The notes under the pieces were generated by a model that ran no database searches, was not told where the DNA came from, and saw nothing but the letters and a program-made list of their open reading frames with translations. A DNA stretch of 64,000 nucleotides from positions 1 through 64,000 of the forward strand of contig JADZCJ010000107.1 in assembly GCA_020851635.1 (NCBI GenBank), given 5' to 3'. Below, piece after piece: positions 1 through 64,000 of this stretch. The DNA comes from Anaerolineae bacterium. GTDB taxonomy: Bacteria > Chloroflexota > Anaerolineae > UBA4142 > SHND01. Both the position numbers and the translations under genes were made by a program. Each line of letters opens with the position of its first letter. Position 1 is the first letter of the stretch.

Positions 1-114
1 CGGGGCGTGCACAAAGTTTACTTGAGTCAATATCTTGCCTTGTGTGAGTGGACTTTGAATCACAAGCGCTTGATGCCCCGCCAACTCGCCACTTTTGTTC
101 GTCCGCACTATTAA
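1..114 (+). CDS. Transposase C-terminal end (IS1595-like), truncated by window edge
   Basis: Frame 1 is open from the first base to a TAA at 112-114 and encodes 37 residues beginning RGVHKVYLSQYLALCEW and ending VRPHY. The pattern RGV.K.YL..YL....W..N.. resembles the C-terminus of IS1595-family (DDE) transposases, where such a segment follows the last catalytic residue. Only the tail is visible, so completeness of the element cannot be judged, and no terminal inverted repeat was identified in 115-225. Family assignment rests on this short match from memory and is tentative. Confidence 0.55.
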   Translation, partial: RGVHKVYLSQYLALCEWTLNHKRLMPRQLATFVRPHY

Positions 115-225
115 TAGACATGAGCCGATTAATCAAAAAATGCAAGATATACCTATAAAATAGGCAAATTCTGTTTTGATTTCCGTTTTTTCAAACAATA
201 GTTACAAAACGCGATTTCCCGACCC

Positions 226-1608
226 ATGCCCAAGACTCCCAAACTCCGCACCACCTACGTCTGCTCCAACTGCGAATACACTTCGCCCAGTTGGTATGGC
301 AAATGTCCCAACTGCAACAGTTGGGACACCCTTGTCGAGACCGTCGTAGCGAAAACCGCCGCCAACTCGTCGCCCCTCGCCGCGCTCGCCCCGCGTTCTG
401 CCCCGACAAAACTCTCCGAGGTGCGCGCCGACCAATTCACCCGCATCCCTGTTTCCATTGGCGAACTCAACCGCGTCCTCGGCGGCGGCATCGTCGCGGG
501 GTCTGCCGTTCTCATCAGCGGTGAGCCCGGCATAGGCAAATCGTCCCTCATGCTCCAGCTCGCCGCCGAACTTTCCAACTCGCTCGGTCCCGTCCTCTAT
601 GTTTCCGCCGAAGAGAGCATCCAACAGATCAAACTCCGCGCCGCGCGCCTCGGCGTCAATGCCGACAATCTCTTTTTGCTCAACGAAACTTCGCTCGAAG
701 AAATTTCCAACCACATCACCGCGCTCCAGCCCAAGACGGTCATTGTTGATTCCATCCAGACCATCTTTTCCGAACTCATCGAAAGCGCGGCGGGGGGGGT
801 GGCGCAGGTCAAAGAATGTGGCGCGCGGCTCACGCAGCTCGCCAAGAGCACAAACATCCCCATCTTTATCGTCGGGCACGTCACCAAAGCCGGTTCCATC
901 GCCGGACCCCTCGTCCTCCAGCATCTTGTTGACACCGTCCTCTATCTCGAAGGCGAACGCTATCACGCCTATCGCCTCTTGCGCTCCGTCAAAAATCGTT
1001 TCGGCGCGACCGACGAAGTTGGCGTGTTCGAAATGACACAGGAAGGCATGATCGAGGTCGAAAATCCCAGCGAAGCGTTTCTCGCCGAACGCGCCGCCGA
1101 CAGCGCGGGCAATTCCATCGCCGTCACCCTCGAAGGCACGCGCCCGCTGCTCGTCGAAATCCAGGCGCTCACCAGCGTCACCGCCTTTGGACTCCCGCGC
1201 CGCACCGCCAACGGTGTAGACATGAACCGCCTCTTGTTATTGACCGCAGTCCTGACAAAGCGCGTCGGTCTCAAATTGTTCAATCAGGATATTTTCGTAA
1301 ACGTGGTGGGTGGACTCAAAATCAGCGAACCGGCTGCCGATCTCTCGATCGCCGTTGCGATTGCGTCCAGTTTCAAAGACTATCGCGTGTGGGAGGACCT
1401 CGCGGTCATTGGGGAAATCGGCTTGAGCGGGGAATTACGCAACGTCTCGTCCGCCGAAAAACGAATCAAAGAAGCTCACAAACTCGGTTTCAAACGCGCC
1501 CTCGTGCCCGACGTCGTCGCAACCAATCTCACAGGCAAAACCAACGGCATCCAGCTCATCGGCGCCAAATCCGTCGCCCAAGCCCTCGAAGCCGCCCTCA
1601 TCAAATAA
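226..1608 (+). CDS. radA: DNA repair protein RadA/Sms
   Basis: A 460-residue protein of the usual RadA length. It opens with a C4 zinc finger (CSNC near residue 13, CPNC near residue 27), followed by a RecA-like ATPase with Walker A GEPGIGKSS near residues 100-108, the RadA signature KNRFG near residue 256, and a C-terminal Lon-protease-like domain. RadA is a DnaB-like helicase that drives branch migration during recombination and repair of stalled forks in the cytoplasm. The ATG at 226 directly precedes the zinc finger. The gene stands alone, converging on the GltD-like gene. Confidence 0.97.
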   Translation: MPKTPKLRTTYVCSNCEYTSPSWYGKCPNCNSWDTLVETVVAKTAANSSPLAALAPRSAPTKLSEVRADQFTRIPVSIGELNRVLGGGIVAGSAVLISGEPGIGKSSLMLQLAAELSNSLGPVLYVSAEESIQQIKLRAARLGVNADNLFLLNETSLEEISNHITALQPKTVIVDSIQTIFSELIESAAGGVAQVKECGARLTQLAKSTNIPIFIVGHVTKAGSIAGPLVLQHLVDTVLYLEGERYHAYRLLRSVKNRFGATDEVGVFEMTQEGMIEVENPSEAFLAERAADSAGNSIAVTLEGTRPLLVEIQALTSVTAFGLPRRTANGVDMNRLLLLTAVLTKRVGLKLFNQDIFVNVVGGLKISEPAADLSIAVAIASSFKDYRVWEDLAVIGEIGLSGELRNVSSAEKRIKEAHKLGFKRALVPDVVATNLTGKTNGIQLIGAKSVAQALEAALIK

Positions 1609-1611
1609 CCT

Positions 1612-1651
1612 CAGGGACCGCCTCCCTGGGATCGCCAAACTCCTGTTTGGC
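1612..1651. terminator. Two short hairpins between convergent genes
   Basis: CAGGGA/TCCCTG (1612-1617 and 1623-1628) and GCCAAAC/GTTTGGC (1634-1640 and 1645-1651) form two consecutive perfect stems in the 68-bp gap between radA and the GltD-like gene. Neither has a long T-run, so terminator function is only suggested by position. Confidence 0.4.
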
Positions 1652-1676
1652 ACTCTCCCGTTTGGCGCCTCACTCC

Positions 1677-3164
1677 TCATCGTTCAGTCCTGAGATACCC
1701 ATCCATCGCCCGCGCCGCATGTCGCGCCGCCGCGACCGCCGTCACCACCAGGTCCGCCCCCCTCACATCATCCCCCGCCGCATACAACCCCGGAATATTC
1801 GTCGCCCCGGTAAATTCGGTCTCGACCGCAAACAGCCCCTTCCACCCCTTTTTCAGGTCCGGCAGTGAATTTCCCAACTCCGGGTCAGGGCTGTACCCGA
1901 GCGCCAGCACAACAACGTCTGCGGGCACACAGAAATTCGACCCCTCGACCGGCTTGGGCGACCGCCTTCCCGACTCGTCCGGCGCGCCCAGCTCCATCCT
2001 CTGCATCTCTATCTCGCGCACATGCCCCTCGGCATCCCCGTGAAACGCCACCGGCGCCACCAGAAACTCGAACTGCACCCCTTCCTGTTTCGCGTGCATC
2101 CGTTCCTCGTACCGTCCCGGCATCTCGTTCTCGGTGCGGCGATAATAGTCCGTCACCACGGCGTCGCACATCCCCGCCTGTCTCAACAGTCGGATCGAGC
2201 TCCGCACACAGTCCATCGAGGTATCCCCGCCCCCTATCACCGCCATATGCTTGCCGATTTCGGGACGCGCCCGCAAACGCGCCGGCAGGTCCTCCAACGG
2301 CAAATTCGCGCGCACCAGAAACTCGGTTGCCTGGTAGATCCCCTTTAATTCTTCGCCCGGCAGCCGCGCCTTGTTCCCAATCGGCGCGCCAATCCCCAAA
2401 AATACCGCGTCGTATTCATCCAACAGCGTCTGCATCGCGATATCCTTGCCGACCCGCGTATTGCACACAAACCGCACGCCGTATCGTTCCAGCCATGCTG
2501 CCTTTTCCGCAATGATCTGTTTATAGAGTTTGAACCCCGGAATCCCATACACATTCAAACCGCCGGGTTTGGGCCATTCCTCATACACCACGCATTCATG
2601 CCCGTCACGCATCAACTCTTCTGCCGCCGACATGCCCGCCGGTCCGCTGCCCACAATCGCCACCCGCTTGCCGCTCGGCGGCGCAATCCGATAGTCCGGG
2701 AACCCCTCATTGCGTCTTTGCCAATCGGCACAAAATGCTTCCAGTTTTCCGATGTTGACTGCGCGGTCATACCCCGCCACCGTGCACGACCCTTCGCACA
2801 AAATCTCTTGCGGACAAATTCGCCCGCACACTTCGGGCATGTTCGATGTAGCGCGAAACACATTCGCTGCCTCGCTAAACCGTCGCTGCTCGATCAGCAG
2901 CAGCGCCGTCGGAATATCATTGTGCAGCGGACAACCTAGAATGCACGGCTCGGGGGAGGGACAATGAATGCACCGCGCCGCCTCCACAATCGCTTGTTCC
3001 TCGTCATATCCCAAAAACACCTCGTTGAAATTCAGGACGCGTTCCCGAGGGTCTTGTTTGGGCGGCGGACCGGGAGGAATGTGCGCGCGCTCATAGCGGT
3101 CAAAATCTTTTAAATCCAGGTTTGCGGGGTCATGGTCTCCCCGCTTGGGAAAAATATCGTTCAT
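1677..3164 (-). CDS. GltD-like NAD(P)-dependent oxidoreductase (glutamate synthase small-subunit family)
   Basis: About 495 residues from the ATG at 3164 (MNDIFPKRGD); an upstream in-frame start at 3203 would add a poly-Phe stretch that overlaps the preceding terminator. The N-terminal third is a Cys-rich ferredoxin-like domain (CIHC, CILGCP, CGRICP, CEGSC), typical of proteins that carry two 4Fe-4S clusters. It is followed by an FAD-binding GSGPAG motif and an NAD(P)-binding GGGDTSMD motif. The family transfers electrons from NAD(P)H through FAD and Fe-S clusters to a partner subunit such as the glutamate synthase large chain. No gltB is present here, so the partner and exact reaction are unknown. 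No clear Shine-Dalgarno sequence precedes the chosen start. Confidence 0.88.
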   Translation of the reverse strand: MNDIFPKRGDHDPANLDLKDFDRYERAHIPPGPPPKQDPRERVLNFNEVFLGYDEEQAIVEAARCIHCPSPEPCILGCPLHNDIPTALLLIEQRRFSEAANVFRATSNMPEVCGRICPQEILCEGSCTVAGYDRAVNIGKLEAFCADWQRRNEGFPDYRIAPPSGKRVAIVGSGPAGMSAAEELMRDGHECVVYEEWPKPGGLNVYGIPGFKLYKQIIAEKAAWLERYGVRFVCNTRVGKDIAMQTLLDEYDAVFLGIGAPIGNKARLPGEELKGIYQATEFLVRANLPLEDLPARLRARPEIGKHMAVIGGGDTSMDCVRSSIRLLRQAGMCDAVVTDYYRRTENEMPGRYEERMHAKQEGVQFEFLVAPVAFHGDAEGHVREIEMQRMELGAPDESGRRSPKPVEGSNFCVPADVVVLALGYSPDPELGNSLPDLKKGWKGLFAVETEFTGATNIPGLYAAGDDVRGADLVVTAVAAARHAARAMDGYLRTER

Positions 3165-3170
3165 CGCAAA

Positions 3171-3224
3171 AATAAAAAAAAAGAGACGATCGCCCCTTGA
3201 CACTTTTCTGCGGCGACCATCTCT
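3171..3224 (-). terminator. Rho-independent terminator downstream of the 3281-3733 gene
   Basis: On the minus strand a 13-bp stem with one G-T pair (3212-3224 with 3182-3194) is followed by nine T residues. It lies between the small membrane-protein gene and the GltD-like gene and ends only a few bases before the GltD start, so it could also attenuate transcription into that gene. Confidence 0.85.
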
Positions 3225-3280
3225 TTATTCGGTTCTCTATCGGATCGCGACCCATCATCAAGTCATCAGGGATGGCACAA

Positions 3281-3733
3281 TTAATTTTTCTTGGGAGCGG
3301 GCGGTATCTGCTCGACGGGAGGGGGGGGCAGCGTTGACGCGACAGCCCTTTCCTCTTCCAGCGCGCTTTGCGCCGCCTGTTCGCGCTGCATTTCCCGAAT
3401 CTGCCGCGCCATTGTCACCCCGACTGTGGCGAGCGTGACAATGTCCCCGACCGTAAATCCCAGAATGCGAAATTGGTTCTGCGCGGGCAGATACACCACA
3501 TTCACCGGATTGCCGCTTCCATCATACGCCAGCGGCAAACTCTTTTTTGGTTTTGCCAGGCGGTTTGCAATGATCATAATGGCGACGCCAATCGCCGCGC
3601 CCGCCAGTCCTCCGACAATCGCGGGGAACGCTCTGCTGGTGCGTAAGTCATCCCACGCCATATCCATCTCGGTCTGATTTATCGTTGGTTCCAGCGCCAT
3701 CTGGGTTTGGTTCGTTTTTGGTTCTGACGCCAT
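3281..3733 (-). CDS. Hypothetical membrane-anchored protein
   Basis: 150 residues, family not recognised. A polar N-terminus rich in Asn, Gln and Thr is followed by one strong membrane segment near residues 36-57 (IVGGLAGAAIGVAIMIIAN), a soluble stretch containing a second moderately hydrophobic segment (ILGFTVGDIVTLATVGV), a basic/Glu-rich helix, and a Pro-rich tail. It lies 11 bp downstream of another small membrane protein on the same strand and is followed by a strong terminator, so the two probably form a two-gene unit. No enzymatic motif is visible. Confidence 0.7.
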   Translation of the reverse strand: MASEPKTNQTQMALEPTINQTEMDMAWDDLRTSRAFPAIVGGLAGAAIGVAIMIIANRLAKPKKSLPLAYDGSGNPVNVVYLPAQNQFRILGFTVGDIVTLATVGVTMARQIREMQREQAAQSALEEERAVASTLPPPPVEQIPPAPKKN

Positions 3734-3744
3734 TCGTCATCGTC

Positions 3745-4044
3745 TCATTGTCTGTGCCAGGGTATTTTTAAGCCGCGCGCCGTCGTCGTGATGCGGGTCG
3801 TCGTCGCGTCAATCTGAATTGGCACTGCCGCAATGCGGTCGGTAACTCGCATCGTTACCATTTGAATCCGCAGCGTATATACCTGCGCCATCAAAAAGGG
3901 CATTCCCAACGCTTTGCGACCCTTACGCAGATACCACCAGACAAATCCCAAACCAAGCCCGGTAGCCAACGTCAGGACAAAAGCATTGCACATCAAGAAT
4001 ACTGTCGAAACTTTCGCCAAAGCATCGAGCGTTTCAGGGTCCAC
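3745..4044 (-). CDS. Hypothetical small membrane protein
   Basis: 99 residues from a GTG at 4044. One clear transmembrane segment lies near residues 16-38 (LMCNAFVLTLATGLGLGFVW), followed by a basic RKGRK stop-transfer sequence and an amphipathic region. Family not recognised. The GTG is six bases after a perfect TATAAT (minus strand, 4056-4051), which suggests a leaderless transcript. It precedes the 150-residue membrane protein by 11 bp, and the two are probably co-transcribed. Confidence 0.65.
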   Translation of the reverse strand: MDPETLDALAKVSTVFLMCNAFVLTLATGLGLGFVWWYLRKGRKALGMPFLMAQVYTLRIQMVTMRVTDRIAAVPIQIDATTTRITTTARGLKIPWHRQ

Positions 4045-4050
4045 ATGTAA

Positions 4051-4056
4051 ATTATA
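4051..4056 (-). promoter_or_regulatory. -10 box, apparently leaderless start for the 3745-4044 gene
   Basis: TATAAT on the minus strand ends six bases before the GTG start codon at 4044. Transcription normally begins about seven bases after the -10 box, which would place +1 on or next to the start codon. No convincing -35 hexamer was found. Confidence 0.55.
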
Positions 4057-4770
4057 TCACACACCCTCATCGCCCGTAAACGTATAGTTCCGCCTGTGCG
4101 CGGATTCTGCCAGATCGCCCAGGTGCGCTACCGCATCAAACTCGACCAACGTCGCGCATCCCTCGATGACACGAATACGCGTGATGGAACAATTGCCTAC
4201 CGTCGCGCTCCACCAGTGGCGCCTGTTGTCGGGAAAATACCATGCGAGGATGCTCGAGATGACTCCTCCATGCACGACGATTCCGACCCGTCCGTTTGGA
4301 TGCCGCCCCAAAATGCTCAGCATCCCTTCCGCGACGCGCCCGATCATGGGAAATCGGATTGGCTTGCCAATTCTTGCTTCAAAATAACGATTCAGCATCC
4401 CCGTTCGAGCGACCAGTTCCGCCGCCACGGTTGCGGGAATCTCGCGGTATTCCATCTCTTGAATCCCGGGCTGAATCGTCGGCGTTTGCCCAATTTTGCC
4501 CCCAATCAACGTCGCCGTCTCGATGGCGCGTTCGAGCGCGCTGGAATAATACCCGTCAAACGGGACCCCCTGCGCCTGCAAATACTCGCCCGTTCGGGTC
4601 GCCTGCTGTCGCCCCAGTTCGGTGAGCGGGGCAGTTACATAGCTTGCGCCTTGCAGTTTTTTTGCGTTGCCGTGCCGTATCAGATACAACTCTACCGCAG
4701 GCGCGGGCACAGGTTCAGTCACCGGCGCTCGTCCTTGCGGGATGCGACTTGTTGTCTGTAGCTTGGTCAA
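4057..4770 (-). CDS. Histidine phosphatase family protein (phosphoglycerate mutase-like)
   Basis: 237 residues. The catalytic RHG tripeptide lies in LYLIRHGNAKK near residue 31, and the second catalytic His lies in VVHGGVIS near residue 168, defining the branch-1 histidine phosphatase fold (phosphomonoesterases acting through a phosphohistidine). The substrate cannot be assigned. The 5' end overlaps the 3' end of the YqeC-MocA fusion gene by 56 bp, so translation is probably coupled. The N-terminal 25 residues are Pro-rich, and a later start near the RHG motif cannot be excluded. Confidence 0.85.
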   Translation of the reverse strand: MTKLQTTSRIPQGRAPVTEPVPAPAVELYLIRHGNAKKLQGASYVTAPLTELGRQQATRTGEYLQAQGVPFDGYYSSALERAIETATLIGGKIGQTPTIQPGIQEMEYREIPATVAAELVARTGMLNRYFEARIGKPIRFPMIGRVAEGMLSILGRHPNGRVGIVVHGGVISSILAWYFPDNRRHWWSATVGNCSITRIRVIEGCATLVEFDAVAHLGDLAESAHRRNYTFTGDEGV

Positions 4771-6106
4771 GCGCCGTCATGTAGTCTTCCGGCGTGTCCA
4801 GGTCCAGCGCGGCTCGTTCGTCTGCAATTTCCACTTGGACAAGCACATGCTTGTATTTCTGCAAAAGGTCTCGCCCGCCCTGCTCTCCCCGCAGCGCGCA
4901 CAACTCTCCAAACAGCTCGCGCGCAAACAAGACGGGGCTCGCCGGTTTGCCCGCATACACAGGGACCACAATCGGCGCGCGGGTCGCCAAGAACTTGGCT
5001 AGAATGGTGTCAATCACCGCCGCCGTCAAAAAGGGCTGGTCGGCATTGATAAAGATTGCGGCAGAGCTCGCCGGGCTGAGCGCTGCAATGCCCGCGCACA
5101 CGCTGGACGCGCGCCCGCTCGCCCAGTCGCGGTTTCTCGTCAGCTGAATGTCATCCACCGCCGCAATCTCTTGCGCTATACGTTCGTGTTGGTTTCCTGT
5201 CACCACCACGATCTCGGCGACCCGCGATTGTTTCGCAGTTCGCACCGCATTCCCAATCATCGTCGTCCCGCGCCACGGCAGCAGTTGCTTTGTCTCGCCG
5301 CGCATACGCGTCGAGCCGCCCGCCGCCAGGATCACCGCGCTCACGCGACTCGAAACCAGGGCAACCGGCGATTCGTCATTTTTGATCGCGCCAATCGCGA
5401 CCCCGTCAATTTCGGCATGTTCCAAGAGCTGCCCGGCAATAGTTTGCGCCATCGCCATCTGCGTTGTCGTTTCCACCTTGTTGAGCAGCGGAATCACGCG
5501 CGCATGTGTTGTTTTGTTTTTCAGCCCGCCCCGCGCATCCGCAAGCACGCGCGCGATATGCCCCTCGTCCAATATCGTGCCCATCGCGGCTCCCAGAATC
5601 CCCGCGACGATTTCAGGGCGATGCACATGCTCGCCGTTCAGCGGCTTGCCCAGCACATCCATGCCCACCACCGGGACGAGCAATGTCGTGCTCGCCGGAA
5701 TGACCGGCTCGTGTTCCGAGGGCGCCTTGAATGGACGCATGCGTGAACCGTCTGCCTCTACCAGGACCGCGTCTACCTCAACCATCTCGATCAATTCATC
5801 CACTATGGCGGGGTCAACGCCCAACGCTTTGCCCTCTGCCGTCGTCGCGCCAATCACGAGCAGGTGCGGATATGCTGTCAGGGCTTGACGCACCCGTTCC
5901 CGGTCCAATGTTCCCGCCAGACGCAAGCTCTGCGGCGCCATATTGATTTGCGCCGCAAAAATGCGCGTGGTCGTTGTGGTCACCACGCGTTTCCCTTGCG
6001 TGACCAACTCTTGCGCCAGACGAAACATCGCCCCGCTCTTGCCGCCTCCGCCGACGAACGCGACCACGTCCTTGTCTTGGATTCCGAATGCCGTGCGCAG
6101 TCTCAT
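4715..6106 (-). CDS. YqeC-MocA fusion: selenium-dependent hydroxylase accessory protein and MobA-like nucleotidyltransferase
   Basis: 463 residues in two parts. Residues 1 to about 230 match the YqeC family, with a P-loop-like GGGGKSGAMF near residue 19 and the VTTTTTRIF motif; YqeC is found with selenium-dependent molybdenum hydroxylases, and its exact step is not settled. Residues 258-450 are a MocA/MobA-type NTP transferase with LAAGGSTRMRG and a downstream KQLLPWRG, the fold that attaches CMP or GMP to molybdopterin. Having both halves in one protein links selenium and molybdenum cofactor maturation. moaC and a selenocysteine-type selD lie elsewhere in this window and fit the same trait. 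The downstream phosphatase gene overlaps its end. Confidence 0.85.
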   Translation of the reverse strand: MRLRTAFGIQDKDVVAFVGGGGKSGAMFRLAQELVTQGKRVVTTTTTRIFAAQINMAPQSLRLAGTLDRERVRQALTAYPHLLVIGATTAEGKALGVDPAIVDELIEMVEVDAVLVEADGSRMRPFKAPSEHEPVIPASTTLLVPVVGMDVLGKPLNGEHVHRPEIVAGILGAAMGTILDEGHIARVLADARGGLKNKTTHARVIPLLNKVETTTQMAMAQTIAGQLLEHAEIDGVAIGAIKNDESPVALVSSRVSAVILAAGGSTRMRGETKQLLPWRGTTMIGNAVRTAKQSRVAEIVVVTGNQHERIAQEIAAVDDIQLTRNRDWASGRASSVCAGIAALSPASSAAIFINADQPFLTAAVIDTILAKFLATRAPIVVPVYAGKPASPVLFARELFGELCALRGEQGGRDLLQKYKHVLVQVEIADERAALDLDTPEDYMTALDQATDNKSHPARTSAGD

Positions 6107-6235
6107 TTGCTCATCACATTGTCACAGCGGATTTTTCTATCGTGTCGCTCGTGTATAATCACATTCGACGCGAGTATAGCACACTTGAATCGGCTGTCCG
6201 CGAAAACCGCAAGCCGTCCGCGCTGCCGAATGTGC

Positions 6236-6241
6236 TATAAT
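6236..6241 (+). promoter_or_regulatory. -10 box upstream of acnA
   Basis: Perfect TATAAT 39 bp upstream of the aconitase ATG, giving a predicted 5' UTR of about 33 nt that includes the AAGGAA ribosome-binding site. The -35 region is weak. Confidence 0.5.
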
Positions 6242-6280
6242 TTTTGTTGACCTACTGACCAACACCTAAAGGAACCGATC

Positions 6281-8965
6281 ATGGCTAAAGTGGATGTTTT
6301 CGGCGCACGCGCGCCGCTGGGCGATTATTACATGTATCGCCTCGATAGACTGGCGCAGCTGGGGCTGGCGCCAAATCTCGAGTATCTGCCCTTTTCTATC
6401 AAAATTTTGCTCGAAGCGGTCCTCCGCAACGTAGACAATTATGTTGTCAGCGAACAGGATGTAAAAAATCTCGCCGCGTGGGATGCGGCGAACCCCGCAC
6501 GCGTCGAACTGCCGTTCATGCCCGCCCGCGTTGTGATGCAGGACTTTACGGGTGTGCCGTGCGTGGTTGACCTTGCCGCGATGCGCGATGCAATGAAACG
6601 GCTCGGAGGAGACCCCAAAAAGATAAACCCGTTGGTCCCCGTAGACCTCGTCATTGACCACTCGGTGCAGGTGGATTTCTTTGGCAGCGAGACCGCGCTC
6701 GTTCGCAACGCAGACCTTGAATTTCAACGCAACCGCGAGCGATATGAATTTCTCAAATGGGGCTCGCAAGCATTCAAGAACTTGCGCGTTGTGCCGCCCG
6801 CCACGGGCATCGTGCATCAGGTCAATCTGGAATATCTCGCGCAAGGAGTGCTCACACGCGACGGCGAAATTTTCCCCGATACGCTTGTTGGCACCGATTC
6901 ACATACGACCATGATCAACGGGCTTGGCGTGCTGGGTTGGGGCGTCGGCGGCATCGAAGCCGAAGCGGTCATGTTGGGGCAGCCGCTCTATCTCGTCACG
7001 CCGCAGGTCATCGGTCTCAAAGTGTCCGGTTCGCTTCGCGATGGTGTCACCGCCACCGATCTTGTGCTCACCGTCACGCAGATGCTGCGGAAAAAAGGTG
7101 TGGTGGACAAGTTTGTCGAGTTTTACGGCACGGGTCTGGCATCCATGTCCCTGCCCGACCGCGCGACCATCGGCAACATGGCGCCCGAATACGGCGCGAC
7201 GTGTGGTTTCTTTCCGACCGATGCCGAGACATTACGCTATCTGCGCGCAACGGGTCGCGGCAAATCCGCCGAATTGTTGGAACGCTATGCCAAGGAACAG
7301 GGCATCTTTCGCACCGACGATATGCCCGATCCGGTCTTTACCGATGCGCTCGAGCTCGACCTCAACACTGTGGAACCTTCGCTCGCGGGACCCAAACGCC
7401 CGCAGGACCGCGTGTTGATGCGAGATTTGAAAAAGACCTTTCGCGCCGCGCTGACTGCGCCGATCAAAGAACGCGGTTACGCGCTCGACCCGGGCTTGGT
7501 CTCTCGAACGGCGGATGTGCGCGACAATGGACATTCTGCCACCATCGGCCACGGCGCGGTCGTCATTGCCGCAATTACGTCATGCACCAACACCAGCAAC
7601 CCCTCCGTCATGGTGGGCGCGGGACTTGTCGCCAAAAAAGCAGTCGAGAAAGGTCTGAATGTAAAACCTTATGTGAAAACGAGCATGGCGCCCGGTTCCA
7701 AAGTCGTGCACGAGTATCTCGCCAAAGCAAATTTGCTGCCATACCTTGAGCAGCTTGGGTTTGAGATTGTCGGATATGGCTGCACGACATGTATCGGCAA
7801 CAGCGGTCCGCTTCCCGAACCCGTGACCCAGGCGATCAATTCGGGCAATCTGATCGCATCGGCGGTCATTTCCGGCAATCGCAATTTTGAAGGGCGCGTT
7901 CACCCGCACGTCAAGGCAAACTTTCTCGCGTCGCCGCCCCTCGTCGTTGCCTATGCGCTCGCAGGCACGACAGACATTGACCTTGAAACCGAGCCGCTTG
8001 GCGAAGACAGGCAAGGCAATCCTGTTTTCCTGCGCGATATTTGGCCCACCCAGCAAGAGATCTCCGACACGGTCCGTCAGGCGATTGATGCTGCCATGTT
8101 TGAGCGGTCTTATGCCAACGTGTTTGACGGCAATCCGATGTGGAACGCAATCCCGACTGCGGGGGGAGACCTGTATCCCTGGAACGACCGTTCGACCTAT
8201 ATCGCCAATCCGCCGTTCTTTGACAACCTGCAAATGGCGCTCACGCCGCTCGAGGAAATCCACAATGCGCGCGTGCTCGGTTTTTTCGGCGACAGTATCA
8301 CGACCGACCACATTTCACCCGCAGGCAATATCGCCAAAGGCAGCCCCGCCGGGAAATGGCTCGAAGAGCACGACGTGGCGCCATACGATTTTAACCAGTA
8401 TGGGACGCGGCGCGGCAACGACCAGGTTATGACGCGCGGCACGTTCGCCAATACTCGCATCAAAAACATGCTGCTCGGCGCCAAAGAAGGTCCGCTTACA
8501 CTGCACCAGCCCGACAATACAGAGCTTGCTTTTTTTGATGCGGCTTCGATCTACAAGGCAGAGGGCGTCCCGCTCATCATTTTGGCGGGCAAAGAGTATG
8601 GCACCGGCTCGTCACGCGATAGGGCTGCCAAGGGCACGCTGCTGCTCGGCGTACAAGCTGTGATTGCCGAATCGTTCGAGCGCATCCACCGTTCCAATCT
8701 AGTGGGCATGGGTGTCTTGCCCTGCGTGTTCCTCCCCGGCGAAAGTGCGGAATCGCTCGGTCTGACGGGTTTCGAGAAATATGACATTCTCGGCATCAAC
8801 GACGACATCAAACCGCGCCAGACGCTCAAGGTCGTTGCCACCGACGACAAGGGACACAAAAAGGAATTCGAAGTGATTGCCCGCCTCGACACCCCGATTG
8901 ACGTAGATTATTTCAAGAACGGCGGTATCTTGCAGACGGTCCTGCGGAATCTCGCCAGAAATTAG
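6281..8965 (+). CDS. acnA: Aconitate hydratase AcnA
   Basis: 894 residues, the usual length of the AcnA/IRP1 class. The three Fe-S cluster cysteines are visible in [11 protein letters not shown] and in [14 protein letters not shown]. Other family motifs are [20 protein letters not shown] in the N-terminal half and [14 protein letters not shown] in the C-terminal swivel domain. It isomerises citrate to isocitrate through cis-aconitate in the TCA cycle. The ATG at 6281 follows AAGGAACCGATC. The gene is monocistronic, with its own -10 box upstream and a strong hairpin terminator downstream. Confidence 0.97.
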
Positions 8966-8974
8966 GTCCGGTAC

Positions 8975-9019
8975 ACAAGAATGGGCGACGTCCGGGAATC
9001 GGACGCCGCCCATTCTTGT
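8975..9019 (+). terminator. Long hairpin terminator after acnA
   Basis: A 13-bp stem ACAAGAATGGGCG/CGCCCATTCTTGT, one mismatch, then a further 6-bp stem CGTCCG/CGGACG closing a 5-nt loop; a short T pair follows. It lies ten bases after the acnA stop. Confidence 0.8.
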
Positions 9020-9210
9020 TTCACTCTCAAACCGGTTGATTTCGGGCTGCCATTGAACCGCCATCGAAATCTATATATAATCGTCCGGGTAGTGTGATTG
9101 CACACAAAATAGACCCTATGCGCAATATCACCGCCACAATAAACTATAGTTCTTGAAAATGATTTGGATCCGTAGTGGCGCCTCTGGTCGTTTCACGCAG
9201 CGGGGCAAAC

Positions 9211-10284
9211 ATGTCCACTTTATCCAAACCTGTTGCATCGTCGCAAGTATCTGTCTCATTCAGCCCGCCCTATGCGCCGAGCTGGTTTGACCGCCTGCTC
9301 GACTGGGTGAACGGGCTGCCGGGACCGGTCTGGCTTTACCTGGTCCTGCTCGTGCTCGCGCAATGGCTCCTGGTCAACGCACTCTTGTGGCTCAACGGCA
9401 AATTGCCCTTTGGCTCTTTTGAGGTGACGCTGTCCTATTTTGTCGTTTTTGTTCCGTATGTTCTGGGGTTTTGGCTTTACGCGCGCGGAGTCACCTCACG
9501 CGCCCTGAATACGTTTCGCCCACTTTTGCCGATGGATGATGTCGCGTTTGCGGGGCTCGAGTACGAAATGCTCACCTTGCCCGTCGGTCGGACCGGCATA
9601 ATCACCCTCATTTTTGTGGCTGGGCCCCTGCTTTATCTTGTCTGGTTGCCTCCCACCATTTACCTCGATTACGCGAGCTCTAAAATGAACGCCATCCTGC
9701 AGTACGGGATTGTAATCGTGCCCTCCCAGGTGTTTTCATTCATCGGGATCTATCGCGCATTTTATCAACTCCTCCGTTTGACCCGAATTCAGCGCCTCGC
9801 AACGCAGGTCAATCTTTACCGGGCGCCTCCGCTCTATGCCTTTTCAAGCGTGACTGCCACCATCAGCATCGGGCTTTTGCTGCCCGCGTATTATGTTTTT
9901 GCCTCGCGTCCCGAGATGGCGCTTGGCAGTCCGATTCTATTGAGCAGTCTCGTGGCGGCAGTCCTTGTGGCGGTCGCGATGTTTCTCTTGCCATTGCGGG
10001 AAATACACAACCGCATCGCGCGGGAAAGGGCGCGGCTGCTGGTCGAGGTGAATCAGCGTTTCGAGAATCTCACCGGGCGCGTACACCAGGCGGTGGACGC
10101 CGACGATTTTGACAAGATGGACGAGTGGAACAGAGCGTTGTCAAACCTGGTCATCGAACGCGACACGATCGAAAAATTCTCAACCTGGCCCTGGGAACGC
10201 GGCACGCTGACCGGTTTTCTCACGGTGTTGATCCTGCCGATCGTCTTGTGGATCATCACGCGGCTCCTGGAGCGACTGATTTGA
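9211..10284 (+). CDS. Hypothetical polytopic membrane protein
   Basis: About 357 residues from the ATG at 9211; an upstream GTG at 9175 would add 12 residues. Roughly seven hydrophobic segments are visible, including one near the N-terminus (PGPVWLYLVLLVLAQWLLV), several in the middle and one at the extreme C-terminus. A charged, probably coiled stretch lies near residues 275-325 before the last segment. Family not recognised. A TATATATAATC sequence near 9072 is the likely -10 region. It converges on the giant lamin-tail gene with only seven bases between the stops. Confidence 0.7.
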   Translation: MSTLSKPVASSQVSVSFSPPYAPSWFDRLLDWVNGLPGPVWLYLVLLVLAQWLLVNALLWLNGKLPFGSFEVTLSYFVVFVPYVLGFWLYARGVTSRALNTFRPLLPMDDVAFAGLEYEMLTLPVGRTGIITLIFVAGPLLYLVWLPPTIYLDYASSKMNAILQYGIVIVPSQVFSFIGIYRAFYQLLRLTRIQRLATQVNLYRAPPLYAFSSVTATISIGLLLPAYYVFASRPEMALGSPILLSSLVAAVLVAVAMFLLPLREIHNRIARERARLLVEVNQRFENLTGRVHQAVDADDFDKMDEWNRALSNLVIERDTIEKFSTWPWERGTLTGFLTVLILPIVLWIITRLLERLI

Positions 10285-10291
10285 CAGGAGT

Positions 10292-13200
10292 TTAGCGCGA
10301 TTTTGTTCGCCGCCCCAGCGCGTATTTTCGCGCGGCGAGCGCGGCACAAACGGCTGACGCGCCAAACAGCATGAACGACGCGAGGGTCAGTGTATCACTT
10401 AACACATTTTGGGTGACCGGGGCTTGTGTGGATGCAGCTGGCTTGCGACCGCGAGGTCCTGAATTATCAGCGAGCTGAACAGCCGCCTGCGCCCGGACCC
10501 GGCGGGTCATCGCCAAATCCTCCCCAATTCGCCCGCGGGCTTGCAGACGCGGCATATAAACAATCTGTTCACCTGCGACAGGCAGAAGCAGGAACCCAAA
10601 CTGCACGTCGCTCTGAAAACGCGGCAGGATTTCGGGCTCGCCGCGGAACCGTGTGACCACGCCGACGATGCGCGCCGGGTCGCCGACGTGCGGCTTGCGC
10701 CAGCGGATGCGTGTGGTCGCATCGAGATAGACCAACACCTCACCTGTGCCGTCATCCACATAGATCTCGCGTCCGTCCTCGCGCGCCACAAATCCCTGCA
10801 CGGCGACGAGCGTGCCCTCGTTTGAAAAATCAACGGCGCCGGTGTCGAGGACGGTTGGAGTGACCGGCTGCGCGATGCCGTGCGTGTGAATGTCGTCCGC
10901 CAGTTCCACGCGAATCTCGCGCGAACCAAATGCCGACACGACACGCCCGCGCACGCTGACGCGTTCGTTCAGCTTGGGCTGCAAGAACTCTCCCACCTCC
11001 TCCGCGACATAGATTCTCGCCCCGCGCCCCGAATCATCCTGAATCCAAAAATTACGCGCGGCAATGATTCCGGGCGGCGCCGTGACCACGCCGCCGATTG
11101 TGACATAGGTCCGGAGGCGCGCCGCGAGCGCCTGTTGAATCGAAACTGTGCCCAGATCCATTTTGTCGCGTTTCGCGGGCGCGTCGGGCATTTTGTCGGC
11201 GAGTTCGAGCACGATCACGTCGTCCGGCGCGCGCGGTCGCAGGTAATAACCCTCTTCCGGCAGCTTGAATTGATTGTTTTGATAGCCAACCCCATAGACG
11301 CGCACGAGCGAGCCGCGCGTAATGCCCGCAAAGGTCGCGCCGCTTGCGGGGTCTGCATACACCTCCACCATTCCGGTCCCATCATTCACCCAAATCACGT
11401 CGCCGTTTCTACCGTTCGACACCGCACCCTGAATCATCAGGGGCATTGATTCGTCCGCTTCGCCCAGTTCTCCCGTGTGGATCTGTCGGGGCGCAATTTC
11501 GCGCGGCGGCGCATAATGACGCGCGAGCTGCAGATTGCTGTCGGGATACAAGGCGCGCAGACCATAATGGTCGCTCAAGATTCCCGTAACTACGATTTGC
11601 TCCCCGCGCGGAATCGAGCACGAGAGCTGCGACGGATAAGCGAGATACACCTGAATACCTGCGACCCCGTCCGAGAGGGTCATGGCATGCCCGTATGTAT
11701 CAAGTTCGCAGGGTTTTGCCACCACACTGCCGAGCACCGAGACACGTGACCCTTCAGGTAACGCGCGCGCATCGGCGATGCTTGTGAGATTAAATACACG
11801 CGTCGGCGTTGGCGCAGGTTGCTGCGAGCAGTTTGGCAGCCCCGGTGTGGGGAAACAATGGATGGACCAACTGCTGCCTCCATCCGGATTGCGCGCATAG
11901 CTCTTGTTGGTCTGAAGCGGAGAATATTTTTTCCTGTCCGCCGCTGTGCCGTCGGGATGGAGCAAGCGCACCGTATCTCCGTCGTTGTTCAGTCCGATGG
12001 TGGTCTCGCTTGCAAAGAACACGAGAAAACCACGCGCGGGCAACAGGGTCCCATCGGGAATGCGAAACGCGGACGAGCCGCTCCGGTTGTCATCCAGTTG
12101 CCATCCGCTGAGGTCAATTGAGTGTGTCGAGGCGTTAAAGATTTCAACCCATTCGTCGCCCGAATCGAGCAGCGAATCGCCGTTCCAGTCCAGATAGGGC
12201 GCGGGGAGAAATTCGTTGATCACAATGTCTTGCGCGTAGGGTGTGGGGGTGACGGTGGGAGTTGGCGCAAGCAAGCAGTTGGCGGCGCGCGGCGTGGGGG
12301 CGCAGTATTGTGTAAAGACAGGTCCCCCGTCAGGGTTGCGTGACCATGCCACATCAGGATCGGAAGTCTTGTACCGGATGCTGTCTGCAACAACTCTGTC
12401 CGAACGGACCAGACGCACATCGTCATTTGAATTATTGAGCGCCAATCCGGTTTCGGCTCGGTGCAAGACCAAATAACCGTGCCGCTTGATCTTGGTCCCT
12501 TCGGGGATGCGATAGGGCGCGCTGCCGCCGTCGGCAACATCGTCGAGGACCCAACCGCTCAAATCTATTCGGAAGGGATTTGCGTTGTAAATCTCGATCC
12601 ATTCGTCGCCATCATCCGCCGCACCGTCATTGTTCCAGTCCAGCGCCGGGTTGGGCATGAATTCGTTGACGAACAAGCCGCCGGAGACGGGCGTGAAAGT
12701 GGGGCTCGCGGTTTGTGTAGGGGTCAGCGTGGGGCTTGGGGTGACGCTTGCCGTTTGCGCCGAGTTTTGGCGCCCGGGCGAGCCGCAGATTGGGTTATTG
12801 TTTGCATCCTGCCCGTTGCGGCTCAGGTTGTCGTTTGTTTGCCAGTTTGCCGGCGAGTCAGGCGCGCGAGAATCAATTCGTTCCATCGAGCATTTCGAGT
12901 CCGCGCTCCCAGCATCCCAGCTGCTGCCATCAATATTTGCGGTGTCAATCTCCTTGCCCGATGGGGCATGCAACGCCAGCACCTCACCCGTATTCTCCAG
13001 CGCGCCTGTGTAGCTCTGGTCCGCTGTAATGTCAGAGATGGTTTCATCGTTAGTGCGTTCGAGCAGGAAAAATCCGCGCGGGGGAATGCTTCCGATCAGG
13101 AGAATGTGCGGTGTATTGTCGTCGCTCCGCAGCTGCCAGCCGTCAAGCAAAATCGGCGCGTCGGTTTGATTTGCTAGTTCGATCCATTCATCCGCTCCGT

Positions 13201-15841
13201 CGGCTGCCGTTCCCGCCCATGCGAGTTCATTGATGGTGACATCGCGCGTCCCATACTCGGCTCGAAGAGTCGGGGTGAACGTGGGTGTCGGAGTGAGCGT
13301 GGATGTTGGAGTAAGTGTGGGTGTCGGGGTGAGTGTCGAGGTGGGTGTGATTGTGCAGTTTGGCGCGAGCGGTGTCGGCAGACAGGCAGTGGTAAACGCT
13401 CCCGCGCCATCGGGGTTGCGAGAATAGGATATGTCATTGCTGCTGCCATTGTATGATGTTGTGTCGGCAAGGGTGTTGTCAGGAAAGAGGAGGCGCACGG
13501 TCTGGTCGCCGTTGTCGTTGAGCGTCACGCCGCTCGCGCTCCCATAAATAATCAGGAAACCGTTTGCGGGAATTCTGGCAGTGTCGGGCAATGAATATGG
13601 CGCGGCGCCGCCGCTCTCGATATCATCCAGAGACCAACCGCCCAGGTCCACCGCAAAAGGATTTGGGTTGTAGAGTTCGATCCATTCGTCTTGGGTATTG
13701 ACCGCGTTATCTCCATTCCAATCCAGCGCGGGTTTGGGCAAGAATTCGTTGATGCGAATGTCGGGAGCGAATGGCGTGACGCTAGGCGTTGAGGTTGCGG
13801 TCGCCGTCGGTGTCGGCGTTTGGGACGGCGTCGCGGTTGCCACGTCAGCGCAATAGACAGCAGGCGCGGCAAGATTTTGCGGATTGCCCGGATTGAGGTT
13901 GGACGAAAAATCGGAGGCATTGTCATCCGTATCCGCGCAATTGCCCGCCGCGCCACCGGGTGTGCGCTCCCATCTGAATTCGGGCGCGCCGTCCGGCGGC
14001 GCGAGCCGACTGCCTTCGCCATAAGCGGATGTTTCGCTCCATCCAATCTGGTCCACGATCACATCCTCCGCGTTCAGCAGCGCGATGCCTCCCCGGATCG
14101 AAATTCGAAAACTGAACAAAGCATCAGCCGCAGTCGTCGGATGTATGTTGGCTCCTGCGCGCACAAGCAGAAAATGTTGACCGGGTCCAACGGTGATCTC
14201 GGAAAATGTATAGAGCAGGCGAGGGCTGCCGAGGTCGTCCGAGTGAAAAATCTTCCAGCTTGAAAGATCGAGCGCATGATCTCCCGAGTTATATACCTCG
14301 ATAAATTGATCGTCCGGTCCGTCGGGTCCGCTCATCTGCAGTTCGCTGAAGACCATTCTTGCGGTACTCGGAGGCGCCAACGTGGTCGAGGGCGCGGGCT
14401 CTTGTGTGGCTGTCGGCGTCGAGGTGAATGTTTGGTCCCCGGTTGGGGCTGGTGGCGAGGATGTGAAGGTTGCGGTCGAGGTAGGTATGGGTGTAATGGT
14501 GTAATCGGGTAAGCCGGTAGGTTGGCATGGTTGTAGAGGGAACTGACTGTTGCGCGGGGCTGGATCGTGGGCTTGAAAATCGGCTGCGTTGTCGTCCGTA
14601 TCCTGACACGCGTTTGCCCGGCGCATCAGGGCTTGCGGTGTCGCAGGAGCTGCAAGAGCTGCGGTCCCTTCAAAACAATTTGCCTCTGTGCCAAACCCGA
14701 AGAAATCAATAACCCGTGGATCAAAGGGACACCCGACGCCATTCAGCGACTCGCTCCCCCGGACAAGTGCAATCTTGCCGCCCGTGGTCGCCAGAGCCAT
14801 CGAACTGATCAAATCGGGAGGCGGAAGGGACGCTCCATCGGTCCCGCCGCTCGCGAGCCGAATCAAAAAATGCTGACCCGGCTGGAGGAGCGATTCTCCC
14901 GGAAGCATGTTTACTGCCCACGCGGCGCTTTTTGCTCCGGCATATTGGAGCGAGAACTCGGCAAGCGAGACGGCGCTCGCGCTGGGGTTGAAAATCTCGA
15001 CAAAATCATGCTGATACGTCGCTCCGGCAGCGCCACCGGACGGATAGACCTGGCTGATGACCAAATGCGAAACGGGTCCGGGCGGGTTTTCGGTTGTGCC
15101 GGGCGTTTCGGTCGGCGTCGGCGTTCCGGTCGAGGTGTGAATGAGCGTGGGGGTCGGAGTGGTCGTTGAGGTGAGGGGAAAGCAGGGGGCAAAGAAATCA
15201 TTGGTGTTGCGCGGGTGCGGCGCAGCTGTCGAAAAATCGGACCGGTTGTTGTCGCTGTCAATACATCCAGCTTGCGCGCGTGCGATTGCATTGGCATTGC
15301 TCGCCGCGGGCGCGGCTGCTGTTTCACTGCAATTTGTATCTGAACCGTACGCGACAAAATCAATGATCTCGGACGAGAAAGGACAGCCGGCGCCGGTGAG
15401 CAGCGCGGTTGAGGCGACTAGCGCGATTTTTCCGTCCGTATTTGAAATTTGGACAGCCCCGCTCGCGTCCGGCACGGGCAGAGCCGCGCCATTTTCTCCC
15501 AAAGCGCTCATCTGAATCAGGAAATATTGTCCCGGCGCGAGCTCGATGTTTGGCAAGTCAACCTTGTTGCCGTTCGCCCAGGCGATTGACCCGGCAGCGG
15601 CATACTGCACGGACCAGCCGTTCAGCGACCGGGTTGCAGCGCCTGCATTGAACAGCTCGACAAAGTCCGCGTTGTATGGGGCGTCAGCGTTTCCGCCGCC
15701 GCCATATACCTGGCTGATGACAATTGAAAAAGAGGCCGCGCGCACGGGGGGAGTGAATGCAAGCGCGCAAAAGAATGCGCCGGCGCCTGCCAACAGTGTC
15801 AGCGCAACGATGAGCCGGGAAAGAGTGGAAGCGGAGGTCAT
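10292..15841 (-). CDS. Giant cell-surface protein: seven lamin-tail domains plus OB-fold-like domains
   Basis: About 1,849 residues. An N-terminal signal peptide (SRLIVALTLLAGAGAFFCAL) is followed by seven lamin-tail domains, recognised by repeated [IV][NS][EQ]....D.[FW][IV]E[LIV].N cores; from the 15868 frame start they begin near residues 48, 266, 502, 702, 875, 1062 and 1212. Thr/Pro-rich linkers (TPTPTLTPTSTLTPT) separate them. Residues 1360-1780 carry at least three OB-fold-like units of the type found in extracellular nucleases. The C-terminus has one membrane segment (near 1835) and the basic tail RRTKSR, so the protein should be anchored and exposed outside. No catalytic residues were recognised. 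Start chosen as the ATG at 15841, nearest the signal peptide. Confidence 0.9.
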   Translation of the reverse strand: MTSASTLSRLIVALTLLAGAGAFFCALAFTPPVRAASFSIVISQVYGGGGNADAPYNADFVELFNAGAATRSLNGWSVQYAAAGSIAWANGNKVDLPNIELAPGQYFLIQMSALGENGAALPVPDASGAVQISNTDGKIALVASTALLTGAGCPFSSEIIDFVAYGSDTNCSETAAAPAASNANAIARAQAGCIDSDNNRSDFSTAAPHPRNTNDFFAPCFPLTSTTTPTPTLIHTSTGTPTPTETPGTTENPPGPVSHLVISQVYPSGGAAGATYQHDFVEIFNPSASAVSLAEFSLQYAGAKSAAWAVNMLPGESLLQPGQHFLIRLASGGTDGASLPPPDLISSMALATTGGKIALVRGSESLNGVGCPFDPRVIDFFGFGTEANCFEGTAALAAPATPQALMRRANACQDTDDNAADFQAHDPAPRNSQFPLQPCQPTGLPDYTITPIPTSTATFTSSPPAPTGDQTFTSTPTATQEPAPSTTLAPPSTARMVFSELQMSGPDGPDDQFIEVYNSGDHALDLSSWKIFHSDDLGSPRLLYTFSEITVGPGQHFLLVRAGANIHPTTAADALFSFRISIRGGIALLNAEDVIVDQIGWSETSAYGEGSRLAPPDGAPEFRWERTPGGAAGNCADTDDNASDFSSNLNPGNPQNLAAPAVYCADVATATPSQTPTPTATATSTPSVTPFAPDIRINEFLPKPALDWNGDNAVNTQDEWIELYNPNPFAVDLGGWSLDDIESGGAAPYSLPDTARIPANGFLIIYGSASGVTLNDNGDQTVRLLFPDNTLADTTSYNGSSNDISYSRNPDGAGAFTTACLPTPLAPNCTITPTSTLTPTPTLTPTSTLTPTPTFTPTLRAEYGTRDVTINELAWAGTAADGADEWIELANQTDAPILLDGWQLRSDDNTPHILLIGSIPPRGFFLLERTNDETISDITADQSYTGALENTGEVLALHAPSGKEIDTANIDGSSWDAGSADSKCSMERIDSRAPDSPANWQTNDNLSRNGQDANNNPICGSPGRQNSAQTASVTPSPTLTPTQTASPTFTPVSGGLFVNEFMPNPALDWNNDGAADDGDEWIEIYNANPFRIDLSGWVLDDVADGGSAPYRIPEGTKIKRHGYLVLHRAETGLALNNSNDDVRLVRSDRVVADSIRYKTSDPDVAWSRNPDGGPVFTQYCAPTPRAANCLLAPTPTVTPTPYAQDIVINEFLPAPYLDWNGDSLLDSGDEWVEIFNASTHSIDLSGWQLDDNRSGSSAFRIPDGTLLPARGFLVFFASETTIGLNNDGDTVRLLHPDGTAADRKKYSPLQTNKSYARNPDGGSSWSIHCFPTPGLPNCSQQPAPTPTRVFNLTSIADARALPEGSRVSVLGSVVAKPCELDTYGHAMTLSDGVAGIQVYLAYPSQLSCSIPRGEQIVVTGILSDHYGLRALYPDSNLQLARHYAPPREIAPRQIHTGELGEADESMPLMIQGAVSNGRNGDVIWVNDGTGMVEVYADPASGATFAGITRGSLVRVYGVGYQNNQFKLPEEGYYLRPRAPDDVIVLELADKMPDAPAKRDKMDLGTVSIQQALAARLRTYVTIGGVVTAPPGIIAARNFWIQDDSGRGARIYVAEEVGEFLQPKLNERVSVRGRVVSAFGSREIRVELADDIHTHGIAQPVTPTVLDTGAVDFSNEGTLVAVQGFVAREDGREIYVDDGTGEVLVYLDATTRIRWRKPHVGDPARIVGVVTRFRGEPEILPRFQSDVQFGFLLLPVAGEQIVYMPRLQARGRIGEDLAMTRRVRAQAAVQLADNSGPRGRKPAASTQAPVTQNVLSDTLTLASFMLFGASAVCAALAARKYALGRRTKSR
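13263..13352 (-). repeat. Low-complexity tandem repeat encoding a Thr-Pro linker
   Basis: Degenerate repeats of about 12-18 bp (units like GTGGGTGTCGGAGTGAGC on the plus strand) encode a TPT.TPT linker between the fourth and fifth lamin-tail domains. Shorter versions occur at the other domain boundaries (about 12235-12265, 12715-12755, 13770-13830, 14395-14500 and 15080-15170). Such tracts favour slippage and length variation. Confidence 0.75.
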
Positions 15842-15992
15842 GTCGTGGTCTCGAGTGGGCAAGAACACGAACAGACGATGCGCGCGTCAGGACGCGGTGT
15901 TCAAATCAACGCGCGCGAGTTTATTCGAATGTTGAGACAACGTCAAGGGGGGTATGTGTTTGATTTGTATCGCTTTCTTTCGACACGCGCCA

Positions 15993-16020
15993 TTGACAAT
16001 GTCGGGTGGGGTGCGATAAT
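15993..16020 (+). promoter_or_regulatory. Sigma70-type promoter for the DUF3105 gene
   Basis: TTGACA at 15993-15998, a 16-bp spacer, then GATAAT at 16015-16020. The predicted transcript would have about 85 nt of leader before the ATG at 16113. The rest of the 15842-16112 gap shows no further structure I can name. Confidence 0.6.
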
Positions 16021-16112
16021 CATTCTGAATAATTCGTGAGCAACTCCCGGTGTTGTTGCGCCTGTACATTGAGCAAATGTGAACGTTGTATTCTATTGGC
16101 GGGGAGGACACC

Positions 16113-18785
16113 ATGAAACGCAATGCACTCGCACTTGGCGTTTTTCTTTCAATACTCGTCACGCTGTTGAGTATTTACAGCACACCAAACGTGACGGCAG
16201 CGGCGCTCATTACCGCAACGGCATCCCCCACAGCTACCACTCCAAAACCGACAGAGACACCGTCCCCGATTGCTTCTCCCAAGTCTACAGCGACGGTTTC
16301 CTCCGCGACCGACGAGCTGACGGCGCTTGTCGAGGCCGCGCTCGAGCAAAATGCCGCACTCAATGCATACCGCATGGATGCGTTGATGACGACCGGTCCC
16401 ATCAGTCCCACACAACCGGTTTCGCCGACCGTGCTGCTCGATTTGTTTGCGGAACAGAGTGACGGCAACATTCACGTCCTTTCTACCAGCCGGGGAGCCG
16501 ATCCAGAAGAGATGCTCAAGGTCGGTGACCGGTTTTTTCGACGTTATCCCACCGAATCGGGTGAGGGCACCTGGTACATCATCGAGCCTGACCTCCCAAG
16601 CCAGGCGTCAATCGCAACCCCGTCGCAACTTATTGCCCAACTCTTGGCGGATCCACTAGAGTTTTCGCGAGTCGGGACCGAAACATTGAATGATGTGAGC
16701 TGCGATATCCTCCAACAGGACCGCGCGGCAGTGATTCAATTCTTTCTGGCGCTCTCCGGGGCAGGCACGTTCACTTCGCCTGAAGAAGCGGATGCATCCT
16801 TTGACCGCGCCGAGATTCTGGTTTGGGTGTGCGAGAACGGATACTTGCCGCGGCTTGAGATACACGTGACCAGCAAACCACGGTCAAGTTCCGAAGTCCC
16901 GTCCGCGTTGGATGCTGTGGTCCGCCTCTATGACCTCAACGGCGATATAGAAATCACGGCTCCCGCAAATGCAATCTCCGTGCCAACTCCAATGCCCTTT
17001 TATACTGAAACTCCGATGCCGACCCAAACGCCGCACCCGACGCTTGCTCCCGCACAGGCGACGGCAACCGCGACCGCCGCTCTAGGCACGCTAAACGCGA
17101 CCACCGGTTGGGAGGTCGTGCTCTCGGACACATTCGATTCGAACAGTAATAACTGGGAGGTGGGGGAGGGAAAATCAGTCGAAGGCGGCAAGTATGTTTG
17201 GAATATCAATGACCGCGTCAATATCTATCGTGGTTTGCCGGAAATCAAGGGACAAACTGATTTCGTCGCCTCGATTGACGCTCGACTGGTGACTGGTTCG
17301 CAAGACTGCGGGATGGGCCTGACCTTTCGCAACGGCATTGACGATTTTTCCGGCAGTATGACAGACTATATTTTTTACATCCAAAATGACGGTCGCTGGG
17401 GCTTTGACATTATTCACAGCCCTGACCCGGGCATTGCGCAATACGGCACGTCCAATGCCATAGTGCCTCGCGCGCTGAATCGTATTCAGGTCATCGCGCA
17501 GGGCAGTCAACTGACCTTTTTTGTAAACGGCAAATACATAGGACAAGCAGAGGATGCCACACTTTCAGTTGGCAAAGCGGGCGCGGCAGTCTGGGTTTTG
17601 GGACCGGGCGGTTGTGAGGTCGAGTTTGATAATTTCCAAGTGAGCGCGGCGCCGCCACCTGCGATCTTGGCGGAGACAGGGCAAATGATTCTCACAGATT
17701 GGACAGCGGACAATCCAAACAAGTGGCCGACAGGCGAATTTAGCGTTCAAAATGCCACCGGTTCGCGCGAGGTTGTTGGCACAAAATACATGTGGCAAAC
17801 CACAAGCGCGTCCGATGTTACCGTTGTAGCTGCGCCTGTGATGCAGCCGCTGGTGGACTTTGATGTGAGCGTGGATGCCCTGCAATTGAGCGATAGCGTC
17901 AAGAGCAAATACGGCTTGATGTTTCGGCATTCCGACCCGGGCAACGAGTACATGTTCATGATCTCAGGGTGGGGAGCATACTCGCTCTCGTACAATCACG
18001 ACGGTGACTATCAAGTGTTGAGCTTTCCCACTTCCTCTTCTGCCATCAAGGTTGGTGAGCTTAATCGGCTGCGCGTAATCGGCGCGGGTTCACATTTCGT
18101 CTTTTTGATCAATGGCGAGGTTGTTGCCGAAATTGACGACGAGACGCTTTCGCAGGGGACGGTAGGGATAACCGCGGAGGGCTATGACGAAGAGAATCCA
18201 GACGCCACCTTCGAGTTTAGCAATTTTGTCTTGCGCGAATTGGCTCCCACGCCAACGGCAGGCGTGACACCCGTCGTGGCACAACCGACAGCGGCGACAC
18301 CCAACACTTACGCGTCCGCTACTTTAACTGCAAGTCCAACGGCCGCATCACTCTCCACTCCCGCAGCCCAAGGAAGCTGTGGCCCGGTTGAGACAAAAGA
18401 GGATGAAGGACGATCTCATCTCTCGCCGAGTGGGACGCCGGTCTATAAAAGTAACCCGCCTACGTCAGGCACGCACCACCCGGTTTGGCATGAAGCGGGA
18501 ATTTACGACGAGCCGATTGATGTGACAATGGAGGTGCATAACCTTGAGCATGGCTATGTCATCATGCACTATAACAATATCAGTGCAGAGCAGGTTGAAC
18601 AACTGGGCGAGATCGTCCGCCGCGATTTTCGCAAGTTGATTCTTGCACCATTTCCTTCCATGACCGACAAAATCACACTTACGGCATGGAATCACATTCA
18701 GGTTTGCACCGGCGTGGATGGAGAGGCGATCCAAATGTTTATTGATACGTTCCGTGATCAGGGGCCCGAGACGGGCGCGCCATAA
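16113..18785 (+). CDS. Exported multi-domain protein with two LamG-like domains and a C-terminal DUF3105 domain
   Basis: 890 residues from the ATG at 16113, preceded by GGGGAGGACACC. An N-terminal signal segment and a Thr/Pro linker lead to an LppX/LolA-like region (about residues 75-300, with the phrase VGDRFFRRYP). Two related concanavalin/LamG-like beta-sandwich domains follow (about 340-515 and 535-725), each with a FVASIDA or DFDVSVDA core and an INGEVV/VNGKYI strand. The last 120 residues match DUF3105, with conserved THHPVW and HNLEHGYVIMHYN. DUF3105 proteins are exported and of unknown function; the His-rich motif hints at metal binding. The gene has its own promoter and terminator. 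Confidence 0.85.
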   Translation: MKRNALALGVFLSILVTLLSIYSTPNVTAAALITATASPTATTPKPTETPSPIASPKSTATVSSATDELTALVEAALEQNAALNAYRMDALMTTGPISPTQPVSPTVLLDLFAEQSDGNIHVLSTSRGADPEEMLKVGDRFFRRYPTESGEGTWYIIEPDLPSQASIATPSQLIAQLLADPLEFSRVGTETLNDVSCDILQQDRAAVIQFFLALSGAGTFTSPEEADASFDRAEILVWVCENGYLPRLEIHVTSKPRSSSEVPSALDAVVRLYDLNGDIEITAPANAISVPTPMPFYTETPMPTQTPHPTLAPAQATATATAALGTLNATTGWEVVLSDTFDSNSNNWEVGEGKSVEGGKYVWNINDRVNIYRGLPEIKGQTDFVASIDARLVTGSQDCGMGLTFRNGIDDFSGSMTDYIFYIQNDGRWGFDIIHSPDPGIAQYGTSNAIVPRALNRIQVIAQGSQLTFFVNGKYIGQAEDATLSVGKAGAAVWVLGPGGCEVEFDNFQVSAAPPPAILAETGQMILTDWTADNPNKWPTGEFSVQNATGSREVVGTKYMWQTTSASDVTVVAAPVMQPLVDFDVSVDALQLSDSVKSKYGLMFRHSDPGNEYMFMISGWGAYSLSYNHDGDYQVLSFPTSSSAIKVGELNRLRVIGAGSHFVFLINGEVVAEIDDETLSQGTVGITAEGYDEENPDATFEFSNFVLRELAPTPTAGVTPVVAQPTAATPNTYASATLTASPTAASLSTPAAQGSCGPVETKEDEGRSHLSPSGTPVYKSNPPTSGTHHPVWHEAGIYDEPIDVTMEVHNLEHGYVIMHYNNISAEQVEQLGEIVRRDFRKLILAPFPSMTDKITLTAWNHIQVCTGVDGEAIQMFIDTFRDQGPETGAP

Positions 18786-18823
18786 GCCGTGATCTGACGG
18801 TCGAATTCTATCCAAGAAACCAA

Positions 18824-18850
18824 AAACCGCCGAGACCTTATCGGCGGTTT
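18824..18850. terminator. Bidirectional terminator
   Basis: A perfect 10-bp stem AAACCGCCGA/TCGGCGGTTT with a 7-nt loop, between convergent genes. On the minus strand it is followed by TTTTTGGTTTC, making it a good terminator for the 18907-19218 gene; the plus-strand side has a weaker CCCTTT tail. Confidence 0.85.
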
Positions 18851-18906
18851 CCCTTTCACACTGAATCGGGCAAGCTCACCCGACCAAATTCTGACAAGAC
18901 CTTTTC

Positions 18907-19218
18907 TTACCAATACCCGGCGTTATAGCCATAACCGCCGCCGTACATTCCGTATCCGCCATGGCCGTAATTTTGCTTGTAGCCATAATATGGGGTGGGA
19001 CAAGGATAGTAAACGTATTGGCAACAATAGTTGTAGGTGGGATAGTACATATTCTGATATCCCCCATACCCCATGTTGTAACCGCCGTATCCCATGCCAT
19101 AGCCCCCGTAATTGCCGTATTTGGGGTAGTAACCGTGTGGTCCGTCCGCCAGCGCGCTCCCCGCGAACGCCACAAGCAAGACTGTCACCAGGACAGCCAC
19201 CAAAAGCAAGCGCCTCAT
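18907..19218 (-). CDS. Secreted Gly/Tyr-rich protein
   Basis: 103 residues with a typical Sec signal peptide (RRLLLVAVLVTVLLVAFAGSALA, cleavage likely after ALA) and a mature part of about 80 residues composed mainly of Gly, Tyr, Asn and Pro, with GGYGMGYGGY-type repeats, a CC pair (NYCCQY) and a third Cys (YPCPTPYYGY). A strong ribosome-binding site AAGGAGGAGG precedes the ATG. Composition suggests a structural or adhesive surface protein, but no family can be named. It ends at a strong terminator and appears monocistronic. Confidence 0.8.
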   Translation of the reverse strand: MRRLLLVAVLVTVLLVAFAGSALADGPHGYYPKYGNYGGYGMGYGGYNMGYGGYQNMYYPTYNYCCQYVYYPCPTPYYGYKQNYGHGGYGMYGGGYGYNAGYW

Positions 19219-19316
19219 ACGTTTACCTCCTCCTTGTTGCGCATCGTTCTTGTCAAACGCTCGAGCCCGGACGGGTTCGGGACAATCCGGTCGAGAAAAG
19301 CTTGTTTAACGATGCA

Positions 19317-19700
19317 TTAACTCGCCGCCTTGACCGTGTGCTGGCGCAGCACGGCAGCCACGCGCGCCCGAAAGACGCGCGGATCGCAGGGAATTTCAAC
19401 ATGGGCGTCAGCGCCCAGGCGATAACCCCGCGTAACCTGGTCTCGGGTTGCCCCGTTCACAACCATGACAATTGGTAAATTCGAGCGTCGGCGCAAGGTC
19501 CTGCATATCACCGCCGCATCCTGTTCCTCTTCGTCAAACGCCACCAATAACGCGTCGGGAGGCGCCTCGCGAATGGCTGCGAGCGCATCAAAAGGACCCG
19601 CAGCCATGCTCAGACGCGCCAGCCGGGAGAGAACGTTGGACAAAATGACGCGCGTTGGCGAATCTTGATTCGAAATCAAGAGATAATGAGTCTGGGACAT
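19317..19700 (-). CDS. Degenerate response-regulator receiver-like protein
   Basis: About 127 residues from the ATG at 19700; a TTG at 19715 is also in frame. The alternating hydrophobic strands and helices fit a CheY-like receiver domain without an output domain (HYLLISN, DALLVAFD, LPIVMVVNG, GADAHVEIP). The residue expected to be the phosphorylated Asp aligns with Ala in LLVAFD, and the conserved Lys before Pro is Glu in HVEIP. It is therefore probably a pseudo-receiver that does not accept phosphate. No cognate kinase is nearby. A minus-strand TATAAT about 150 bp upstream may be its promoter. Confidence 0.65.
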   Translation of the reverse strand: MSQTHYLLISNQDSPTRVILSNVLSRLARLSMAAGPFDALAAIREAPPDALLVAFDEEEQDAAVICRTLRRRSNLPIVMVVNGATRDQVTRGYRLGADAHVEIPCDPRVFRARVAAVLRQHTVKAAS

Positions 19701-19923
19701 TAATATGGGAGGCAAGGCGTTGATGACGTGAATGTCATGCGCCGCAGACGATCACCATCCTCACGCCGGGGCGACTGGCTCGCGCATGGGGGAAAACTGC
19801 ATGAGGATGGCGCGAAATCAAGAGGAGAACGTCAGCGGAATTTACATATTATAGCAAAGCGCGCGACCGTCAACAACGTGCCGCTCATTACATTTCGATA
19901 ACGCTATCAAAAAACTGCTTTAT

Positions 19924-19951
19924 TTGCTCAATAATTTTCTTGCCATATAAT
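19924..19951 (+). promoter_or_regulatory. Promoter for the parvulin lipoprotein gene
   Basis: TTGCTC at 19924-19929, a 16-bp spacer and TATAAT at 19946-19951, about 37 bp upstream of the ATG at 19989. The remaining divergent gap back to 19701 holds a minus-strand TATAAT near 19851 and no gene I can support. Confidence 0.6.
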
Positions 19952-19988
19952 GCCCCCGCTCTGCTATCCTAGACCCCGGGAACCCCAC

Positions 19989-20993
19989 ATGCATTTATTT
20001 CGTTTTATTCCTACAATTTGTGCTGTATTTGTCGTGCTCTTGGTCCTGACTGCTTGCGGTGGGGATGAGTCCGCCGCGTCGTCCGGCGCGCCTGTATCAG
20101 GCGTTGTGCCGACTGTCAACGTGCCGTCGGCTAACCGGACCGTGCCGCCCGCTGCGCCAAACAGCTTGTGTGAGAACGGCGGCGCCGTAACTGCGGTGGA
20201 GGGTGAACCTCTCGCCGCCCGGGTTAACGGGCAGGGTATTCCGTTGGCTCAGTACGAGCGACAGGCGCAGCAGTCCGAAATCGCGCTTGTTCAACAGGGT
20301 GTAGACCCTGCCAGCGCGGAAGGCAAAGAAGCGTTGAAAGGGCTGCGCGCCCAGGTGCTGGCGCAGCTCATTGACGACGCGCTGGTCGAGCAGGAGAGCC
20401 AAAAGCAAAACATCAACGTCAGCCCGAATGACATCAACGACCGCGTACAACAGGTCATCAACGACGCCGGCAGTCGCGAGAAATTTGATCAATACCTGAA
20501 AAACAATCAGCTTACCGTCCAGGACTTGTGTCAGCAGATTCGCGCAAATCTCTTTGGCGAAGCGATGATGGCGCGAGTGTCCCAGAATCTACCCACCCGG
20601 GTTGAGCAGGTGCATGTCGCGCATATCCTGTTTGCCAAAAAAGAGGATGCGGATGCGGCAGCGCTGCAGCTCAACAACGGCGCGGATTTTGCCACACTCG
20701 CCAAGCAGGTTTCACAGGACGAGGCGACGCGTGACAATGGCGGCGATATCGGCTGGTTTCCGCGCGATGTGATGCCGCCCGAATTTGAAAACGCCGCGTT
20801 CGCCCTTCAACCGGGACAGGTCAGCGGAGTGGTCTCGACCCAGCTGGGCTTGCATATAATCAAAGTGCTCGAGCGCGATCCCCAGCGCGCGCTTTCGCCC
20901 GAATTGATTCAAAATCAACGACTCGCGGCATTTACCGCCTGGCTCGAGGGACTGCGGGCAAAAGCCCAGATTGAAAAATTGGTTCAGGAGTAA
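19989..20993 (+). CDS. Parvulin-type peptidyl-prolyl isomerase lipoprotein (PrsA/SurA-like foldase)
   Basis: About 334 residues from the ATG at 19989. The N-terminal segment ends in the lipobox VLTAC, so the protein should be lipid-anchored outside the membrane. A helical chaperone region follows (ARVNGQGIPLAQYERQAQQ onward, about residues 75-200). A PpiC/rotamase domain lies near residues 215-310, with HVAHILF, GADFATLAK, GGDIGWF and GLHIIKVLE. It likely assists folding of exported proteins. A gene with an N-terminal anchor starts eight bases downstream, indicating an operon. Confidence 0.9.
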   Translation: MHLFRFIPTICAVFVVLLVLTACGGDESAASSGAPVSGVVPTVNVPSANRTVPPAAPNSLCENGGAVTAVEGEPLAARVNGQGIPLAQYERQAQQSEIALVQQGVDPASAEGKEALKGLRAQVLAQLIDDALVEQESQKQNINVSPNDINDRVQQVINDAGSREKFDQYLKNNQLTVQDLCQQIRANLFGEAMMARVSQNLPTRVEQVHVAHILFAKKEDADAAALQLNNGADFATLAKQVSQDEATRDNGGDIGWFPRDVMPPEFENAAFALQPGQVSGVVSTQLGLHIIKVLERDPQRALSPELIQNQRLAAFTAWLEGLRAKAQIEKLVQE

Positions 20994-21001
20994 TCTCGTA
21001 A

Positions 21002-22348
21002 TTGAAAAAAGCATTACCGTTTATCCTGCTCGGCGCCGCCGCGCTGTTGTTTTGTTTTGGCGTCGGCGTGCTAGCCCTCAACTTTTGGGGACCGCGCAGC
21101 GCCTCTGTAGACACCGGCAAATGGATCGTGCCCCGGGCTCAAGTTGACAACAGAAAAATCATTCCCGCCGTCGCGCTGGGCATTCTTGCGGGAATCACCG
21201 ACGCCTCTTCGGTGGACGATTCGCTTGCCGCGGGCGATTTTGAAGGTGCGTTCGCCCAAATTGCATACAGCACCGAATTTTCGGATGCCAACCGTCTGGG
21301 CACGCTTTTGCTGCTGGGCAATCGTTATCTTGCGGGCAACCAAATTCCCAAAGCAGTCTGGATGTATCAGTACGCGGTCTTTCTTGCAACGGTCAGCCCG
21401 CTCCCTTCTGATTTGACGCGCGTCCAAACCCTCCTCGAAGCTTCACAGGGGTTGAAAGCGGCGGGCATGGAAGCGAATGCGCGCGCGGCACTGGACCAGG
21501 CGTATCTCATCGCCGACTATAGCTTTGCGCTCCCGCGAAATACGCGCGCTGATGTGTTTGACCAGATCAGCCGCGCCTATCGCACGTTTAATGCCGCCAA
21601 GCTGGCGGATGAGACGCGGCAAAAAGCAGCCGACGTCGCGACATTGGTGGATGAGGATGCGGTCAATATTGCGCGGCGTCCTTTCCAGATACAACCCACC
21701 GCTCCGCCCGCAAGCGCCGCGCTGAATCAAACCATTGACGACCGTATTCGCGCGGCGCGCGACCTGGTGGATGCGTTGAATCTCAATCCGCCTCAGAACG
21801 AACAAGAGATGCCCGTGGATTTGATTCGCGCGCTCGGCGATGCGCTGTTTCAAGAAGACGCCGCACGCGCCGATTATTACACCACGCAATACGACGAGGC
21901 GACAGACGCCTCTGCCCAATTGGGTGTTTTGCGGGATAAACTTCAATGGCTCTCGCTCAAATACCGCGTGGCGCACGGCGGTTTTGGTCTCTCGCTGGTA
22001 GAAGAGTGGGAGAGCGATCTCGAGACGATCGAATTGGACCTGAACGACACCTACGGCGAGTATTTTGCCATCACGGAACAACAGGCAAGTGGACTTGAAA
22101 AAGCTGACGAAGCCAGCCGCAGCACCGAAGACACGCTCCGAAGCGCCCTGGTCGCGGGGCGCTGGGGTTTGTATCCGCAATACGACGAAGGCGATCTGTT
22201 GGCGCGGCTGAATGACGTTTCCGACCTCTTGCGTGAGGAACGGATTGCCTCTCTGCGTCTTGACAGCTTTATGCGCGGCAGCGAACCGGTCTACCTGCTT
22301 GTTCCTGACGAGCTCTATGGCACCGGCGAACGCGCCTATCCTCGCTGA
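21002..22348 (+). CDS. Membrane-anchored helical protein of unknown function
   Basis: 448 residues from a TTG eight bases after the parvulin gene. One N-terminal membrane segment (ILLGAAALLFCFGVGVLALNF) anchors a long, mostly alpha-helical extracytoplasmic part with TPR-like alternation (LAAGDFEGAFAQIAY; LLLLGNRYLAGNQIPKAVW; ARAALDQAYLIADYSFALP). No catalytic motif seen. Co-transcription with the foldase suggests a role in protein export or envelope assembly, but that is an inference from position. A strong hairpin lies 27 bp after the stop. Confidence 0.75.
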   Translation: MKKALPFILLGAAALLFCFGVGVLALNFWGPRSASVDTGKWIVPRAQVDNRKIIPAVALGILAGITDASSVDDSLAAGDFEGAFAQIAYSTEFSDANRLGTLLLLGNRYLAGNQIPKAVWMYQYAVFLATVSPLPSDLTRVQTLLEASQGLKAAGMEANARAALDQAYLIADYSFALPRNTRADVFDQISRAYRTFNAAKLADETRQKAADVATLVDEDAVNIARRPFQIQPTAPPASAALNQTIDDRIRAARDLVDALNLNPPQNEQEMPVDLIRALGDALFQEDAARADYYTTQYDEATDASAQLGVLRDKLQWLSLKYRVAHGGFGLSLVEEWESDLETIELDLNDTYGEYFAITEQQASGLEKADEASRSTEDTLRSALVAGRWGLYPQYDEGDLLARLNDVSDLLREERIASLRLDSFMRGSEPVYLLVPDELYGTGERAYPR

Positions 22349-22374
22349 ATTCCATCAGGAAACCAGATTTCAAA

Positions 22375-22401
22375 CAAGACCGCGGGGCTCCCGCGGTCTT
22401 G
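22375..22401 (+). terminator. Hairpin after the foldase operon
   Basis: A perfect 12-bp stem CAAGACCGCGGG/CCCGCGGTCTTG with a 3-nt loop, followed by a modestly T-rich GTGGTTT tail. Confidence 0.75.
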
Positions 22402-22481
22402 TGGTTTAACCAAATTACCTATTTACGCGCCGTCCGCATGTGTGATAATCGCGGTATTGAAAATCATTCCGGGAGACCACT

Positions 22482-23249
22482 GTGGGTTTTGAGCCCGATC
22501 GCGACCGTTTTTTTCAATACGCAACTTTTGTCATTATAGGATTGACGGCACTCGTTTGCGCGTGTTTTGCGCTCTTGTTTTTCAATCCGCGCGTGAACCC
22601 GATTGCGGCAATGCGTCCCCTTGTCCCGACGCCGGACCTGAGCGTCGCCGAGCTGCCCGCCACATGGACGCCCACTGCGACCTTTACCTCAACGCCAACC
22701 TGGACCCCTACGCCCACCTTCACACCGACCGATACCCCAACCCCTACGCCGCTTGACACCCTGACGCCTACATTCGTTCCAACGCCAACGATCTTTTACA
22801 TTGTCGTCACGGGGGTCCCGACCATCGCACCGCCGACCCGGCGTCCTGTTATAGCCGTGGCGCGTCCGCCCGCACAGCCGACTGTAGCGCCCCTGCCGCC
22901 GTTCGAATTTCAGCTGGGTCGTCCTGTGGAAGGGGCGCCGAATTGTGGCACATGGTATATCGCAGGCACGGTCTATGGCGATCAAGGTGGTTCGAGCCGG
23001 TTGAATGGTGTGTTCGTTCGCATTTGGGCGAGCGGGATTGAACAGGGCACAGATGTGACGGGCAACCACAGCAGCCGGCCCGGGTATTGGGAATGGATTT
23101 TTGGTTATGGAACCGCGACGCAGGGCGAAGTGGCGCTGATAAATTCTGACGGGAGCCAACGTTCGCCGCGCATCCCGTTTCAATTGACATCAGACTGTAA
23201 TGCGGGGGGCGCAGTCCAACAAAACGTAATTGATTTTGTGCGACAGTAG
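22482..23249 (+). CDS. Membrane-anchored protein with Thr-Pro stalk and small C-terminal domain
   Basis: 255 residues from a GTG preceded by GGGAGACCACT. A membrane segment near residues 13-36 is followed by a Thr/Pro stalk (TPTPTFTPTDTPTPTPLDTL) and a C-terminal beta-rich domain of about 110 residues with NCGTWYIAGTVYGDQGG and RPGYWEWIFGYG, bracketed by two Cys residues that could pair. Family not recognised. The stalk resembles those in the lamin-tail and DUF3105 proteins of this region. An extended -10 TGTGATAAT lies about 35 bp upstream. Confidence 0.75.
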   Translation: MGFEPDRDRFFQYATFVIIGLTALVCACFALLFFNPRVNPIAAMRPLVPTPDLSVAELPATWTPTATFTSTPTWTPTPTFTPTDTPTPTPLDTLTPTFVPTPTIFYIVVTGVPTIAPPTRRPVIAVARPPAQPTVAPLPPFEFQLGRPVEGAPNCGTWYIAGTVYGDQGGSSRLNGVFVRIWASGIEQGTDVTGNHSSRPGYWEWIFGYGTATQGEVALINSDGSQRSPRIPFQLTSDCNAGGAVQQNVIDFVRQ

Positions 23250-23271
23250 CCGCTGTGTGCGTGTGACGCGC

Positions 23272-23302
23272 GGTGACACACCAAGTGTGTCACCGTTTTT
23301 TT
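23272..23302 (+). terminator. Rho-independent terminator
   Basis: A perfect 9-bp stem GGTGACACA/TGTGTCACC with a 5-nt loop, followed by G and seven T residues. Confidence 0.92.
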
Positions 23303-23451
23303 GTGGGTTCCCGATGTGGCGAACGTTGTTTCACCACCCTATGTGTTGTTGGTACTATTGACCCTTGCAGGGGCGGATGTTACAGTAGCTCCGCTCGCCC
23401 TTGATGGTCTTGCGCCTGCGCTTGTTGGGGCAGCCGGACCCGGGAAACATC

Positions 23452-23814
23452 ATGCTTATGCCTATCTCTGACAAAGGGCACAATGGCGCTGCGCACGGCG
23501 CAGCCGAAATAGACCTGGAACTCTTTACGTTTGTGGAACGCTATGCGACCACAAATTTTCGATGGGATTTGATCTTGTTATTTGGCAATCAGCCGGACAG
23601 CGAGCTCACGGCTCGGGAAATCGCACAGCAGCTGCGGCGCGCCGTGTATCCGACCACCAAAGAGCTCGACGATCTCACCTATCTGCGGGTGCTGGTGCGA
23701 CACTATACACCCGAGCGCACCACCTATCGGCTCACCAAGCGCGCGAGTGTCCGGCGCACGGCTATCCGCCTCGCCGATTTGGAGCGTCCGAAAGCTGCAC
23801 TCGAACATGCCTGA
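23452..23814 (+). CDS. Hypothetical protein, possibly winged-helix
   Basis: About 120 residues from the ATG at 23452; a TTG at 23401 and an ATG at 23458 are alternatives. Alternating helices and a basic C-terminal half (DSELTAREIAQQLRRAV, then TYRLTKRASVRRTAIRLADL) resemble small winged-helix DNA-binding proteins, but the match is weak and no family is named. It follows a strong terminator, so it is a separate unit upstream of the MBL-fold gene. Confidence 0.55.
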   Translation: MLMPISDKGHNGAAHGAAEIDLELFTFVERYATTNFRWDLILLFGNQPDSELTAREIAQQLRRAVYPTTKELDDLTYLRVLVRHYTPERTTYRLTKRASVRRTAIRLADLERPKAALEHA

Positions 23815-23916
23815 GGGCAAACGCCACACCCATGGTTGTGGCGTTTTGTTTTTGACCGGGAACGCATATAATCGCTGACAGCGTATAGAACAATAATTCT
23901 GTTGAATGAGGCGTTT

Positions 23917-24561
23917 ATGGAGATTGATTGGTTTGGACTGTCCTGTTTTCGACTGCGCGCGCGCGAAGCGACAGTTGTAACTGACCCGTATGAAAAGAGC
24001 GTGGGTTTGCGGCTGCCCCGCCCGCGCGCCGACCTTGTTACCATCAGCCACAATCATGCGGGGCATGATTATGCCGACGGCGTCGCAGGCAACCCCAGAA
24101 TCATTCAGGGTCCCGGCGAGTATGAAATCAGCTCTGTCTTTGTGACCGGTGTGCAGACGTTTCATGACAAACGGAACGGCAAGGACCGCGGCAAAAATAC
24201 CGTCTATGCGATCAACATCGAAGGCATCAAGGTTTGCCATCTTGGCGACATTGGACATGTGCCCAGCCAGGCGCAAGCAGATGAAATCGGAGAAGTTGAC
24301 ATTTTGCTGGTGCCCGTTGGGGGTGGCAATGCCCTCAACGCATCGGATGCTGCCGAAGTGGTATCGTTGTTCGAGCCGATGATTGTGATTCCGATGCACT
24401 ATCGTGTGCCGGACCTCGTTTTCAAACTCGACGCGCTTGAAAAATTCGTCAAAGAAATGGGAGTCAAAGCTCCCATGCCCGTCGAGTCCTACAACGTCAA
24501 AAAAGATGGGCTGCCCAAAGAGACCCAACTGGTGATTCTCGATATCAAGCAAAAGGAATAG
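23917..24561 (+). CDS. MBL-fold metal-dependent hydrolase (UlaG-like)
   Basis: 214 residues from the ATG at 23917; a TTG at 23902 is also in frame. The metal motif HNHAGHD near residue 48, a catalytic Asp in CHLGDIGH near residue 112 and a late His in IPMHYR near residue 160 define a metallo-beta-lactamase fold of the small Zn-hydrolase group related to UlaG. The substrate is unknown. A TATAAT lies about 45 bp upstream. folP follows after ten bases and may be co-transcribed. Confidence 0.88.
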   Translation: MEIDWFGLSCFRLRAREATVVTDPYEKSVGLRLPRPRADLVTISHNHAGHDYADGVAGNPRIIQGPGEYEISSVFVTGVQTFHDKRNGKDRGKNTVYAINIEGIKVCHLGDIGHVPSQAQADEIGEVDILLVPVGGGNALNASDAAEVVSLFEPMIVIPMHYRVPDLVFKLDALEKFVKEMGVKAPMPVESYNVKKDGLPKETQLVILDIKQKE

Positions 24562-24571
24562 CGCGCCGCGT

Positions 24572-25795
24572 ATGGATGAACCCGCATTGCGTGTCTTGCA
24601 ACTCTCTACGCCGCAAGCAATCCGCGCCGAACTCGAACGGGTCGGCGCGGATTCGTCTGTGTCATCCGCCGCGCGCGCCGAACAGCTCGCGCGTGCCGGG
24701 TTTTATCATCTCAAGCTCGAACGTGTCTCGCTTGTGCTCGCCCGGCTGTTGTATCAGGAATTGGTTATGGAAGGGGGACAGGTTGTCACTGCGCCGCGTC
24801 TCGATCATGCCGGGGCGGGGGAAACCGACGTTCTCTTGTCCGCCACGCGCTACCAGTTCAATCATCTTCTGGTGCGTCTGCGTTTGCAGTCCAGTGATGA
24901 ACTTGCAACTTTGGCTGACGAGATGCAGCGCGCGCTGGACAATTTTGATGCAATGCCGTCGCCGCTGAGACTGGGACCAACGACTCTGGACTGGTCGCGC
25001 ACGTATGTCATGGGCATTCTGAATATCACGCCCGATTCGTTCAGTGGAGATGCGTTGATTCAACCGGGTGAGCCACAGGCTCAGACCGTCGCCCGCGTGC
25101 TCGAACGCGCCCATCAGCTCGTCCTGGAGGGCGCGGACATACTCGATCTCGGGGCCGAGTCCACGCGCCCGGGGGCGACACCCGTGCCGATCGAGATTGA
25201 ACTCGAACGCGTCCTGCCCGTCTTGCGCGCGCTCTGCGCCGAAATCGGGGTCCCGCTCTCGATTGATACATCCAAGGCGGTGGTTGCCGATGCGGCTTTG
25301 AACGCGGGAGCGGCAATGGTCAACGATGTCAGGGGGCTTGGGGACGCGGACATGAAACGCGTGGCAGCCGGGCGCGGTGCGCCCGTCGTTGTCATGCACA
25401 ATTGGATGGAGGGCAGACGCCCTGCCGAGGTGTCTGATGTCGTCGGCGTAATTCTGGGTGAGCTGCGAACACAAATAGAGGCGGCGCTCGATGTCGGGAT
25501 TCGCGCGGAAAATCTTTTGATTGATCCCGGTCTCGGTTTTGGCAAAACGCCGGCAGAAAACCTTGAAATTCTCGACCGACTTGGTGAACTGCGAGCGCCG
25601 GGTCTGCCCATCGTAATCGGTCCCTCGCGCAAGGGCTTTATCAGCAAAGCGATTGGCGTGCCGGCGGACGAACGGGAGCAAGGCACTGCCGCCGCGATTT
25701 CGGTCGGCATCCTGCGTGGCGCACACGTGGTCCGCGTCCACGATGTAAAAACCATGTCGCGGATCGCAAGGATGACCGACGCGATTGTGCGCTAA
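24572..25795 (+). CDS. folP: Dihydropteroate synthase, long form
   Basis: 407 residues. The catalytic domain starts near residue 145 with YVMGILNITPDSFSGD, then DILDLGAESTRPGA, LLIDPGLGFGKT and VIGPSRKGFI, all pterin- or pABA-site motifs. It condenses p-aminobenzoate with dihydropterin pyrophosphate in folate synthesis. About 140 N-terminal residues precede this domain; long dihydropteroate synthases with a similar leader are known from Clostridia, so this is probably native and not a fusion artefact, though its role is unclear. It lies ten bases after the MBL-fold gene and ends at a terminator. Confidence 0.93.
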   Translation: MDEPALRVLQLSTPQAIRAELERVGADSSVSSAARAEQLARAGFYHLKLERVSLVLARLLYQELVMEGGQVVTAPRLDHAGAGETDVLLSATRYQFNHLLVRLRLQSSDELATLADEMQRALDNFDAMPSPLRLGPTTLDWSRTYVMGILNITPDSFSGDALIQPGEPQAQTVARVLERAHQLVLEGADILDLGAESTRPGATPVPIEIELERVLPVLRALCAEIGVPLSIDTSKAVVADAALNAGAAMVNDVRGLGDADMKRVAAGRGAPVVVMHNWMEGRRPAEVSDVVGVILGELRTQIEAALDVGIRAENLLIDPGLGFGKTPAENLEILDRLGELRAPGLPIVIGPSRKGFISKAIGVPADEREQGTAAAISVGILRGAHVVRVHDVKTMSRIARMTDAIVR

Positions 25796-25814
25796 GATTG
25801 TTTGGGAAAACAAA

Positions 25815-25855
25815 AAGGGCGGTTCGGGTTTATTGTATCCGAATCGCCCTTTTTT
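25815..25855 (+). terminator. Rho-independent terminator after folP
   Basis: AAGGGCGGTTCGG pairs with CCGAATCGCCCTT (one G-T pair) around an 11-nt loop and is followed by a T-run. It marks the left boundary of the adjacent AT-richer island. Confidence 0.88.
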
Positions 25856-25873
25856 GTTCGCAAGACTCTAGAA

Positions 25874-25908
25874 ATTCCATATTGGAATATGACAAATTGG
25901 AATATAAA
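25874..25908 (+). promoter_or_regulatory. Probable operator and promoter of the XRE regulator
   Basis: A palindrome ATTCCA-TAT-TGGAAT at 25874-25888 overlaps the first of two direct repeats ATTGGAATAT (25881-25890 and 25896-25905; 15-bp period). The second repeat runs into a -10-like TATAAA at 25903-25908, and TTGGAA at 25882-25887 could be the -35. The ATG at 25921 is 12 bases further on. The layout resembles the C-boxes through which controller proteins of restriction-modification systems regulate themselves. Confidence 0.6.
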
Positions 25909-25920
25909 TTTGGACGCGCA

Positions 25921-26142
25921 ATGAAGAAAGCGATCTTTTCGGAGCAGCATCGAATTCTTGTGGGGCGACTGAGGCAAGCGCGGCTTGCAGCAGGGTTGGA
26001 TCAACGGGATGTGGCGCGACTGCTGGGCACAAGCCAATCCTACATTTCCAAAATCGAGTCTGGGCAACGTCGTGTGGATGTTTTTCAGCTAAAAGAATTT
26101 GCAAAAATCTACAAAAAGAGTATCGGATATTTTCTAAGATGA
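25921..26142 (+). CDS. XRE-family transcriptional regulator (controller-like)
   Basis: 73 residues, essentially one Cro/C1-type helix-turn-helix: LRQARLAAGLDQRDVARLLG followed by TSQSYISKIESGQRRVD and FQLKEFAKIY. Size and position fit a controller (C) protein of a restriction-modification system. Repeated TTGGAAT sequences lie directly upstream and are the likely operator. The stop overlaps the ATG of the next gene by four bases (ATGA), so the two are translationally coupled. Codon use and base composition are more AT-rich than in the flanking genes. Confidence 0.85.
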   Translation: MKKAIFSEQHRILVGRLRQARLAAGLDQRDVARLLGTSQSYISKIESGQRRVDVFQLKEFAKIYKKSIGYFLR

Positions 26143-27185
26143 TTACATCGAAGATTCAAGAACTTTTGGTTGGGAGAGATGACATACTCAACCCCGTTGC
26201 GGTGCTCGAAAAGTACCCGTGGATATCTCAAAAAAATCTGGATTGCATATTGAGTCCCGACAGCGACGGTTTGCTATGCGGTTTGCTAATGTCGAATTAC
26301 TTTGGCTGGAATATCCGCGGGTTCTATGATGGCAAGATACTGGTTATTCAAAAAGGTGCGTTAGCCCAAGATTGTGTTTTTCTGGACATGGAGGTGTTTC
26401 GTCCGTCTTTTCGAAGCGTTGGACAGCATATGCTGCTGTACAATCGAAATCAATTACCTGCAAATTGGCACAATTTTTCGAATTGCCTTTCCGTCAATAA
26501 CTTGCGCAATTATGATGGGACACATGATTTTCGGCTCAAGTATCCATTTGGAACAATTCATGTATTGATTGGGGTATTATGGATTGCGGAAGAAATTAGC
26601 GTCCCCAAATCTGGTATTACCCCACTGCTATTCACCGATGGGACATGGATGAATTTGCTTGGCTATACTGAGAATTCGTTGAACTGGATTCGTTTCTTGC
26701 GATGCGATGATCCCCGAAACCCTCTCCATCAAGTTTTTATGAATGATCATTATTCTCTCTTTGAATTAATGGTTGCGATGGACGAGTTCTTGCGCCGACG
26801 TGACCAATTGACAGTGAAGCGCGAGCGCGGGGATAGGGTGGCAATCACACTGCGCGGCGGCGACCAAACTCCACACAATCTGATAGCAGCCGGAGATACC
26901 TATTCGTTTCATCCAGAGGCGAAAGCAAGAGGGGAGTCGTTTATTCGACTGTTGTCTGAATTAACGGAGTGGTCGTATTTGCCTGCCAAGTGGTCATGGG
27001 AAAAATGGCGGTTGCTGCGCTTTAGCAAGGGGACTCTGGGTGGGGACGCAACGCGCCTTAACAATGGAAGCTTCAATGCCCTGATGGCAAGGAATCCCCT
27101 GTCCTTTGCGATGACCGCAGGGAATGTTGTGGAGTATACAATAGAAGAACCTGATACGATCACACCAGCAACAGCGGAACTTTAG
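26139..27185 (+). CDS. Protein of unknown family in an R-M-like island; candidate nuclease
   Basis: 348 residues with no family I can name. Near residues 35-60 it reads LSPDSDGLLCGLLMSNYFGW; about 40 residues later DCVFLDMEVF is followed by SVGQHMLLYN, then a KYPFGTIHVLIGVLW helix. A DxDG motif, a second Asp-containing strand and a xGQHM motif in this order are reminiscent of DHH-type phosphoesterases, but this is pattern-level inference only. It is coupled to the XRE regulator upstream and overlaps the convergent DNA methyltransferase gene by 26 bp at the 3' ends. That context makes a restriction endonuclease or other defence effector the leading guess. Confidence 0.7.
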   Translation: MITSKIQELLVGRDDILNPVAVLEKYPWISQKNLDCILSPDSDGLLCGLLMSNYFGWNIRGFYDGKILVIQKGALAQDCVFLDMEVFRPSFRSVGQHMLLYNRNQLPANWHNFSNCLSVNNLRNYDGTHDFRLKYPFGTIHVLIGVLWIAEEISVPKSGITPLLFTDGTWMNLLGYTENSLNWIRFLRCDDPRNPLHQVFMNDHYSLFELMVAMDEFLRRRDQLTVKRERGDRVAITLRGGDQTPHNLIAAGDTYSFHPEAKARGESFIRLLSELTEWSYLPAKWSWEKWRLLRFSKGTLGGDATRLNNGSFNALMARNPLSFAMTAGNVVEYTIEEPDTITPATAEL

Positions 27186-27972
27186 CTTGTCGGATTCTCT
27201 CCTCGGCAATCTTGCAGTATTCTTCCGAGATTTCGAATCCCAGATAATGTCGCTTCAAGAGCTTGGCAGCAACACCCGTCGAACCACTCCCCATAAACGG
27301 ATCGAGGACCAATCCATCAGGCGGACAAAAGCACTGAATAAAGTCAAACGGAATTTGATCGGGAAAGGGCGCAGGATGTTTTCGCTTGAGTGGATTTTTA
27401 TCTCCCGCCATCAGATAATTCCAGATTGTGCCGCGACACTTGGTGGCGTTAATCGGTTTTGTGACAGATCTGCCGGTTGTGCCGTCTGTCCTACGATTCG
27501 CGAAACCTGTCATGATCTTGCCCGCGTGTTTTGAAGGCACGCTCAACGGCGCTTTGTTAAAATACTGGGGTTTGCGTCCTTTGAGAAAAATCGGCATGTA
27601 CTCATGGTCCACCCTAAATCGTTGTTTCCACCACGCACCTTCGGTCCCATTTTTTCGATAGATAACCGTTTCAAATAGGCGGAAACCAATATTGTCACAC
27701 CAGTCGAGTATTGTGCGGAACGATGTCAATGACTTTGCAAATTCTTTGGTCTGATCCTGAATAACCATCACAGCAATACCGCCGTCTTTCAACAGACGAT
27801 AGATTTCCTCACCTGCCGCATGCAAGTCAACTTCGAAACCATGATAGTCGCGTAACCCATCGTACGGGGGCGAGGTCACAACCAGATCTACGGATTCGGA
27901 GGGCAATTGCTTCATGCCCTTGACACATTCCATTTGGTAAATAGAGTCAATTTTGAGTGAAGAGGTCAACAT
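27160..27972 (-). CDS. Site-specific DNA methyltransferase, beta class (N4-cytosine or N6-adenine)
   Basis: 270 residues. The catalytic motif IV, TSPPYDGLRDY near residue 33, precedes the SAM-binding motif I, DPFMGSGSTGVAA near residue 228, giving the beta-class order. SPPY is commonest in N4-cytosine enzymes but also occurs in N6-adenine ones, so the base is not fixed by sequence. The target-recognition region between the motifs (about residues 100-200) is short, fitting a Type II enzyme. It converges on the unknown island gene; together with the XRE regulator this forms a compact restriction-modification-like module. A minus-strand TATAAT at 28009-28004 is the likely promoter. Confidence 0.92.
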   Translation of the reverse strand: MLTSSLKIDSIYQMECVKGMKQLPSESVDLVVTSPPYDGLRDYHGFEVDLHAAGEEIYRLLKDGGIAVMVIQDQTKEFAKSLTSFRTILDWCDNIGFRLFETVIYRKNGTEGAWWKQRFRVDHEYMPIFLKGRKPQYFNKAPLSVPSKHAGKIMTGFANRRTDGTTGRSVTKPINATKCRGTIWNYLMAGDKNPLKRKHPAPFPDQIPFDFIQCFCPPDGLVLDPFMGSGSTGVAAKLLKRHYLGFEISEEYCKIAEERIRQAKVPLLLV

Positions 27973-28055
27973 GTTAGGATTCCCGTGCTTGGAAAACGGA
28001 ACGATTATATCTCAATCATATTCGAATTTGAAATCGCTGAAAAGCGAGCCCAAGA

Positions 28056-29324
28056 ATGGCACACCAAAAATTCATCCTCGATAACAAGATTCGCCTCATT
28101 GTGAACGAATTGCCTCACACGCGTTCCGTCACGACGAGTATTTACATTTCAACCGGCGCACGCTATGAGCCCGACCGCGTCAGCGGTATCTCGCATTTCA
28201 TCGAGCATATGCTGTTCAAGGGAACGGCGAAACGCCCAACTGCGAATGATATTGCCGTTGCCATCGAAGGCATTGGCGGTTTCTACAATGCGTCCACCGG
28301 TCAGGAAATGACCAACTATTGGGTCAAGGTTGCGTATCAACATTTTGACACCGGTCTGGATGTGCTGACCGACATGTTGTGCGCGCCTTTGTTTGACCGC
28401 GGGGAAATTGAAAAGGAACGGCGCGTCATCGTGCAAGAGATCCGCGAAACATTCGACACACCTGATGATCTCGCCTTTTTCAATCTCGACGAATTAATGT
28501 GGCTGCCGCACCCGCTAGGGCGCGATGTGGCGGGCAGTGAGCAGACCGTCAATGGCATTTCGCGCGAGGACATGCTGCACTATCTCGCCCAACATTATCA
28601 CGCCGAGAATATGGTCGTCAGCGTGGCGGGATACGTGGACGCGCAAGAGGTCCTGGCAAAGATAAGCGACAAATTCTCTGCGGTCGAGACCGCGCCGCCG
28701 GACCCGTTTCGGCGCTTTGAATCGGCGCAGAATGCGGCACGATGGCGCGTCCACCATAAAAAGACTGAGCAGGCGCATGTGGCGGTGGCGACGTGGGCGT
28801 ATCCTCGCAACCATCCCGACCGCTACGCGGTGAGCTTGCTCAACGCCATCCTGGGCGATGGCATGAGTTCGCGGCTGTTTCAGGAAATTCGCGAAAAGCG
28901 CGGGCTGGCGTACTCAGTCTCGTCCTTTGGCAGCGCGCTCGACGATTGCGGGTATTTCGGCAGCTATGCCGCCGTGGACCCCAAGTCCGCACCGGAAACC
29001 CTCGAAGCGATGCTGTACGAATGGGGCAGGTTGGCAGCCGAACCCGTGCCGGAACACGAACTCGTCAAAGCCAAGGAACTCATCAAGGGCGGGATCCAGC
29101 TGTCTATGGAGGACACCCATTCCATTGCCGGATGGTTTGGACGGCAGGAGGCGTATCGTCAAGAGATTTTGACGGTGGACCAGGTGACAGAGCGCTATGA
29201 TCGAGTGACGACGGAGGATATTCAACGGGTTGCGCGGGATATTTTTCGCAACGATTGGCTCAACCTGTCGGTTGTGGGTCCATTCAAATCGGCGAGCAAG
29301 TTTGTCAAACGTCTTGGGTTCTAG
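28056..29324 (+). CDS. M16 family zinc peptidase (processing-peptidase-like)
   Basis: 422 residues, the single-chain bacterial PqqL/YmxG-like size. The inverted zinc motif HxxEH is seen in SHFIEHMLFKG near residue 49, with the downstream ligand Glu in the region KERRVIVQEI near residue 128. The C-terminal half has the inactive paralogous domain including LLNAILGDGMSSRLFQEIRE. Such enzymes degrade or process peptides, usually in the cytoplasm; no signal peptide is visible. It lies just right of the methyltransferase island on the opposite strand and marks the return to local base composition. Confidence 0.93.
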   Translation: MAHQKFILDNKIRLIVNELPHTRSVTTSIYISTGARYEPDRVSGISHFIEHMLFKGTAKRPTANDIAVAIEGIGGFYNASTGQEMTNYWVKVAYQHFDTGLDVLTDMLCAPLFDRGEIEKERRVIVQEIRETFDTPDDLAFFNLDELMWLPHPLGRDVAGSEQTVNGISREDMLHYLAQHYHAENMVVSVAGYVDAQEVLAKISDKFSAVETAPPDPFRRFESAQNAARWRVHHKKTEQAHVAVATWAYPRNHPDRYAVSLLNAILGDGMSSRLFQEIREKRGLAYSVSSFGSALDDCGYFGSYAAVDPKSAPETLEAMLYEWGRLAAEPVPEHELVKAKELIKGGIQLSMEDTHSIAGWFGRQEAYRQEILTVDQVTERYDRVTTEDIQRVARDIFRNDWLNLSVVGPFKSASKFVKRLGF

Positions 29325-29448
29325 CAGGTTGTCGGAGAGAGCTCTTCGTCACCCTTTTGTAACGCGCATTTTCCATAAACGGCGCGAAAATAATGCTCTT
29401 CGTCCCCTCTGCGTGTTGGGCAACTCGAATGCAAGAGATTTACGGACC

Positions 29449-29802
29449 ATGTCGCGCAAGAAAAAAGAACTGAATTTCTCCTTTCCTTTGTCGGCAGGAC
29501 GCGTCGCACCCTCTTCTTCTTTTTCAGATAGTTTGCGGGCGTTGATCAACGAGCTTTTTGGCAAAAAGCGGTCCTATCAGCCCACGCGCGAACAAATCGC
29601 CGACTTTTATCTCACCACACGCGAGCGCGAAATTGCCTATCTCGCAGCGCTCGGCTTTTCCGTGCGGGAAATTGCCGACGCGCTGGGCATGAACTTTCAG
29701 ACCGTGCAGATTCACCTGCGCCATATCCTCTCCAAAATGGAGCTCGAGGATGCGCGCCAACTGCGCGAATACTTTATGCGCAACCCGGCGCAAGACTCTT
29801 GA
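29449..29802 (+). CDS. Stand-alone LuxR-type helix-turn-helix protein
   Basis: 117 residues from the ATG at 29449. The C-terminal half is a GerE/LuxR DNA-binding domain: TTREREIAYLAALGFSVREI followed by ADALGMNFQTVQIHLRHIL. The N-terminal 50 residues are basic and contain no receiver or sensor domain, so its activity is not obviously controlled by phosphorylation. It is followed by the HPr-kinase-like gene, whose promoter lies within and just after its final codons. Confidence 0.82.
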   Translation: MSRKKKELNFSFPLSAGRVAPSSSFSDSLRALINELFGKKRSYQPTREQIADFYLTTREREIAYLAALGFSVREIADALGMNFQTVQIHLRHILSKMELEDARQLREYFMRNPAQDS

Positions 29803-29827
29803 CAAATACGCCGCTCGTTCCTATACT
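29799..29827 (+). promoter_or_regulatory. Near-consensus sigma70 promoter, leaderless
   Basis: TTGACA (29799-29804), a 17-bp spacer and TATACT (29822-29827). The ATG of the HPr-kinase-like gene is ten bases downstream of the -10 box, so the 5' UTR would be only 2-4 nt. Confidence 0.75.
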
Positions 29828-29836
29828 CGGCGCCCA

Positions 29837-30694
29837 ATGATAAACCTCGATCAGCTCGAGTGGACCGATTATTCCGGCTTTACACTTTTTGGCGCTCGTA
29901 TCGGCATTCGCTCCAACAATGTAGCGGCACTCGCCGCGCTGGCGCGGGGCTTTCCGCCCCATTGGAAGACGTATTCGGGGAGCAGCGTGGATTGGCAATA
30001 CTCGTTGTGGCTCGCTCCGCCCACTCGGTCGGGGCGGCGCCCTTTTCACACGCTTTACAGCAACGCGGAACAGTTGGCGCGGTCGCCAGAAATAGAGACA
30101 CTGGTCAGCGCGTTCGAACGGGACGTCCAGCTGGCAGTCGCCCAAAAAGCGCGGCGGCGTGTGTTTGTGCATGCCGGTGTCGTTGCGTGGAACGGTCGTG
30201 CCATCGTCATTCCCGGCAAATCGTATTCGGGCAAAAGCACTCTGGTGTGCGAACTGGTGCGCGCGGGCGCGACGTATTATTCGGATGAGTATGCTGTTCT
30301 GGACGACCATGGCAACGTTCACCCGTTTGCGCGCCAACTTGCCCTGCGCGACGAAAATCACGCAAATCAAAAGTTGTCGTTTGAAGAGTTGGGCGGCAAG
30401 ATTGGCAAACGCCCCGTTTCTGTCGGCACAATTCTGGTGACGAAATATCGGGAGCGGGCGCGCTGGCGACCCAAACTGCTCACACCCGGTCTCGGTGCGC
30501 TCGAACTCCTTGCCAATACAGTCACAGCTCGTTCGGGACAGCCCCTTGTATTGGAGGTCTTGACACGTGTTGCCATAAATGCCAGGACTCTGAAAAGCGC
30601 GCGAGGTGAAGCAGATGTTCTGGCGGGAGAGTTGCTCCGATATCTTGGGTCGCACAATCCAACACGAGCAACCGGCGGCAATGACAACACCTGA
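29837..30694 (+). CDS. HPr-kinase-like P-loop protein
   Basis: 285 residues. The Walker A motif GKSYSGKSTLV near residue 132 and the following GATYYSDEYAVLDD resemble the C-terminal kinase domain of HPr kinase/phosphorylase (a P-loop serine kinase). A PTS HPr protein is not visible nearby. HprK-like proteins without PTS partners are common next to peptide- or glycan-modification genes, and a large glycosyltransferase operon starts just downstream. The stop codon lies inside the hairpin of a strong terminator. Confidence 0.8.
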   Translation: MINLDQLEWTDYSGFTLFGARIGIRSNNVAALAALARGFPPHWKTYSGSSVDWQYSLWLAPPTRSGRRPFHTLYSNAEQLARSPEIETLVSAFERDVQLAVAQKARRRVFVHAGVVAWNGRAIVIPGKSYSGKSTLVCELVRAGATYYSDEYAVLDDHGNVHPFARQLALRDENHANQKLSFEELGGKIGKRPVSVGTILVTKYRERARWRPKLLTPGLGALELLANTVTARSGQPLVLEVLTRVAINARTLKSARGEADVLAGELLRYLGSHNPTRATGGNDNT

Positions 30695-30721
30695 CGGAAA
30701 TCAAACCGTCAGGATTTTTTT
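30690..30721 (+). terminator. Rho-independent terminator
   Basis: A perfect 8-bp stem CCTGACGG/CCGTCAGG with an 8-nt loop, followed by A and seven T residues; it includes the stop codon of the upstream gene. Confidence 0.92.
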
Positions 30722-30843
30722 GTGGGCTTGATTTTTCAGCAAAGCGAGCGCAAAAAAGAGGTGATAGAAGACCTGCGCGTCTCGCGAGCGGTCTGGCAAA
30801 CCATTGCGCCACGCGTTTGAGCGCTTTTCGAGTTACGCGGGAA

Positions 30844-30872
30844 TTTTGAGATTCTATTTCCACCTGTATAAT
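30844..30872 (+). promoter_or_regulatory. Promoter of the polysaccharide operon
   Basis: An extended -10 box TGTATAAT (TATAAT at 30867-30872) with a weak TTTTGA at 30844-30849, 17 bp upstream. The start codon is at 31011, so the leader would be about 130 nt. Confidence 0.6.
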
Positions 30873-30939
30873 TGTCTCGTCCATCCTCTGCGCATGGGCT
30901 GGGGTCGCACACATTCCCAAATACCTGTCACGAACTGGC

Positions 30940-30972
30940 GCCTGCGGCGGATTCCGGCTTGCAGGCATTTTT
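30940..30972 (+). terminator. Terminator-like hairpin in the leader of the polysaccharide operon
   Basis: GCCTGC (30940-30945) pairs with GCAGGC (30961-30966), with an inner CGG/CCG helix, followed by A and five T residues. It sits between the promoter and the first glycosyltransferase start, a position that suggests attenuation. No known riboswitch consensus was recognised in 30873-30939. Confidence 0.6.
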
Positions 30973-31010
30973 GTTAACGCAATATCGCAGTGAGACCCTC
31001 GACAAACAAA

Positions 31011-31928
31011 ATGAGCCATTCATTGCGCTGCAGCGTCGGTATTACGGCGCATAACGAAGAAAAAAATATCGGCAAGCTGCTCCAAGCCATGCTCAATCAA
31101 GAGCTGGCGCAGGTCGAGATCAGCGAGATTATCGTTGTGGCAAGCGGCTGTACGGACAGCACCTGTGAGATTGTCCGCGAATTTGAAGCTCGCGACGCGC
31201 GCATCAAGTTGTTGGAACAAAAGCAGCGTGAAGGCAAGACCTCGGCAATCAACCTGTTTTTGCAGAACGCTCGGCAGGATATCTGCGTCATTGAGAGCGG
31301 AGATACGATTCCGGGGAACACGACGATCGAAAATCTCGTCAAACTGTTTGCGGACCCGCAGGTAGGCATGACCGGCGCGCAAAAAATCCCCACCAACGTG
31401 CCCGAGCATGTTGTGGGGTATATGAGTCACCTCCGTCTCCAGATGGAACATCAACTGTGTCTTGAAATCCCGCGTTTGGGTGAACTGATTGCGTTTCGCA
31501 AGGTATTTACCCATTTGCCCCCCGACGTCGCCATGGACGAAGCATTTGTGGAAGCTCTCGTCATTCGCCGCGGTCTCGAAGTGCGCTATGCTCCCGACGC
31601 GGTTGTTTATAACACGGGTCCGGAAACGCTGCGCGAATTTGTGATGCAGCGGCGCCGAAACTATGCGGGTCATTTGCACCTCGTGCGCAAATACGGCTAC
31701 AAGGTGTCGTCAATGGAAAACTCGCGCGTCTCGCGCATTGCGCTGGACGAAATCCTCAAAGCACTGCGGCTCATCTCGACGCTGGTTGCGCTCGCCGGTG
31801 TGGAGGGGTTCGCCCGTCTGCTTGGCACTTATGATTATTATGTGCGGGGACGCAAACATCAGATTTGGGACATTGCGTGGACGACCAAAAACGTCGAACG
31901 AAATGTTGATGTGAAACCAAAATCGTGA
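31011..31928 (+). CDS. Family 2 glycosyltransferase
   Basis: 305 residues. The GT-A fold start is SVGITAHNEEKNIGKLLQ near residue 8, with a nucleotide-sugar region VASGCTDSTCEI and ICVIESGDTIPGN in the DxD position. The last 60 residues are hydrophobic enough to be membrane-associated (IRLISTLVALAGVEGF-type stretch) and carry basic residues. First gene of a tightly spaced operon of glycosyltransferases and membrane proteins running to 40283; the GTG of the flippase-like gene overlaps its stop. Confidence 0.88.
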   Translation: MSHSLRCSVGITAHNEEKNIGKLLQAMLNQELAQVEISEIIVVASGCTDSTCEIVREFEARDARIKLLEQKQREGKTSAINLFLQNARQDICVIESGDTIPGNTTIENLVKLFADPQVGMTGAQKIPTNVPEHVVGYMSHLRLQMEHQLCLEIPRLGELIAFRKVFTHLPPDVAMDEAFVEALVIRRGLEVRYAPDAVVYNTGPETLREFVMQRRRNYAGHLHLVRKYGYKVSSMENSRVSRIALDEILKALRLISTLVALAGVEGFARLLGTYDYYVRGRKHQIWDIAWTTKNVERNVDVKPKS

Positions 31929-33037
31929 ATGGGATTGGGCATTTGATCGGTGCGCTGCTGATCTCTGCCCGGTCGAAAACCCAGGAATCCGGGTCCGATA
32001 GATTGAAACAGAACCTCGTCAATGTAATCAAAATTCTCGTCACCGTCGCGCTCTTTGCCTTTCTCTTGACGCGCATTGATCTGCGTCTCGTCGGTGCGAT
32101 AATTGCCCAGGCAGACCCCTTGCTGCTGCTGTTTGCGCTTGCGCTGTATTTTTTTGCGATCGCGCTGGGCGCGGTCAAGTGGCAAATTCTTGTCAGAGCC
32201 CAGGATATTGATGTCTCATTCGGCGCGCTCTTGTCGTTTTCCTTGATGGGTTTGTTCTTTGGCAACGTGCTGCCGTCCAATATCGGCGGCGATGTCATTC
32301 GCGCGGTGGATTTGGCGCGCGTGACCAAGGGGCGGAGCGAAGCTGCCGCGATCTCGGTGCTGGTTGACCGGTTGATGGGGTTGTTTGCATTTTTTTCTGC
32401 CGCTGTGGTGACTGCCTCGCTTGCCACTTTGATGCTGGCGCAAGCCAGGGCGCTCGAACAGATCGAGGTCGCAACTGTAATTGTGGCGAGCGCGTTTCTG
32501 GCTTTGTGCGCGGGGCTATTTTCTCGCCGCATCGCCCGCCGTCTCGCGCCTGTCTTTGAAATCGGTCCGCTGCAGCGTTTTCGCCCGATTGCCCAAAATG
32601 TTTATCGCGCGCTCCAGGTCTATCGCTTTCGATACAAGGCGCTCTCCCTGAATGTGTTGATTTCAGTCGGCATTGTCGTTCTCACAGCCTTTATCTGGTT
32701 TGTCGTCGGGCGCGCGGTCGGGATTGACAATGTCAGTTTTTTCACATATTTGATGTTTAACCCCATCATCGCCTTTTTGCTGCTTGTGCCCATTTCGTTC
32801 AACGGACTGGGCGCCAAAGAAGCGATCGTCGTGACCCTTTTTGGTTTGGCTGGGGTGCCCGGAGACCAGGCGCTCGCCATGTCTCTGTTGTTTCATGTGA
32901 TCGTCGTCCTGACCAGTCTGCCCGGCGGGTTTGTCTGGTTCAGCAAACGGCGTATGGCGGCGTTCAGCGACCGTGCGACGCCGCCGACTGAACCCACCCC
33001 ATCTGCCTCCCCGGTTTCGGGCAACTCGCTGCGGTGA
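31925..33037 (+). CDS. Flippase-like membrane protein (LPG synthase TM / UPF0104 family)
   Basis: 370 residues with about eight transmembrane segments. The family signature region GLFFGNVLPSNIGGDVIRA, followed by SVLVDRLMGL, and a later PISFNGLGAKEAIVV are typical of the lysylphosphatidylglycerol synthetase transmembrane family, common in bacterial glycolipid and polysaccharide clusters. The soluble aminoacyl-transfer domain of MprF is absent, so a transport or lipid-flipping role is more likely. Start and stop overlap neighbours (GTGA at both ends). Confidence 0.9.
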   Translation: MNGIGHLIGALLISARSKTQESGSDRLKQNLVNVIKILVTVALFAFLLTRIDLRLVGAIIAQADPLLLLFALALYFFAIALGAVKWQILVRAQDIDVSFGALLSFSLMGLFFGNVLPSNIGGDVIRAVDLARVTKGRSEAAAISVLVDRLMGLFAFFSAAVVTASLATLMLAQARALEQIEVATVIVASAFLALCAGLFSRRIARRLAPVFEIGPLQRFRPIAQNVYRALQVYRFRYKALSLNVLISVGIVVLTAFIWFVVGRAVGIDNVSFFTYLMFNPIIAFLLLVPISFNGLGAKEAIVVTLFGLAGVPGDQALAMSLLFHVIVVLTSLPGGFVWFSKRRMAAFSDRATPPTEPTPSASPVSGNSLR

Positions 33038-34290
33038 AGATTCTCATTGCCACCGATGTTTTTCCGCCCCACAGCGGCGGCAGCGGTTGGAGCACCTTTT
33101 ATCTCGCCCGCGCCTTGAACGCGCGGGGACACCAGCTCGAAATTGTCCTCCCGAAAGCCGGTGGGGCAAGGATTCAGACCCGCACCTACGAGGACCTGCC
33201 CGTTGTCGAGGTCGGCTACAAGGCGACGCGCGTGCCGGGGTTGCGCGCCTGGCAGCGCACGCGCGCATTGGAAAAAAATCTGGCGCGATATCTTGCCTCG
33301 CGCGCGCCCGCGTTCGACCTCATTCACGCCCAGCATATTCTTTCGATTTCCGCCGCCGTCGCCGCCAAGAAAACTGTCCATGTGCCGGTCGTCAGCACGG
33401 TCCGCGATTATTGGCACGTTTGTTTGTATGGCACTTTGCTGCGGGATGACTCTATCTGTCCGATTTGTCGGGGGGGGGAAATTGCGAGGTGTTTGGCGCA
33501 AAAATATGGCGCGAGCGCGCGATTTATGCAGCCCGTCGTTCCGTTGGTCGAACGCGAGTTAGGACGGCGTCAAGCAGCACTGCAGCGCTCGGACGCGGTG
33601 ATTGCGGTCAGCGACTATGTAGCAGGCACCCTGCAGGGCATCGTGCCGCAAGAGCAACTGCATGTGACGCCAAACCTGATTGATGTGGAGGAAACGCACC
33701 GGGTCGCGCAGACGGCACGGGAGACCGCGGATTTCCGCGCGCGGCGCGCGCACTCGCGATATCTGATGTTTGTTGGGAAATTGAACAAACTCAAGGGCGC
33801 GGACGTCCTGCCTGAGATTCTGGAACAAAGCGGGGTCACCCTGCCCCTGGTCGTCGCCGGAGAGGGCGAATTCAAGGAAAAACTGGCAAAAAACCCCAAA
33901 ATCGAGGTTTTGGGGTGGCTCTCTAATGCGGAAACGCTGGGTTTTTTGGCAGGAGCGGAGGCGCTGGTTTTTCCCTCGCGCTGGGCAGAGCCGCTGGCAC
34001 GGACCCTGCTGGAAGCACAGGCGTTGGGAATCCCAACGATTGCTTTGAAAACAGGGGGAACTCGTGATATTATACAAAGCAATCTTAACGGGCTGTTGGC
34101 TGACGACGTCCCGGGGATGGCAGCGCACGTTCGTCGCCTGGTTGGCGACCCTGCCCTGCGCGCCTTGCTGAGCGCAAACGCAAAAAAGGTTGCGGAAACC
34201 AAGTTTAGTGCTGACGTCGTGGTCTCGCAATTGCAAGAGCTCTACACGGATGTCGTAAAGCAATCGGCATCGGTGGTTTTACATAACTAA
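33034..34290 (+). CDS. Family 4 glycosyltransferase
   Basis: 418 residues with the GT-B layout. The N-terminal domain begins ILIATDVFPPHSGGSGW; the C-terminal donor domain has VGKLNKLKGADVLPEIL and the EX7E-type motif in RWAEPLARTLLEAQALG. A Cys-containing loop (ICPICRGGEIARC) near residue 145 is seen in several GT4 enzymes. Likely adds a sugar in the polysaccharide or glycolipid pathway; donor and acceptor are unknown. The GTG overlaps the flippase stop, and its TAA shares a base with the next ATG. Confidence 0.92.
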   Translation: MKILIATDVFPPHSGGSGWSTFYLARALNARGHQLEIVLPKAGGARIQTRTYEDLPVVEVGYKATRVPGLRAWQRTRALEKNLARYLASRAPAFDLIHAQHILSISAAVAAKKTVHVPVVSTVRDYWHVCLYGTLLRDDSICPICRGGEIARCLAQKYGASARFMQPVVPLVERELGRRQAALQRSDAVIAVSDYVAGTLQGIVPQEQLHVTPNLIDVEETHRVAQTARETADFRARRAHSRYLMFVGKLNKLKGADVLPEILEQSGVTLPLVVAGEGEFKEKLAKNPKIEVLGWLSNAETLGFLAGAEALVFPSRWAEPLARTLLEAQALGIPTIALKTGGTRDIIQSNLNGLLADDVPGMAAHVRRLVGDPALRALLSANAKKVAETKFSADVVVSQLQELYTDVVKQSASVVLHN

Positions 34291-35519
34291 TGCATATTGC
34301 ACTCGTCTCTCGCGCGGTTTTTGGCTTGCACGGATATGGCGGTATGGAACGCCACGTGCTGGAACTTGCGCGACACCTCACACGCTCTGGCGTACGCGTT
34401 ACACTGGTCACCATGCCACCGACGCGCGATTCCCAATGGCACGAACCGGGAATCGAATTAAAGATCGTCGAGTCGCCGCGCTTGCCCTTGCGGGGCATTG
34501 CTGACCGCGCGATCAATTACCCGCGCTGGACACAAGCGGCGGCGCGCGTCATTGCGGCGCTGCCGGTGGATGTGGTGCATATCCAGGGGGCGGGCGGATA
34601 TGGATATGCGCAGTTGCTGGCAAAAGGCGTAGCGCATGCGCCAATGATAATCAACCCACAAGGGTTGGAAGAATTCAAGACCTCGTTCGCCAAACGCGCC
34701 GCGTATACTCCGCTCAACAGGGCTTCACGTTATGCGGCACAATATGCCGCCGCGTTGATCGCCTCGGATTCCCTGACCGTTCGCGACATTCCAATGTATC
34801 TGAATGTGTCGCCCGACCGTGTGGCTTGTATTCCAAACGGGATTGACGTGGACGCGGCTTGCAATTGGGTGAGCATTGACGTGCAGCGGGTGCTGGTCCA
34901 ACGGCTCCAGCTTGCCCAGCGTCAGCCGCTGCTTTTGAGCGTGGGGCGTTTGGAACAGAACAAAGGGTTCTCGCTCATGCTCGATACACTGGCGCAGATT
35001 CGGTCGAACCTGCCGTCCAAGTGGCAGTGGCTGCTTGTCGGCGAGGGACCGGAGCGTCAGGCGCTCGAAGAGAAAATCCGCAAGCACCAGTTTCGCGACC
35101 ACGTGCGCCTATTGGGCAGTGTGGATGATATTACTCTCCACAATTTGTATGAACTGGCGACGCTCTTTGTGCATCCCACACTATTTGAAGGTTCTTCGCT
35201 GGTCACGCTTGAAGCCATGTGTCACGCGCGCCCTCTGATCGGAACAAACGTCGGCGGCATTCCCGACAAAATCGTGCGGGGCGCGAACGGTTATCTCATC
35301 CCTCCCGGAGACGTCGAGGCGCTCGGCGACAAGATTTTGCTCGCCCTGCGTAATAGTTCCAAACTGGGCGCGATGGGCGCCGCGTCGTATCAAATCGCGC
35401 GCGAGCGGTTTGATTGGCGGGTTGTAATTCATCAGACCCTCGGGCTTTATCAATACGTCACACGGGTGAACGCGCACCAGCCGCAGTATCTGGACGTTGA
35501 TGCGAGTGTCGCCTCTTGA
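34290..35519 (+). CDS. Family 4 glycosyltransferase
   Basis: 409 residues, GT-B fold. It opens with ALVSRAVFGLHGYGGMERHV, contains LSVGRLEQNKGFSLML near residue 215 and HPTLFEGSSLVTLEAM near residue 295, which carries the two donor-binding Glu residues. Works with the preceding GT4 in the same operon. The ATG shares a base with the upstream stop; a 21-bp gap separates it from the large membrane protein that follows. Confidence 0.92.
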   Translation: MHIALVSRAVFGLHGYGGMERHVLELARHLTRSGVRVTLVTMPPTRDSQWHEPGIELKIVESPRLPLRGIADRAINYPRWTQAAARVIAALPVDVVHIQGAGGYGYAQLLAKGVAHAPMIINPQGLEEFKTSFAKRAAYTPLNRASRYAAQYAAALIASDSLTVRDIPMYLNVSPDRVACIPNGIDVDAACNWVSIDVQRVLVQRLQLAQRQPLLLSVGRLEQNKGFSLMLDTLAQIRSNLPSKWQWLLVGEGPERQALEEKIRKHQFRDHVRLLGSVDDITLHNLYELATLFVHPTLFEGSSLVTLEAMCHARPLIGTNVGGIPDKIVRGANGYLIPPGDVEALGDKILLALRNSSKLGAMGAASYQIARERFDWRVVIHQTLGLYQYVTRVNAHQPQYLDVDASVAS

Positions 35520-35540
35520 ATTTGATCCCAGCATGCCTGA

Positions 35541-38321
35541 ATGAATTTCCCGCTCGTCCTCGTTCTCGTTCCGCTATTCTTTTTTCTCCCCGGATACCTG
35601 TTTAGCCGCCTGCTCTTTCGCAACCCCGACATCTTTTCTGCCGGGGAACGCGTGTTTCTTGCGATTGCGACGAGCGTGCTGGTGACCGCATGGCTCGCGC
35701 TCACGCTGGCGGAACTCGGCATTTTTTCTCTTTTGAATCTCGCTGCGTTGATAGCTATCCCGTGTGCGGCGCTCCGGTTGTTTGCGCGCGGGCGAATGAT
35801 CGCGTGGTCGTTTCGCGGGCTGCGACCGGATTGGGTTTTTGTCGCGAGCTTGTTGCTCGCCATCGCTCTGTTTTCGCGTCCCGGCGAATATATTCTTGGC
35901 AACACGGACGCGGGCGTCTATATCAATACGGGCGCGAACATTGCGCGCACCGGTTCGCTCGCGATTCACGATGCGGAGGTCGCGCGACTCGCGCCCGATC
36001 CTGCGAAAACTTTTTACTGGCAGCTCACCAACCCCTACATGCTTTATACGCAGGTGCGTATGCCGGGATTTTTTATCGCGGACCAGGCGCAGGGGTTGGT
36101 GCTGCCGCAGTTCTTGCACCTCTATCCCGCGTGGCTTGCAGTCTGGGACGCGCTGCTCGGTGTGCCGCTCGGGCTATACGCCACGCCTTTAATCGCGCTG
36201 CTGGCAAGTGTTGCATTCTTTCTGCTTGCCGGATTGCTGTTTGGGAAAAAGATCGCGCGCCTGGCATTTTTCCTCCTCGTCGTAACGGTACCGCAGTTTT
36301 GGTTTGCGCGCTATCCCGTTGCCGAAGCCATGACTCAATTTCTTGCGCTGACGGGCATGTACGCGCTCTTGAAAATGTCCGAGACAATCGCGCGCTCGAA
36401 AAATGATGAGGCAGGCGCAGCGGCGGGCGCTTGCGCTTGTGGACTGCCGCTGGTCGCGGGCGTTGCGTTTGGGCAGTTGTTTTTGGTCCGTTCGGACTCG
36501 ATTCTGTTTCTTGTGTCGATTGGGGTGTATGCGCTGGTCCTGATCTTGCTGCGGAAATGGCGGCGCGAGCACTGGGCGCTGTTTGGCGCGTTCGGCGTTG
36601 TGTTGGCGCAGGCGGTCGCGCACATGCTCGTCTTTGCGCCCAACTATTTGTATTATCAATATACACACGCGATGCGGATGCAGAACATTGACAAGTTGCT
36701 GCGCATTGAATTGCCCTCCGCCGAATCGTTGTTTACCCGGATCGAATATGCGCTCCTGGTCGTCGGGCTGATTGCAGTCGGTGTCGGCGCGTTGCTTGTG
36801 CTCGATCGGATCGTGCAGGCGGCACGCCGGCGCTGGGGGGTGGGGATCGGCGCGTTCGCCCGGCGTTCCGAAAAGTGGCTCAGGGTGGGCGGCGCGGGCG
36901 CGCTCGTCGCTTTGTTTGTCGCCTTTTATTTTATTCTGCCGCGTCCCGAGTCGCTCTATGCTTTCTTTGGAGGATTGACCCCTGCCGGGAGTGGGTCGAA
37001 CCTCATAAAACTGGGCTGGTATCTCTCGCCGTTTGGGATGCTCCTGGCGCTGCTGGGCGCGGTGGTTGTCGTCCTTCGAGATCTGAACACGCGAAATCTG
37101 TTTTTTATCGGGACTGCCGCGCTCTTTTCGTTTTTCTATCTGGATGAGCTCTATTCGAACCCCCATTATATCTATACGATGCGGCACTATATTCCGCTCG
37201 TCATCCCGCTTTTTGTGCTGTGCGCCGCGCGGGGAGTGGGATGGCTGTGGAGCGAATTTCCGCTCAAGAATCCGGGCTGGCAGCGGCTTGCGCGGATCGC
37301 GGCGGGTGGCGCGCTGGCGCTCTGGATGCTCTATAACGCTTATGCGATGGGCATTATTGATGCGAACCGCGCGCAGGGCGTCGCGCTGCGTCTGCCATTT
37401 GTATCCGAAACCGGGTCATGGGGTCCGGTGCGACTGGAGCCGTTTGAAAATTCAATCGTTGGCGTGAGGGAATTGGGCGGCGCGTACGAGCAGATGACAA
37501 GGAACGCGTCGCAGCTCGACCCGAACGCAGTCGTCATATTTTCCTCGGGGCGTGACGAACCTGCCGCGCTGGCGACCCCTTTGAAATATGTATTTGACCG
37601 GGATGCGTTTGTGACGGTGTTTAACAATCCGCCCGGCGACAAGATGGCGGGGATGATTGACAGCTGGCGCGCGCAGGGGCGCGAAGTGGTTTTGGCATTC
37701 GGGACAAACGGCGGCAAGCTGCAGATACCCAATTACGACCTGGAGCCGGCTGGAGAGTTTTCGTTGGATGTGCCGCAGTGGGCGTTTGCTTATGATTTTA
37801 TGCCGCGCTCTGCATGGCGTGTGAATCTGACCTATGCGCTCTTGCGCGCAGTGCCGCGCGCCGCGCCCGCAGAATATCCGTTTGTGCTTGATTTTGGCGG
37901 CGACGATTTCCCGTATCTCGTAAGGGGGTTTCTGGAGCGTGCGCCCGAGGCGCGAACGCGTTCGGTCGGCGCCATTTTGGCAGAGAACCGCAAGCTGCAG
38001 GATGTCAAATGGATTGGCGGCGTGATACGTGTGCCGGTCCCGGATACGACGTCCGAGGGGCTTGTCGTCACGGTCCGCGCCCGCGCGCCGCGCGATGGGA
38101 CGCGGTTTGAACTCAAACACAAGGACCGGGTGCTTGGCGCGCTCGTTTTGTCGGACGAATTTGAAACCTACACGATGCCCCTGGCGCCCGCCGCGTTGGA
38201 ATCCACCTCCGAGGGGTATCTGCTGGAACTGGCTGCCGAAACGACATTTGATAATCAGGGACGGATCCTGGGGGCGGAACTCGAATCGTTCCAAGTCACG
38301 CGGGCGACGCCCGCGCGCTGA
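35541..38321 (+). CDS. Large membrane glycosyltransferase-like protein (GT39/GT-C type)
   Basis: 926 residues. The first two-thirds holds roughly 13 transmembrane segments with an extracytoplasmic loop after the third or fourth that contains GNTDAGVYINTGANIARTG, in the position where GT-C enzymes keep their catalytic Asp. The last third (about residues 640-926) is soluble, beta-rich and probably external. GT-C proteins transfer sugars from polyprenyl-phosphate donors outside the membrane, which fits a neighbouring dolichyl-phosphate-type GT2. The exact substrate is unknown. Internal antisense ORFs are ignored as shadows. Confidence 0.82.
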   Translation: MNFPLVLVLVPLFFFLPGYLFSRLLFRNPDIFSAGERVFLAIATSVLVTAWLALTLAELGIFSLLNLAALIAIPCAALRLFARGRMIAWSFRGLRPDWVFVASLLLAIALFSRPGEYILGNTDAGVYINTGANIARTGSLAIHDAEVARLAPDPAKTFYWQLTNPYMLYTQVRMPGFFIADQAQGLVLPQFLHLYPAWLAVWDALLGVPLGLYATPLIALLASVAFFLLAGLLFGKKIARLAFFLLVVTVPQFWFARYPVAEAMTQFLALTGMYALLKMSETIARSKNDEAGAAAGACACGLPLVAGVAFGQLFLVRSDSILFLVSIGVYALVLILLRKWRREHWALFGAFGVVLAQAVAHMLVFAPNYLYYQYTHAMRMQNIDKLLRIELPSAESLFTRIEYALLVVGLIAVGVGALLVLDRIVQAARRRWGVGIGAFARRSEKWLRVGGAGALVALFVAFYFILPRPESLYAFFGGLTPAGSGSNLIKLGWYLSPFGMLLALLGAVVVVLRDLNTRNLFFIGTAALFSFFYLDELYSNPHYIYTMRHYIPLVIPLFVLCAARGVGWLWSEFPLKNPGWQRLARIAAGGALALWMLYNAYAMGIIDANRAQGVALRLPFVSETGSWGPVRLEPFENSIVGVRELGGAYEQMTRNASQLDPNAVVIFSSGRDEPAALATPLKYVFDRDAFVTVFNNPPGDKMAGMIDSWRAQGREVVLAFGTNGGKLQIPNYDLEPAGEFSLDVPQWAFAYDFMPRSAWRVNLTYALLRAVPRAAPAEYPFVLDFGGDDFPYLVRGFLERAPEARTRSVGAILAENRKLQDVKWIGGVIRVPVPDTTSEGLVVTVRARAPRDGTRFELKHKDRVLGALVLSDEFETYTMPLAPAALESTSEGYLLELAAETTFDNQGRILGAELESFQVTRATPAR

Positions 38322-38392
38322 GGATCGCGTATGCCCGCACGTCCGGTCGAGTTGAAACGGCAAACCGGGCGCAATTCTCATTTTGAAGCAGG

Positions 38393-38422
38393 TTGGGCAC
38401 TTTGTCCGTTTGCCCCTATAAT
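38393..38422 (+). promoter_or_regulatory. Internal promoter, leaderless, for the DPM1-like gene
   Basis: TTGGGC (38393-38398), an 18-bp spacer, then TATAAT (38417-38422); the GTG start codon at 38429 is six bases after the -10 box, exactly where transcription would begin. Confidence 0.65.
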
Positions 38423-38428
38423 CCTGAT

Positions 38429-39337
38429 GTGCTAACTCAATCTCAACTCGTCGAACCGCCGCTGCGTGTCCAAGACCAATTCATCAGCATCATTATTCCC
38501 GCCTACAACGAACAAGAAGGTATTGGTGAAACGCTCACCCGCATTTTCGAGACGATGGACGCGGCAAAATATGATTACGAGGTCATTGTCGTCAACGACG
38601 GCTCGACCGATCACACCGCGGATGAGGTAATAAAGTTCCCGCGCGCAACGCTGGTGAATCACAATCGCAATCGCGGCAGCGGCGCGTCCACCAATACAGG
38701 GGTCAAGCACGCGCGCGGCGGAATTTGCGTCATGACCGACGGCGACGGCACATACCCGGTGCAGGATATTCCGCGCCTCTTGGCAGAGATGGACGAGAAC
38801 GAAATGGTGATTGGCGCGCGGACGCGTGAAGCAGGGACAATGCGCGTCCTGCGCACACCTGCCAAATGGTTCATTCGCTCACTCGCCTCTTTTCTCACCG
38901 ATACGAAAATCCCCGACCTGAACAGCGGCTTGCGCGCATTCAAAAAGGTTAACGCGTTGAAATATGCGCATATTTTGCCGCAGGGGCAGTCGTGGGTCTC
39001 GACCATCACGCTGGCGCACCTGTCCGATGATCTGGATGTCAAGTGGATTCCGATTGATTATTACGAGCGCAAAGGCAAGTCCAAGTTTCGCCCCGTTCAG
39101 GACACGTACAACTATTTGATGCTGGTCCTGCGCACCGTGATGTATTTCAACCCGATGAAGATTCTGTTTCCCATCGGCGCGCTGATTCTGCTGGCGGGCA
39201 TCTTGCGGCAGCTCTGGTGGTTTGTGACGGGCAATCTGGTCGTGCACAGTTCAAACGTCCTGCTGGTGATTGCGGGACTGAATATCGTAATGATGGCGCT
39301 GCTGGCGGACCTGGTGGTGCGGCGCGCAAGGCAGTAA
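38429..39337 (+). CDS. DPM1-like family 2 glycosyltransferase
   Basis: 302 residues from the GTG at 38429; the upstream in-frame TTG at 38393 coincides with the promoter. GT-A motifs are SIIIPAYNEQEGIGETL, VVNDGSTDHTAD and the DxD in MTDGDGTYPVQDIP. Two C-terminal membrane segments follow (ILFPIGALILLAGILRQLWW and LLVIAGLNIVMMALLADLVV). Proteins like this make polyprenyl-phosphate sugars, which would feed the GT-C protein encoded upstream. A two-base gap precedes the next GTG. Confidence 0.92.
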   Translation: MLTQSQLVEPPLRVQDQFISIIIPAYNEQEGIGETLTRIFETMDAAKYDYEVIVVNDGSTDHTADEVIKFPRATLVNHNRNRGSGASTNTGVKHARGGICVMTDGDGTYPVQDIPRLLAEMDENEMVIGARTREAGTMRVLRTPAKWFIRSLASFLTDTKIPDLNSGLRAFKKVNALKYAHILPQGQSWVSTITLAHLSDDLDVKWIPIDYYERKGKSKFRPVQDTYNYLMLVLRTVMYFNPMKILFPIGALILLAGILRQLWWFVTGNLVVHSSNVLLVIAGLNIVMMALLADLVVRRARQ

Positions 39338-39338
39338 C

Positions 39339-40283
39339 GTGGCGCGACAAGCGGGCACGGCGCAAGCAGAGCCGGACGGATTTCATAAAGGGGCGGCGGA
39401 ACACGCCCCCCCTTTTTTTGTTTCTATCCTCATCGTAAACTATAACGGCGCACAATGGTTGGCGAGTTGTCTCGCCTCGCTGCTCGCCCAGACGTATCGC
39501 CCGTTTGAAGTTATTGTCGTGGACAATAACTCGACCGATGATTCGTGCGCCATGATCGAACGGCAGTTTCCAACCATCCGATTGATTCGCAGTGAAACGA
39601 ATGTGGGATTTGCCGAGGGCAATAACGTCGGACTCGCGGCAGCGCGCGGCGACATGATCGCCACCTTGAACACAGACACACGCGCGGAACCGGACTATAT
39701 GGAAAAACTGATCGCCCCCATGCAGGACGCGCGTGTCGGGGCATGTGCGCCCTTGATGCTCGAGATGGAACGTCCGGAAATAGTGGACGCGGCGGGCATT
39801 CGTGTGGATGCTTTTGGTTTTGCGTGGAACATCGGGGCAGGGGAACCCGCGGACCATTTTTCCGTCACAGCCGGGGTATTTGGCGCTTGCGCGGGCGCGG
39901 CACTGTATCGCCGCGCAATGTTGGATGCGATCGGTTTTTTCGATGGCGACTATTTTGGCTTTTACGAGGATGCGGATTTGGCATGGCGCGCGCGCAACGC
40001 GGGCTGGGAAACCGTGTGCGTTCCTGCCGCGCGGGTCTATCACCAACATGGGGCAAGCTTTGGTAAAATAGCCCCGCGCAAAACTTTTCTGATCGCACGC
40101 AACCGTTGGTGGACGATGTTCAAGAACTATTCCGCGACCCGGTTCGCGCTCATGCTTCCACTGCTCGCCGTCGCGGACCTGTTCTCGCTGCTTGCGGCTG
40201 CCGCCCGCGGGCATTTCAGGCAAGCATGGCAAGGGCGTGTCCACGCCTGGCGTCATCGCAAGTCGCCCATCGTGTATCGCTGA
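39339..40283 (+). CDS. Family 2 glycosyltransferase (rhamnosyltransferase-like)
   Basis: 314 residues from a GTG one base after the previous stop. SILIVNYNGAQWLASCL near residue 28, VVDNNSTDDS, ATLNTDTRAEPDYM (DxD) and the acceptor-site ALYRRAMLDAIGFFDGDYFG plus YEDADLAWR match the rhamnosyl- and N-acetylglucosaminyl-transferase type of GT2. Last gene of the polysaccharide operon. The start could lie a little downstream because the first 25 residues are not conserved-looking. Confidence 0.92.
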   Translation: MARQAGTAQAEPDGFHKGAAEHAPPFFVSILIVNYNGAQWLASCLASLLAQTYRPFEVIVVDNNSTDDSCAMIERQFPTIRLIRSETNVGFAEGNNVGLAAARGDMIATLNTDTRAEPDYMEKLIAPMQDARVGACAPLMLEMERPEIVDAAGIRVDAFGFAWNIGAGEPADHFSVTAGVFGACAGAALYRRAMLDAIGFFDGDYFGFYEDADLAWRARNAGWETVCVPAARVYHQHGASFGKIAPRKTFLIARNRWWTMFKNYSATRFALMLPLLAVADLFSLLAAAARGHFRQAWQGRVHAWRHRKSPIVYR

Positions 40284-40355
40284 TCGCGTATCGTCAATCA
40301 GAAAGCAGAAACCTCAATTTCCAATTTCAATTCCACTTTAACACTCGAGGTATCC

Positions 40356-41036
40356 ATGCAAATTCCCTTTTCCGCCGGCGCGACCTTGACACAGGGCTTT
40401 GGCGAAAACCCGCAGGACTATCAGAAATTTAGTTTGAATGGTCACGAGGGATTGGATTACATTCCAAAGGATGAGGACAAGCGAGTGTATGCGGTCGAGA
40501 GCGGTCTCGTCGTCAGCGATATAGATGACCCCGTGCAGGGCAAATCCTACGGAATTAATGTGGTGATTTATGTGCCCGCGAACCGCCGCTTGTGGACGTA
40601 CGCGCACCTGGCGCAGAATTTTGTCAACAAGGGCGACAAGGTCCTGCGCGGACAGCCGATTGGCATGATGGGAGACACGGGCAATACCAGGGGAGCGCAC
40701 CTGCATCTGGGGTTGCGCCAGACGGACGCCGCAGGGAATCCGATCAACGACAGCAACGGGTTCAAAGGTTTTGTGGACCCCGCGCCGGTCGTACAGCGTT
40801 TGACGGGACTCGAACAGGCGGCGCTCGACCGCGCGAACGCGGCGCAGCCCTGGATGCCTGTCAACAATACGGCGGCGTTGTGGCGCTTTGCTCAGGCGAA
40901 CGGGCTGCAGGACCAGCAGACGGATGAGATTCCCTTTACGCACAATGGGACTCGCTATATCGCCCAAGTGTTTAACAAGGGGATTGTTTATGTCAAGGTT
41001 GGCGATTGGGGCAATATCAAGTTCATTCCGAAATAG
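40356..41036 (+). CDS. M23 family metallopeptidase-like protein
   Basis: 226 residues. The lysostaphin-type zinc motifs are GHEGLDYIP (H...D) near residue 30 and GAHLHLGLR (HxH) near residue 115, with RLWTYAHLA between. M23 enzymes cut peptide cross-links in peptidoglycan or act as envelope regulators. No signal peptide or membrane segment is visible, so export is unproven. A C-terminal extension of about 80 residues has no assigned domain. It precedes the translin gene by 41 bp. Confidence 0.88.
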   Translation: MQIPFSAGATLTQGFGENPQDYQKFSLNGHEGLDYIPKDEDKRVYAVESGLVVSDIDDPVQGKSYGINVVIYVPANRRLWTYAHLAQNFVNKGDKVLRGQPIGMMGDTGNTRGAHLHLGLRQTDAAGNPINDSNGFKGFVDPAPVVQRLTGLEQAALDRANAAQPWMPVNNTAALWRFAQANGLQDQQTDEIPFTHNGTRYIAQVFNKGIVYVKVGDWGNIKFIPK

Positions 41037-41077
41037 AAAAATAGCTTTTGCAGCTTGCCGAAAAGAGAAACATATAC

Positions 41078-41740
41078 ATGCAGGGTCTCGAACAAATCGA
41101 AGAAAAAATCCGTAATGCGTTTGTGGCAAAAAATGCGGCACGCGATTCTGCGCTCTCGAAATCGCGCGAGGTGATTCGTCATTGTTCGCTCTCGATACGC
41201 GCATCGCATCGCGGCGAATACGACCAGGCGGCAAAAATTCTGGAAACGGGACGCGTGGTCGCCGACGCGATGAAAGCGGACGTAGCGCCATATCCCGATC
41301 TATACTATACGGGCTATGTGCAGGACGCGCTCAAAGAAGTGACCGAGGCGCACATTGTGTTGGCGCTGCTCACAAACCAGCCGCTGCCGGACCCCGACAC
41401 ATTGGGCGTTGACTATGCGGCATATCTGAACGGGCTGGGCGAAGCGACGACGGAATTGCGGCGTTATATCCTGGACATTATTCGGCACGAAAAGTTGGAG
41501 CGCAGCGAAGACATGCTTCAGGCGATGGACGACATTTACGCGATGCTCGTCACGATGGATTTTCCCGACGCGCTCACGGGGGGCTTGAGGCGGCAAACAG
41601 ATATTGTGCGCGGGGTGTTGGAGAAAACGCGCGGCGATTTGACCGTGGCATGGCGGCAGGAAAAACTGGGCGCGCAGCTGCGCGACTTTGAGAGTCAATT
41701 CAAGGGCAGAGTGCAGCGTGGAGCGCTCGAAAACGACTGA
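41078..41740 (+). CDS. Translin family protein
   Basis: 220 residues from the ATG at 41078, preceded by AAAGAG. All-helical, with the translin core LGVDYAAYLNGLGEATTELR, the dimer helix AMDDIYAMLVTMDFPDALTG and GGLRRQTDIVRGVLEKTRGD. Translins form octameric nucleic-acid-binding rings; in eukaryotes translin with TRAX makes the C3PO RNase. Prokaryotic homologues are mostly archaeal, with a scatter in bacteria including Chloroflexota. Catalytic acidic residues of TRAX are not evident, so binding without cleavage is the cautious reading. The next gene starts inside its last codons. Confidence 0.9.
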   Translation: MQGLEQIEEKIRNAFVAKNAARDSALSKSREVIRHCSLSIRASHRGEYDQAAKILETGRVVADAMKADVAPYPDLYYTGYVQDALKEVTEAHIVLALLTNQPLPDPDTLGVDYAAYLNGLGEATTELRRYILDIIRHEKLERSEDMLQAMDDIYAMLVTMDFPDALTGGLRRQTDIVRGVLEKTRGDLTVAWRQEKLGAQLRDFESQFKGRVQRGALEND

Positions 41741-41984
41741 GGAGATTATTCGCGCGAGCGAGATTGGCGAATACGCGCATTGTCATCGCGCGTGGTGGTT
41801 GGGGCGCGTGCAAGGGGTCGAGAACCGCAATCGCGGCCGAATGGAGGCGGGAACGGCGCAGCATCAGGCGCACGGTCGGCGCGTCGCCCTGACCTCGTTG
41901 CTGCGCGCGGCTGCCGCGGCTTGTGTGATTGTTGCGGTTGCGGCGGGAGTCGCGCTTGTGCTGAGAATACTGGGTCTGGTTTGA
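41718..41984 (+). CDS. Small protein: Cas4-like N-terminal motif followed by a membrane segment
   Basis: About 88 residues from a GTG that overlaps the translin gene by 23 bp. Residues 10-50 read ASEIGEYAHCHRAWWLGR then GRMEAGTAQHQAHGR, the pattern (C.R.WW....., then G..QH..H) that opens Cas4 and other RecB-like PD-(D/E)XK nucleases. The nuclease core is missing: a 20-residue membrane segment (AAAAACVIVAVAAGVALVL) follows instead and the protein ends. It may be a degenerate nuclease relic or a small membrane adaptor. Only one Cys remains of the four that usually bind the Fe-S cluster. Confidence 0.65.
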   Translation: MERSKTTEEIIRASEIGEYAHCHRAWWLGRVQGVENRNRGRMEAGTAQHQAHGRRVALTSLLRAAAAACVIVAVAAGVALVLRILGLV

Positions 41985-42038
41985 ATTCAATGATCCTCGC
42001 TGGCGAAATTCACGTTGCCTTGTGTCGGTCAATAAAAG

Positions 42039-42548
42039 CTACTCGGAACAGGCAAAGATTTCTTGAATCGCCTGACGGTGCGTTTCAAAGGCGAGCATCT
42101 CGACAGTAATTTCATCGGCGGCGAAAAATTTTACGTCGGTGGTATCTGTCCCCGCCCGGGGTGAACCGCCGATCACGTGAGCGCGATAGAGGATCAAAAG
42201 CCCCGACGTGTGCCGATTCGCATGTTGGTACGAGTAGACGGCGTGCAATCCATCCAACGCGACCTCCAGTCCCGTCTCTTCGAGACATTCTCGCACGGCT
42301 CCCGCTTCCGCGGACTCGTCGCCTTCCATAAATCCTGCAGGCAAACCCCAATACCCCTTGCGCGGTTCCTCCCCACGCAAAACCAGGCAAAAGCGGTTCC
42401 GGTCATCGGTGAGGAGGACTCCGACGGCGAGCGCGGGGTTGGCATAATGCGTAAAACCGCACTGCGGGCAGGTTGGGCGCAGTCGTCTATCGTCTTTTTC
42501 GCGCAGCACCAGCTCATGCCCACAGCGGGGACAAAAATTGAAAGGCAT
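42039..42548 (-). CDS. NUDIX hydrolase with N-terminal zinc ribbon
   Basis: 169 residues from the ATG at 42548. An N-terminal zinc ribbon (CPRCGHE...CPQCGF) is followed by the Nudix box GFMEGDESAEAGAVRECLEE-TGLEV near residues 74-98. This architecture is the NudC/NADH pyrophosphatase-like or ADP-ribose pyrophosphatase-like group that hydrolyses nucleoside diphosphates linked to another moiety; the substrate is not determined by sequence. It converges on the upstream plus-strand gene and is divergent from the ABC cluster. Confidence 0.9.
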   Translation of the reverse strand: MPFNFCPRCGHELVLREKDDRRLRPTCPQCGFTHYANPALAVGVLLTDDRNRFCLVLRGEEPRKGYWGLPAGFMEGDESAEAGAVRECLEETGLEVALDGLHAVYSYQHANRHTSGLLILYRAHVIGGSPRAGTDTTDVKFFAADEITVEMLAFETHRQAIQEIFACSE

Positions 42549-42721
42549 GAGCACGATTTTACCATGTCTCGATACATCCGGGCATTGGGCCGTTTCCAAG
42601 ACATGCTATAAATTCTGGCACCGCGCGGCGATCACTTTGCCGTGCCTTTTAATGCCAATTTCATGTCGAGTTTATCTCTGGACGGCAAGCTCAAGAACCG
42701 AACTTTTTTTGGGAGCATGTG

Positions 42722-43735
42722 ATGAGCGTTATATCCAAGGGCGCTGCTGTGAACGGCGAAAACGCGATCGAGGTTGTCAATCTCAATAAATATTATGGCG
42801 AGCGTCATGCTCTTTGCGATTTGAATTTCACCGTCAAGCGCGGTGAAATTCTTGGTTTTCTGGGTCCGAATGGCGCGGGCAAAACGACGGCGATGCGCAT
42901 CCTCACGGGGTATATGCCTCCTTCGTCGGGGACGGCGCGCGTCGCGGGTTATGATGTGATCAAACACTCGCTCGAGGTGCGCGCCAATATTGGGTATCTG
43001 CCCGAGACAGTGCCGCTCTATCTGGATATGACTGTCGCGGATTACCTTGCATTTGTCGCCAGACTGCATCATGTCAAGAATGTGAGGAACGCTGTCGAAA
43101 GGGCGATGGACCTGGTGAATATCCGAGACCGCGCTGACAACACCATCAATAAACTCTCCAAAGGGTATCGCCAACGCGTCGGAATCGCGCAGGCGATCGC
43201 GCACGAACCCGCCGTCTTGATCTTGGACGAACCGACGGTCGGGTTGGACCCGCGGCAGATCATCGAAGTCCGCGAATTGATTCGCAACCTGGGCAAAGAG
43301 CATACCATCATTCTTTCGACGCACATTCTTCCCGAAGTCAGCCAGACCTGCTCGCGCGTGTTGATCATTCGCGAAGGCCAAATTGTGGCGGAGGATACAC
43401 CTCAGCGTCTGGGCACGGGCATGTCACAGTCCCAGCACATTCATTTGCAGGTGGCACACGCCGCGCCCGAAATTGCCGGCGAGCTGGAAAAAATTCAGGG
43501 TGTTTTGACGGTTCGGACAATCGGCGATGACGCGTACGATATCGAAACGACGCTCAATCATGATCGCCGCTCCGACGTTGCCGCAATGGCTGTGCAGCGC
43601 GGGTGGGGCGTCCTCGAACTGTGTCACGTCCGGCTTTCACTCGAGGATGTGTTCCTGCAGTTGACAATGCAAGAAGAGACTGACCTGGTGAGCGAGTATC
43701 TCGATTCTACGGAGGGTCGAATCAGCGATGACTAG
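42722..43735 (+). CDS. ABC transporter ATP-binding protein (GldA-like)
   Basis: 337 residues from the ATG at 42722, preceded by GGGAG; a GTG at 42719 is also in frame. Walker A GPNGAGKTT near residue 50, signature LSKGYRQRVGIAQ near residue 144 and Walker B VLILDEPTVGLDP near residue 165. The roughly 100-residue C-terminal extension is typical of ABC-2 exporters. It forms an operon with an ABC-2 permease, a GldG-like protein and a DUF4340 protein; comparable clusters are known from gliding bacteria, where GldA/F/G are needed for motility, but here the exported substrate is unknown. Confidence 0.95.
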   Translation: MSVISKGAAVNGENAIEVVNLNKYYGERHALCDLNFTVKRGEILGFLGPNGAGKTTAMRILTGYMPPSSGTARVAGYDVIKHSLEVRANIGYLPETVPLYLDMTVADYLAFVARLHHVKNVRNAVERAMDLVNIRDRADNTINKLSKGYRQRVGIAQAIAHEPAVLILDEPTVGLDPRQIIEVRELIRNLGKEHTIILSTHILPEVSQTCSRVLIIREGQIVAEDTPQRLGTGMSQSQHIHLQVAHAAPEIAGELEKIQGVLTVRTIGDDAYDIETTLNHDRRSDVAAMAVQRGWGVLELCHVRLSLEDVFLQLTMQEETDLVSEYLDSTEGRISDD

Positions 43736-44444
43736 CGTGATCACGATTGCGGGTCGCGAGTTGAAAGCGTATCTTTTTTCGCCGCTTGCCTGGATCATAC
43801 TTGGACTTTTTGCCTTTTTCACGGGCTTTATTTTTGTCCAGATCATGGTGGCATCGCGGGTGGCGGACATGGCGCCGCTTTTTAACTGGATTGCGGTGCT
43901 ATCGTTGATTCTGGCTCCCGCGCTCACCATGCGGCTCTTTAGCGAAGAATACAAACTGGGCACCATGGAAATGCTTTTGACGGCGCCCGCGCGGGATTGG
44001 CAAATCGTCGTCGGGAAGTTTATCGCCGCGTGGGTCGGGTTTGCGGTGTTGTTGATTCCGACGCTGTGGCAGGTCTTGATCCTCGAGCGGTACGGAGACC
44101 CGGATTATGGCATTCTCGGCGCGAGTTATCTCGGCGCCCTGCTCCTCGGCGCGGCATTTGTTGGGATTGGCATGTTTGCCTCGTCACTCACACAAAATCA
44201 ATTCATCGCCTATATGATCGGAATGATCGCGCTGCTCTTTTTGTGGGTTGCCGATGCTCCCGCCAACGCCATCGGACAAAACAATCCTATCGCCGATTTT
44301 TTTCGCTATCTCGCCCTGCCGGGGCAGTTTCAAGAGTTTTTTAATGGGGTCATTGCGTCGCAGCATGTGTTGTTTTTTGTCAGCATTGCGCTAATCACCA
44401 TCGTTCTGACGACGTTGGTCGTCTCCAGCCGGAGGTGGCGGTAA
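43728..44444 (+). CDS. ABC-2 type permease (GldF-like)
   Basis: 238 residues with six transmembrane segments. N-terminal REL.AY....LAWII.GLFAFF matches the GldF-like ABC-2 permease start, and FSEEYKLGTMEMLLTAPARDWQIVVGKF is the conserved cytoplasmic loop that contacts the ATPase. It overlaps the ATPase gene by eight bases and the GldG-like gene by ten. Confidence 0.93.
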   Translation: MTSVITIAGRELKAYLFSPLAWIILGLFAFFTGFIFVQIMVASRVADMAPLFNWIAVLSLILAPALTMRLFSEEYKLGTMEMLLTAPARDWQIVVGKFIAAWVGFAVLLIPTLWQVLILERYGDPDYGILGASYLGALLLGAAFVGIGMFASSLTQNQFIAYMIGMIALLFLWVADAPANAIGQNNPIADFFRYLALPGQFQEFFNGVIASQHVLFFVSIALITIVLTTLVVSSRRWR

Positions 44445-46015
44445 TGCGGACGCTTGGAAAATGGGCTGCTCCTGTCGGCGCGCTCGGGATTGCGCTGATT
44501 GTCGGCGTGTTCCTCCTGGGGCTTGTCACCAACACGCGGACGGATATGCTGCTGCTCCTCGGCGCACTCGGCGTCGTGTGTGTGGCGTTTTACATTATCA
44601 CGCGCCCGCGTGACAGCAAACGGCAATCGTCCCACGCGCGTATCGCGTCCGAGGGCATCAATGTGCTCGTCTTTGCCGTTGTCTTTATCGCCATCATCGC
44701 CGCGATCAATTTCATTATTGACAGGCAATTCAGCCAACGACTGGACTTGACGGCGAACAAACAATTCACGCTGTCGCAACAGACGATGCAGGTGTTGGAC
44801 ACGTTGACAGAGCCGGTCAAGGTAACGGGCTTTTTTACACCGGCGACGCTGCACCTGCGCCAGCAAGCCGAGCAACTGTTGCGCGAGTATCAAAATCACT
44901 CCAATACGATTCTGGTCGAATATGTGGACCCGGACGAAAACCCGGCGCTCGCGCAAAAATATGACAACGCTTTGCCGGGAACAGTTGTCTTTGAATCTAC
45001 GAATCCGGCGAATCCGCGCACAGAAAAACTATATGACCCCTATGATGAAAACGGATTCACAAACGCAATCCTCAAGGTGACTCAGACCCGACAGCCCGCC
45101 GTCTATTTCACCGCCGGTCACGGCGAATATAGTCCTCTGGATTTTGACACGGGCGGGATGGGTGCGGTTGGAGACTTTTTAAAGGCGGTGAATTATAAAG
45201 TCGAGTCCTTGAATCTGGCGACCGTCAGCGACACTCTGCCTGCGGATACGAGCGCGATTGTGATTGCAGGACCGACGACCAAGTTCTCGCCCGAAAATGA
45301 CAAACTGCTCAAGGACTATTTGGACAAGGGCGGACGCGTGTTGCTCATGGCGGAGCCGAACACCGATATCGGGTTGACCGAGACCCTGGGCGCATGGGGC
45401 ATCGGACTTGAAAATAACCTCATTCTTGATCCAGGCTTGAATTATCGCGGCGATGCGCCTGTGCCGGTGTTTGTTTCGTTTCCCAATTCGCCGCTGACGG
45501 AAAATCTCAGGACGCTCGGCGTGTTCATGCCGGGAGCGCGCGCCATCAAGACCTCGTCCGTTGAGGGGAAAATGCCGACCCCGCTCTTGACGACGACGGA
45601 CAAGGCTTGTGTCAAGACGGATTTTGAAAAGCTGGCGCAGGCGGGACAGCTCGAGTGCGCCGAAACGGACACCAAAGGGTCCTTTGTTGCCGGGGTAGCT
45701 CTCGAAGGGGCGGGCGTTGGGGGTGCGGGCGGAGATGCTCGTTCTCGATTGGTTGTGTTGGGGAACGCTACTTTTGCGACCAACCGTTGGATGAATCATC
45801 AGGACGCGCTCGGCAACCAGCAGTTTTTTGAAAATATAATAAATTGGCTGGCAGGTCAGGAACAATTGATTGCCGTGCCTCCCCGTGATCCGAACCTCCG
45901 TCCGCTCGCCGTAATGACCGAGAATGAAATCAATCTCGTGTTGTGGACCAGCGTCGTGCTCGTTCCACTCGCCGCCTTACTCATCGGCAGTCTATTGTGG
46001 TGGCGGCGACGTTAA
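44435..46015 (+). CDS. GldG-like ABC transporter accessory protein
   Basis: 526 residues. Three hydrophobic segments near the N-terminus and one at the extreme C-terminus (VVLVPLAALLIGSLLWW) flank a large extracytoplasmic part with QFTLSQQTMQVLDTLTEPVK and FTAGHGEYSP, the hallmark of the GldG/DUF4350-type domain. It is encoded in the same operon as the ATPase and permease and presumably forms the exporter's periplasmic-side component. ATG overlaps the permease gene. Confidence 0.88.
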   Translation: MAVMRTLGKWAAPVGALGIALIVGVFLLGLVTNTRTDMLLLLGALGVVCVAFYIITRPRDSKRQSSHARIASEGINVLVFAVVFIAIIAAINFIIDRQFSQRLDLTANKQFTLSQQTMQVLDTLTEPVKVTGFFTPATLHLRQQAEQLLREYQNHSNTILVEYVDPDENPALAQKYDNALPGTVVFESTNPANPRTEKLYDPYDENGFTNAILKVTQTRQPAVYFTAGHGEYSPLDFDTGGMGAVGDFLKAVNYKVESLNLATVSDTLPADTSAIVIAGPTTKFSPENDKLLKDYLDKGGRVLLMAEPNTDIGLTETLGAWGIGLENNLILDPGLNYRGDAPVPVFVSFPNSPLTENLRTLGVFMPGARAIKTSSVEGKMPTPLLTTTDKACVKTDFEKLAQAGQLECAETDTKGSFVAGVALEGAGVGGAGGDARSRLVVLGNATFATNRWMNHQDALGNQQFFENIINWLAGQEQLIAVPPRDPNLRPLAVMTENEINLVLWTSVVLVPLAALLIGSLLWWRRR

Positions 46016-46040
46016 ATAGCTCATCTTGATGCTCTGATCC

Positions 46041-46637
46041 ATGGACCGCCGTCTCACAATCGCCCTGTTTGCCATCCTTGCGCTGTTGAGCGCCTACATC
46101 TGGTATACTTTTTTGCGCCAAGATGCGCCGCCGCTGACGCCCGTTACGCCAGAGCCGGAAGAGATTGTTTTTTACAGCGCCGACCCGAACCAGATGCAGC
46201 GAGTGCAGGCGCAAGACGCCGCCAGTGGGGATACCACTATCATTGTGCGCGAAGGTGATCGCTGGCGGATGCAAGCGCCTGCGCAGGGCGATGCGTATTT
46301 CGTGCGGGCAGACGCACTGGTCTTTGACCTGTCGCGCATCGAGGCAGACCGCAAACTCGAGACGCCCGGCGACCTGACCGCGTTTGGATTGAACCCGCCG
46401 CAGTACCGTGTCATCATCACGCTGACGGATGGGACTGAAACGATGCTGTCGCTCGGCAACGAAAACCCCGACCAGAATTATGCATATGCCATCAAGAATG
46501 GAGACCCGGCGGTGTATCTGGTCGAGTTCTCGCTTCGAGAGGATGTGATAGAGTTTATTACGTCGCCGCCATACACTCCGACGCCAAGCCCGACGCTCGA
46601 ACCGATTGGCACACCCGCGCCAACAACTGCGCCATAA
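46041..46637 (+). CDS. DUF4340 domain membrane-anchored protein
   Basis: 198 residues. An N-terminal membrane segment (LTIALFAILALLSAYIWYTF) is followed by an extracytoplasmic domain with DRWRMQAPAQGDA, LEADRK-type and LTAFGLNPPQYRV motifs of DUF4340, then a Thr/Pro tail. DUF4340 genes almost always sit next to GldG-like genes, as here (25 bp downstream of the stop). Role unknown; rsmG begins 14 bp after it. Confidence 0.85.
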   Translation: MDRRLTIALFAILALLSAYIWYTFLRQDAPPLTPVTPEPEEIVFYSADPNQMQRVQAQDAASGDTTIIVREGDRWRMQAPAQGDAYFVRADALVFDLSRIEADRKLETPGDLTAFGLNPPQYRVIITLTDGTETMLSLGNENPDQNYAYAIKNGDPAVYLVEFSLREDVIEFITSPPYTPTPSPTLEPIGTPAPTTAP

Positions 46638-46651
46638 CGCCTCTCCATCTG

Positions 46652-47365
46652 ATGTCGCTCCTTTATCAGTCCGCCCGCGAATTTGGACTGGACCTCACGC
46701 CCGTCCAGCTCGAGATGTTTGACAAGTATTATCGCTTGCTTGTCGAGTGGAATTCCAAGTTCAACCTGACATCCATTAGCGACTATACGGGCGTGCAGCT
46801 CAAGCATTTTCTAGATTCACTCACCGCGGCTCCGATTTTGCTTGAAGCGGGGACGAACGAGAAAAAACTTGTTGATGTGGGTTCCGGGGCGGGGTTTCCC
46901 GGTCTGCCGCTTGCCATCGCGCTGCCCGATCTGCGCGTGACCTTGCTGGAAGCGACGGGTAAAAAAGTCCGGTTTCTGGACCAAACCATTCTTGAACTCG
47001 GATTGGATGACGTAAACGCCGTACATGGGCGCGCAGAAGAATTCGCGCACAATCCGAAAGAACGCGAACAATATGACTTTGTGGTCGCCCGCGCGCTCGC
47101 GCCGATGCCCACTCTGGTCGAATATACGCTGCCTCTGACGCGCTCGGGTGGGGTTTTTGTCGCCTACAAAGCGTTGGAAGCGGATCAAGAAACCGAGGGC
47201 GCAAAACGCGCCATCGAACAGTTGGGCGGACGACTGCGGAAGATTGTCCGCGTCAAGCTGGCGGATTTGGAGGATGTGCGTCACCTCGTCGTCATTGACA
47301 AAATCGCTCCCACTCCTGACGTATATCCCCGCGCCGGTGGCGCGCCCAAAAAAAAGCCGCTGTAG
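46652..47365 (+). CDS. rsmG: 16S rRNA (guanine527-N7)-methyltransferase RsmG
   Basis: 237 residues. The family N-terminus YYRLLVEWNSKFNLTSI and HFLDSL motif are followed by a SAM-binding VDVGSGAGFPGLPLAIALP and the RsmG-specific GRAEE and ARALAPM sequences. It methylates N7 of G527 in 16S rRNA. It is at the end of the ABC cluster on the same strand; in many bacteria it sits next to gidA/parA, which are not present here. Confidence 0.95.
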   Translation: MSLLYQSAREFGLDLTPVQLEMFDKYYRLLVEWNSKFNLTSISDYTGVQLKHFLDSLTAAPILLEAGTNEKKLVDVGSGAGFPGLPLAIALPDLRVTLLEATGKKVRFLDQTILELGLDDVNAVHGRAEEFAHNPKEREQYDFVVARALAPMPTLVEYTLPLTRSGGVFVAYKALEADQETEGAKRAIEQLGGRLRKIVRVKLADLEDVRHLVVIDKIAPTPDVYPRAGGAPKKKPL

Positions 47366-47498
47366 GCAGAAATCTCGTCTCTACCAATGCGTTTGCGCGC
47401 CTGAAACGACGCTCTCTATTGTGGACCTATGCGAGCGGCGGCAACTCGAAGGATTCATGACCCGGATAGCACAATAAATAGCAGCGGGTAAGATGGGT

Positions 47499-47504
47499 TA
47501 TAAT
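47499..47504 (+). promoter_or_regulatory. -10 box, near-leaderless start for the metallophosphoesterase gene
   Basis: TATAAT ends nine bases before the ATG at 47514. An in-frame upstream ATG at 47493 lies within the promoter and is not the likely start. Confidence 0.6.
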
Positions 47505-47513
47505 CGGGACTGC

Positions 47514-48380
47514 ATGATAGAACCCATTTCTCCACCCCGCGTCACACGGCGCGCGTTTTTCAAGTCGCTGGGCGCTCTCGGCGTCGCAACCGGCGCGCTC
47601 GCGCTCGGCACGGCGTATGGGTTCAATGTCGAGCCGCATACCCTTGTGGTGGAACGGATCGAGATGCGTCTGCCGCGCCTCCCCGGCGCGTTTGACGGCA
47701 TGACCATTGCCCATCTCAGCGACCTGCATCTCGGTCCATATGTGAGTGAAGAGCATTTGCTTGAAGCGGTCCGGATCACCAATGCGCTCAAACCTGAGGT
47801 CATTGTTTTGACGGGCGATCTGGTCAATTCCTCGTGGCATTATATTCAGCCGTGCGCGGAGATTATTGAGCGGTTCGAGGCGCCGCTCGGTGTTTATGCC
47901 GTTCTGGGCAATCACGATTACTGGGTCGGGTTCTTGAACCATATGGTCCAATCGGTGCGAGAAACGGGCATCGTGCTGCTGCGGAACGAGGCGGTCCCGA
48001 TCACGCGCGGGCGCGAGACGATATATATCGTGGGAATTGACGACCTGTGGCTGCGACTTGCCGATGTCAAGCGCGCGCTCGAAACAGTCCCGCGCGGCGC
48101 GTGCAAGATTGCGCTGATGCATGAACCGGATTTTGCCGACATTTCCGCGCAGGCGGAGATTGATTTACAATTATCGGGTCATTCGCACGGCGGACAGGTG
48201 CGCTTGCCCGGGATTGGACCCCTGATTTTGCCAAAGTATGGCGAAAAATACCCGATGGGCGCTTATCGCGTTGGAACATTCACCCGCCTCTATACGACGC
48301 GCGGGGTCGGTGTGCTTCCGCCGGGAGTGCGCTTTAACTGCCCACCGGAGATCACATTTCTCACTCTCACCACAACATGA
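47514..48380 (+). CDS. Tat-exported metallophosphoesterase (YaeI-like)
   Basis: 288 residues. The N-terminus carries a twin-arginine signal, TRRAFFKSLGALGVATGALA. Metal motifs of calcineurin-type phosphoesterases follow: HLSDLHLG near residue 70, LTGDLVN near 101, LGNHDYW near 132 and SGHSHGGQ near 222. Membrane-bound relatives act on phospho-substrates such as lipid headgroups or UDP-sugars; the substrate is not determined here. The bidirectional terminator follows 13 bp after the stop. Confidence 0.92.
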   Translation: MIEPISPPRVTRRAFFKSLGALGVATGALALGTAYGFNVEPHTLVVERIEMRLPRLPGAFDGMTIAHLSDLHLGPYVSEEHLLEAVRITNALKPEVIVLTGDLVNSSWHYIQPCAEIIERFEAPLGVYAVLGNHDYWVGFLNHMVQSVRETGIVLLRNEAVPITRGRETIYIVGIDDLWLRLADVKRALETVPRGACKIALMHEPDFADISAQAEIDLQLSGHSHGGQVRLPGIGPLILPKYGEKYPMGAYRVGTFTRLYTTRGVGVLPPGVRFNCPPEITFLTLTTT

Positions 48381-48393
48381 TCCATGGATTCGG

Positions 48394-48433
48394 CAAGAAA
48401 AAATGACAGTGTCACCACTGTCATTTTTTCTTG
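48394..48433. terminator. Strong bidirectional terminator
   Basis: A perfect 18-bp inverted repeat (arms 48394-48411 and 48416-48433) with a 4-nt loop. Each arm includes an A6 or T6 tract, so it serves both convergent genes. The stop codon of the RmlD-like gene lies inside the right arm. Confidence 0.95.
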
Positions 48434-49269
48434 TGCAGCGCCGTCACCTCGTCAACGGCGAGCAATTTGGTTTTTACTAATCTCTGTGCGCGAGAAATGT
48501 CGAGCGTACAATCCAGCGGGCGTATTGTGGCGCCTTGCGCGGATTTATCCGCTATGAGCTGCGAGGTGTCGCCGCCGAGCGCGTCCATGAGTTTCATTCC
48601 AAATTCGTAGCGACTGAGCGATTGGGGTCCTGCTACATTCAAAATCCCCCGATAGTCCATTTCGGCGAGCTCTATCACGGCATCGCTCAGATTTTGTACC
48701 CAGATGGGGCAGCGCAGCTCGTCGGTATAGAGCCGCCGCATCTCGCCGCGCAAAATAGAGCGCGTGCGCGGATCGAGCGGTCGAAAGCCATAGAGAAGGG
48801 ATGTGCGGACCAGGACGGCGTTTGCGCCGCTCGCCAACACATTCTTTTCGGCATCGGCTTTGGAGACCGCATAGGGCGTGATCGGGTTGGGCGCGTCGTC
48901 TTCGCGGTAATTGCCGCGCTGCCCGTCAAAGACAACATCCGTGGAAATATGTACGAGGCGCGCCCCGCGCCTGGCTGCTTCTCGCGCCACCAAATCACTG
49001 CCAAGCGCATTTGTCACGTAGAGGTCGTGCGCGTCGTCGGACCGGTTGAGCGCGGCAGTGTGCAAAATAATGTCCGGCTGCGCCCTGTCCATGACATGTT
49101 TGACAGAGTCGGGATCGCGCACATCCAAATGATGCGCGTTTGGCATGTCGTCCGCGGGCACGATGGAAAACAGGGTGATGTGCAAATCCCAATCGGGGCG
49201 CGCAGTCAGGATAGCGTTCAAGAGGGCAGTGCCCAGATAGCCGGACGAGCCGGTAAGGAGAATACGCAT
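48421..49269 (-). CDS. RmlD-like NAD(P)-dependent sugar nucleotide reductase (extended SDR)
   Basis: 282 residues. The Rossmann motif TGSSGYLGTAL at the N-terminus, HTAALNRSDDA, STDVVFDG and the catalytic YAVSK near residue 152 place it in the extended SDR group closest to dTDP-4-dehydrorhamnose reductase (RmlD). It would supply a deoxy-sugar nucleotide, which fits the rhamnosyltransferase-like enzyme encoded at 39339, but rmlA, rmlB and rmlC are not visible here. It follows rnc by 20 bp, and its C-terminal KKK and stop lie inside the terminator stem. Confidence 0.88.
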   Translation of the reverse strand: MRILLTGSSGYLGTALLNAILTARPDWDLHITLFSIVPADDMPNAHHLDVRDPDSVKHVMDRAQPDIILHTAALNRSDDAHDLYVTNALGSDLVAREAARRGARLVHISTDVVFDGQRGNYREDDAPNPITPYAVSKADAEKNVLASGANAVLVRTSLLYGFRPLDPRTRSILRGEMRRLYTDELRCPIWVQNLSDAVIELAEMDYRGILNVAGPQSLSRYEFGMKLMDALGGDTSQLIADKSAQGATIRPLDCTLDISRAQRLVKTKLLAVDEVTALHKKK

Positions 49270-49289
49270 TTGAGGCGAAAGCGCAGATG

Positions 49290-50120
49290 TCAGATGGATG
49301 GAGGATTTGATTCGGGAGCCGGATCGTCGCCATTTTGTCGAATCAGAGTATCGAGGGCGGCGCGCGCCTCGGCTTCTGCCGCCGAGTGAAATTCTTCTTC
49401 GAGCCGCTCGATTGCCGTGCGCGCGGCGTCCTGTTCCGCCGATTGCTTGTTGCGCCCGTGACCGATGCCAAAGATCTCTTCCCCGAGGAGCACCTCGACG
49501 GTAAATTCGCGCGCATGATCGGGACCGCGTGTTTCCAGCAGCCGGTAGACCGGGGTGACTTTGAGGCGTCCCTGACTGAGTTCTTGCAGCAAACTCTTGG
49601 CGTTGCGGTCGAGCCGTTCCTGCAGGATGCTCTGGGTTTTTTCCTCTATCATCCGCACGATCAATTCGCGCGCGGCGGGCAGCCCCTGGTCAAAATACAA
49701 TGCTCCGAGAATAGCTTCGAATGTGGCGGCGAGCAGGGCGGGTCGAGCGCGCCCGCGCCCGGCCTCTTCACCACGCGAAATCAAGAGAAAGGGTCCCAAA
49801 TTCAACTCTGTCGCAAATTCGGCAAGAGTCTGTCCGCGCACGAGCGCGGCGCGCAGCGAAGTGAGGTCGCCTTCCTTCATTTCGGGAAAACGATGATAAA
49901 GGTGTTCAGCCGTAATGAAACCGAGAATAGAATCGCCGAGAAATTCCAGGCGTTCGTTGTCGAGCCACGGCAAATCCGGATTCTCGTTCAAAAAGGAACG
50001 GTGCGTCAGGGCGCGTTGCAAGAGCGATTTATCGTCAAAGCGAAAGCCCAAATTGGCTTCTAATTCTGCGAGATTCATCCCAAGCATGGACATTTGCATA
50101 CGGTCCGCGATTGAATGCAT
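49290..50120 (-). CDS. rnc: Ribonuclease III
   Basis: About 276 residues from the ATG at 50120; upstream in-frame starts exist at 50126 and 50123. The catalytic signature NERLEFLGDSILGF near residue 60 carries the conserved acidic residues, and the C-terminal dsRNA-binding domain spans about residues 180-250 (SLLQELSQGRL, then GIGHGRNKQSAEQDAA). It cleaves double-stranded RNA in rRNA maturation. The C-terminal tail of about 30 residues is acidic and unlike the core. It lies downstream of fabF, an order (fabF-rnc) widespread in bacteria. Confidence 0.95.
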   Translation of the reverse strand: MHSIADRMQMSMLGMNLAELEANLGFRFDDKSLLQRALTHRSFLNENPDLPWLDNERLEFLGDSILGFITAEHLYHRFPEMKEGDLTSLRAALVRGQTLAEFATELNLGPFLLISRGEEAGRGRARPALLAATFEAILGALYFDQGLPAARELIVRMIEEKTQSILQERLDRNAKSLLQELSQGRLKVTPVYRLLETRGPDHAREFTVEVLLGEEIFGIGHGRNKQSAEQDAARTAIERLEEEFHSAAEAEARAALDTLIRQNGDDPAPESNPPSI

Positions 50121-50225
50121 CACCACGCTTGTATTCTCGTTGCGCCCGGTATGACGCGTGCGAATCCAAAGGTGGGGGTGAATTTAATCGCAGGTCCCCT
50201 CCAAATTGAAAAGTCATTGTACAAA

Positions 50226-50283
50226 GAAAAGACTGATGCGGCACGGCATCCAATTGCGATGCCAGTGTATCACACATCAGTCT
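50226..50283 (-). terminator. Two-tier hairpin terminator after fabF
   Basis: On the minus strand AGACTGATG pairs with CATCAGTCT (9 bp, plus-strand arms 50275-50283 and 50230-50238), enclosing a second helix GGCAT/ATGCC, and is followed by TTTTCTTTG. The gap 50121-50306 also contains the rnc start region and no further gene. Confidence 0.8.
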
Positions 50284-50306
50284 CGATTGGGATTCAAATT
50301 TTCGAG

Positions 50307-51593
50307 TTAATTCTTCCACCTCTCCAAGATGACGCTTGCGTTGTGCCCGCCAAAGCCAAATGAATTTGACATGGCGATATCCACCTGTTTGGCGCGCGGG
50401 GTGTTGGGAATATAGTCCAAGTCACATGCGGGATCGGGGTATTCATAATTCATGGTCGCATGCATGATGCCGTCAAGCATGGTTTGCACCGAGATCACTG
50501 CTTCGACTGCTCCGGCGGCGCCCATCAGGTGCCCCAACATGGACTTGGACGAGCTGATGGGCAGGGCATACGCATATTCCCCAAAAACTTCTTTGATGGC
50601 GGCGGTCTCTGCCGCATCGTTCAGGATGGTGGACGTGCCGTGTGCGTTGATATAGTCAATCTGTTCGGGTTTGATGTGCGCTTTTTGCAGAGCGCGCCGG
50701 ATCGCGCGTTTTGCGCCGTTGCCGTCGGGCACGGGCGCGCTGATGTGAAATGCATCGTCGGTAGCGCCGTAACCGATGAATTCTGCCAGAATGCGCGCGC
50801 CGCGCTGTTTGGCAAAATCGAGCCGCTCCAGAATCAAGATGCCCGCGCCATTGCCATAGACAAAACCGTCGCGGGTCGCGTCAAAGGGCCGCGAGGCATG
50901 TGTCGGATCGTCGTTGCGCGTGGACATGGCTTGGGTGCGATGAAACGCTGACAGGGCAAAAGGCGTCATGACCGTTTCGGACGCGCCCGCGATCATTGCC
51001 AAGGCGTCACCGCGGCGAATGATTTCGTATGCTTCGCCCAGTGAATTGGAACCGGTGGCGCACGCCGACACGACACAAAAGTTTGGTCCACGCGCGCCGA
51101 ACGTAATGGCGACCTGTCCGCCACCCATGTTTGGGAGCATCAATGCGCCGGTAAAGGGATTGACGCGCATGGGACCTTTTTCGTTCAGCGCCTTGTAACC
51201 GTTATCAATCACGATCAGACCGCCCAAACCGGTGCCGATCAGAACGCCGATCTCGTCGCGGTTCGATTCATCAATTACAAGCCCCGCTTGCGTAAGCGCC
51301 TGCCATGTTGCCGCGACGGCATATTGTTCAAACGGGTCGAGCCGCCGCGCTTCTTTTTTATCAATCACATGGCTGTATTCTTCGACATCAAAGCCGGATT
51401 CGGGAATGTCAGAGCAAATCTGCACAGCATACTGTGACGCGTCGAAACGGTCAATCTTGCGGGCGGCGGATTTTCCCGCCAGCAGGTTTTGCCACAGTTC
51501 GGTGACGGTATGGCCCAGTGGTGTGACGACCCCCATGCCCGTGATGACGACCCGTTGATCGTCACGCCCATCGTGATGTCCGTTGTGGTTCAT
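50307..51593 (-). CDS. fabF: 3-oxoacyl-[acyl-carrier-protein] synthase II
   Basis: 428 residues, normal length. The catalytic triad is visible: Cys in VVSACATGSNSLGEAYE near residue 180, His in INAHGTSTILND near residue 315 and His in LGHLMGAAGAVEAV near residue 355. It condenses malonyl-ACP with acyl-ACP in fatty acid elongation. AGGGG precedes the ATG. The N-terminal 12 residues are His-rich (MNHNGHHDGRDD). No acpP is present between fabF and selD. Confidence 0.96.
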   Translation of the reverse strand: MNHNGHHDGRDDQRVVITGMGVVTPLGHTVTELWQNLLAGKSAARKIDRFDASQYAVQICSDIPESGFDVEEYSHVIDKKEARRLDPFEQYAVAATWQALTQAGLVIDESNRDEIGVLIGTGLGGLIVIDNGYKALNEKGPMRVNPFTGALMLPNMGGGQVAITFGARGPNFCVVSACATGSNSLGEAYEIIRRGDALAMIAGASETVMTPFALSAFHRTQAMSTRNDDPTHASRPFDATRDGFVYGNGAGILILERLDFAKQRGARILAEFIGYGATDDAFHISAPVPDGNGAKRAIRRALQKAHIKPEQIDYINAHGTSTILNDAAETAAIKEVFGEYAYALPISSSKSMLGHLMGAAGAVEAVISVQTMLDGIMHATMNYEYPDPACDLDYIPNTPRAKQVDIAMSNSFGFGGHNASVILERWKN

Positions 51594-51675
51594 GAATACC
51601 CCTGAAAAGTAGTGTCCTGGTGTAAATGGGGATGTCGCCCCAATGATATCTTTTGCTTTCGAAGCAATCTATCAT

Positions 51676-52725
51676 TTACGCAATTTGAACGCCAAACCCC
51701 TCGACGACCTCGCCGACAATCCAATAATCAGTTTCTCGCGCCTTGAATTCGCGCGCCAGCGAATCCAGAATGCCCGACGGGACCGCCATGAGCAAGCCGC
51801 CGGATGTTTGCGGGTCAAAGACAACCGCCTCCCATTCGTCGCTCAAATTCTCTGGTAAGAACACCTTACCCTGCAAATAGTCACGATTTCGAGTCGTGCC
51901 GCCGGGAATACTGCCTTGTTTTGCAAGTTCAAGGGCACCATCCAAGAGGGGCAGCTGCTCAAAGCGGAATCGAAATTGGACTTGGGCTGCAAGAGCCATC
52001 TCGAAAGCATGTCCGGCGAGCGCAAAGCCGGTGATGTCGGTCATTGCCTTGATGCCCGCGGCGAGCGCCGCCCGAGAGGCATCACGATTCAGGGTCATCA
52101 TCCACTCGATGGCGTTGTTCAAGTCGTTTGTAGAAATGATGGCGCGTTTTCCTGCGGTCGTGAGGATACCCGTGCCAAGCGGTTTCGTCAATATTAAAAG
52201 GTCGCCGGGGTGCGCGCCACCTTTGGTCAGGATATGTTGCGGGTTTACGATTCCGGTGACGGCAACACCGTATTTTGGCTCCTGGTCGGTAATGGTATGT
52301 CCTCCGGCAATGACGCCGCCGCCCTCGCGCAGCTTGTCTGCGCCGCCGCGCATAATGTCGGACAATAATTCCAACGCCAAGTCTTCACGCCAGGCGGCAA
52401 TGTTTAGCCCAAAGATGACCTCTCCGCCCATCGCATAGACATCGCTCATCGCATTTGCCGCGGCGATCGCCCCAAAAGAATAGGCGTCATCCACGACCGG
52501 CGGAAAGAAATCCATGGTCTGAATGATGGCGCGCTCGTCGTCAATACGATACACTGCAGCATCATCGGGCGCGTCAAGACCCACAAGCAAATTCGGAAAA
52601 TCTGCCGCGTTAAACATGCCGGAGAGGGGACGCAAAACTTGCGTCAATTCGGCAGCGCCGAGTTTTGCCGCTCAACCCGCGCACGAGGCGTAATCGGTGA
52701 GGCGAATTTGTTTGGCTGTCGTCAT
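51676..52725 (-). CDS. selD: Selenide, water dikinase (SelD) with in-frame UGA selenocysteine codon
   Basis: 349 residues when the UGA at 52674-52672 (codon 18) is read through. From the ATG at 52725 the start reads RLTDYASCAG-U-AAKLGAAEL, which is the SelD active-site motif with the UGA exactly at the Cys/Sec position; a plain stop would remove 26 residues including this site. The rest matches SelD: DDAAVYRIDDERAIIQTMDF, DVYAMGGEV, VIAGGHTITDQEPKYG and a C-terminal FDPQTSGGLL. The enzyme makes selenophosphate from selenide and ATP. A hairpin at 52629-52645 lies at the right distance to act as a bacterial SECIS element. No clear Shine-Dalgarno sequence precedes the ATG. Confidence 0.95.
52629..52645 (-). 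promoter_or_regulatory. Candidate bacterial SECIS hairpin in selD
   Basis: On the minus strand GACGCAA-GTT-TTGCGTC forms a 7-bp perfect stem with a 3-nt loop whose first base is G. The loop begins 34 nt after the UGA at 52672, within the 16-37 nt range accepted for bacterial SECIS elements (Zhang and Gladyshev criteria as I know them). A nearer 5-bp stem CGGCA/TGCCG also exists. Confidence 0.7.
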
Positions 52726-52878
52726 GGCAAAAAGGATGCGCCGACGCAAATTATTTTGCGCGGCGCAATCCAATGGAACCGGGTTCGGGGCGCAGCTGCC
52801 TTTGGGACGCGCGCCTTGAATTTCCGGGTTGCAACAAGTCGGTTCCGGCTCAGCGGAGAACCGCGTCAGTGCAATTGG

Positions 52879-52901
52879 TTTGAGCGTGACATGCGCTCAA
52901 A
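52879..52901 (-). repeat. Perfect 8-bp inverted repeat covering the stop of the 91-residue gene
   Basis: TTTGAGCG/CGCTCAAA with a 7-nt loop; the UGA stop at 52899-52897 is part of the 5' arm on the minus strand. No T-run follows, so it is not a typical terminator. Confidence 0.8.
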
Positions 52902-53172
52902 AATCGGTGATAGTTTCCGGCAGCCCCTCTTTGTTGCAAACATGCGCCGGTTGCACAAATTCTTCAAGGTGGACGCCGGTTTTGTCGGGAGAGGTCATCG
53001 CGGCTTCATCTGCAGAGGTCATGGGCGCGGCGATGACGAGCGCGGATGTTGGCTGTGTAAAACTGAGGGCATTCAGCCGCAAATTCTGCAAAATGTGCGA
53101 AAACGCAAACGCGGTTGTCATGAGCAAGAACGCCAGGACCAGGATGCCAACGCCGATGTAGAATTTTCTCAT
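52897..53172 (-). CDS. Small exported protein upstream of selD; UGA stop possibly read through
   Basis: 91 residues from an ATG with an excellent AAAGGAG ribosome-binding site. An N-terminal membrane or signal segment (FYIGVGILVLAFLLMTTAFA) is followed by about 65 polar residues with one Cys (AHVCNKEG). Family not recognised. The reading frame stays open for 57 further codons after the UGA, giving a Cys-containing extension (AHVTLKPIALTRF, then EPTCCNPEIQG, GSCAPNP and LDCAAQN) that runs in frame into selD. Whether the UGA is a true stop, a selenocysteine codon or a mutated Trp codon cannot be decided from sequence alone. Confidence 0.65.
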   Translation of the reverse strand: MRKFYIGVGILVLAFLLMTTAFAFSHILQNLRLNALSFTQPTSALVIAAPMTSADEAAMTSPDKTGVHLEEFVQPAHVCNKEGLPETITDF

Positions 53173-53223
53173 ACTATCGTCTCCTTTCGCCGCATAATCA
53201 CATTATTTCGCCGCGCGCAGCCA

Positions 53224-53400
53224 TCAAGACCATTCCCGGTTTTTTCGCCAGATTTCCTTTTCCTGAAGCGCCCGCAAGCAGCAGGCGACGGGACAACCGT
53301 CAGGGCTGACTTTACTTGACTCTAGATTTGACGTCAAATTCTGATCAGATGTTCCAGTGGTTTTTCGGGCAGAATCGGAGGTCCTGGAGGTGTGCCGCAT
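53224..53400 (-). CDS. Possible small Cys-containing protein
   Basis: 58 residues from an ATG preceded by GAGGGGGTCC and a -10-like TATTAT. The N-terminal half is Ser/Thr-rich; the C-terminal half reads DGCPVACCLRALQEKEIW with three clustered Cys residues that could bind a metal. It is on the same strand and 51 bp upstream of the 91-residue gene. It may be spurious: the region has no other coding signal and no family is recognised. The rest of the 53173-53549 gap holds nothing I can name. Confidence 0.35.
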   Translation of the reverse strand: MRHTSRTSDSARKTTGTSDQNLTSNLESSKVSPDGCPVACCLRALQEKEIWRKNREWS

Positions 53401-53549
53401 GGACCCCCTCTTATAATACGTTTCAAACGGGGAAAAAGATTGCTTGGGCGGGTTGATTGTGGGGGGGAGTGTGCAACGAATGGAAAACAAGGACCGATTG
53501 CCCGCATACCCGAATTTGGCGAAAACAGCAATGATGGCAAAGGAATGGC

Positions 53550-54650
53550 TCATAATGGGGTTTTAAGCCCGTTGCCGGTCAAACTGACCACCACAGTTTC
53601 ATCAGGGGCGATGTCCTCAAGACATTTTTCAAGGACTGCCATTGCCGTGGCGCTGGTCGGCTCGACAAAAATCCCCGCCTGCGCCAGTTTGAGCCGCGCT
53701 GAGCGTATTTCATCTTCGGTCGCGGCGATTGCTGCACCATTTGTTTTACGCACGATGCGGAGCAGCTCGAGTCCGTGCACGGGGGCGCTGTTGGCGATGC
53801 CCTCGGCAATCGTATTGTAGGGTTCGACCGGGACGGGCTCGGTTGCGCCCTGTGCGTATGCCAATGCGAGGGGCGCAACCATGGCAGATTGGGCGGCGAT
53901 GAAACGCGGCAGTTTCTCAATGTAGCCGCCGCGTGCCAGTTGTTCAAACCCTCGGTACATGCCGACGAGATTTGTGCCCTGACCTGCGGGCATCACAATC
54001 ACGTCGGGCGCGCGGCGGAGCTGTTCCCAGATTTCCCACGCGGTCGTCTGCATCCCGGAGACAAAAAAGGGATTGTAATAGTGGGAGGCGTAATACGCGC
54101 CCTCCTGACGCACCGCGGACTGTGCGGCCTCTGCTGATTTCTCGCGCACGCCCTGGATCTTGCAGAGCTCTGCGCCGTACACCTCGATTTGCGCCAATTT
54201 CATGGGGGATGCGTGGGCGGGTGCATAAATCGTCGCTCGCAGACCGCTATACGCGGCGTATCCGGCAAGTGAAGCCGCCGCATTCCCCGACGAATCTTCA
54301 ACGACGTGACGGACGCCAAATGCCTGAACGGCGCTGACGATCACGGTCGTCCCGCGGTCTTTGAACGAGCCGGTCGGATTGAGAAAATCCAATTTGCACA
54401 AGATGCTACGTCCTGAATAGCGGACGGGGATGAGGGGCGTCCAACCCTCACCCATCGAAACAGGTGTCGCTTTGTCGGGGAGGGGAAGCATCGCTCGATA
54501 GCGCCAGAGCGAACTATTGTTGGAATCTATCTTGGAGGCGTCAAACGATGGTATGCCGAACAGCTCCAGCAGCCCGCTGCATTTTTCACAAACCCACGCT
54601 CGCGTATCCGATGGATAACGCGTCGCACATTTTGTACAGCGAATTTCCAT
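53550..54650 (-). CDS. thrC: Threonine synthase
   Basis: 366 residues. An N-terminal zinc ribbon (CTKC...CEKC) precedes the PLP-dependent fold, with the PLP Lys in GSFKDRGTTV near residue 94 and the phosphate-binding SSGNAAASLAGYAAYSG near residue 118. It converts O-phosphohomoserine to threonine. The zinc-ribbon form is the short type common in archaea and several bacterial phyla. Its ATG overlaps the stop of the SEC-C gene, indicating co-transcription. Confidence 0.9.
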   Translation of the reverse strand: MEIRCTKCATRYPSDTRAWVCEKCSGLLELFGIPSFDASKIDSNNSSLWRYRAMLPLPDKATPVSMGEGWTPLIPVRYSGRSILCKLDFLNPTGSFKDRGTTVIVSAVQAFGVRHVVEDSSGNAAASLAGYAAYSGLRATIYAPAHASPMKLAQIEVYGAELCKIQGVREKSAEAAQSAVRQEGAYYASHYYNPFFVSGMQTTAWEIWEQLRRAPDVIVMPAGQGTNLVGMYRGFEQLARGGYIEKLPRFIAAQSAMVAPLALAYAQGATEPVPVEPYNTIAEGIANSAPVHGLELLRIVRKTNGAAIAATEDEIRSARLKLAQAGIFVEPTSATAMAVLEKCLEDIAPDETVVVSLTGNGLKTPL

Positions 54651-55258
54651 CAGCGGCGTCCCGGCACGGCAAATGTCTTTTGTGGTTCGGCGCGTCTTGT
54701 TTCACTCTTGCCCAAATCGCCCAGCAGTTGGCTTGCGCTGCCCGTAATGTGCTCCAGACGACGTTCGCTGTTGGTCTCGATGCGCAAGCCGCGCGCAGTG
54801 ATTTCGAGGGCGCCGATCACGAGCTGTCCGATGTCGTTCACGATTGGCGGATGCGCGGGAAGCGCCCACTCGGCGCGTACCGACGCATAGTCAATGCAGA
54901 GCAAGCGTCTATCGGCGGCAAATTGTCGGCGCGCATGGACGTAATTGACTTGAGGAAAAACGCGTTCGATGAGGACAACCGGGCTGTAGGTCGCCCGGTC
55001 GGGATCGAGGGAAACATATGTCCAATCGTCGGCGCGGCGATGGCATTTGCCGAACGCTTTGCCACTGCCGCACCAGCATTTTTCTGACGCCAGTACGCGC
55101 TTGAAAAAAATCATGGACGTTTTTGCGCCGACGGACATGCCTGGGGCGCTGCGACGCGCGCCGCCGTTCAGGCGGTTGGGCGGCTGCCACCAATATTCGA
55201 CAATGATGACGCCCTTTTCGGGAGTGGCGTCGAGAAAGGATTCGTATTGCGGGACCAT
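54650..55258 (-). CDS. SEC-C motif protein
   Basis: 202 residues. The SEC-C metal motif KCWCGSGKAFGKCHR near residues 61-75 is the same zinc-binding sequence found at the C-terminus of SecA, here internal. The flanking parts are not recognised; the N-terminus contains VIIVEYWWQPPN. SEC-C occurs in many unrelated proteins, so function is open. The stop overlaps the thrC start, so the two are probably translated together. Confidence 0.75.
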   Translation of the reverse strand: MVPQYESFLDATPEKGVIIVEYWWQPPNRLNGGARRSAPGMSVGAKTSMIFFKRVLASEKCWCGSGKAFGKCHRRADDWTYVSLDPDRATYSPVVLIERVFPQVNYVHARRQFAADRRLLCIDYASVRAEWALPAHPPIVNDIGQLVIGALEITARGLRIETNSERRLEHITGSASQLLGDLGKSETRRAEPQKTFAVPGRR

Positions 55259-55310
55259 GTGTTGAAAAGCAAGTCAAACGAGACTGCAGAACCGGCGCCC
55301 TGCGCCGGCG

Positions 55311-55793
55311 TCATTCGAGAATAATTTCGCCGCTCTTGCCCCCGGCTTTGTAGACGAGGCGGATTGCGTCAATACGGACGCGTCGATCAACGGCTTTGAC
55401 CATATCATAGATCGTGAGGGCGGCGTTGGCGACCGCGACCAATGCTTCCATTTCCACCCCGGTCTTGCCCACATTCTTGGCTGTGCCGGTAATCTCGATT
55501 TTTGCATGGGTCTCGTCGGGCGACTCGACATCGTTGAACCGGACCTCGACGTCGGTGAGCAGGAGGGGGTGACACATCGGAATCAGCTCGTGCGTCCGTT
55601 TTGCCGCCATGATTCCCGCAACGCGAGCGACAGCAAACACATCGCCTTTATCAATCGCGCCTTGCGAAATGAGCGCGCGCGTCTCTGCCCGCATTATAAC
55701 GCTGCCCTTGGCAATGGCGACGCGTTCGGTGTCTGTCTTTGCGCTCACGTCCACCATTCGGGCTCTGCCTTGCGCGTCAAGATGGGACAACAT
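55311..55793 (-). CDS. moaC: Cyclic pyranopterin monophosphate synthase MoaC
   Basis: 160 residues, the usual length. Conserved MCHPLLLTDVEV (near residue 73), the catalytic region VGKTGVEMEALVAV (near residue 110) and MVKAVDR are all present. With MoaA it converts GTP into cyclic pyranopterin monophosphate, the first stage of molybdopterin synthesis. A minus-strand TATAAT ends six bases before the ATG, indicating a leaderless transcript. moaA is not in the window. Confidence 0.97.
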   Translation of the reverse strand: MLSHLDAQGRARMVDVSAKTDTERVAIAKGSVIMRAETRALISQGAIDKGDVFAVARVAGIMAAKRTHELIPMCHPLLLTDVEVRFNDVESPDETHAKIEITGTAKNVGKTGVEMEALVAVANAALTIYDMVKAVDRRVRIDAIRLVYKAGGKSGEIILE

Positions 55794-55799
55794 ACGGTA

Positions 55800-55842
55800 A
55801 TTATAACATGCTCAGACCTGCCGGCGTTGATGATGGTATAAT
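55800..55842. promoter_or_regulatory. Divergent leaderless promoters of moaC and the TPR gene
   Basis: In a 57-bp intergenic gap, TATAAT on the minus strand (55805-55800) lies six bases before the moaC ATG, and TATAAT on the plus strand (55837-55842) lies eight bases before the ATG at 55851. Both put +1 at or within two bases of the start codon. Confidence 0.7.
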
Positions 55843-55850
55843 CACAATCT

Positions 55851-57347
55851 ATGGCGGTCCTCAAGGTGCTGGAAGAGCAGCCGACCCGTCTGGTCCTGGG
55901 CAAAGGTGGCGGCGCCGGTATTGGCAGTCTCATCGGGATCATTATTTTCGGCATCGTCACGCTGGTTGGATTGACCGCAGTTTTTGACGAGGGCGGTGGA
56001 TTCAATCCCGTGGCGCTCGTGATTGTGCTCTTGGTCGCGCTGGCGGGTCTTGGGCAGTTTATCAATTCCATTGCGAGCACGCGCGTGACACTGGATGCGG
56101 GACAAAAGATCGCCGCGCGCACCGATTCGCTCTTGTTTGTGCCAACGCGACAGCAGTCCCTCCCGTTTAATCTCATTCGGGATGTCGAGGTGACCAGTTC
56201 GCGCGTTCGAGGTGCGCAGGGTCTTGACTCGGCGCCAATCTGGCGGGTTGTGTTGAGGGGCGCAGATGGCTCAAAGCTGATCGTGAATGATCGCGGGACG
56301 CGTGCGGACATGCAGATGCTGGCGGAACAGGTGGGCACGCTGGTGGCGCGGCCGATCAAGAGCACACCCAAGCCCACCCAGCAAGCCAGAGCGGCGACGG
56401 CGACCTACACTCCCGCGGGCGTGCCGAGTGAACTGGCGCAGAATCTTGGGGTGTTTGCAGAATCATTTGGAGCTGCGGGCGCCGCAACCGTTGCGCCCAC
56501 CGTTTCGGCGTTTCCGGTTGAATCGTCGCGTATGCGAGACGATGCAGCGGAGCAGCTGTCTGTCGGGTCTCCTTTCGCACAAGCCAGCGCGCGAATGACC
56601 GCACAACAGGTCGCGGCAGGAGCGGAGCGAGCTGCGACCAATGCACAGATGGCGGCAGACCGGGCGGCGGCTTTTTCGTCCGATACGCCGATTCAAGCGC
56701 GTATGAGCGCAGAGCAGGTGGCTGCGGGGGCGGCATTCACGGAAGCGAGCGCGCGATTGGCAGAACAACAGGCACAAGCACAGGCGGTGATGGGTGTGTC
56801 CATGCCTGCGCTAATGACGATGCCGCCGATGCCGCCGATGATGTCAATGGGACCCGCGTTGAGTATGCCCTCGTTTGTCCCGATTGGTGTTTCATTCGAG
56901 TTGATGGCGATGCCCTTGCCGATGGCGCAGGAGACCAAGTACGTCGAGCTCCAAGAGAGCGAGCCGGTCTCTGACAATGCGCCCTTGTTTGTCCAGGCGC
57001 AAAAACTGCTCGGAGCGCACAACTATCGTGACGCCGAGCAAGCGTTTCTACGCGCACTAAAGACCAATCCCGCCGATGCGACCGGGCAGAATGATTTGGG
57101 GGTCGTGTATTATGTCGAAAACAAACTGCACGACGCCGAAAGCGCGTTTCGCCGTGCGATGGCGCTTGACCCGTTTCATCTGCAAGCGCGCTACAATTTG
57201 GGTCTTGTGCTCGATCGTTTGGGACGCCGCGCTGAGGCAAAAGAGGTCTTTCGTGTGGGCGCACAAACCGCCGGACGTGACAAGTCAAAGCATTTTCAAG
57301 AGGCGCTGCGCGGGACACTGCACGATCCGATGACGAGTTCGGGGTAA
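55851..57347 (+). CDS. Membrane protein with PH-like domain and C-terminal TPR repeats
   Basis: 498 residues. Two membrane segments (IGSLIGIIIFGIVTLVGLTA and ALVIVLLVALAGLGQFI) are followed by a beta-rich region resembling a bacterial PH domain (STRVTLDAGQKIAARTDSLL, then LPFNLIRDVEVTSS). A long Ala/Met/Gln-rich stretch (about 215-375) comes next, including a Met-Pro tract near 320. The last 115 residues contain two or three TPR units (AQKLLGAHNYRDAEQAFLRA; ARYNLGLVLDRLGRRAEAKE). Function unknown; probably a scaffold. Confidence 0.75.
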   Translation: MAVLKVLEEQPTRLVLGKGGGAGIGSLIGIIIFGIVTLVGLTAVFDEGGGFNPVALVIVLLVALAGLGQFINSIASTRVTLDAGQKIAARTDSLLFVPTRQQSLPFNLIRDVEVTSSRVRGAQGLDSAPIWRVVLRGADGSKLIVNDRGTRADMQMLAEQVGTLVARPIKSTPKPTQQARAATATYTPAGVPSELAQNLGVFAESFGAAGAATVAPTVSAFPVESSRMRDDAAEQLSVGSPFAQASARMTAQQVAAGAERAATNAQMAADRAAAFSSDTPIQARMSAEQVAAGAAFTEASARLAEQQAQAQAVMGVSMPALMTMPPMPPMMSMGPALSMPSFVPIGVSFELMAMPLPMAQETKYVELQESEPVSDNAPLFVQAQKLLGAHNYRDAEQAFLRALKTNPADATGQNDLGVVYYVENKLHDAESAFRRAMALDPFHLQARYNLGLVLDRLGRRAEAKEVFRVGAQTAGRDKSKHFQEALRGTLHDPMTSSG

Positions 57348-57369
57348 ACCATTCGGAGGGGAGAGTCTC

Positions 57370-57909
57370 ATGACAGCAGTTGTGCCGCAGATCGGCGCCC
57401 AAGACTCGAAAGAGACAATCGTAGAGAAATTTCGTCAATACCTGAACGCGCAGGGTTTCACCATTGTAGAAGTGGATGCGACCCGTCCATGGGGCGCATT
57501 TTTGCGAGTGGTGAACGAACAAGCGGACAAATTTATCGAGGTTTATTTTGGCGACATCCCGGTGCCCGAAAATGCCAGACAGGGCGAACGCAGTCCCAAA
57601 GTCCTGCTGGTCGCGCCCCACAAACGTCTGTCATGGCAGTATCACCACCATCGCGCCGAGTATTGGCGCGCGCTTAAAGATCCGGTCGGGGTGTTTGCCA
57701 GTCCGACTGATGCCCAGCCGGATGAGCCAATCACGCTGCGCGCCGGCGAGACGATCGAACTGGCGCAGGGCGAGCGCCATCGGCTGGTAGGTCTGGATAG
57801 TTGGGGCGCGGTGGCGGAAATTTGGATTCATAGCGACCCCGCAAATAGCTCGGACGAAAGCGATATCGTTCGTTTGCAAGACGATTTTGCCAGGATTCAA
57901 ACCCCATGA
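57370..57909 (+). CDS. Cupin protein related to type II mannose-6-phosphate isomerase
   Basis: 179 residues. The motif RPWGAFLRVVNEQADKFIEV and the metal-binding SWQYHHHRAEYWRAL, then ERHRLVGLD, match the cupin domain fused to mannose-1-phosphate guanylyltransferases, here as a free-standing domain. It could interconvert fructose- and mannose-6-phosphate for sugar-nucleotide supply. GGAGGGGAGAGTCTC precedes the ATG. The stop overlaps the DNA ligase start (ATGA), so the pair is coupled despite unrelated functions. Confidence 0.82.
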   Translation: MTAVVPQIGAQDSKETIVEKFRQYLNAQGFTIVEVDATRPWGAFLRVVNEQADKFIEVYFGDIPVPENARQGERSPKVLLVAPHKRLSWQYHHHRAEYWRALKDPVGVFASPTDAQPDEPITLRAGETIELAQGERHRLVGLDSWGAVAEIWIHSDPANSSDESDIVRLQDDFARIQTP

Positions 57910-59639
57910 AATTTTCCACTCTTGTTGACTATCTTGCGCAGCTCGAGGCAACCAGCAAACGTCTGGAAATGACTCGCATCCTGGGCGAATTGTTCAAACA
58001 CGCGGATGCGGATGATATCGCTGCGATTGTCTATTTGACACAGGAACGCCTCGCGCCAAATTATGAAGCGATCGAGTTTGGGATGGGCGAAGCGCTGATT
58101 GCGCAAGCTGTGACGCTGGCGACCGGCGTGCCGCTCGCCGATGTCAAAAAGTTGTACAAAGAGCGCGGCGATTATGGCAATGTCGCCGAAGAGCTGAGCC
58201 GAGCCAAGAGCAAGAAACTGCAAGTGGACCAGGTGTTTGAAAAACTGCGCGAGATTGCGACGACGAGCGGCGAAGGGACGGTGGAAAAACGAGTCAATCT
58301 GCTCGCGGACATGCTCAAAGCGTGCAGTCCGCGCGAGGCGCGCTATCTGCTGCGCGTACCGATGGGACGTCTGCGGCTCGGCGTGGGTGATGTGACGGTA
58401 CTCGATGGCTTGTCGTGGAGCGAAACGGGGGACAAGTCACTGCGCCCGGACCTGGAACGCGCCTACAACATTACGAGCGATCTCGGACTCGTCGCCGAGA
58501 CGTTCAAAAGATCCGGGTTCAAAGGTCTCTCCAAGTTGAAAATCGCAGTCGGGCGTCCCATTCGGATGGAGCTCGCCGAACGCGCGAAATCAGCGCAGGA
58601 GATTATTGACCGCATGGGAGAGTGTGCGCTGGAGCCGAAAGTGGATGGGTTTCGCGTTCAGGCACACAAGGATGGAGAAAAGGTGCGGCTCTTTTCGCGG
58701 AACCTGGAAGAGACCACCGAGATGTTTCCCGACGTGGCGGACGCGGTGCGCGCGCAGCTTGAAGCCAAACGCGCGATCATTGAAGGCGAAGCGATTGCAT
58801 TCGATCCCGAGACGGGGGATTTTCGTCCGTTTCAAGAGACTATCCAGCGCAAGCGGAAATATGGGATTGATGAAATGAAGGAGACCCTGCCGCTCAAGTT
58901 GCTTGCCTTTGACGTCTTGTGGATTGATGGTGAGGATGTGACCGGCGTGGGGTACAAGGAACGACACGAGCGGCTCGGCGAGCTGATTGCCGAGGGACCG
59001 GGCATTCAGCTGATCGAACAGATCTATGTGAATGAGCCGAAAGCGATAGACGAATTTTTCATGACCAAAGTGGAAGCGGGACTGGAAGGCATTATGGCAA
59101 AACGCCTCGATTCCAAATATGTCGCGGGGGCGCGCAATTTCAACTGGATGAAATTCAAACGCGCGTATCAGGGGCATTTGCGCGATACGATGGACCTGGT
59201 TGTGGTCGGGTATTTGCGCGGACGTGGTCAGCGCGCGCGGTTCGGCATTGGCGCGCTCCTCTGCGCGGTGTATGACAAAAAGAACGACCGTTTTCGAACC
59301 GTCGCCAAAGTCGGCTCGGGGTTGACGGAAATGGAATGGCTGGAATATCGGAACAAGCTGGACGCGATTGCGCTGGACCATCCGCATGCGCGCGTGGATT
59401 CAAAAATGACGCCCGACGTCTGGGTCGAGCCGAAATATGTGATGGAAGTGCAGGCGGACGAAATTACGCGCAGCCCGATTCATACGGCGGGCGCCAAAGG
59501 GGACGACCCGGGCTATGCCCTGCGATTTCCGCGCGTGACGAATCCCAACCGCATCGACAAATCGCCGGAGGATGCGACGACCGAGCATGAAATTATTTCG
59601 ATGTTTGAGAAACAGTCGCGGAGTGAGGTAAAAGGGTGA
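57906..59639 (+). CDS. ATP-dependent DNA ligase, archaeal/LigB type
   Basis: 577 residues. A helical N-terminal DNA-binding domain (residues 1-200) precedes the nucleotidyltransferase core: motif I EPKVDGFR with the adenylated Lys at about 245, motif III LLAFDVLWIDG, motif IV EGIMAKRLDSKY and motif V WMKFKRAY. A C-terminal OB-fold follows (LVVVGYLRGRGQRARFGIGA). It seals nicks using ATP. Most bacteria rely on the NAD-dependent LigA, so this is an additional, archaeal-like enzyme. No Ku or primase gene is adjacent, so a classical NHEJ role is not supported. Confidence 0.94.
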   Translation: MKFSTLVDYLAQLEATSKRLEMTRILGELFKHADADDIAAIVYLTQERLAPNYEAIEFGMGEALIAQAVTLATGVPLADVKKLYKERGDYGNVAEELSRAKSKKLQVDQVFEKLREIATTSGEGTVEKRVNLLADMLKACSPREARYLLRVPMGRLRLGVGDVTVLDGLSWSETGDKSLRPDLERAYNITSDLGLVAETFKRSGFKGLSKLKIAVGRPIRMELAERAKSAQEIIDRMGECALEPKVDGFRVQAHKDGEKVRLFSRNLEETTEMFPDVADAVRAQLEAKRAIIEGEAIAFDPETGDFRPFQETIQRKRKYGIDEMKETLPLKLLAFDVLWIDGEDVTGVGYKERHERLGELIAEGPGIQLIEQIYVNEPKAIDEFFMTKVEAGLEGIMAKRLDSKYVAGARNFNWMKFKRAYQGHLRDTMDLVVVGYLRGRGQRARFGIGALLCAVYDKKNDRFRTVAKVGSGLTEMEWLEYRNKLDAIALDHPHARVDSKMTPDVWVEPKYVMEVQADEITRSPIHTAGAKGDDPGYALRFPRVTNPNRIDKSPEDATTEHEIISMFEKQSRSEVKG

Positions 59640-59729
59640 CAAGCGCTGAGAGTGTGAAACCACTGCATCATCTCGGCGGTAGTGTGTATGCAATCCCGGA
59701 TCAAAAAATCTCTGTCTGAGCGGGTCCAA

Positions 59730-60515
59730 ATGCGCGGTTCGCTGCTGTTGCGCCTCTTGGGCGGTCTGTGCTTGCTTGCGTCGGTTGTGGGCTGCGGCGG
59801 CGCGCCGACCTATACGGTGCAGCCGGGCGATTCGCTGCCCGACATTGCGCTCGCACACGAGGTCGCGCTGACCGACTTGATTGAGGCAAATCAGGCGCGG
59901 TATCCGGCGCTCGCAGTTGATCCCGAGAACCCGCAAGTTGGCATCGAGCTGACCATACCGACAGACGGCGATGTTGGAATCGAAAAATGGTTTGCGCGCC
60001 TTGCCGCCGCCTCCAGTCCGCCCGTCACGCCCGCGCCCAATGTGCCCGCCGCGCCAAACGATAAAATCAATGCAATCAGCCAATTGATCCAGCGCGGCAT
60101 CAACCACGAACGCGCCCTGAACAACCTACCCACCTTGACCTTTGACGGCAAGCTGGTGGAAATCGCGCAGGCGCGTAGCAACGACATGATTCGCCGCGCT
60201 TATTTTTCGCATGATGACCCGCAACAGGGCAGCGTGGCGTTTCAAGACCTGATTCGAAATCGTCAATACCAGTATTTGTATGCGGGTGAAAACATTGCCG
60301 AAATTAAAAATCAAGGCACACTGGTGCCGTCGGCACTGACGGTCTATTCCCGTTATGGCGCGAGTGAAATCGCCGACCAGTTTGTCGTCGGCTGGATTAA
60401 CAGTCGAGAACATCGCGACAATATTTTGAATCCTCACTTTACCAAAACCGGGATTGCGCTTGGTGTTTCCATTGATGGCACCCGCATTGTCGCCACTCAA
60501 ATTTTTTCAGATTGA
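59730..60515 (+). CDS. Lipoprotein with LysM-like and CAP (SCP/PR1) domains
   Basis: About 261 residues from the ATG at 59730; an upstream start at 59688 would add 14 residues before the signal. The lipobox LLASVVGC is followed by a LysM-type repeat (YTVQPGDSLPDIALAHEV), then a CAP domain from about residue 130 with HERALNNLPTLTFDGKLVEI, AYFSHDDPQ, YAGENIAE and NSREHRDNILNP, the usual CAP signatures. CAP proteins bind sterols or act in cell-wall or host interaction; no catalysis can be inferred. Confidence 0.88.
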   Translation: MRGSLLLRLLGGLCLLASVVGCGGAPTYTVQPGDSLPDIALAHEVALTDLIEANQARYPALAVDPENPQVGIELTIPTDGDVGIEKWFARLAAASSPPVTPAPNVPAAPNDKINAISQLIQRGINHERALNNLPTLTFDGKLVEIAQARSNDMIRRAYFSHDDPQQGSVAFQDLIRNRQYQYLYAGENIAEIKNQGTLVPSALTVYSRYGASEIADQFVVGWINSREHRDNILNPHFTKTGIALGVSIDGTRIVATQIFSD

Positions 60516-60550
60516 CCGCACTCGAAACTGTTATTGCGAACGATTCTTTG

Positions 60551-60586
60551 CAGGATGGCTCACGCGGCTTCGCGTGAGCCATCCTG
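60551..60586. repeat. REP-like perfect palindrome
   Basis: A 16-bp perfect inverted repeat CAGGATGGCTCACGCG/CGCGTGAGCCATCCTG around a GCTT loop, between the CAP lipoprotein and the oxidoreductase. No T-run follows on either side. It looks like a repetitive extragenic palindrome, or it could serve as a weak terminator. Confidence 0.7.
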
Positions 60587-60596
60587 CGCCGACCAA

Positions 60597-60995
60597 ATGT
60601 CACTCTTTTCCGACGATGATTTGAAATTGCTTGCACGCGATACCAAAGCGCTGGGGTATCTGGCGTTGACGCTTGCCGATGGGACGCCCCAGGTGACGCC
60701 GTTGTGGTTTGACTGGGATGGCACGCACATTATCATCAACACGGCGCGCGGGCGCGTCAAAGACAAGGTATTGAAAAAACATCCCGTCGTTGCCGTGTGT
60801 ATTACACCGCCGGACGACCCTTATCGGTACATCCAAATTCGCGGGCGGGTGGTGGATGAAACCGAAGAGGGCGCGTATGAAATGATCTGTTCGCTGAACG
60901 AAAAATATCACGGCACATACCAGTTTCCGAAACATCCGTGACAGGTCCGCGTGACGTACAAGATACTGCCCGAACGAGTCTTTTCAGAAACTTAG
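60597..60995 (+). pseudogene. PPOX-class oxidoreductase (F420/FMN type) with in-frame UGA
   Basis: From the ATG at 60597 the frame encodes a split-barrel flavin/F420-type oxidoreductase: GYLALTLADGTPQVTPLWFD, NTARGRVKDKVLKKHP and YRYIQIRGRVV. It hits UGA at 60939-60941 after FPKHP. The same frame continues for 17 codons, QVRVTYKILPERVFSET, to TAG at 60993. This tail is the family's usual final beta strand (RV.....PERV), so the UGA interrupts a homologous protein 17 residues before its end. It may be a nonsense mutation, a sequencing error or a recoded codon. No convincing SECIS-like hairpin follows it. Confidence 0.75.
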
Positions 60996-61030
60996 CTGTT
61001 TCTCTGGTTGTTGGGTTTGGTTTTGTCGGT

Positions 61031-62128
61031 ATGTGTTCGAAAAATCCGATCGTCCTCGCGACAGCACTAGTGGCGCTCTGGCTCGTCGCGTGTGATTCGT
61101 TTTTGCCGCTGCCCGGTCCAACACCGATGGCAATCCATCCCACAGCGGGTCTTGCGCCAACCCCAACCGCCGCGCCGACCCGGACCGCTACCCCGACAGC
61201 AACTTTGACGCCGACGCGCACAAAGACTCTAGCTCCCACCGCCACGCCGACGATACATCCCGACCTCGCAGGTGTGACGATTGACGGCTTGCGCGCCCGC
61301 GAGTATCCCGGTGGTCAGATTCGTATTACGCACACCACCCTCGTCACCGATGCGTACACGCGCACCTATATCACCTATCCCTCGGATGGCTTGACGATCA
61401 GCGGCTTGATGCATGTGCCGTTTGGTCCCGGTCCGTTCCCCGTGATCATTTTGAATCACGGCTATATTCCCCCCTCGCGCTATGTGACGGGGTCCGACAC
61501 GTATCGTCCGGCGGATATTTTGGCGCGCAATGGATATCTGACCATATCGCCCGATTTTCGTGGGTTGGCGCGCTCGGATGATGGGTTGAATTTGTTCCGT
61601 TCGGGATATCTGATTGATGCTCTCAACGCGGCGGCATCGGCGCGGTCTTTGCCCTATGCGGATGGGGACCGCGTGGGCATGTGGGGGCATTCAATGGGCG
61701 GGGGAGTGACGACTCGCGCGATGGTGGTGAGCCCGTTGATTCGCGCGCACGTGTTGTACGCGCCGGTGAGCGCGGATGTGCGGGTGCGTCGGTTTACGGG
61801 CGGCTTGAGCGGCGCGGACAAAGACGATGGCGATCTGGAAGATTCGTACTATTATTGGTCGCGTCAAGACAAATTGGTCCACGACCTTTCGCCCATAAAT
61901 TTTTTCAGCTATGTGACCGCGCCAGCGCAAATTCATATCGGCGAGATTGATACAACGACGCCGCCCGAGTGGTCAGAGGCAATTCGAGATGAATTGCAGA
62001 AACAAAACAAAGTGGTCGAGTATTATTCGTATCCGCGACAGGCACATGCGTTTATCGGCAACGGCTGGGATCTGTTTAACCAGCGCGTGGTGGCTTTTTT
62101 TGACAAGTATGTCAAGCTCGCGCGCTAG
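61031..62128 (+). CDS. Alpha/beta-hydrolase lipoprotein
   Basis: About 365 residues from the ATG at 61031; an upstream GTG at 60938 would overlap the preceding gene. The lipobox LWLVAC is followed by a Thr/Pro stalk (TPTAAPTRTATPTATLTPT) and an alpha/beta-hydrolase fold with the oxyanion motif LNHGYIPPS, nucleophile elbow GMWGHSMGGGV (catalytic Ser near residue 222), a late Asp region GEIDTTTPPEW and the catalytic His in RQAHAFIGNG. Probably a peptidase or esterase acting outside the membrane; relatives include dienelactone-hydrolase and DPP-IV-like enzymes. It overlaps the UBP gene by four bases at the 3' end. Confidence 0.88.
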   Translation: MCSKNPIVLATALVALWLVACDSFLPLPGPTPMAIHPTAGLAPTPTAAPTRTATPTATLTPTRTKTLAPTATPTIHPDLAGVTIDGLRAREYPGGQIRITHTTLVTDAYTRTYITYPSDGLTISGLMHVPFGPGPFPVIILNHGYIPPSRYVTGSDTYRPADILARNGYLTISPDFRGLARSDDGLNLFRSGYLIDALNAAASARSLPYADGDRVGMWGHSMGGGVTTRAMVVSPLIRAHVLYAPVSADVRVRRFTGGLSGADKDDGDLEDSYYYWSRQDKLVHDLSPINFFSYVTAPAQIHIGEIDTTTPPEWSEAIRDELQKQNKVVEYYSYPRQAHAFIGNGWDLFNQRVVAFFDKYVKLAR

Positions 62129-62385
62129 ACATATTCGTTGTCAACATAACACCACCGCCAGTCTTCGCCACGTTCCAACGACTGAACGATGGGGTGTTTG
62201 GTGGCATGATAGTGCCCGGTGGCGTGCTTGTTTTTCGAATAGTCACAGCAGCCGACATGCCCGCAGGTGAGACAGACGCGCAGATGGACCCACGTGTCGC
62301 CAATCTCGAGACATTCTTGACAGCCGCGTGTTTTTGGCTTGACGGCCTGAATTTGGTCCAGATGAGCGCATTCGAAATCAGCCAT
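62125..62385 (-). CDS. UBP-type zinc finger protein
   Basis: 86 residues forming one ZnF-UBP domain: CAHL, CQECLEIG, VHLRVCLTCGHVGCCD, then KHATGHYHATKHPIV and DWRWCYVD. In eukaryotes this domain binds the C-terminal Gly-Gly of ubiquitin. Bacterial single-domain copies are known but uncharacterised, and no ubiquitin-like or E1/E2/JAB gene is visible nearby. It converges on the hydrolase gene. Confidence 0.9.
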   Translation of the reverse strand: MADFECAHLDQIQAVKPKTRGCQECLEIGDTWVHLRVCLTCGHVGCCDYSKNKHATGHYHATKHPIVQSLERGEDWRWCYVDNEYV

Positions 62386-62448
62386 AGTTGTGTCCTCGAG
62401 TGAGATATCTCATCGTCGTCCCAAAGACAAACATTGTCAAGCTGCAAA

Positions 62449-62484
62449 CAAGAATCCGGGCCCACTGCCCGGATTCTTGTTTTG
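62449..62484. terminator. Hairpin terminator between HtrA and the UBP gene
   Basis: A perfect 12-bp stem CAAGAATCCGGG/CCCGGATTCTTG with a 7-nt loop. On the minus strand it follows the HtrA gene and is trailed by TTTG; the plus-strand side has TTTTG. Confidence 0.85.
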
Positions 62485-62485
62485 A

Positions 62486-63391
62486 TTAACGCATTCCGAT
62501 GGTTACAGGGAACTCTTGTAATTCGCCGCCGCGAATGACCCGCGCGTTGACTTTGCGCCCACCTGTCTCGTTGGCAAGCCAACGATTAAGCTCGCGCACC
62601 CGGGCGATCGTGCTGCCATTCAAGCCAACAAGGATGTCGCCGGTGAGCAGACCTGCCTTTTCGGCAGGACCACCCGGTTCGACCTGAAGGATCATGATGC
62701 CGGTCTCTTGCGTCAGATTCAGTTTTCGAGTTAACGATTGCTGGAGGGAAATCTTTTGCACCCCGACGCCGAGATACCCGCGTTCGATGCGGCCCTTGCT
62801 TAATAATTGTTCGGCGATGCGAGCGACAGTTTCAGACGGAATCGCCAGGGAGAGGTCGCGTCCCAGCACGCTGCTGTTCAGACCGACAACGCGCCCGCTC
62901 ACGTCTGCCAGCGGACCGCCCGAAAAACCGGGATAGAGCGTCACATCCGAATGAATCAAACCTTCTTTGAAACTGCCCCAACCATTGCTGCGTCCAAAAC
63001 GCCCCAGCGCGCTGACAATGCCTGCACTGACGATGGCTTCGTCTCCCCACGGGCGACCCATCGCAAAAACGAGATTCCCCTGTTTTAGCGATTTGGCATC
63101 GGCGATCTGCGCGGGAATGAGGTTCGTCGCCTTGATCTTGATGAGGGCGAGGTCGGTGGCAGGGTCGCGTCCTGCAAGTTCTGCCTCGTAGGTTGTGCCG
63201 TCCACGACGACGCGGATGTTTTCGTCACGTTCGACGACGTGGTCTGCGGTTACGATTGCTCCTTCGGATGTCCAGACGATGCCTGTGCCTGCAATGCGAT
63301 GCCGCGCCTCGACGCGCACGACCGATTTTGCCACATGTGCCACCATCGCTGCCAGCTCGTCCGAAAATGCCTGTAAATTAGAGAGCGCCAT
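62486..63391 (-). CDS. HtrA/DegP-like S1C serine protease with PDZ domain
   Basis: 301 residues. The catalytic triad is His in VTADHVV, Asp in PATDLALI and Ser in PGFSGGPLAD (about residues 50, 80 and 160); the residue before the Ser is Phe where most homologues have Asn. A single C-terminal PDZ domain (about 205-290) contains RGYLGVGVQKI and GDILVGLNG. No signal peptide or membrane anchor is visible at the start, so it appears to be cytoplasmic, unusual for this family. GGAGG precedes the ATG. Confidence 0.9.
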   Translation of the reverse strand: MALSNLQAFSDELAAMVAHVAKSVVRVEARHRIAGTGIVWTSEGAIVTADHVVERDENIRVVVDGTTYEAELAGRDPATDLALIKIKATNLIPAQIADAKSLKQGNLVFAMGRPWGDEAIVSAGIVSALGRFGRSNGWGSFKEGLIHSDVTLYPGFSGGPLADVSGRVVGLNSSVLGRDLSLAIPSETVARIAEQLLSKGRIERGYLGVGVQKISLQQSLTRKLNLTQETGIMILQVEPGGPAEKAGLLTGDILVGLNGSTIARVRELNRWLANETGGRKVNARVIRGGELQEFPVTIGMR

Positions 63392-63637
63392 TTGTTTGCC
63401 TCCGTAAATGTCTGTTCAAAGGGATACCGTCCGAGTTCGGATTCGCCACGGGATGTGGTTGAACGGTCGCGGCGGTCCCAACGGGTCTATTTTTCGATAG
63501 GATGAGACCAGTGTATTGGAAAAGCAGGAGGCGCGCATCACTCCAACGGATAGGTTTTGTGTCAGTAGGGGCTGGTCAAACGAATAGGCAGAATGTCCAA
63601 CGGGGAGGCGTTGGCAGCTGTGGAACGCAACGTAAAT

Positions 63638-64000
63638 TCAGAGACTGACCAGTCCGCGCTGCAAGCCAAGGGTCACAGCTTCGGTGCGGTTCGCTGCGCC
63701 GAGTTTTCCGAGAATGGAACGGATGTGAAATTTTACGGTATGCTCGGTGATAAACAGCTCGCTTGCAATTTGTTTGTTTGCCATGCCCCGCGTCATCAAA
63801 CGCAATACATCCAATTCGCGATCGCTCAACGGCTCGATCAGGTCGTCGAGTTCGGGCTCGTCGTCCTCCGGGCGGTCCTGATTCGTGCTTCGAGTTTCCA
63901 ATAAACGCGCCACAAGGGAGGGGTGGAGCGCAATTGTGCCGCTGTGCGCGGCGCGAATCGCGTTTGCCATTTCATCTGCGGACGATTCGCGCAAGAGATA
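63638..64000 (-). CDS. LuxR-type (NarL family) response regulator, C-terminal part
   Basis: The reading frame runs off the window at 64000, so the N-terminus is missing. The visible part begins YLLRESSADEMANAIRAAHS, the usual end of a receiver domain, followed by an acidic linker and a LuxR/GerE helix-turn-helix: LSDRELDVLRLMTRGMANKQ and TEHTVKFHIRSILGKLGAAN. It would bind DNA when the receiver is phosphorylated. The 63392-63637 gap holds the HtrA upstream region and nothing else I can identify. Confidence 0.93.
   Translation of the reverse strand, partial: YLLRESSADEMANAIRAAHSGTIALHPSLVARLLETRSTNQDRPEDDEPELDDLIEPLSDRELDVLRLMTRGMANKQIASELFITEHTVKFHIRSILGKLGAANRTEAVTLGLQRGLVSL

Follow-up and report, generated by a model that had tools for sequence, protein, structure and literature searches.

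The selD locus and its genome

The gene selD, for selenide water dikinase (selenophosphate synthetase), occupies 51676..52725 on the minus strand of the window, by which we mean the whole stretch of 64,000 nucleotides that was analysed. Its frame runs over 349 codons from an ATG at 52725 to a TAA at 51678–51676 and is interrupted by one TGA only, codon 18 (52674–52672), around which the peptide reads SCAG-U-AAKLG. An earlier note on this DNA had given the start, the position of the UGA, the flanking peptide and a read-through product of 349 residues, and re-reading of the frame returned each of these exactly. The first ATG, GTG or TTG past the UGA is a TTG at 52647, from which a mechanical ORF call yields 323 amino acids; it lies 26 codons below the ATG, and the correction of the gene start by 26 codons that the note had proposed is right relative to a call starting there.

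The source genome (5.8 Mb, 144 contigs, completeness 97.7%) has as its closest named relatives metagenome-assembled genomes of Chloroflexota, Anaerolineae, Anaerolineales. A search of 99 genomes found selD orthologues of 72–77% identity in genomes of the same genus, and among named relatives the gene order selD-fabF-rnc is kept across genus and order, so the contig appears to be correctly binned. Upstream of selD lies a 91-aa ORF (52897–53172, minus strand) with an N-terminal hydrophobic stretch and no match in a Pfam search; it is found at 40–49% identity beside selD in three same-genus-like named loci.

Identity of the product and position of the UGA codon

The read-through product scores 371.9 bits against the SelD equivalog model TIGR00476 (cut-off 125) and 333.7 bits against NF002098 (cut-off 299), and contains the N- and C-terminal AIRS domains (PF00586 and PF02769), both over their cut-offs. 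The closest solved structure by sequence is that of Escherichia coli SelD (3u0o, E 3e-69), which is homologous to the Chloroflexota protein across residues 5–329. In this alignment U18 falls on the catalytic Cys17 of E. coli SelD, and Lys21 (codon at 52663..52665, minus strand) falls on Lys20, which we take to have a catalytic role. The motif U/C-x-x-K is present in every SelD locus examined. The two proteins differ around this motif in that E. coli SelD has a second Cys two residues past the catalytic one (C-G-C-K) where the Chloroflexota protein has Ala (U-A-A-K), whereas the latter, like most of its class and unlike E. coli SelD, has a Cys three residues ahead of Sec (C-A-G-U). The placement of the UGA at the catalytic Cys/Sec position, as the note had argued, is thus supported by the E. 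coli alignment, by the TIGR00476 score and by conservation of the codon.

Conservation of the UGA codon

Orthologues of SelD were found in most of the 99 relatives searched, and nearly all full-length matches contain exactly one TGA. The catalytic codon is UGA in all 30 loci read in this search (the locus itself and 29 class relatives) and in 46 of 47 named loci, which come from Chloroflexota, Planctomycetota, Desulfobacterales, Clostridia, Acidobacteria and others; the remaining named locus (L088) has Cys. The named and unnamed sets overlap in part and comprise 65 distinct sequences in all, drawn with a Sec-type query that may favour Sec types, so that it is among the loci fetched that Sec-type SelD is the rule and not the exception. 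Three full-length matches do not have the UGA: one has an N at the codon (L119), one a run of N (L121), and the third (L120) is a NifS–SelD fusion with Cys. The Cys codon that the earlier note had proposed seeking in close relatives was seen in L088 and in this fusion, with TGA in 29 of 29 class relatives. The 17 codons ahead of the UGA encode the family N terminus (IRLTxYAxCAG). Because this N terminus precedes the UGA and the same codon recurs in all 29 class relatives, the TGA at codon 18 is, on comparison of sequences, neither chance nor a sequencing error.

Two arrangements of selD elsewhere in the sample were recorded. L120 (genome G067, contig C515) joins a NifS-like cysteine desulfurase to a Cys-type SelD, and its genome encodes, apart from the fusion, a Sec-type SelD (L124); fusions of the NifS–SelD type have already been described (PMC4561486). 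At L125 (G020, C278) two adjacent selD copies, both with Sec-UGA and the second cut by the contig end, lie just downstream of an apparent cysteine desulfurase C terminus.

These comparisons bear on three other explanations of the codon. If the UGA were a real stop, selD would be a pseudogene, or would start at the TTG at 52647 and produce a SelD without its N-terminal loop, as the 323-aa ORF call would have it. The TTG is indeed available, but the N terminus ahead of the UGA is conserved across the class together with the UGA itself, and it is not credible that so many otherwise intact genes should have lost their catalytic residue, every time by TGA. We count this explanation as refuted by conservation; with the complete Sec machinery present in the genome (see below), it is very improbable. 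An error of sequencing or assembly, by which the TGA would stand for the TGC or TGT of a Cys-type SelD, is more improbable still and is refuted by the presence of TGA at this codon in 29 class relatives, each assembled separately, as well as in named genomes from several further phyla. We can give equally little credence to a UGA that is reassigned genome-wide, or read here as Trp or Gly instead of Sec. The genetic code here is without general TGA reassignment, since 16 of the window's 35 long frames terminate in TGA; the codon stands where SelD proteins have Cys or Sec, and the genome encodes SelA, SelB and tRNA-Sec, which for practical purposes refutes this explanation also.

Selenocysteine machinery in the genome

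The earlier note had predicted that selA, selB and selC would lie outside the window, and all were found in the same genome, on contigs other than that of selD. There is one selA (593.9 bits, cut-off 267.9), one selB above the cut-off (348.7 bits, cut-off 242.25), the product of which contains SelB winged-helix domains, and one tRNA-Sec gene above the gathering score (69.5 bits against 47) with the anticodon UCA. The note had held that a genome lacking SelA, SelB and tRNA-Sec, or a Cys codon on resequencing, would speak against selenocysteine; the machinery is present, and the separately assembled relatives carry TGA. Taken with the conservation of the codon, selD at 51676..52725 is almost certainly an ordinary selenocysteine-containing SelD.

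Candidate SECIS hairpins

Two hairpins follow the UGA on the minus strand. With the U of the UGA numbered 1, the proximal one (UCGGC-GCU-GCCGA, 52649..52661) occupies positions 14–26, and the distal one (GACGCAA-GUU-UUGCGUC, 52629..52645), which has 7 bp, occupies positions 30–46. The bacterial SECIS model specifies a loop of 3–9 nt with G in its first two positions, a stem of 4–16 bp, a spacing of 16–37 nt and a minimum free energy of -7.5 kcal/mol or lower (PMC13188914). The distal hairpin agrees with this model in its 7-bp stem, its GUU loop, the start of that loop 33 nt past the UGA and its energy, which at -7.5 kcal/mol just reaches the threshold. In the proximal hairpin the loop starts 15 nt past the UGA, just outside the range of 16–37 nt (PMC13188914).

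Of all 5-bp hairpin registers scanned in 31 class sequences, those of the distal hairpin are the best paired. Its pairing was compared with two nulls in which the amino acids were kept and synonymous codons were either shuffled within each column or redrawn. Watson–Crick pairing over the seven pairs is 0.885 in the class, as against 0.815 ± 0.012 after column shuffling and 0.595 ± 0.028 after codon redraw (0 of 500 in each case), and in the remaining 33 sequences it is likewise higher than under either null (column shuffle, 0 of 500 as high; redraw, 2 of 500), all of these figures being uncorrected for relatedness. Compensatory changes are seen among sequences with at least five pairs, where pair 33–43 occurs as GC, CG, TA and AT and pair 36–40 as AT, GC and CG; this set was chosen by pairing and serves as illustration, not as a test. 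Taken whole, the 51-nt fold shows no significant excess of stability (z -1.38; matched by 24 of 200 shuffles), and an Rfam search gave no SECIS match at selD. From the pairing and its covariation, the hairpin at 52645–52629 is probably the SECIS of selD.

The role of the proximal hairpin is uncertain. It lies near the hairpin site of SelD genes that have no distal hairpin, and it could itself be the SECIS used by SelB, the distal one being a by-product of codon use, in which case Sec-containing SelD would still stand. In its favour, a hairpin lies at about the proximal place in SelD genes from other phyla, which often have none at the distal one, and the proximal hairpin is well paired in its own order (98% of cells, as against 71% after synonymous redraw). 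Many class members have lost this pairing, however, whereas the distal hairpin is kept and covaries; the apex of the distal one is seen again in an unrelated selenoprotein; and the proximal spacing falls outside the modelled range. We consider it unlikely that the proximal hairpin is the element used, and favour the distal one.

In several class SelD sequences the apex of the distal hairpin reads GCAGGUUCUGC. The SECIS of E. coli fdhF is likewise a small hairpin in which C-A-G is followed by G-U in the apical loop, as in the class SelD apex; its loop is nearer to the UGA than in the Chloroflexota selD, and its lower stem is different. The unrelated gene with a similar apex is a peroxiredoxin-like gene of the same genome (L114, described below), in which the hairpin UUGACGC-AGUU-GCGUCAA has its loop 25 nt past the UGA and is close to the selD hairpin GACGCAAGUUUUGCGUC. 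A loop AGUU on a GCGC-type stem is found in the 10 matches from relatives for which both motif and hairpin were read. An apex common to two unrelated genes would be expected if a single SelB recognised both, and it supports the distal hairpin independently. Tentatively, then, SelD of this class may rely on a distal SECIS, with an apex common to an unrelated selenoprotein, and not on the proximal hairpin of other phyla. If this is true, a distal SECIS with a common apex (GCGCA-AGUU/GGUU-GCGC type) would suggest a lineage-specific SelB recognition code, and the code would also constrain the encoded peptide (A-Q-V-L-R in SelD and A-Q-L-R in the peroxiredoxin-like protein).

Other probable selenoproteins of the genome

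The selenoproteome was sampled family by family in this nearly complete assembly. At least two further probable selenoproteins were found, both of the AhpC/TSA family with UGA at the expected redox Cys position, and the idea that SelD is the single selenoprotein was rejected on their account. One is a peroxiredoxin (L113; contig C22, about 75.8 kb) in which a UGA interrupts the frame at the place of the peroxidatic Cys (FTATU), the Sec aligning with the Cys of the FTGIC motif in the Mycobacterium tuberculosis peroxiredoxin 5c04 (Rv2238c/MT2298, AhpE); no SECIS hairpin was clearly found for it. The other, L114 (contig C2, about 71.2–71.7 kb), is a peroxiredoxin-like or SelL-related protein with the motif U-P-H-C, and its UGA is present in 12 of 12 matches in relatives. 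A TlpA-like AhpC/TSA match (L112; C140:217073, about 217.1 kb) was rejected as a selenoprotein and is probably a pseudogene, because a TGA takes the place of the Trp expected in the thioredoxin-like motif, and the frame is broken after it.

Among other families of this genome, four molybdopterin oxidoreductases have no in-frame TGA, and the most FdhA-like of them, compared by eye, has Cys at the position of Sec in FdhF; a family search found no Sec formate dehydrogenase. Family searches for YbbB, YqeB and SelW-like Rdx were negative, and no in-frame TGA was seen in the thioredoxin family. Since neither YbbB nor YqeB was found, selenophosphate in this genome appears, from the family-by-family search, to go solely into Sec, which is used in SelD and at least two redox proteins.

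Discussion

Our results suggest a mechanism in which SelB, carrying Sec-tRNA(Sec) with the anticodon UCA and bound to the hairpin at 52645–52629, would insert Sec at UGA18 in place of termination. In the protein so made, Sec18 and Lys21 would act in a flexible N-terminal loop to convert selenide and ATP to selenophosphate, which SelA would use to form Sec-tRNA(Sec). SelD would then need its own product in order to be made, because SelA draws on selenophosphate for Sec-tRNA(Sec). The same pathway would supply Sec for two or more peroxiredoxin-type proteins encoded in this genome.

Sec-containing SelD has long been known in bacteria, and SelD and FdhA are the most widespread bacterial selenoproteins (PMC1794560, PMC4561486). 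In a set of 223 genomes the Sec type made up about 19% of SelD genes, with Sec always at the catalytic position (PMC4561486). The protein described here belongs to the same family as these and, like them, has Sec at the same residue, selA, selB and selC in its genome, and a UGA followed by a hairpin. It differs in coming from an uncultured lineage, in the distance of about 33 nt between the UGA and the probable SECIS, and in a genome in which no Sec-FdhA and no ybbB were found. What is new is the distal SECIS and the common apex, both of which are covered by the existing bacterial SECIS model and may be mildly interesting to the specialist.

The selD finding leaves the known picture of selenium use unchanged. 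It corrects the annotation of a gene that automatic callers would truncate, and it adds a complete Sec-decoding gene set in an uncultured Chloroflexota lineage in which neither a Sec formate dehydrogenase nor ybbB was found. The resemblance between the apices of two unrelated genes offers a small, testable handle on recognition by SelB outside E. coli.
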